Origin: a virus
IMG/VR virus record: IMGVR_UViG_3300020595_000193
Coordinates: 1 to 24,157 of that record
Reading direction: 5' to 3' (one strand)
DNA length: 24,157 bases
Both the position numbers and the translations under genes were made by a program. Shown here one piece after another: positions 1 to 24,157 of this stretch. The number at the start of each line of letters is the position of its first letter. The stretch's first letter is position 1. The notes below the pieces were generated by a model. It was not told the origin of the DNA and ran no database searches. It saw only the letters and a program-made list of their open reading frames with translations.

Positions 1-590
1 GCAGAAGGTTGGGCAGTAGGGCTAGACTCGTTTGCTGTGTATAAGTCAGTACCGCCACCGCCGCCACCACCAGAAGGTGTAGCCCAAGAGACAGCCCCTG
101 AACCATTTGTGGTAAGAACTTGGCCTGAAGCTGTACCATCTACATTAGGTAGAGTGTAGGTTTCACTTATTCTTACTGTATCTGATGTACTACCAATACT
201 TACTTGATCTGAGGCTGATGAATTAACATAATTACCGAAAGCAAGTGAACGAGCGTGAGTTGCTTCTGTTGATTGTCCTAGTGCAATACTTGAAGTTCCA
301 GAGGCTTTTGCATAGTAACCCGCAGAAAAAGAATTACTGCCAGAAGCTATAGTTCTAAAACCGATACTAGCCGCCCTTGAGCCTGATGCGCCATAGCTTG
401 TCGTATTATTAGAAACACTAAATGCCACTGAAGAAGTTCCAGATGCTCTTGAGTCAGGGCCAGCAAAACTGTCGAATCCTGTACTTACTGCACTGTCACC
501 TATAGCTATGGCATTAGTTCCTGTAGCACTAGGCTGTGCTGTAGGACTGCTTTCATTAGCATCATATAAGTCAGCACCGCCACCGCCAGA
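1..590 (-). repeat. Repeated hinge cassette in fibre C-terminal region
   Basis: A glycine run followed by [18 protein letters not shown] occurs twice in the fibre reading frame, at about 590-531 and again at about 71-1. The sequence between them is one beta-roll-like module with TLPNVDGT and a W-A-T/A-P/A-SGGG hinge. The second copy is cut by the left edge, so at least one more module probably follows outside the window. Confidence 0.7.
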
Positions 591-1829
591 AGCCGCCGCC
601 CAAGTCAAACCACCTGTATTGCCTGACTGTGCTGTTAGTACATAACCATTTGTTGGTGTATTGCTTACCTTGAGGTTAGCTTCGTCAACCACATTGTCAG
701 ATATTACTGTTGCACCATCGGCTGTTGATGTGACTTCGCCTGTGTGGTTTGGGTGAGTATAAGATGCACCGTCTGCCCCATCAGCTCCTGCTGGGCCTGT
801 AGCTCCAGTTGCACCTGTAGCTCCTGTAGCTCCATCACTTCCGTCAGCACCATCTACGCCAGCAGGACCTTGTGGTCCAGTAGCTCCAGTTGCTCCTGTA
901 GCTCCATCATTTCCGTCTGCCCCTGCTGGACCAGTTGGGCCTGTAGCTCCTTGCGGTCCAGTTGCTCCTGTAGCTCCAGTTGCGCCGTCTGAGCCATCTG
1001 CACCTGCTGGGCCTGCTGGACCAGCTACAGTTGAGGCCGCACCTTGAGGACCTGTAGCTCCAGTTGCACCTGTAGCTCCTGTAGCTCCTGTTGGACCTGC
1101 TACTGTACTATCAGCACCATCATTACCATCTGCACCTGCTGGGCCTGCTGGACCTGTTGCTCCAGTATTTCCTTGAGGGCCTGCTGGGCCTGTAGCTCCA
1201 GTATTTCCTTGAGGGCCTGTAGCTCCTTGAGGACCTGTAGCTCCTGCTGGACCAGCTACTGTACTGTCTGCACCGTCACTTCCGTCTGCCCCTGCTGGAC
1301 CTTGTGGACCTGTAGCTCCTGTAGCTCCTGTTGGACCTGCTACTGTACTATCAGCACCTTGTGGTCCTGTCGGTCCTGCTGGACCTGTTGCTCCAGTAGC
1401 TCCAGTTGGACCAGCTACAGTTGAGTCAGCACCCGCTGGACCTGTTGCACCTTGAGGACCTGTTGCCCCCACACCAGTTGGTATACCGAAAGCAAATGCA
1501 CCTACGCCGTTGTTGGCTGTAACAGTTGCTGTTGGACTACTTCCTGATGATAGCGATGATACAGTTACTGTAGCATCAGTTATGACATCTACAGCTTCTG
1601 CCGCATTCTTAGCGACGACTGCCGCGTCCTTTGCTACAACTGCCTCGTCTTTAGATGTTGTGGCTGTTGCCGCTGAAGCTGACGCACTAGCCGCACTGTT
1701 AGATGCTGAAGTTGCGCTGTTAGCCGCCGCTGTTTCACTAGCCGCCGCGTTGGATACTGATGCGTCAATAGCATTCGATTGTTCGTTAGTTACTCCAGAG
1801 TTGTTGTAGAAACTGGTCTTTGATGCCAT
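1..1829 (-). CDS. Collagen-like / beta-roll phage fibre (partial, runs off left edge)
   Basis: The frame is open from the ATG at 1829-1827 to the left edge with no stop, so the C-terminus is missing. GAGGA lies about 10 nt upstream of the ATG. The N-terminus ([17 protein letters not shown]) is followed by an Ala/Ser-rich stretch to about residue 95 that could form a trimeric coiled coil. Next come roughly 235 residues of Gly-X-Y collagen-like repeats (about 1480-768), a short linker ([11 protein letters not shown]), and a region rich in patterns like AIAIG, ASGTSS and SIALG (about 520-195). That last region resembles the left-handed beta-roll head repeats of YadA-type trimeric adhesins. A Gly-rich hinge and the start of a second copy of a DLY[12 protein letters not shown] segment reach the edge. 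Collagen-like phage proteins are usually trimeric fibres or appendages, so a receptor-binding or decoration role is inferred. The gene lies 5 bp after the head-tail adaptor, as the last visible member of the head operon. Confidence 0.85.
768..1480 (-). repeat. Collagen-like Gly-X-Y repeat tract with regular STVAGP interruptions
   Basis: On the minus strand the codons read as Gly-X-Y triplets such as GAT, GPQ, GPA and GAD. At DNA level this gives many near-identical 9-nt units (the complement of gctcctgta or gctccagtt). Five times the tract is broken by (D/A)STVAGP, near 1411, 1337, 1253, 1097 and 1021. Each break puts seven residues between glycines and so shifts the triplet phase. Such tracts expand and contract easily by recombination or polymerase slippage. 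Confidence 0.85.
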
Positions 1830-1834
1830 TTGGA

Positions 1835-2449
1835 TTAATCCTCATAATAGTGTGTAGGACGAACAACTTGATTGATGCCAGACTGTTCAGCACTGTTTGC
1901 GTGTTCCTGTATCTCAAGTAAGAAAGAGCCAGACTTTTGATCAAAGACGGCGGCTCTCTCATCTAAGAAATAGTCAGCGGCATAAGATAGGGCTGTGTAA
2001 GTCAGTAGATCAGATGCAATAGTCGTCAGCATGTTCGTGTCGCTGTCGCTCGTTAGTGTCGCTTGCTCTGCGTAGTAGTTCAGATACAACGTGCCAGTGG
2101 TAGGCTTTGGGTGTATCTTAATGTTACCTTGCTCTCTACAGAAGAACCTTGGAGAGCCTAGTTCACCAGTTTTCTGGTGCTGTATCATTTCGTGGAGGGG
2201 TATGCGTACTAGTGAGTTACCATTGTAATAAAGTTCAATGATCTCAAGTGTGTCATCAGGTATTACTATTTGAGAAGTACCAGATGCACTGGTCACGTTG
2301 TACTGGTTCTGCTTTTCCATCGCTGGCACACGCAACTGTCTTTGTATTCTAGTGATTGCTTGATCAATGAAGGTGTCAGCCAAAGCATTCGAACAGTCAC
2401 TACGATTTAGAAGAGCAATAAAGTGTGCTCGGATTTCACCTTTGTTCAT
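1835..2449 (-). CDS. Head-tail adaptor (SU10-type adaptor family)
   Basis: This 204-residue protein starts with a helical N-terminus ([17 protein letters not shown], then [15 protein letters not shown]). A beta-rich middle follows ([19 protein letters not shown], then [20 protein letters not shown]) and then a helical C-terminus ([19 protein letters not shown]). This order and length are typical of podovirus adaptor or connector proteins that sit under the portal and join head to tail, such as those found with SU10-like capsids. The position after the capsid gene fits. No strong ribosome site is seen; the start lies 6 nt after the upstream stop, so translational coupling is likely. The family assignment is from recognition of the pattern, not a search. 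Confidence 0.7.
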
Positions 2450-2455
2450 TGGTTA

Positions 2456-2593
2456 TTACTTTCTTTTCTTGGCTGTCTTTGCCGCTTTTTTGAAGGCACT
2501 GTCAGTAGGTGCGCCTTTTGCGCCCTTTTTTCTCATTGGCTTGCCTGATGCTCTTTTCTTGTGAATGTTTGCGTATAATCCTGCTTTTGCCAT
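2456..2593 (-). CDS. Small basic phage protein (45 aa), unknown function
   Basis: A 45-residue reading frame beginning MAKAGLYANIHKKRASG fills the gap between its neighbours. Its ATG is at 2593-2591 and its stop TAA at 2458-2456. GAGGG lies about 9 nt upstream. It is very rich in Lys and Ala, with a KKAAKTAKKRK end, so it should bind nucleic acid or an acidic partner. Short basic proteins with a MAKAGLYANI-like start are common next to head genes in marine podoviruses, but their role is not established. Confidence 0.75.
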   Translation of the reverse strand: MAKAGLYANIHKKRASGKPMRKKGAKGAPTDSAFKKAAKTAKKRK

Positions 2594-2595
2594 TT

Positions 2596-2916
2596 TTAGA
2601 CCCTCTTATCTGTTGTGAGGAACATATCTAAGTCCTCGTTCTTTAGCTTGCGGACAACCTCTGAGCCTTTAGCTTCCCAGATGTTAAACCCTTCTCGCAT
2701 CCATTTTTCTACAACGGCTGTCGGTATAGACGCTACTCGCATCATATCTCCTGTAGGCTTCGAACTGCTTTGGTTTCGAGCGTCTTTCAGATCGTCTAAG
2801 AACGACTGAGATATGTTTTGCGTGTGTTTACCAATCAACTCCCCATGCTCATGTATGAAGTTTGTTTCGTTTTGTATTAATGTTGGCTGGTGTTGTTTTT
2901 TGTTCTGATTAGTCAT
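2596..2916 (-). CDS. Hypothetical head-region protein (106 aa)
   Basis: I chose the ATG at 2916 (MTNQNKKQHQPTLI) because AAGGT lies 7-8 nt before it. A longer frame to 2973 would run into the terminator-like hairpin. The product is soluble, with no membrane segment. Its middle (QNISQSFLDDLKDARN) is helical, and the C-terminal half reads MMRVASIPTAVVEKWMREGFNIW. A motif like 'RVASIPTAVVEKW' appears in small phage proteins encoded near the capsid gene, but I cannot assign a function. It lies 2 bp before the 45-residue gene and is likely co-translated with it. Confidence 0.7.
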   Translation of the reverse strand: MTNQNKKQHQPTLIQNETNFIHEHGELIGKHTQNISQSFLDDLKDARNQSSSKPTGDMMRVASIPTAVVEKWMREGFNIWEAKGSEVVRKLKNEDLDMFLTTDKRV

Positions 2917-2935
2917 TGTGCTACCTTGTAAATGC

Positions 2936-2998
2936 AAAAGGCCACCCAGAGTGACACAAAGTAAGGAGAGCAAAACCTATGTGTATCTCTGGGTGACC
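2936..2998 (-). terminator. Terminator-like hairpin after the major capsid gene
   Basis: On the minus strand GGTCACCCAGAG (2998-2987) pairs with CTCTGGGTGGCC (2951-2940), 12 bp with one mismatch. An inner ACACA/TGTGT pairing shortens the loop. The stem is followed directly by TTTTGC. It lies 40 bp after the capsid stop and before the next ribosome site. A partial terminator here would let the capsid message be more abundant than the downstream genes. The loop is long, so termination efficiency is uncertain. Confidence 0.6.
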
Positions 2999-3037
2999 TA
3001 ATTGATAAAGACCTATTCGTGGTCTATTTGCTCAGAC

Positions 3038-4173
3038 TTATGACAATCCTGTGATTGCAACTGAGTCTGCAAAGTTGGTATGTTTGCAGCTTACTTCTCC
3101 GACAATATGATGAGAATCTGAGTCACCTGTCTTGGCAAGTAGTGTGCGTGTAAATGGACGCAGCGTACAAGTTTTAAACATTGACGGATCTATCAATAGA
3201 GCGTGTGTTGATTTTAGCTGGCGGTTAAGCACAACTCTGTATTCGCCGTATGGGCTACATTACGGCACCTTCACCTAAGTTCGTTAATCTTAGATCGTCT
3301 GTTAAGACTGCTCATGCTTTCACATGAGATGAGACTATATCATCACTGCGTGTTGCAGTGTCTGGCGCTTCCACTCACTTGAGTGTACTTCCTCTCGGAA
3401 TAGTCGTTGCACCTTCCCCATTTTAACGGGGCTTGGCTCAGTATTACCTTATCTCTCGACGTAGGCTTCCACTGAGTTCACCAGATTTAATGTACGCTAG
3501 CCACGTCAACGTACAGATCAATCGCATTGACCAATGTCTTACCTTGAGAGATCTCACGGTTACGACCTGATGCTGCTGAGAAACCAGCGACTATTTGAGC
3601 ATCTGCGGTTTTGATCATAAAAGTATTTACGTCTGAACCGTTTGTGTAAGCAGTTTGACCAGCTTCCAATAGCTTTGCTTCTGTAAGAGCATCTGTTGCG
3701 TTTGAACCGGCATCTACAGTTGTAGAGATCTGGTTTAAGAAAGAAGTCATCTTCCGCGCTGTTGTAGCATTACCAACAACAGTTGCCTGGGCAACACCAA
3801 CTAATGCGTGTTCATAGTCGCGTTTGATCTCCTTCAACTTTTTTGCGAGGTTGAGGGCCGTTTCGGTTTTTCTTCCATATGTGGCAACAGCATCACTTGT
3901 AGCGGAGATGTTGAATCCCTTTGTTAAGATCTGTGTCGTATTAGTACGTTCTACTTGTGGGTCTAACGCAATCATCGTCGCTGTAGCCCCTTCCACCGCG
4001 GCATTCGTGCCAGCCGCTGCGAGACTGTCCTCCAAAAATGAGAATGTACGAGCAGATATCTTTTCGTTTTTACACATGGCTTGCATGGGCGTATCAAACG
4101 GAGAAATGTTACTCAAAATATCTGAGACGTCCTCTTTCTGGCCCACAGTTGTGTATGAAGTGAGTAGGGTCAT
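3038..4173 (-). CDS. Major capsid protein, split by a group I intron
   Basis: The coding sequence is complement(join(3038..3257,3509..4173)), giving 294 residues after splicing. Exon 1 encodes residues 1-221 plus two bases of codon 222. It contains FDTPMQ, AAVEGATAT, the helix ATYGRKTETALNLAKKLKEIKRD, and VVGNATTARK, which are hallmarks of the DUF5309/SU10-type HK97-fold major capsid family. Exon 2 resumes SPYGEYRVVLNRQL, then THALLIDPSMFKTCTLRPF, LLAKTGDSDSHHIVGE and ADSVAITGL, the conserved C-terminal half of the same family. Unspliced RNA would end after V-D-V-A-S-V-H, giving a 228-residue truncation without the C-terminal domain. AGGA lies about 12 nt before the ATG. The gene follows the scaffold by 45 bp. 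The total exon length of 885 nt is divisible by three, which supports the splice sites. Confidence 0.92.
3258..3508 (-). ncRNA. Group I self-splicing intron (subgroup IA-like, no endonuclease)
   Basis: This 251-nt insertion lies in the major capsid gene. In minus-strand order it shows several group I elements. P1: exon UGUACGU (3515-3509) pairs with GCGUACA (3497-3491), with the exon-terminal U3509 on G3497. A Q-like GAGCCAAGCC is at 3439-3430. P5 is CCCC/GGGG (3431-3428 with 3419-3416). An R-like GGUGCAACGACUA is at 3413-3401. Small P7.1/P7.2-type hairpins are TTCC/GGAA and CACTC/GAGTG. P8 is CACTGC/GCAGTG (3360-3344). An S-like AUGAUAUAGUC is at 3343-3333, whose UAGUC closes P7 with GACUA (3405-3401). 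P9 is CTCATG/CATGAG (3328-3311). The terminal G is 3258. P10: GGCUA in the P1 loop (3502-3498) pairs with the first five exon 2 bases UAGCC (3257-3253). Splicing restores the frame exactly. There is no room for a homing endonuclease gene. Confidence 0.93.
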
Positions 4174-4218
4174 GGTATTGTATTCCTTATGTTTTTTTGA
4201 AAATTAGACAAGATTTGA

Positions 4219-5289
4219 TTAGTCTTTCCAGCCACTCATGAGAGCTGCTGCAATGTCATCTAAATCACTATGACCGTGTAAGTTTTTTATAGCTGCTTGC
4301 CGTTTTCTTTCGGCAGCTCCTTCTTTACTTAATGGTGCTTTTCTAGAACTAAGAACTTTGGTCTTACCGCTTTTTGACTTCGTCAGTTTGGCTTTTGCTT
4401 TTTTGCTTTTAGCGGACTGTTTTGATTGGTCATAGAGACGTGCTTTGTTAATCAACATAATGACTTGTGGGTCAGTGTATTGGTCAACCTGTTCTTGTGG
4501 AAGTCCCGACTTTACAGCGTAGTTACGAATGTCTGAATAGAGTTCGTTACCCCAATCTGGCAGCTGCTCCTGGAGAACCTTGACGCAGTTTGCGGCAGCT
4601 TCTTTGGATTGTTCTGCAAATTGTTGCTGTTGTTGAGATACAAGCGTGTTACTTTCCTCTTTTAAGAAAGTTAAGTCTTCCTCTGCTTGCTTTGCGTCTT
4701 GTCGTAGTTGGGCAAACGTATCTGGATCCATCTGACGACTAGCTACCAACATATCAATGTCGGCATAGGGTTTGAACCTTGCTTCGGCGCGTTCTAGTAG
4801 TTTTTGATATGACAACTGCGTTTGTGCCAGGCTTTCGTCTGATTGTTTTCGCTGGTTGGCTAAATCCTGAGACTTTTTGGTTAAAGACGCTTCTTGACCA
4901 TAGAGCCGTTTCAAATCCTTTACAGATACCTGTTTAGACTCACCGTTGACATTGATGTCTACAACCTGATCGTCTGAAGCTGCTAGAGGTTCTTCGTCCT
5001 CTTCATCATCTTCGTCTTCATCATCAGTTTCGCCATCTTCGTCGTCTAGTTCGTCTGTGTCATCAGGGTCATCAAGGTTATCTTCGCCTTCATCGTCCTC
5101 TTCAGTGTCTTCATTGTCTAGTCCATCTTCAGTTACCTCTGTCTCATTGAGGTCTTCGGATGTCGCATCTTCATCAACTTCAGATAAGGTTTCCCCGTCG
5201 TCCCATCGTCCTAAGATTGCTTCTGCCGCTTCATCTACATCGAGATTTTGTGGCTCAGAGTTTACATTTTGCACGTTGTTATCATTCAT
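4219..5289 (-). CDS. Putative capsid scaffolding protein
   Basis: This 356-residue protein has an extremely Asp/Glu-rich segment at about residues 18-105. A long coiled-coil region follows at about 130-250 (EASLTKKSQDLANQRK, SYQKLLERAEARFKP, QQQQQFAEQSKEAAAN), and then a Lys-rich segment near 295-340 (SKKAKAKLTKSKSGKTK). The acidic/coiled-coil/basic layout and the place between portal and major capsid genes fit an assembly scaffold, whose basic end would bind the inner face of the capsid protein. Sequence identity in scaffolds is low, so position and composition carry the call. The ATG overlaps the stop of the upstream gene as ATGA at 5289-5286, a sign of translational coupling. Confidence 0.75.
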   Translation of the reverse strand: MNDNNVQNVNSEPQNLDVDEAAEAILGRWDDGETLSEVDEDATSEDLNETEVTEDGLDNEDTEEDDEGEDNLDDPDDTDELDDEDGETDDEDEDDEEDEEPLAASDDQVVDINVNGESKQVSVKDLKRLYGQEASLTKKSQDLANQRKQSDESLAQTQLSYQKLLERAEARFKPYADIDMLVASRQMDPDTFAQLRQDAKQAEEDLTFLKEESNTLVSQQQQQFAEQSKEAAANCVKVLQEQLPDWGNELYSDIRNYAVKSGLPQEQVDQYTDPQVIMLINKARLYDQSKQSAKSKKAKAKLTKSKSGKTKVLSSRKAPLSKEGAAERKRQAAIKNLHGHSDLDDIAAALMSGWKD

Positions 5290-5564
5290 GGTGCTGAATC
5301 CTCTTGGCTGGTTTCGCCGTTCTGCTGTTCTACAATGCTGTCACGCACTTGAACTCGCTGTTTCAATGTATCAACCACGTCTACTAATGCGCGATAGTGG
5401 CTGTATGCATCTTCTCTTTTATCCTGGTCGCCAGGTTGTGTGTTTACAAAAGACTGAAAAGTCCTCTCGACCAGTTCGTTGATGACTGAGTTAAAAGCAG
5501 TACTATCTAGTATAGTGCGTGCTTCATCCCCAGCCACCACAAGTTGCTCTTCTTGGGTTGGCAT
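5286..5564 (-). CDS. Hypothetical protein between portal and scaffold (92 aa)
   Basis: The product is a mostly helical, acidic 92-residue protein (MPTQEEQLVVAGDEARTIL, then FNSVINELVERTFQSF, DTLKQRVQVRDSIVEQ). AAGGAAG lies upstream of the start. It has no membrane segment or catalytic motif that I recognise. Its place between portal and scaffold and its tight 4-bp overlap with the scaffold gene suggest a head-assembly accessory role, which is only inferred from context. Confidence 0.75.
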   Translation of the reverse strand: MPTQEEQLVVAGDEARTILDSTAFNSVINELVERTFQSFVNTQPGDQDKREDAYSHYRALVDVVDTLKQRVQVRDSIVEQQNGETSQEDSAP

Positions 5565-5591
5565 AGTTTTTGCTTCCTTGGTTAGTGATTA

Positions 5592-7622
5592 TTAGCCGTT
5601 AGGGCTTGCTATAGCGCGAACATCGTCGGCTTTACGTGCAATCTCTAGTTCTTCTAGGTTGACGTATTCTTTGTGCTCAAACTCAGTTTCTTTGAGGTCT
5701 TGCTTGTCAGATTGTAGGGCGAATGCTTGTTGAGCCTTCATAGTGTCTAGCTCATGTTTCATTTGCCGCATTTGTGCATCCATCTGTACCTTCATTTCAG
5801 CGACAGCTGTTTGTCGCTCTTGTAGCTGCATCTGCTGCTGTGCCATTTGCATTTGTAGTTCTGCATTTGGATCTGGTTGTGCTGGTGGTATCTGCGCTGG
5901 GTCAGTTAAGAAATCAGCAACATTCTTGATACCTGATTTATCCAGGACTGATGCCAACATCTTGTACTTATTCATTGGTGAATACATTTCTCCAAGTGTT
6001 GGATCTTGTGAGAATAGGTTGTGGAATGCCAGGTGCTTTTGCACCATGTTCTCCTGGTCACCATATCCAAGGTGAAACTCTACCTGGACGTCACGCTTGT
6101 CAGCCCATTTTGATGGGTCGATTTGCACATAGCGCCCTGCAAGTTCAACGATCTTCTCTTCACTCTCATTCTCTACGATTAGTGAGTAGACCATACTGAA
6201 TAATGGTTTGAGGAAGTTGTTTGCAAAGTTACGTGCGATCACTTTCTGACGTTGTTGAGACATCGTAGCAAGCTGTTCAACCATAGCTGCTGAGTTCTGC
6301 TTGCTTAGTGCATCTTTGTTTAGACCTTGTGATAGACGTGAGACACCTGACGTGTCTTCTTTCTCTTCGTCTAGCATCTGCATTGTTTGGAATACAAATG
6401 GGTTCAGAGACGCCTGTTGCATAGGACTGATGGCGTCTGGGCGTGTTACGTTTACAATACCACCGACACGATTGTCTATTAGTTCTCTTGGGTTCGTAAG
6501 ACCACCTTTAACCACTGTGTATCTAGGGTTATTTGTAACCATAGCGTGATCAAGAATTGACCTGGTTAACACTGTACGTGCATTCTGAATACCAAGCAGC
6601 TTCTCAGCAAAGTTGTTACCGTGAAATGCGTGAGGGATAGGTAGAGGTACAAACGCTACAAATGGACGTCTGTTTACTATTTCTTTCTCAAGTAAAACAT
6701 TAGATGCTTTGACTACTCTGTATAAGTAAGCAACACCGGTACCTTCACAATCTAGTTCTATGTAAGACTCAGTGATTGTTACCTGGCGTGTTTGGCGCTG
6801 GTCGCCTCTAAAGTTAAATCCACGGTCAGCACCTATGTCGTCATGGCGCGATAGTATCTCTGGGTCACTGTCAAAGTCATTATCTTCGTTGTCTGATATC
6901 TTATCAACTAAGTCATGGTCATAACCCATTTCAATAAGTTCAGAGATAGATTTCTTAGTGCGGTGTGCACAAAATGGCACTGTGTCTAGGGACTTTGCTT
7001 GTGGTGCAATTAGAAACTCTTCTGGCGCTATGGCTTCTACTTTAACTTGTGATGTATCTCTAGTTACTCGGAGATCCCCACTGTATAGGCCCATCTCATC
7101 TTGCTCGATTTCCTCGATCTCGACGTTGTCCTGGGCAAGCACCATGTCCAGCTCTTCTTCAGTTAGGTTCTCGACGTACTCAAGTGTACTTTCGTCTTGC
7201 ATGCACCAATAAACTTTGGCGATACCAGCGCGAGCTATGAGGCCATCGTGTATGACTGTTTGCATCGTTTCAAAGAGGTTATTCTGGCGATGTAAGACGT
7301 AGTCAGTGTACTCTGTGCATACTTCTGCTGTGTCAACGTCATCGGCGTTCTGTGGGGCAAATCTAAGGGTTTTGTTACCTGTACTAAAAGTCTCTAGGAG
7401 TGCAGCTTTCATGCTTTCTACAGCGTCGTAGACATCTTGGCTTACAAACTTACTGTTGCCATCGTGCGCTGGGCGCGGCAGCTTTGCAGCGTAGTAATCC
7501 ATTACCCTGCGGCGTTCTCTGGACAACTCTGAGTCATAGTAGCCAATTGAACGTCTGAGGTTCGTGTCAACAATTGATACGATCTGGTCGTCATCAAGTT
7601 TTTTATAGTCATCTGATTTCAT
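5592..7622 (-). CDS. Portal protein
   Basis: This 676-residue protein opens with YYDSELSRERRRVMDYYAAKLPR, then KFVSQDVYDAVESMKAALLETF and AEVCTEYTDYVLHRQNNLFE. These are patterns typical of large podovirus portals. The middle carries PFVAFVPLPIPHAFHGNNFAE and VTNNPRYTVVKGGLTNP. The segment GVSRLSQGLNKDALS is well kept in this family. The C-terminus from about residue 585 is a Gln/Met-rich coiled coil (ELQMQMAQQQMQLQERQ), as expected for a barrel region. The portal forms the dodecameric ring at one vertex, through which DNA enters and leaves. It lies immediately downstream of the large terminase, its functional partner. Only a weak GAGATGG-type ribosome site is seen. Confidence 0.9.
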   Translation of the reverse strand: MKSDDYKKLDDDQIVSIVDTNLRRSIGYYDSELSRERRRVMDYYAAKLPRPAHDGNSKFVSQDVYDAVESMKAALLETFSTGNKTLRFAPQNADDVDTAEVCTEYTDYVLHRQNNLFETMQTVIHDGLIARAGIAKVYWCMQDESTLEYVENLTEEELDMVLAQDNVEIEEIEQDEMGLYSGDLRVTRDTSQVKVEAIAPEEFLIAPQAKSLDTVPFCAHRTKKSISELIEMGYDHDLVDKISDNEDNDFDSDPEILSRHDDIGADRGFNFRGDQRQTRQVTITESYIELDCEGTGVAYLYRVVKASNVLLEKEIVNRRPFVAFVPLPIPHAFHGNNFAEKLLGIQNARTVLTRSILDHAMVTNNPRYTVVKGGLTNPRELIDNRVGGIVNVTRPDAISPMQQASLNPFVFQTMQMLDEEKEDTSGVSRLSQGLNKDALSKQNSAAMVEQLATMSQQRQKVIARNFANNFLKPLFSMVYSLIVENESEEKIVELAGRYVQIDPSKWADKRDVQVEFHLGYGDQENMVQKHLAFHNLFSQDPTLGEMYSPMNKYKMLASVLDKSGIKNVADFLTDPAQIPPAQPDPNAELQMQMAQQQMQLQERQTAVAEMKVQMDAQMRQMKHELDTMKAQQAFALQSDKQDLKETEFEHKEYVNLEELEIARKADDVRAIASPNG

Positions 7623-7625
7623 TTT

Positions 7626-9197
7626 TTAAACCATCTCAATGTAAAATTCATCGACTGCATCTATTGGTTCCCAGGCACCCTCATGGATGTGATTAGCCAG
7701 GGCCAAACTCATTACGCAGTCATCGAAGCATCCAGCTTCTGCCTCCATCCCACCGTTGTTATTAACAATGTATGTAAGCATTTCTCGGATAGTGACTTTG
7801 TCGTTTAGTGTAATCTTTTTCTCCCGTACCGCTGCCCTTAGTTCGTCTATAATCAGGGGTTTGGTTTTGGAGGTAGTAGTGAAACCTAGTTTTACAGTCT
7901 CTTTGTCAGTTAGTTTGTCTACCTGGATCTCAGTGTAGAAATTAGGGTATGCCATGTCTTTACCAAGCCTGGTACACGTAAGAATACCGTGGCTGTTGTT
8001 CTCAACAATAATGTAAGCAAAGTTAAAGAACTCACCTAATCTGTATAAGACGGTAGCAAAGTAATCGGGGTGTACCTGGGCGCGGTATGTTGCAACCTGG
8101 CGTTTCTTACTGTCGAGTACCTGGGCTACTGAGTAGTCACCACCACGAACACCCATAGCGACATCTGCACCAATGGTGTACTTCTCACCAGGATCTAATG
8201 TCCTGTAGAGCGTAAGTTCACCACGCACGTTCTCGAGCCAATCGTCACCTTCAAGGGCAAGACGCTGTTTTGGATCAGGTGCTTCTTCTAGGTTTTCTTG
8301 TAGTGTCTGTGGATTAAACACTGGTCTACCAGTTGAAATAAAGGCCTCGTTTGGCTCTGCTGGATATTCTTGTTGGAAGAGTTCAATGCCGTTCTGTGCG
8401 ATCTTTCGACGACGAAACATTAGCTGCTCGTTGTCTAGGTCGTACTTCTTAGATAGCTCTGTTTCTTCTGGTGTAATCTCAAAGTTACTAGGCACAGTCT
8501 CACGATACTCTGGATCCATGAACCAAGGTATGAACACTGGCACATAGCCGTTGGTGCCATCTACAGCGCCTTTCCAAAGATCATAGAAGATACCTGAGAC
8601 ACCGTTTGCTGTACTCTCGACGAATATAGCAGTGCCTTTCTTGTTAGGGACAGCTTGTGTCATCCCGTTCCAGTTCTCTAGGGCAGTAGACTTTTGCCAG
8701 AACGCAAGTTCTGAAGCGTGTACGTGTGTCAGTGTTTCACCACGACCAATACTTTCACCACCGGCTGTAGCAACAACAAATGAGCTGTCGAGCACATCAA
8801 ATGTCAGCTCTCGCCTGGATGAGTATTTAGTGTGTGGTTTTAGCAGCTCTGGGCAGTTCTCATGGTAGCGCTTTGTCATATCAAAGAGCGCCCTGGTACT
8901 GTCAGAGTGATGGGTTACAACCATCGCTTTACATGCTTTGCGCTGCGAAACGTTAAAGTAAAGGTAGCCGCCAACGTATGTAGATAGACCCTGCTGCCGT
9001 GCTTTCAATATAATCACACGCACCTTACCTTCAGCAGCCATTTGTTTATCTACAGCATCTTGTAGTAGCAGCTGTGCTGGCTTGAGATTTAGGTTTCGGA
9101 TGTCTCCGTCTTTTGTTCGGATCTTGAGAGCTGACTTACTGTAGAAGTCAAATTCGTCATACAGCTTGCGGCGTATCTCTTTAAGTTTTGGTTCCAT
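7626..9197 (-). CDS. terL: Terminase large subunit (packaging ATPase/nuclease)
   Basis: I chose the ATG at 9197 (MEPKLKEIRRKLYDEF), giving 523 residues. A GTG at 9224 is also in frame, but the GAGGAAGAG ribosome-site-like sequence lies between the two. Residues 65-73 (KARQQGLST) are the Walker A-like motif of phage terminases, and VHASELAFW (159-167) is the Walker B/catalytic Glu region. The RNase H-like nuclease half starts at D345 (IGADVAMGVRGGDYS) and includes VENNSHG (398-404) and FDD (491-493) as likely metal ligands. The protein pumps DNA into the prohead through the portal and cuts concatemers. Its start overlaps the small terminase candidate by 17 bp. Confidence 0.93.
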   Translation of the reverse strand: MEPKLKEIRRKLYDEFDFYSKSALKIRTKDGDIRNLNLKPAQLLLQDAVDKQMAAEGKVRVIILKARQQGLSTYVGGYLYFNVSQRKACKAMVVTHHSDSTRALFDMTKRYHENCPELLKPHTKYSSRRELTFDVLDSSFVVATAGGESIGRGETLTHVHASELAFWQKSTALENWNGMTQAVPNKKGTAIFVESTANGVSGIFYDLWKGAVDGTNGYVPVFIPWFMDPEYRETVPSNFEITPEETELSKKYDLDNEQLMFRRRKIAQNGIELFQQEYPAEPNEAFISTGRPVFNPQTLQENLEEAPDPKQRLALEGDDWLENVRGELTLYRTLDPGEKYTIGADVAMGVRGGDYSVAQVLDSKKRQVATYRAQVHPDYFATVLYRLGEFFNFAYIIVENNSHGILTCTRLGKDMAYPNFYTEIQVDKLTDKETVKLGFTTTSKTKPLIIDELRAAVREKKITLNDKVTIREMLTYIVNNNGGMEAEAGCFDDCVMSLALANHIHEGAWEPIDAVDEFYIEMV

Positions 9198-9684
9198 CGT
9201 CGGTTTGCTCTTCCTCTGTGTCACTTACTAAGAGCGACTCCAAGAATGCTTCTGCTTTACCAATGGTAACTTCGCTCTTTGCTGCCGGTTTAGTCTTTGT
9301 AAAATCTAAGACCATTCGTGCTGCTGTTAGCCGGTCACGGTTCTGACCAGGCTCACGCATAATTTCAACTGCTGCTTTTAGTGCCTCAACTGCGTACACG
9401 TCATCTATTTCATTATCTTTTGCCATAATAGCTACGATCCTTTCAGCATCTGCTTTTGCTTGTTTTCGTATTGGTGTTATGGCCTCAAGAGTATAACCAT
9501 CTGGTGTACCTTGTGGCCGACCAGGGTTCTTACGTTTTTTCGTTGACCACTGTTTTCGGAGTGCTCTGCCTTCCTCCGTTTGCATTAGTTTTGTGAAGTA
9601 GTTGTTCTCTTTTGGCACTGCTTTTTTCGGATACTTCAGTTCTTTTTTTGGCGACTTTGGTCGTGGGTTTTTGGGTGCTCCCAT
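9181..9684 (-). CDS. Putative terminase small subunit
   Basis: This 167-residue protein has a very basic, Pro-rich first 55 residues (MGAPKNPRPKSPKKELK). The segment NPGRPQGTPDGYT follows, and then a helical C-terminal half (DVYAVEALKAAVEIMRE, RLTAARMVLDFTKTKP, EAFLESLLV). Small terminases recognise packaging sites and form rings on DNA. The call rests on location immediately before the large subunit with overlapping ends, on size, and on the basic plus helical layout; there is no sharp motif. AGGAGA lies 6 nt before the ATG. The first 155 bp overlap the upstream gene in another frame. Confidence 0.65.
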   Translation of the reverse strand: MGAPKNPRPKSPKKELKYPKKAVPKENNYFTKLMQTEEGRALRKQWSTKKRKNPGRPQGTPDGYTLEAITPIRKQAKADAERIVAIMAKDNEIDDVYAVEALKAAVEIMREPGQNRDRLTAARMVLDFTKTKPAAKSEVTIGKAEAFLESLLVSDTEEEQTDDGTKT

Positions 9685-9877
9685 TTGTTTCTCCTATGAT
9701 ACTTTTGATTACTGCGTGAGTTAGTGGACATTGCTGACAAAAGACTATGTCAATAAATGATTTGTCCATCTCTTGTAGTATTTGCGATCGCTGATCTTTG
9801 CTTAATAAAGACGACGATTTCACTTTCTCAATAGCATCCAGGTAAGGTACTAAGTCGTATGCTGTTTTTACTATCAT
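9530..9877 (-). CDS. Hypothetical protein (115 aa) overlapping the small terminase
   Basis: The ATG at 9877 has AAGGAAG 4-5 nt upstream. The first 64 residues look like a folded helical protein (MIVKTAYDLVPYLDAIEKV, then LSKDQRSQILQEMDKSFI and VFCQQCPLTHAVIKSIIGE, with a C-x-x-C pair). The last 51 residues are Lys/Thr/Ser-rich and are read from the same DNA as the small terminase N-terminus. The tail could therefore be a disordered by-product of the overlap. No family is recognised. Confidence 0.6.
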   Translation of the reverse strand: MIVKTAYDLVPYLDAIEKVKSSSLLSKDQRSQILQEMDKSFIDIVFCQQCPLTHAVIKSIIGETNGSTQKPTTKVAKKRTEVSEKSSAKREQLLHKTNANGGRQSTPKTVVNEKT

Positions 9878-9896
9878 TTTGCTTCCTTAATGTAAT

Positions 9897-9918
9897 AAGG
9901 CCCCATCTCTGGAGCCTT
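9897..9918. terminator. Small hairpin between ejection gene and packaging genes
   Basis: AAGGC-c-CCA pairs with TGG-a-GCCTT around a 4-nt loop, 8 bp with one mismatch. It sits in the 56-bp gap between the giant gene and the 115-residue gene. The plus-strand side is followed by ACTTTT and the minus-strand side by ATTACATT, so it is a weak terminator or RNA-stability hairpin at best. Confidence 0.4.
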
Positions 9919-9933
9919 ACTTTTGTACTTTTA

Positions 9934-12900
9934 CTATGCAGCTAATATGCCTGGTGCAGGGCTAAGTGCGCCTGGGGGCAGGGGTTGCTGCTCTTCTTCA
10001 GGTGGTTCTTCACTACGGGCCATCATTGCCAATATGACGGCAACTGCCATTGCTAACGAATGGTTAAAGAACTTGATGCCACTTTTGTTCTTAGAGTTAT
10101 CAAAAAGATGCTTTACTAACTTATAAGTGTTAGGTGCAACTTTCTTCATTATCTTTGGATGCATCATAGCAACTTGTAGAGCATTTACAGTTAACTCTGG
10201 AATAGACTGTTCGTAGTTACGTTGGTCTATTATTTGTTTTTCAAACGCTTTTACATCTTCATTAAACTGCTCGCTTCTTACACCGTTGGCTTTTGCCCTA
10301 CGTTGTCCGGCATTATAAGAGTCCATTAGTGATTTAGTTTGGCGTAGAGGTAACACTTGTCCTGTATCTGGATCTCTAAACGTTAGGTTCTTTTGGACTG
10401 CTAACATCTCTGCAATGATTTTATTCTGAGATCGTGCATCATTTGGTGTGTTAACTAAATCACCAAACACAGCTTCCAGGCTATTTATACCGGCTGTGTC
10501 GTCTTGGTTAGTTAAGTAGTTAAATACAAATTTATCACCCATAAACTGGTTTGTGTCTATGTCAGACCCAGCTATACCATGTGCAACTTCATGTGTCATA
10601 TACGAAAGAGACGCTAGGCCACTTACAGTACCACCAAACGCATCTACGCCACCTGGCATTATTGCCATAGCCTCTCGATTGTTTGGGTTGTAAACACCAA
10701 GGGCGCCCTCTGTAATAGTAGGGTCAGCCTTTTCCATATCTTTAAAAGATCGGTATAACTTTGGTATTATACTATATGCTTTAGCAAGATTTAATATTGC
10801 ACCAAAGTCTCTTATGCCATTTTCGTACTCAGAGCCTTCTTTGCCAATTTCGAATACAGCCTGTACAACAGGTATCTGTGCTCTTATTTCAGCTTCGGAT
10901 ACTGGTTGGGATCTATCATTATTTTTTGGCGCAGCATTCCTTTGTCCTCCTCCGAAGAATTGACCGAGGATGCCTTGTCTTGTTGCCCCTGGTAATCCTG
11001 CATTGGTAGGTGCTGACCCTCCTCCTGGAGATCCAGTTCGTCCAAGAGATCCCAATCGATTTCCTTGTCCAGAACGCTCCAATCTATTTGCGACTGCTTT
11101 TCTTGCAGCATTGGCGTAGTCTGGGGCTTCGTCATCTTTGTAACCACGGCTTTCTCCATCTTTTTGCTTTGCTGTATCATACAGACGTTTCTCAGGATAC
11201 CACATGAGAGCCTGTAAGTCACTCATTGTTATTGGTTCATTAGATATTGCTTTTAATTCTGGCGAGTCATTTAAACGATCTAAAGTCTGGGCAAAAACTG
11301 CTCGTATAAAGTTACGCTCTTTTGGGCCAGCAGGGGCTTCCACTTGACCATCAAGATATTTAGCCAAAGCATTACCGGCTTTTCGTAATTCTGGGCCACC
11401 TGGTATTGCATTTATCTGTTTTCTCCACTCTTTATCCATAGATAGCTTTGCAATAGCCTCTGATAACTGTTCAACTTTACTTTTTGACATGTTCTTAGTA
11501 GGTTTTATAGGGGCTTTAATAAACAGTGGTTTAAATGGCTTTAGGTCATAACTTTTCATCATACCTTTGATCTCAGTAGTTTTCTTTTTGATCATTGGTT
11601 TATTGATATTAACTAGACCACCGCGCCATCTACCTACAGTACGCATTAACCAGCGATCCATAGTTAGCTCGTCAAACTTACCATATAGATTTGAGTAGAA
11701 ACCACCGCCGATCTTTGGCCCTAAAATGGCTGCACCACGTATTAGTGTGTCTTTACCTTCGCCTGATATCTTTACATCATATTCTTTCTCAAGTTGTTTG
11801 AGAGGAAATTTAGAGTCCATAAAATCAGCTAAAAGTGCATGTGCACCATCGTCAGAATTAGACAGCCTGTTAAACTTATCTAACATTGTATGGTATTGGC
11901 CTAATCCAAAGTTAATACCTTTGGCTGCTTGTCCTATACCGGCGTCTGTAGGGAAACGACCTGTTTCTTTAAGTGTTTCGTAAACATCGAGTGCTAGTTC
12001 AAAGTTCTTATCTACTTTTAATCCGTTTGATGTAACGGCTGTAGCCCATATAAACTGCATTTTAGCTTTTGGGTCTGTAAGAACTTCTGGATGCAACTCA
12101 GCAACTGTTTTAAGAGCCTGATCAACTGTGCGACCATACCATCCAATTGCGTTTTGATTGTCTTTTAATGCTTCAAGTGCATCAGTAAAAGCAAAGTCAG
12201 CCAAGCGATCAATGTTTGCGTCATCAAGGGTACTAAGGTCTATACCTTCGCGTTCTTGTGCTTCAAGTGATTTTGCCTGGAGGTCTAATTTGAAATCGCG
12301 GCCTTTGTTGTATACTTTGTCTCGAGCCATTGTGAATGAGTTGTTAAGGTTAGTATCAAGAGCAACATCTGTTGTAGAGCCAAACTGTGGGGGAACGGGT
12401 GCAGATCTTTGCTCTTTGGTTTTTGCAGTTAGGATGTCTGTAGGTGTTACACTGTCTACATTAATTATTATTTCATTTTCCCCGATTGGGCCGCGTGATG
12501 TTATATCTGGTGATCCTAATATGTCAGACTTTTTAACCGTGTATGCTTGTAAATTACCTACACCTTCTACCCAAGGTAAATTTAGTGTAGCTTTGTAATT
12601 AGGATTTGTTGTAAAGGACTTTACCTCACCACTTGGTGTTTCACCTATCCTATATACAATCATTTCATCTGGCTGGTCTTTTAATAATGTCTGTGTTTTA
12701 TTGTATATACCCTTACGAACAGCAGTTAACTCCTCTGATGTAGATGGATCAACTATCTCTGTTGCATCTTTACCGTCAGCAATTCGTGTTGCTGCTTTAA
12801 CTGTATGTGCAGCGTACTCTGTGTCTTCATTAAGTACATGTCTAAATATATCAATATTATCTGAACCTGTTTGTAAAAACTTATTAAAAACAGGGCTAAC

Positions 12901-15711
12901 AACTCGTACTTGGTCATATACAGGGTGAGGTTTACCTCTAACTAAGATAGTTCCAATTTGCTCACCTAACTCGATTTCACCTTGGCTTGTAGGCCTTAAT
13001 CTAGGCTCACTAGTCTGCTTTGGATATGTTTGTAAGGTTACAGGTACATCAAAGCTGTTAGACAGAGAATAATGGTGTTTGCCCCGTGCTTCTGTAGACA
13101 CAATTGTTTCTGGGCCATCATAATCAACCCATTTCCATCCAGCTTTCTGCTTGAACAAGTTAGTTTTGATTTTGACGCCACCGTCTTGTTTAGTGCCTGG
13201 TTCTACCTGTACATCAGATGTTTCTAACGTAGGTTTACCATTTACAATTTTAATAGAGCCACCCTGGTAAGTATTTCCAGTTAAATCTTGTTTGCTGTCT
13301 AGATCTATATAGTTACCACCTTCAGCAGGGTTATTAACATTAAAGATACTTTGCATCTTAGCGTTGCTAAAAGGTACAGGTGCTACTCGCGCCTCTTTAG
13401 TTTTACCTTCAGTACGCTGCTTCTGCTGCTTAGTAATACGCTCGTACATTGGATCTATGATCTCTTGTACAAACCGTGGATCTACGGCTGCTAACTTCTT
13501 GTAGACTGCTTCAAATGTTTCTAGTGGCTTTGATCCTAAGTTACCGTCAAGTTCATCTATTGCCTGGCTCAGTGTCTTATAGTCACTTTCGCTCATGATG
13601 CCTTCGTTGTTAATCTTGTTCAGTGCTGTCTTCTGATCAGCGTTAAACTTCTTGTTAGCTTCAATGCCACGGTTGTAGTTTTCTTGGGTAGTAAACCTTG
13701 GGCCGAACTGTGGTTCTGCATCAAGTTTAGCGTTAGGGGGATAATACCCTGTCGCTGCACTTAATCTTTGCATTACATCTGACTGTTGTTGAGGCTCTGG
13801 GCTTTGAGGACTTTGTTGTGGTTGTGTTGTCTCACCTGGGATCGGCTGCGGCTTGTTTATAACCTGGGCTTGCACACTTGGGTCACTAATTATTTTAAGT
13901 TTTACCTCGCGGATAAGTTGTGTGAGGTTACTAACCGGACCACCATCGCGCACTGATATACGGTAGCTGTCAATAGAACGTTGTAATATAGGTAAAGGAT
14001 TATCTGCCTCTATTTTTCCTAAAGCATCAGCAACACCGGCTGTACTTAGGCCTGTTGAATTTTCCATTACAAACTGTGGCGCAGGGTTTGGATCGTTTGG
14101 ATCACCTTTTGGAGGAGCGCCCCTGTTATACTGAGATCTGTTGAGTTCTAGCTCTTGCATCTTCTGGTCTTCGATTGCAGCTTCAGCTTGCTGTGCTTCA
14201 GCTATTGCTTGCATACGCAGAGAAGGGCCAGTGGGGCTTGTCTGTGTTTCTCTGTTAGCTTTTGTGTTGTCTCTGATGTACTTGTTTACTGTAGATCGTC
14301 TACCGGTCACTGCATCAATAGCGCGGCCGCCGGCAAATGCGCCACCTTGTATTGCCAAGCCAGTACCACCACCGGCCATGTAAGCTGCACCTGTAGTTGC
14401 AAGGCCAGTAATGCCACCTTGGGAGCTGAACGGGTGTGTTAGGTTGTTCAGTGGGTTTGCTAGGTCTGTAACTTTTGATACGCCACCTTTGTAGCCAGAT
14501 TTGTGAAGAGCAGTAAGTTCGTTCATCTCTAGTAAAAGATTACGAGCCTTTTGGCCTTCGTATGTTTGTCCAGCAAGTCTAGCCAGGGCATTTAGTTCTT
14601 GTTCGCCTACCTGGCTTTTTGCTAAAGTTTTACCTTCTGCTAAAGCAGCTTCTGAAAGTATTTTATCTTCAAGATCTACAAGTGTATCTTGGTCAGTTAC
14701 TGCCACTAGCGGTTTTAAATCTTTAAAGACTTGCTTTAGATCTTTTTCAATTTGTGTGTGTGCTTTTGTTACAGCTTCTCGAGCGCCGTTAGTAGACTTA
14801 ACGTCAACGTCTTTAAGGTTGAGATTGTTTGCTTCTGCTACTTTTTTTAAACGGTTTGCAAACGCTGTTGCTGCGCGGTTTTGCTCTGTGTCATTAAAAG
14901 GCTTTGGGCGTACAGCATTTACTGTTGATAGGCCTGTCTTAACTGCACCGGCAGACGTACCACCAATAATACCTTCACCGACTGCTTGTCTTGGATCTAC
15001 ATTAAATCCAGCTTTAGTGTTTACTGTTGCGCCGGTTTGTTCAATGACACTCTGTAGGGACTCTGTTCCAAACTCTTTGAGTGCAGATGCAAAAATCTTA
15101 CCGCCACCTAGACCAAGTGAGTCAAGCAGTGCTATTCCAGCAGTAGACGTAGAGACATATAAGAAATCATCTTTATTTGGCTTGTCTCTACCTTGGTTTC
15201 TTGCGCGTTCTTCCGCTAATGGGCCTAAATGTTGTACAGCACTAAAAATAACAGGTGCTGCAATGCCACCTACAATGGCTCCTCCTGGGCCAAGTGTTGA
15301 GCCAACTGCTGCACCACCAGCTCTTGCCATCATCTGGCCGGCAAATTGTGCACCTTGCTCTATTGCCGCTTTTGGTAAGTACCTGTATGCATAAGAGCCA
15401 TCTTCATCGCCTTTGATAAACTTAGCTGATGATGACTCATAGCCTTCTGGGGCTTCAGTTAAGTTTGTTAGAAATTCACCAGTTTTTTCATAACCAAGAA
15501 CTCTTGCAGTCGCACCCATAGCGTCCAAAGATGAGTCTATACCTTGCGAAAAAGCCTCTTTATAGCCGCCTGTAGGACTGTTAATGCCAGTGTTGTTATT
15601 CTTTGGCTGGGGGTTTAGTTTATCGTTTAGAGCGCGTATAGCCCCTTCACGGTTGGGGCCAGATACTTTGTACTTCTTACCATCAGGCGCAAGTATAGTG
15701 AAAGTGGGCAT
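9934..15711 (-). CDS. Giant internal/DNA-ejection-type protein (1,925 aa) with possible enzymatic segments
   Basis: GGAGG lies 9 nt before the ATG. The N-terminus (MPTFTILAPDGKKYKVSGPN) is a short ubiquitin-like/GAxRALN module often seen at the start of large phage virion proteins. Gly/Ala-rich hydrophobic stretches at about residues 128-158 and 428-460 could insert in membranes, and a 14-residue hydrophobic run near 1885-1900 precedes an acidic, Pro-rich tail. A Q/P-rich linker lies near 625-640. Around 1005-1090 there is an ADP-ribosyltransferase-like pattern: YR at 1020-1021, SFTT at 1032-1035, ENE at 1078-1080. Around 1328-1368, ILGPKIGGGFY and LTMDRWLMRTVGRW form a segment that recurs in large polyvalent phage proteins. 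HEVAH at 1707-1711 is an HExxH zinc-protease motif. By size and position it is probably ejected with the DNA, like T7 gp16 or N4-type giant proteins. The enzymatic activities are inference. Confidence 0.8.
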   Translation of the reverse strand: MPTFTILAPDGKKYKVSGPNREGAIRALNDKLNPQPKNNNTGINSPTGGYKEAFSQGIDSSLDAMGATARVLGYEKTGEFLTNLTEAPEGYESSSAKFIKGDEDGSYAYRYLPKAAIEQGAQFAGQMMARAGGAAVGSTLGPGGAIVGGIAAPVIFSAVQHLGPLAEERARNQGRDKPNKDDFLYVSTSTAGIALLDSLGLGGGKIFASALKEFGTESLQSVIEQTGATVNTKAGFNVDPRQAVGEGIIGGTSAGAVKTGLSTVNAVRPKPFNDTEQNRAATAFANRLKKVAEANNLNLKDVDVKSTNGAREAVTKAHTQIEKDLKQVFKDLKPLVAVTDQDTLVDLEDKILSEAALAEGKTLAKSQVGEQELNALARLAGQTYEGQKARNLLLEMNELTALHKSGYKGGVSKVTDLANPLNNLTHPFSSQGGITGLATTGAAYMAGGGTGLAIQGGAFAGGRAIDAVTGRRSTVNKYIRDNTKANRETQTSPTGPSLRMQAIAEAQQAEAAIEDQKMQELELNRSQYNRGAPPKGDPNDPNPAPQFVMENSTGLSTAGVADALGKIEADNPLPILQRSIDSYRISVRDGGPVSNLTQLIREVKLKIISDPSVQAQVINKPQPIPGETTQPQQSPQSPEPQQQSDVMQRLSAATGYYPPNAKLDAEPQFGPRFTTQENYNRGIEANKKFNADQKTALNKINNEGIMSESDYKTLSQAIDELDGNLGSKPLETFEAVYKKLAAVDPRFVQEIIDPMYERITKQQKQRTEGKTKEARVAPVPFSNAKMQSIFNVNNPAEGGNYIDLDSKQDLTGNTYQGGSIKIVNGKPTLETSDVQVEPGTKQDGGVKIKTNLFKQKAGWKWVDYDGPETIVSTEARGKHHYSLSNSFDVPVTLQTYPKQTSEPRLRPTSQGEIELGEQIGTILVRGKPHPVYDQVRVVSPVFNKFLQTGSDNIDIFRHVLNEDTEYAAHTVKAATRIADGKDATEIVDPSTSEELTAVRKGIYNKTQTLLKDQPDEMIVYRIGETPSGEVKSFTTNPNYKATLNLPWVEGVGNLQAYTVKKSDILGSPDITSRGPIGENEIIINVDSVTPTDILTAKTKEQRSAPVPPQFGSTTDVALDTNLNNSFTMARDKVYNKGRDFKLDLQAKSLEAQEREGIDLSTLDDANIDRLADFAFTDALEALKDNQNAIGWYGRTVDQALKTVAELHPEVLTDPKAKMQFIWATAVTSNGLKVDKNFELALDVYETLKETGRFPTDAGIGQAAKGINFGLGQYHTMLDKFNRLSNSDDGAHALLADFMDSKFPLKQLEKEYDVKISGEGKDTLIRGAAILGPKIGGGFYSNLYGKFDELTMDRWLMRTVGRWRGGLVNINKPMIKKKTTEIKGMMKSYDLKPFKPLFIKAPIKPTKNMSKSKVEQLSEAIAKLSMDKEWRKQINAIPGGPELRKAGNALAKYLDGQVEAPAGPKERNFIRAVFAQTLDRLNDSPELKAISNEPITMSDLQALMWYPEKRLYDTAKQKDGESRGYKDDEAPDYANAARKAVANRLERSGQGNRLGSLGRTGSPGGGSAPTNAGLPGATRQGILGQFFGGGQRNAAPKNNDRSQPVSEAEIRAQIPVVQAVFEIGKEGSEYENGIRDFGAILNLAKAYSIIPKLYRSFKDMEKADPTITEGALGVYNPNNREAMAIMPGGVDAFGGTVSGLASLSYMTHEVAHGIAGSDIDTNQFMGDKFVFNYLTNQDDTAGINSLEAVFGDLVNTPNDARSQNKIIAEMLAVQKNLTFRDPDTGQVLPLRQTKSLMDSYNAGQRRAKANGVRSEQFNEDVKAFEKQIIDQRNYEQSIPELTVNALQVAMMHPKIMKKVAPNTYKLVKHLFDNSKNKSGIKFFNHSLAMAVAVILAMMARSEEPPEEEQQPLPPGALSPAPGILAA

Positions 15712-15734
15712 AAGTTATAGCCTCCAAAAAGTAA

Positions 15735-17276
15735 TTATTGTGGATCTGGTGTTTCATCAACGATAGTAAAATCGTCAGGATTGTAAGCAGGGGTGGTGGT
15801 ACCAACACCTGTATCAAACCCTGGCATTGTTTCCGATATTGGTGCATCTAGATCTGTTAGACGTGCACTAGGGTTCAATATTCTGTGCATGAACATTTCT
15901 TGCATCTTGATCTTACGATCTAACCAGGCAATCCATATACTTTCGTCGTCAAGGTCATCTGGCGCAGAACTAGCAAACAATTTCATCTCAGCGTTTGAGA
16001 TTGCACCTTTTGTTTCAGCAACACGTTGCATTACTTCATCAAGTTTTAATTTCTTTAAGAATAAACGGTCAGCTCGTTCTTCGTTACCAACAGTGTAACC
16101 AACAAGCCTATTCCATAAATCAGGTATGGATTTTCCTGTAACGTTTTTGTTGTTTTCAAGTATTGTCTTGGCTTCTTGCATTTCACTTAAAGAAATGTTG
16201 ATTTTATTTACTTTTGCATAGTTATCTGCATCTAATTTCTCTTGATCTTGGGCTTTCTTTGCCGCTGCAAGTGCTTCAGCTTTTGCGTTAATCTGCTGTG
16301 TGTTGTATGCGTCAGCTTCTGCTTGGCGGTTCGCATCTTTGATGTCGCCATATGTTTGTCCCATAGCTTCTATGTAAGAGTCGCCACGGTTCGCTGCGCC
16401 GACACCGGCAGCTCCCATACGCATTAACATTTCGCCTTGGCTGATCTTCATGTCTGGCATCTGTGAACCACGGGCGTTACCAGACACAGCACTACGTTTG
16501 CGATCATAAGATGATGTAGTATCAGTGTTTAAGATGCCATTTGTGTTTCCAGTATTTCCTAAAGGGGTTTGGCCCCCGCTTAGAATTCCACCACCCTGAG
16601 GTGTGTTTACATTATATCTTTCTTCGTTGTACGAAGTTGCTGGATTCATCTCAGAGTTTGGCATAATGGAGCCATCTGGCATTCTGTGGTGACCATCTGG
16701 AGTAGGTGTGTATGGATATTGGTTCTCACCAGCTACCATGTCATCTATAGGCTCATACTGTCCTTTTACTTTGGGTATGTTCATGTAAGGGTCTAAACGT
16801 GCGCCTGTAGGCATTGGTGACGTGAAATCAGCTAACAACGCGGGTTCTTTAGCTTTACTTAACTGTCCAAATTCATTTTCTTCTGGGTTGTTGTAAAAAA
16901 GAGGTTCAGTGTACGCAGACGGGACTTTATTACCATCATCGAAAAGAGTAGTGGTAGGGTCTTTCTCTGCCCGACTTATTGCGGCAAGAGACTTAGCACG
17001 TTGGTCTAGTGCATAATCTTCACCAAACTGTTCATCATCTTTACGTCTCTGTATGTAAGTCTTTAGACCACCAGCGACGTTATCTCTAAAATTGGAGGTT
17101 TTAAAACTGCTACTTGGTGCTTCTAACTCTTCAAGTGCAGTCATTTCAGGGTCTTTGGCAACTTCTAAAAAAACATTTGCCATCTCAGCAAGTTTAGCTG
17201 GGTCGTCTTTAAAGGCATCGTAGATGTACGGATGGGTTATTTTAAATCTAGCAATGTTTTGTTGTATAACACTCAT
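15735..17276 (-). CDS. Putative internal virion / DNA-ejection protein (513 aa)
   Basis: A 513-residue protein. An N-terminal helical part (MSVIQQNIARFKITHPYIY, then PAKLAEMANVFLEVAKD) leads to a long Pro/Gly/Asn-rich linker (about 150-260). An Ala/Gln/Lys-rich coiled coil follows (about 295-350, KAEALAAAKKAQDQEKLDA), and then a segment with DRLFLKKLKLDEVMQ and KGAISNAEMKLFASSAP. The last pattern is common in internal virion proteins of podoviruses. It sits between two other ejection-type genes. The start lies 5 bp after the upstream stop, with GGGGGT ahead of it, so translation is probably coupled. Confidence 0.65.
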   Translation of the reverse strand: MSVIQQNIARFKITHPYIYDAFKDDPAKLAEMANVFLEVAKDPEMTALEELEAPSSSFKTSNFRDNVAGGLKTYIQRRKDDEQFGEDYALDQRAKSLAAISRAEKDPTTTLFDDGNKVPSAYTEPLFYNNPEENEFGQLSKAKEPALLADFTSPMPTGARLDPYMNIPKVKGQYEPIDDMVAGENQYPYTPTPDGHHRMPDGSIMPNSEMNPATSYNEERYNVNTPQGGGILSGGQTPLGNTGNTNGILNTDTTSSYDRKRSAVSGNARGSQMPDMKISQGEMLMRMGAAGVGAANRGDSYIEAMGQTYGDIKDANRQAEADAYNTQQINAKAEALAAAKKAQDQEKLDADNYAKVNKINISLSEMQEAKTILENNKNVTGKSIPDLWNRLVGYTVGNEERADRLFLKKLKLDEVMQRVAETKGAISNAEMKLFASSAPDDLDDESIWIAWLDRKIKMQEMFMHRILNPSARLTDLDAPISETMPGFDTGVGTTTPAYNPDDFTIVDETPDPQ

Positions 17277-17281
17277 AACTA

Positions 17282-18322
17282 TTATTTACCCCCACCATAT
17301 CTATTGTTAAAAGCTGATGTTCCGTATGTGGGTGTACCGCCACCAAAGAATCCTGGGTTTTCTTTCTGGAAACCAAAGCCAGCCATGCCGCCTGATATAG
17401 CAGCACCAACTGGATCAACTTTATTTGCTTGAAATTGGTTAGACGTCCCTGGTGCTTTACCCAGGATACCAGCTTGGTAGTTTTTACGCTGCTCTAGTTC
17501 AAAGTCACGCTGTGCTTCAAAACGTGCTCTCATGTCGTTTAGTTGTGCCTGGTTATATCCTTGCAATGCGTTACCAGCGTTCATACCGAAGTTAGCACCT
17601 TCTCCCAACGTGTTCATGCCCGTAGTGTATGCGTTTGCTATACCGGCGTTTGCACCCATAGCCCCAGACAATGCGTTCTGCTGGTCAGCAAATGCTTGGT
17701 TCTGTGTGTTTAAGCTGCGGTCAATTAAGTTGTTCTGGATGTTTGATGCCATGTCAGCCCTGCGGTCATCGTAACCGCGATTGGCTACAGCTTCAGCAAT
17801 ACCGGCGCGGCTAGAGTTCATGTTGCCAGATCCAGACGCTGCCATGTCTATGCCAGTTAATGTGTTCTCCTGGAGATTACGACGATCATCACGCATAGCT
17901 GTGTCTAGGAGAGATCCAGTGTTTTGGTTTGCGTAGTTGATAGCGTTACCCAGGCGGTCTTGCTGCTGTGCAGCGTTTGCCATCCCTTGATACTGGCCGT
18001 ACATGTTGTTTGCGTTAGCACCAAAGCCAGCTGTATTGCCCATCATGGAATTACCACTGTTCATCATGTTCATACCGAAGTTGCCCATAGTGTTGGCAGT
18101 TCCAGTTTGAAAAGCGTTGGGGCCGGCGTAAGTTTGGCCTTGGTAGGCTCCAGTGTTTAAGACACCATCTAGTGCACCTTGACTGCCTTCTAAGTTGGCA
18201 TCCACGTATGGCTTGTATTGGTTGAACGAAGCCATGTTAGCCGCGTTTGCTCTATCTTGTGCTTTTGATTGCATCTTTGAGCCAAGTAAGCTGGCTCCAG
18301 CACCTATAATTGCGCCCCACAT
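17282..18322 (-). CDS. Putative internal virion / DNA-transfer protein (346 aa)
   Basis: I chose the ATG at 18322 (MWGAIIGAGASLLGSKMQSKA), because AAGGA lies 8 nt upstream and the longer frame to 18421 would overlap the previous gene. The N-terminal GAIIGAGASLLGS hydrophobic segment followed by an Asn/Gln/Met/Gly-rich helical body is typical of small ejection proteins of the P22 gp7 kind. These are packed in the head and delivered through the cell envelope. The segments TAMRDDRRNLQENTLTG and DMRARFEAQRDFELEQRK are likely helices. The C-terminus is Gly/Tyr-rich. The exact family is not recognised. Confidence 0.7.
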   Translation of the reverse strand: MWGAIIGAGASLLGSKMQSKAQDRANAANMASFNQYKPYVDANLEGSQGALDGVLNTGAYQGQTYAGPNAFQTGTANTMGNFGMNMMNSGNSMMGNTAGFGANANNMYGQYQGMANAAQQQDRLGNAINYANQNTGSLLDTAMRDDRRNLQENTLTGIDMAASGSGNMNSSRAGIAEAVANRGYDDRRADMASNIQNNLIDRSLNTQNQAFADQQNALSGAMGANAGIANAYTTGMNTLGEGANFGMNAGNALQGYNQAQLNDMRARFEAQRDFELEQRKNYQAGILGKAPGTSNQFQANKVDPVGAAISGGMAGFGFQKENPGFFGGGTPTYGTSAFNNRYGGGK

Positions 18323-18338
18323 ATAATATTCCTTTTGT

Positions 18339-18620
18339 TTATACAGCAACCCAAGCTGTGCCATTGTAGACAACAAGTTTAGATACGCCTGATCCGATTG
18401 GTTCCCAAGGTGACACAGCATAACGCACCATCCCTTTTCTTGGGTTGGTAGGCTCTCTGTCGGTAACTTGGATACTTGCGTCTGCTAATGATTTTATAGA
18501 CGCCTCTATTTCTCTCAGTTCTTCCTGTAAGTAGTTGGGGAGGAACTCTGGAGAGAGTGTTGGTGCTGTGCGTCTAACATAAGCAGACACCAGCATGTTT
18601 ATTTTATCTGAGATAGCCAT
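18339..18620 (-). CDS. Small conserved-type phage protein (93 aa)
   Basis: A 93-residue protein with a helical front (MAISDKINMLVSAYVRR, then LPNYLQEELREIEASIKSL). A short beta part follows (REPTNPRKGMVRYAVSPW and SKLVVYNGTAWVAV) that resembles the 'NG-x-W' end of tail-fibre-associated modules. Similar small proteins sit between tail and ejection genes in marine podoviruses. A role in virion assembly is inferred from context only. It begins 8 bp after the stop of the putative nozzle gene. Confidence 0.7.
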   Translation of the reverse strand: MAISDKINMLVSAYVRRTAPTLSPEFLPNYLQEELREIEASIKSLADASIQVTDREPTNPRKGMVRYAVSPWEPIGSGVSKLVVYNGTAWVAV

Positions 18621-18628
18621 ATTGTCAG

Positions 18629-20236
18629 TTACCTCCGACCAGTGACATTGATCTCAACATCCATACCGGTAAAGTTAAAGTCCTTGTCGGCTGTGGTTGA
18701 CAGCTTGTACGACAAGTACCTACCAGCCATACGTGCGTCTACTTTGTAGTCGGTTAGAGCATCAAAGGTTACGGCAGTGCCGTAGTTAGGCGTGGCATGG
18801 GGTGTATCGGCAGCTCCAAAAGTAAACTCAAACTGGCCGTTTGAACTGTCAGTAGATACTTGCGGCGCTAGTCTTGAGATAACTTTGTAGCCGGTAAGTG
18901 GTACACCTTGTTCGTCCAGGTCAAGACCCACACGCTCTATAAAGAAGGGCTTAGATACTGCCGTGTCTATAGCTTGCGATAGACTACCTTTTTCAATCAA
19001 GTCGATACCATAGACTTTGCTGTTAGCTACCCCACCCCCACTAGCTTTTGCTAGGACAAGTGGATGTCTTTGGAATGGGCTTTCTTGAGAGTGGTATGAT
19101 CCACCCACGTTGTCGTAAGTAGTCGTAGCGTCTGCATATGTTGACGCTGTGTTTACGTTGGCTTCAGCACCAGCAACTACGTTAGGTAAATCATAGAATG
19201 ACCATATGTCTTCTTTGTAGTTGTAGACAGCTGCACGGTTGCAAGCATCACCATCTGCGTACTCAGCCATGTCGTCACCGCTGTGGTAACAGAAGTATAC
19301 CTCTTCGAGCATTGAGTTATGCAAGACAAAACACTGTTCACTCTTAGAGTTATCTAGGCCATTGAAGATGTAGTCTCGGACTCGACCATCGCATATAGAC
19401 TGGCGTGTGTTACCATCGGTTACATAGATGTCATCCCTGTCGAAGACATAGTGTTTACCTTCGATCTCTTGGATGCAGTTCTGATTGATTACACCAGAGT
19501 CATCAAAGAGTTTCCTAAAGTTAAATATGAATGCACCGCCTACAAACTCCATCATCCACACTTGGTCTTGTGAGTAGACAAGGAAGTTGGAGCCTAGGGT
19601 AGCACCATCAACTATGGGGGTCTTCATTTGCACTAGGTCATTAAAGCCAGCACTGTTGGTTAAATCTGAGGCATCCCATGTACTAGGGACTTGGTTGGCT
19701 AGAACTGGGTCACTAAAGCGAACCCTGTTAGGAAACGCTGTGCCACTTTCTACAGTGCCTAGTGCAAGTAAGAAGTCACCATATGATCTGATAGCTGTCG
19801 TGGTTGTGCCAGAAGGCCAGTTAGGTAACGCAGTAAAGTTAGTTGCTGTAGGTACTCTATGTACTGGGGCTGTGGTTGATCTGTTAATATACTGTACGTC
19901 TGCAAGTATTGTAGCTGTCACGGGTGTTATAGCAGATGCAGACAGTGAACTGTTGAACTTTTGTGATAAGACGCCATTAGACATCTCATAGATGTCGAAG
20001 GTATCATCCACCACTAATACTGTATCAAAACCTGAGAGAGCACTGACACCATAGATGAACTTAGGACTAACTGTAAGGTTGCCTGAGATGCTTCTGTAGA
20101 TTGGTGCTCTGGTTACTTTGGCCTCGTTGAACCTTACGTTCTTGGCTCTAGTGTAGGCATTGATGGGTAGACTGTAAGGGTCAATGTCAGTGACGACCCC
20201 TAAAGACCCAAGCCCACGAATTGGGAGGTTAGTCAT
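18629..20236 (-). CDS. Probable tail nozzle/hub structural protein (535 aa)
   Basis: The start is MTNLPIRGLGSLGVVTDIDPY, then PINAYTRAKNVRFNEAKVT. The body is beta-rich with repeating blade-like patterns (GFDTVLVVDDTFDIYEMSNG, SYGDFLLALGTV, NFLVYSQDQVWMMEFVG, KHYVFDRDDIYVTDG). A C-terminal SYKLSTTADKDFNFTGMDVEI completes it. This looks like the beta-propeller-containing tail hub/nozzle proteins of podoviruses (the P22 gp10 or T7 gp12 role). The assignment rests on overall pattern, length and its place between fibre and ejection genes, not on a sharp motif. AGGAAG lies about 10 nt before the ATG. Confidence 0.6.
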   Translation of the reverse strand: MTNLPIRGLGSLGVVTDIDPYSLPINAYTRAKNVRFNEAKVTRAPIYRSISGNLTVSPKFIYGVSALSGFDTVLVVDDTFDIYEMSNGVLSQKFNSSLSASAITPVTATILADVQYINRSTTAPVHRVPTATNFTALPNWPSGTTTTAIRSYGDFLLALGTVESGTAFPNRVRFSDPVLANQVPSTWDASDLTNSAGFNDLVQMKTPIVDGATLGSNFLVYSQDQVWMMEFVGGAFIFNFRKLFDDSGVINQNCIQEIEGKHYVFDRDDIYVTDGNTRQSICDGRVRDYIFNGLDNSKSEQCFVLHNSMLEEVYFCYHSGDDMAEYADGDACNRAAVYNYKEDIWSFYDLPNVVAGAEANVNTASTYADATTTYDNVGGSYHSQESPFQRHPLVLAKASGGGVANSKVYGIDLIEKGSLSQAIDTAVSKPFFIERVGLDLDEQGVPLTGYKVISRLAPQVSTDSSNGQFEFTFGAADTPHATPNYGTAVTFDALTDYKVDARMAGRYLSYKLSTTADKDFNFTGMDVEINVTGRR

Positions 20237-20257
20237 GGGCTATAGCTTCCTTAGTTG

Positions 20258-21136
20258 TTACGTTTTAATACAAGGTAGTAAGGCTACGTTTCGCGAACGG
20301 GTTTCTGATGCAAGACGCACAGTGCCGTAGCCAGATAGGGACACAGGTACACCGACTCTATCAGTTACCTGTGTGGCTCCCATAGCGTAAGTACCATTAC
20401 CTCCACCACTACCATTGCTCTGTGAATCAAGGGAATGCCCGTGGCCTTGTAAGGCATCAGCCTGTGAGGAACCAAATGCACGTCCGTTGTCCACACCTTT
20501 ACTGTTGTCCCAACCACGGATGAACTCACCACGTAAGTCAGGGACATTGAATGTAGTTGTCCCATTACCTGATCCGTGTGTCACACCAATAGCCGCAAAC
20601 AAGGCCGAATAGGTACTACGGCTAACTGCGCTGCCATTACACTCTATGTAGCCTGTAGGTGCACTTGTGTTTGCAAAGTAAGACACAAGACCAGTAGGTG
20701 CACCACTGTTTGCTAGTGCCGCTGTAAGTGCATCTAATTGTGCCTGTATGCCGCTAGTGACACCATCCACATGGTTTAACTCTGCGGTTGTTACTGTAAG
20801 GCCATCAGTTATGTTTAGTTCAGCTGTGGTAGCTGTAAGGCCATCAGTTATATTTAGTTCTGCTGCAGTCGCAGTGACACCATCGAGTATGTTAAGTTCG
20901 GCTACTGTAGACGTAATGCCGTCAAGGGTGTTTAGCTCGGCTGTTGTAGCCGTTACGCCGTCCATAAGGTTTAACTCAAGCTGGGTAGCTGTGATTGCAC
21001 CAGTGACGTTTGGTAACGTAGCTTTGATGGTAGACTTTAGTAGTCTGATGTGGTCATCGGCCTGCGCCAAGCCGTCCGTAGAGGCTGGGTTTGAGGCGTT
21101 GAGGCTGTTGACGTATGTTCCTGATTCAAGTGCCAT
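20258..21136 (-). CDS. Tail fibre with phage tail-collar domain
   Basis: A 292-residue protein. Residues 1-46 are an attachment-like head (MALESGTYVNSLNASNP). Residues 48-125 are six 13-residue repeats of the form V-T-A-T-x-A-E-L-N-x-x-D-G, a fibre shaft seen in many phages. Residues about 149-205 are a tail-collar domain (GLVSYFANTSAPTGYIECNGS, then FNVPDLRGEFIRGWDNSKG). The end contains GHGHS, which can bind metal in trimeric short tail fibres, and SLSGYGTVRL. It probably contacts the host surface. AGGA lies about 11 nt before the ATG. It is the first gene of the structural block after the long intergenic gap. Confidence 0.85.
   Translation of the reverse strand: MALESGTYVNSLNASNPASTDGLAQADDHIRLLKSTIKATLPNVTGAITATQLELNLMDGVTATTAELNTLDGITSTVAELNILDGVTATAAELNITDGLTATTAELNITDGLTVTTAELNHVDGVTSGIQAQLDALTAALANSGAPTGLVSYFANTSAPTGYIECNGSAVSRSTYSALFAAIGVTHGSGNGTTTFNVPDLRGEFIRGWDNSKGVDNGRAFGSSQADALQGHGHSLDSQSNGSGGGNGTYAMGATQVTDRVGVPVSLSGYGTVRLASETRSRNVALLPCIKT
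20762..20995 (-). repeat. Six 39-nt tandem repeats encoding fibre shaft
   Basis: Six imperfect 39-nt units encode ITATQLELNLMDG, VTATTAELNTLDG, ITSTVAELNILDG, VTATAAELNITDG, LTATTAELNITDG and LTVTTAELNHVDG in the tail-collar fibre. The protein pattern is better kept than the DNA, so the units are under selection as a beta-structured shaft. Confidence 0.85.
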
Positions 21137-21511
21137 AGTTCTGGGTTCCTGACTTATGTGTTTCTGGGGGGACGACTGATCTTCAAGAGGCCTGACAACA
21201 ACAACAACAAGCCAAAGGTTTAGCTGCGTTTTTGAAATTGGATTCTGAAGTTAGGTATGGGGGGTCATTTTTTGCCTAGGGAACCTAAATCGACATTCAT
21301 TTCTATTGATATTATTTGTGGGCATCTGTAACCCACTGATATCATTGCATTTCTATGTAAACAGATTAGTAATCCGTTGACGACAAGGATAGCTTATTAG
21401 ACATTAGGGAAATTTATCTGGATTCAAGGCCATTTTGTTAAACACAGAATACAGACACACAGACCTTAGTTACACCTATGTATCTACCTATGTATCTACC
21501 AATGTCATCAC
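21137..21511. other. Non-coding upstream region of the structural block
   Basis: About 375 bp contain no convincing gene on either strand. Visible structure is a dyad at 21307-21344 (TGATAT and GTGGG on the left, CCCAC and ATATCA on the right), a 12-bp direct repeat cctatgtatcta at 21475-21498, and a run of five caa units near 21195-21210. A minus-strand promoter for the structural genes would be expected here. I find no clear sigma70 match, so a phage-specific promoter or read-through from upstream is possible. Confidence 0.5.
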
Positions 21512-21727
21512 TTACGTCTCCCAACGTTTATCCTTGTGACACCAAGGGCAATCACTATGTGCTTCGACAGCAATGCTGCTCCGGTTAATACCGAAGTCTT
21601 TCAGCTCTGGATCAGACGCCATTCTAAGACGATCAGCAGACCTGTTTGCCATCACATGGTACTCATATGCTCCAAGCCATAGGACGATAGTCTTCAGTGT
21701 TCTCACTGTTACTCTAAGTACTAGCAT
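21512..21727 (-). CDS. Possible small protein with C-x-x-C motif (up to 71 aa)
   Basis: The frame from ATG 21727 ends with DFGINRSSIAVEAHSDCPWCH and then KDKRWET. The CPWCH with nearby His could be half of a zinc-binding site. The N-terminal part (VRTLKTIVLWLGAYEYHVMANR) is amphipathic. The start is unclear. A GTG eight codons in has AGAG upstream, and the internal ATG at 21652 has no well-placed ribosome site. It is isolated in non-coding DNA, so it may be real or chance. Confidence 0.4.
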   Translation of the reverse strand: MLVLRVTVRTLKTIVLWLGAYEYHVMANRSADRLRMASDPELKDFGINRSSIAVEAHSDCPWCHKDKRWET

Positions 21728-21781
21728 TGGTCATATGTCTTTCTGTATTGATCATAGTGGTAGTAGTCGTTATGTATTAAC

Positions 21782-21879
21782 TCTTCAGTAAACTCATGTG
21801 TCTCAACAAACGGATCTCAACTCGTGGGAGTTCAACGTCTGTATCTTCGGGAGAGAACGACATATGAGTTTACAGAAGA
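21782..21879 (+). repeat. Long imperfect palindrome, candidate structured RNA
   Basis: Arms at 21782-21801 and 21860-21879 pair over 20 positions (the CAGTAAACTCAT core against ATGAGTTTACAG), with one A-A mismatch and one G-T position. Inside are a 5-bp hairpin AACTC/GAGTT (21819-21832) and a c(TTCG)g tetraloop motif at 21845-21850 on the plus strand. The G-U wobble and the UUCG loop both favour a plus-strand RNA, since the minus-strand copy would have C-A and no UUCG. Function is unknown: small RNA, replication or transcription signal, or processing site. Confidence 0.6.
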
Positions 21880-21932
21880 ACTAACAGCTGTAGTTACCTG
21901 TGTGCTATGACACCAACGTTTCTCTATTAGGG

Positions 21933-21959
21933 TGGACAGAAGGTCAGATGTTGTATAAT
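21933..21959 (+). promoter_or_regulatory. Candidate sigma70-type promoter on plus strand
   Basis: TGGACA (21933-21938, 5 of 6 to consensus) and TATAAT (21954-21959, 6 of 6) are separated by 15 bp, slightly short. Transcription would start near 21966 and run to the terminator-like hairpin ending at 22085, opposite to all coding genes. Confidence 0.4.
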
Positions 21960-21965
21960 GTATTA

Positions 21966-22085
21966 CCTGAACCTACCATTTAGGACATTTTAGCCTCTAA
22001 AAGTGTAGGAACATGACGCACTTTAATCGGTGCCAGAGGCCTGGAGAGTACCGCAACCATGTGGTTTCCCAGGCCTCGTCTTTTT
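21966..22085 (+). ncRNA. Candidate small plus-strand RNA
   Basis: This interval of about 120 nt is bounded by the plus-strand promoter candidate and a hairpin plus T-run. It holds a first hairpin (ACA-TTTTAG with CTAAAA-g-TGT, near 21986-22007) and the terminator stem. It contains no convincing gene; a 60-residue frame starting at 22013 has a badly spaced ribosome site. Its 3' end meets the stop codon of the minus-strand gene at 22084, so it could act as an antisense or anti-interference RNA. The interval is inferred only from its borders. Confidence 0.35.
22036..22085 (+). terminator. Intrinsic terminator-like hairpin
   Basis: GAGGCCTGG (22036-22044) pairs perfectly with CCAGGCCTC (22069-22077), and an inner AACC/GGTT pair lies within. 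The plus-strand side continues GTCTTTTTAC, the usual run of T. On the minus strand the hairpin falls directly after the stop of the 22084 gene but lacks a T-run. It may stop plus-strand RNA, or protect or terminate the minus-strand message from both sides. Confidence 0.6.
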
Positions 22086-22356
22086 ACTTCTGTACACCAC
22101 TACCACTACCACCACTGTTGACAGTCTCCATACGGTACATACCGTTGACTGCATCAGCCTCTAGTGACTTCACCATATCAATGAACTGCTTGTAGCTGAT
22201 GTGTATCACCTGGTACTCGTTCAGCGTCTCTGCATACTGGCGTATGAACACTGTGCCGTTGTCTTCCAGGTAGATCTCAAGATCCTCATGTTGTGACTTG
22301 TCGTCGAGGGTAACGACCTTCATGTAGTCTTTCTCAATCTCTACTGTGAACGTCAT
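22084..22356 (-). CDS. Hypothetical protein (90 aa)
   Basis: I chose the ATG at 22356 (MTFTVEIEKDYMKVV) over the GTG ten codons upstream, because GGGGAG lies about 10 nt before it. It overlaps the upstream gene by 23 bp. The protein is acidic with alternating beta strands and a helix (EIYLEDNGTVFIRQYAE, then YKQFIDMVKSLEADAV), and ends in a Gly/Ser tail. No family is recognised. The context next to nrdJ and another small gene suggests an early accessory protein. Confidence 0.6.
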   Translation of the reverse strand: MTFTVEIEKDYMKVVTLDDKSQHEDLEIYLEDNGTVFIRQYAETLNEYQVIHISYKQFIDMVKSLEADAVNGMYRMETVNSGGSGSGVQK

Positions 22357-22525
22357 GCTTGCGTGTCTCCCCACCTCTGCGGCCACCGATCTTAGACGCT
22401 TCGAACTGCTGCCAACCGGTCATGTTGCCTCGTATTGCGTGGACTTTACGCATCCGTTTGTTCTCTGCTGGTGCAAAGTGTTCGTGGACTGCTAACAAGA
22501 ACTCTTCTTTATTGTATTTCTTCAT
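22334..22525 (-). CDS. Hypothetical small basic protein (63 aa)
   Basis: The ATG at 22525 has AAGGGG about 10 nt upstream. The product (MKKYNKEEFLLAVHEHF, then NKRMRKVHAIRGNMTGW and KIGGRRGGETRKH) is basic with a helical N-terminus and an Arg/Gly-rich C-terminus, which suggests nucleic-acid binding. The Arg-rich tail lies partly in the overlap with the next gene. No family is recognised. Confidence 0.55.
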   Translation of the reverse strand: MKKYNKEEFLLAVHEHFAPAENKRMRKVHAIRGNMTGWQQFEASKIGGRRGGETRKHDVHSRD

Positions 22526-22560
22526 TTGATGTCTGCCCCTTTATGTTGCTTCCAGGTAAC

Positions 22561-22598
22561 AATCCCAACCAGGACTTTGTTTTATCTTGGTTGGGATT
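22561..22598. terminator. Perfect inverted repeat after nrdJ
   Basis: AATCCCAACCA (22561-22571) and TGGTTGGGATT (22588-22598) pair perfectly over 11 bp. Three more inner positions (GGA with TCT, one wobble on the plus strand) leave a 10-nt loop. It lies 21 bp after the nrdJ stop and before the next ribosome site. No T-run follows on either strand, so an mRNA-stabilising or processing hairpin is as likely as a terminator. Confidence 0.5.
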
Positions 22599-22619
22599 TC
22601 CTAGATTATGTTTTGTTAA

Positions 22620-24157
22620 TTACTCACAAGTTCTCAGACCCGTGTATGGATCGTGGTAACAAGCGCCACCTTCGTGCTCATCGACAAACGTATTGTCATC
22701 AACCACTTCGACAACTGGTGATGCTGTTGCTACCTCTTCAGATGATGCAGCGTTCAATATGCCAAAACGCTTTCCGGATGCCCTAAAGGTCGTGCAGCCG
22801 CTGGCACGTCCGTCGTATGCTTGCATGTAGACGTCTTTGAACTGTTCCCAGGTAACTTCGTCACCCACGTTACAGGTCTTTGAACAAGCGCTGTCCACGT
22901 ACTTAGATGCCAGGTTAAGCACCTTAACGTGGTCAAACACTGACAGCTCGTCTGCGGTCTTACCTTTGACACCAAAGTCTCGATAGCCGTAGTCCTCGAT
23001 GCGTTCTACTCTAGGGCCATCAAAGGTCTGGATAGTCCTGTCGTAGTAGTGGCTGAACACTGGCTCTATGCCACTAGACACATTGTCTGCGGATAGACTG
23101 ATTGTCCCTGTAGGTGCGACTGACAACAAGTGACTGTTGCGTATACCGTGCTCACGAATGTCTGCTCGGATATCATCTGGCAGCGTCATGCAGAACTCAC
23201 TGGCCAACATCAGTTCCTCGTACAACGGAAACGGGCCTTTCTCTTTGGCCAGCTCTATTGATGTACGATAGACCTCGTCACGTATAGTTCGCATGATACG
23301 CTCTAGCTCCATCATAAAGCCATTGGATCCAAACGTGTAGCCCAGCGCTTCGATAGCGTTTGCAACACCTGTAACACCCAAGCCCATACGACGCTTTGAT
23401 TTAGCTTCCTGTTCTTGTTGTGGTAGTGGGAAGATTGCACGATCGACTACATTATCCATTGCTCTTACGACCGCTGGTATGTCTTTGATTAGATTACTGT
23501 AGAGAAACGCTCTGGCGCCCTGGGCATCTGTGTGCACGTACTTCACCAGGTTAAACGACCCAAGCAAACAAGCGCCGTTTGGTGGCAAAGGTTGCTCGGC
23601 ACATGGGTTCGAACTGGCTATAGTTTCACAGTACCAAAGGTTGTTCTTTGCGTTGATGCGATCCATGAATAGTATACCAGGCTCTGCCCAATCCCAGGTG
23701 CTGCGTAAGATATCATCCCACAGTGCTCTAGCGTCAATTGTCTTGTGTACTTGGCCTTCGAACACCAGGTCAAAGTCCGTGCCGTCTTTCACTGCTTGCA
23801 TAAACTTATCAGTCACACCGACACTCATGTTGAACTGTGTCAGGTCAGTGCTGTTGTTCTTTGCGTGTACAAACTCTTGGATGTCAGGGTGGTCAACTCG
23901 CAGTACACCCATTTGTGCTCCACGTCTATGACCGGCAGATGCTATCGTCTTACATATAGAGTCAAAGATACCCATGAATGACATTGGGCCACTAGATCTA
24001 CTGTCTAGGCTCTTGATCAACGCACCGTGTGGTCTAAGTGTACTGAAGTCGTATCCAATACCACCACCCATCTGCATCGTCTTTGCAGCGTTCTTAGCAG
24101 CATCCATGATGCCGTTCATACTGTCGTCTATCGTTGCAGACACAAAGCAGTTGTACG
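22620..24157 (-). CDS. nrdJ: Class II (B12-dependent) ribonucleotide reductase, C-terminal part
   Basis: The frame is open to the right edge, so the N-terminus is missing. The GTG at 24143 is internal (F-V-S) and not the start. The fragment begins YNCFVSATIDDSMNG, whose Cys is the first active-site cysteine of NrdJ, followed by MGGGIGYDFSTLRPHGA. NPCAEQPLPPNGAC (near 23610-23568) holds the Asn, thiyl-radical Cys and Glu, and, 11 residues later, the second redox Cys. VAPTGTISLSADNVSSGIEP and CTTFRASGKRFGIL are also family motifs. It ends with a pair of cysteines (C-Y-H-D-P and R-T-C-E) that would pass electrons from thioredoxin or glutaredoxin. The enzyme reduces ribonucleotides using adenosylcobalamin, with oxygen or without, and feeds phage DNA synthesis. 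The cobalamin presumably comes from the host. Confidence 0.92.
   Translation of the reverse strand, partial: YNCFVSATIDDSMNGIMDAAKNAAKTMQMGGGIGYDFSTLRPHGALIKSLDSRSSGPMSFMGIFDSICKTIASAGHRRGAQMGVLRVDHPDIQEFVHAKNNSTDLTQFNMSVGVTDKFMQAVKDGTDFDLVFEGQVHKTIDARALWDDILRSTWDWAEPGILFMDRINAKNNLWYCETIASSNPCAEQPLPPNGACLLGSFNLVKYVHTDAQGARAFLYSNLIKDIPAVVRAMDNVVDRAIFPLPQQEQEAKSKRRMGLGVTGVANAIEALGYTFGSNGFMMELERIMRTIRDEVYRTSIELAKEKGPFPLYEELMLASEFCMTLPDDIRADIREHGIRNSHLLSVAPTGTISLSADNVSSGIEPVFSHYYDRTIQTFDGPRVERIEDYGYRDFGVKGKTADELSVFDHVKVLNLASKYVDSACSKTCNVGDEVTWEQFKDVYMQAYDGRASGCTTFRASGKRFGILNAASSEEVATASPVVEVVDDNTFVDEHEGGACYHDPYTGLRTCE

Follow-up and report, generated by a model that had tools for sequence, protein, structure and literature searches.

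The major capsid protein (MCP) gene of a probably marine, uncultured phage is interrupted by a genuine compact group I intron of IA-like type, which carries no endonuclease gene. The gene is read on the minus strand of a 24,157-nt virus record, the whole of which we refer to as the window. We consider it highly probable that this intron is self-splicing, that it moves by repair or recombination during co-infection, and that its family has repeatedly colonised the SU10-type capsid gene, at no fewer than eight sites. We infer its splicing activity and the mechanism of its mobility from sequence.

Exons and boundaries of the capsid intron

An open reading frame at 3487-4173 (minus strand, 228 aa) covers the first three quarters of an SU10-type major capsid protein, and another at 3038-3232 (minus strand) covers the last quarter. 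The stop codon of the former falls 22 nt into the insert, and the capsid protein resumes in a different frame from position 3257. The original prediction had described two frames, a gap of 251 nt and group I core elements on the minus strand, all of which are present. Excision of 3508..3258 joins both frames into a single protein of 294 aa, which matches the Pfam family SU10_MCP (PF17236) at 239.5 bits (E = 7e-71) over profile positions 3-291 of 292. Taken separately, the pieces score far less well (1.5e-46 for exon 1 and 1.4e-12 for the exon 2 fragment). Exon 1 (3509..4173, minus strand, 665 nt) encodes residues 1-221 plus two bases of codon 222 and also matches phrog_1328 (major head protein), while exon 2 (3038..3257, minus strand) is 220 nt long including the stop. 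The predicted ligated junction reads ...CTGTACGT followed by TAGCCC.... Portal and scaffold genes precede the split gene and an SU10 adaptor gene follows it, a placement that identifies it as the major capsid gene. Without splicing, the mRNA would yield a truncated capsid protein of 228 aa, from which it is sound to conclude that each virion would depend on splicing.

A covariance-model search of the minus strand with the Rfam group I model had been suggested as a check on the assignment. Searching the window with cmscan matched RF00028 at 3538-3311 (minus strand) with 86.6 bits (gathering cut-off, 50 bits; E = 4.1e-21) over the full model (1-253), and there was no second Rfam match above cut-off anywhere in the 24,157 nt. 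Together with the 294-aa joined product, this match bears out the claim that the major capsid gene holds a group I intron. The intron (3258..3508, minus strand, 251 nt) is a phase 2 insertion in codon 222, supported by the RF00028 match, its splice boundaries, empty sites in relatives and covariation. No open reading frame of at least 60 aa is confined to it on either strand, and it encodes no homing endonuclease.

Two pairings fix both ends of the intron and place it at 3508..3258. The last seven nucleotides of exon 1 (UGUACGU, 3509..3515, minus strand) form the 5' strand of P1, closing on the splice-site U, and pair with the internal guide sequence GCGUACA (3491..3497, minus strand; intron positions 12-18) with a U.G wobble at the splice site. 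The intron strand of P10, GGCUA (3498..3502, minus strand; intron positions 7-11), pairs with the first five nucleotides of exon 2, UAGCC (3257-3253). The final base of the intron is a G (...UAAUG, then UAGCC). An independent spliced-alignment dynamic programme, whose sole splice rule was a U before the intron and a G at its end, picked the same end points of 3508 and 3258, which are thus exactly those originally proposed.

The same features recur in related introns, which we name by their insertion site in window residue numbering. The P1 helix with its U.G pair scores a mean of 5.2 at modelled sites, against 3.0 for exon/intron pairs drawn from different sites. A P10 of at least 4 bp is found in 27 of 36 site-221 introns, the site of the window intron, and in 10/10 site-18 introns. 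Site-106 introns have a P10 that is non-contiguous with P1 in all but one of 31 cases, by eye offset by about one base. Within the window intron, an in-frame UAA (3487..3489, minus strand; intron nt 20-22) would stop ribosomes ahead of the ribozyme core. Group I introns are known to have in-frame stops ahead of the core (PMC3073962), and one is present in all 103 of the 103 modelled introns (vs 81 per cent in the other frames).

Other genes were seen in the window besides those of the capsid region. The structural region holds a 1925-aa open reading frame (9934-15711, minus strand) without a Pfam match, possibly a large internal virion protein. A long collagen-like protein with GATGPxG repeats (3-1829, minus strand), probably a tail fibre, lies by the virion genes and is truncated at the contig end, as is a ribonucleotide reductase large-chain barrel domain (PF02867, 3.7e-108) at 22620-24155 (minus strand).

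Covariation in the ribozyme core

We aligned 67 non-redundant homologous introns and counted base pairs on the structure drawn on the window sequence, from P3 to P9.2 and including the P3/P7 pseudoknot. Pairing was retained in 94.6 per cent of 3779 cells, compared with 74.6 per cent when shuffled and 33-44 per cent when slid. Cells changed on both sides numbered 740, against a mean of 194 in shuffled data and 70-120 when slid by one to three columns, and such changes were seen in 44 of the 58 pairs.

All of the helices lie on the minus strand. P3 (3485-3479 with 3367-3361) encloses P4-P6 and the 5' strand of P7; it is paired in 99.8 per cent of cells and changes on both sides in four of its seven pairs. 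P4 (3476-3471 with 3442-3437) is followed by P5 (3466-3463 with 3449-3446), the weakest helix at 72 per cent paired across homologues. P6 (3436-3435 with 3413-3412) and P6a (3431-3428 with 3419-3416) are both 100 per cent paired with compensatory changes. The G-binding helix P7 (3405-3401 with 3337-3333), pseudoknotted with P3, is likewise paired in all 67 sequences, nine of which replace one U-A pair with C-G. P8 (3360-3355 with 3349-3344) changes on both sides in six of its six pairs. The 3' domain of the alignment comprises P9 (3328-3323 with 3316-3311), P9.1 (3308-3305 with 3300-3297) and P9.2 (3294-3289 with 3279-3274). P5, P7, P8 and P9 had each been named in the original prediction, and the 67-intron structure contains all four. 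Between P7 and P3 are two more covarying stems, P7.1 (3400-3397 with 3392-3389) and P7.2 (3384-3381 with 3376-3373). Extra stems of this kind are typical of the subgroup IA introns of phages, and by them we would class the intron as IA-like.

A splicing pathway can be proposed. Once the transcript has folded, the 5' splice site would be marked by P1 with its U.G pair, and the 3' splice site by P10, in which the guide sequence pairs with the start of exon 2. An exogenous guanosine held by P7 would attack the 5' splice site, after which the U at the end of exon 1 would attack after the terminal G, ligating the exons into the mRNA for the 294-aa capsid protein. The early in-frame stop would keep ribosomes off the ribozyme core. 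Since splicing itself is deduced from sequence, and the exon 2 reading frame has a possible internal GTG start, one could instead propose that the intron is a degenerate remnant incapable of splicing, and that either the capsid is made as two polypeptides, one of 228 aa and one covering the C-terminal part, or the contig stems from a defective genome. We judge this very improbable. The core helices, the G-site of P7, P1 with its U.G pair, P10 and the terminal G are all intact, excision restores a full-length SU10 MCP in both the window and the modelled relatives, and the intron is 99-100 per cent conserved in several independent contigs. Moreover, the SU10 MCP is a single fold, which the split would cut.

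A family of introns in SU10 capsid genes

MCP searches identified relatives with 89-98 per cent protein identity that have no insert at the site occupied in the window, the nearest of these intronless relatives being 98 per cent identical. The intron recurs with 251/251 identical positions in a different metagenome, on contig L063 (one record with L086), and a core-motif scan added six contigs whose copies are 98.8-99.2 per cent identical to it. A diverged intron is present at the same codon in L084, where exon 2 starts with CAGU and the guide has ACUG, such that P10 has changed on both sides. The window is a metagenomic contig from a phage that was never cultured, and an assembly artefact or sequencing error could in principle have put foreign sequence into its capsid gene. 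These independent copies, together with the diverged homologue in L084, refute that explanation and leave it a negligible probability.

We also searched for the unoccupied target itself. By sequence pattern, the exact window-type junction, whether spliced or empty, was absent from IMG/VR viral contigs; the missing spliced form, like the poor pairing of P5, counts against the proposed scheme. A looser junction pattern recovered intact SU10 MCPs with a complete site-221 target, in L306 and in four contigs agreeing over the compared junction stretch, and we therefore abandoned the notion that no susceptible target is left empty. Likewise, the near-invariant exon 1 codons CTG TAC GT of site-221 intron alleles were set aside as an effect of ascertainment, most of these alleles having been found with the P1 pattern.

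To describe the wider family we collected 270 loci with SU10 MCP genes from a P1-element scan, a second-site element scan and MCP searches. The 219 distinct gene models include 87 with one intron, 22 with two, four with three and two with four; the loci were gathered with intron-biased patterns, and these counts are not population frequencies. Insertion sites include residues 6, 18, 22, 25, 50-58, 86, 106 and 221, a numbering that is approximate in diverged proteins. Spliced-alignment 'introns' at residues 278-283 were discarded because they had no group I core, and one at residue 15 (L101) was left out of the counts. Rfam matches confirm four introns per MCP gene in L147 and L173, which are separate IMG/VR contigs, and three in each of L141, L146, L152 and L207. 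The five exons of L173 measure 56, 96, 167, 346 and 217 nt.

Across 21 whole contigs (15-42 kb), group I matches occurred in 18 and totalled 25, and the number in each contig equalled the number of MCP introns modelled. These contigs were picked via their MCP loci, so the result concerns where introns lie within contigs and not their abundance. In the loci to which it was applied, a profile of the intron family matched capsid genes exclusively, and searches of the 21 contigs for three endonuclease families (HNH, HNH_3 and GIY-YIG) found none, though some of the contigs may be incomplete. As a tentative reading, and one we would put at somewhat under even odds, the SU10 capsid genes of uncultured phages, most of them of marine type, harbor a specialised, endonuclease-free, capsid-restricted intron lineage. 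This lineage would have moved among at least eight sites, reaching as many as four copies in one gene, and would spread between phages with co-conversion tracts of only a few dozen nucleotides.

Several individual loci were also recorded. The one non-SU10 capsid gene among the family-profile matches is in L188 (4149-5240, minus strand), an HK97-type gene (PF05065, 5.6e-56). Although from an unrelated capsid family, it has the same kind of insertion, an intron that scores above the Rfam cut-off, and farther along a second profile match that is partial. The site-106 intron of L211 (5124-5652, minus strand) is 519 nt long because its P8 region holds an open reading frame of about 93 aa with a signal-peptide-like start, no Pfam match and no recognisable endonuclease. 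The collection of bacterial and archaeal genomes yielded a single relative, L294 (PBDH01000050), in a Gammaproteobacteria metagenome-assembled genome, which gives a weak hint of the host.

Horizontal spread and known capsid introns

The intron of the window is 99.2 per cent identical to those of L083 and L089, while the spliced coding sequences (CDSs) are only 80 per cent identical. Identity is 96 per cent in the 50-nt exon flanks on both sides, and mostly 68-86 per cent farther out. A second comparison is between L141 (L141:6320-7975), with three introns, and L173, with four. Their CDSs differ at six of 882 positions, and all six differences fall within about 24 nt (CDS positions 48-71) that bracket the extra intron at 56. 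The contrast in the first comparison and the clustered differences in the second indicate that the introns have recently spread horizontally, with co-conversion of short tracts. In addition, intronless near relatives have a serine codon TCN directly after the site, where the window has AGC; with the raised flank identity and the L141/L173 cluster, this points to short-tract gene conversion. The intron spreads in the manner of a homing intron, with co-conversion of flanking exons. Most likely it would enter new genomes during co-infection, through recombination or the repair of double-strand breaks, taking short stretches of the exon flanks with it.

On the MCP tree, the presence of a site-221 intron needs 30 changes, of which at least 20 are forced by starred branches, and that of a site-106 intron needs 20 (gains and losses are counted alike in both). 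On the tree of the introns themselves, sequences cluster by site (23 changes vs 57 when shuffled). Introns of site 106 are intermixed with those of site 221 in this tree, with at least six and at least three starred-branch changes, respectively, in an alignment of 179 columns that resolves it weakly. Because the two sites interleave, the capsid gene has probably been colonised several times.

Spread to new sites by reverse splicing rather than homing, through insertion at the RNA level, reverse transcription and recombination, is an alternative for the mobility part of the scheme only. It would explain the several sites within one gene, and it is consistent with the interleaving of site-106 and site-221 introns, with the lack of HNH or GIY-YIG domains in the 21 contigs, and with the length of the modelled introns, mostly 220-320 nt, which is too short for an endonuclease gene. 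However, the weak resolution of the 179-column tree tells against leaning on the interleaving, and the flank identity and clustered differences are the footprint of gene conversion at the DNA level, at least for spread to the same site. We regard reverse splicing as rather unlikely and prefer repair or recombination during co-infection, in which the agent of mobility may be a trans-acting endonuclease or plain recombination, with reverse splicing a further candidate for jumps to new sites.

The placement of an intron in a capsid gene had been called unusual, which overstates its rarity. Group I introns in capsid genes are already published for LittleE (PMC3706429) and for crAss-like phages (PMC7886860), and the window intron is a clear further example, not an unprecedented one. 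Splicing of the LittleE intron was proven by RT-PCR and N-terminal sequencing, and the same paper describes a tail intron in BAKA/Optimus and refers to another capsid intron, that of the lactococcal phage Tuc2009 (PMC3706429). Like ours, the intron of LittleE gp13 is of group I type in a major capsid gene, follows an exon ending in U, ends in G and is absent from other relatives; in contrast, it is about 819 nt long with a LAGLIDADG-like open reading frame in an HK97-type gene, and the window intron is 251 nt with none in an SU10-type gene (PMC3706429). The MCP genes of crAss-like Delta and Zeta phages carry group I introns, and a Zeta MCP reading frame in five fragments is comparable to the four-intron genes of L147 and L173 (PMC7886860). 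The crAss-like introns are spread over many genes and were detected via their endonuclease domains (PMC7886860), whereas the present family is compact, without endonucleases and limited to the MCP gene in the contigs tested.

Other viruses share some of these traits. Phage group I introns, up to three of them per gene, are known from Twort (Landthaler and Shub 1999, as cited in PMC11878797) and from Bastillevirinae. Most of the Bastillevirinae introns also resemble subgroup IA, but they interrupt genes such as those for DNA polymerase and terminase, average 802 nt, and many of them have an internal open reading frame (PMC11878797). Short group I introns (about 206 nt) interrupt essential genes of Jug phages as well, where, as in Bastillevirinae, a gene may have more than one intron and metatranscriptome reads support 37 of 76 predicted introns; there, unlike in our single gene, the infestation extends across genomes of 360-402 kb with many endonucleases (PMC12363816). 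In Faustovirus E12, a giant virus of amoebae, the major capsid gene contains several group I introns, though these are long, some are spliceosome-like and two have GIY-YIG reading frames (PMC6247863). In open-licence papers we found no description of an endonuclease-free intron family that occupies many sites in the SU10 capsid gene and is restricted to it.

The family amounts to a natural series of 0-, 1-, 2-, 3- and 4-intron alleles of one gene, in which the L141/L173 pair is essentially one intron and its flanks apart. With this allele set, both the movement of endonuclease-free group I introns and the cost of introns in a gene that would need splicing for every virion become testable.

The closest match in the phage collection is in the SU10-type MCP gene of C72C1 (OQ984150, L175:3665-4866), with 82 per cent identity to the window intron over 222 nt; its intron is inserted at about residue 106, compared with 221 in the window. 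It had been predicted that a gene caller would break such a gene, and this capsid gene is indeed annotated as two 'major head protein' CDSs. The intron went unrecognised in the OQ984150 record, in which small opposite-strand open reading frames are called in and near it.
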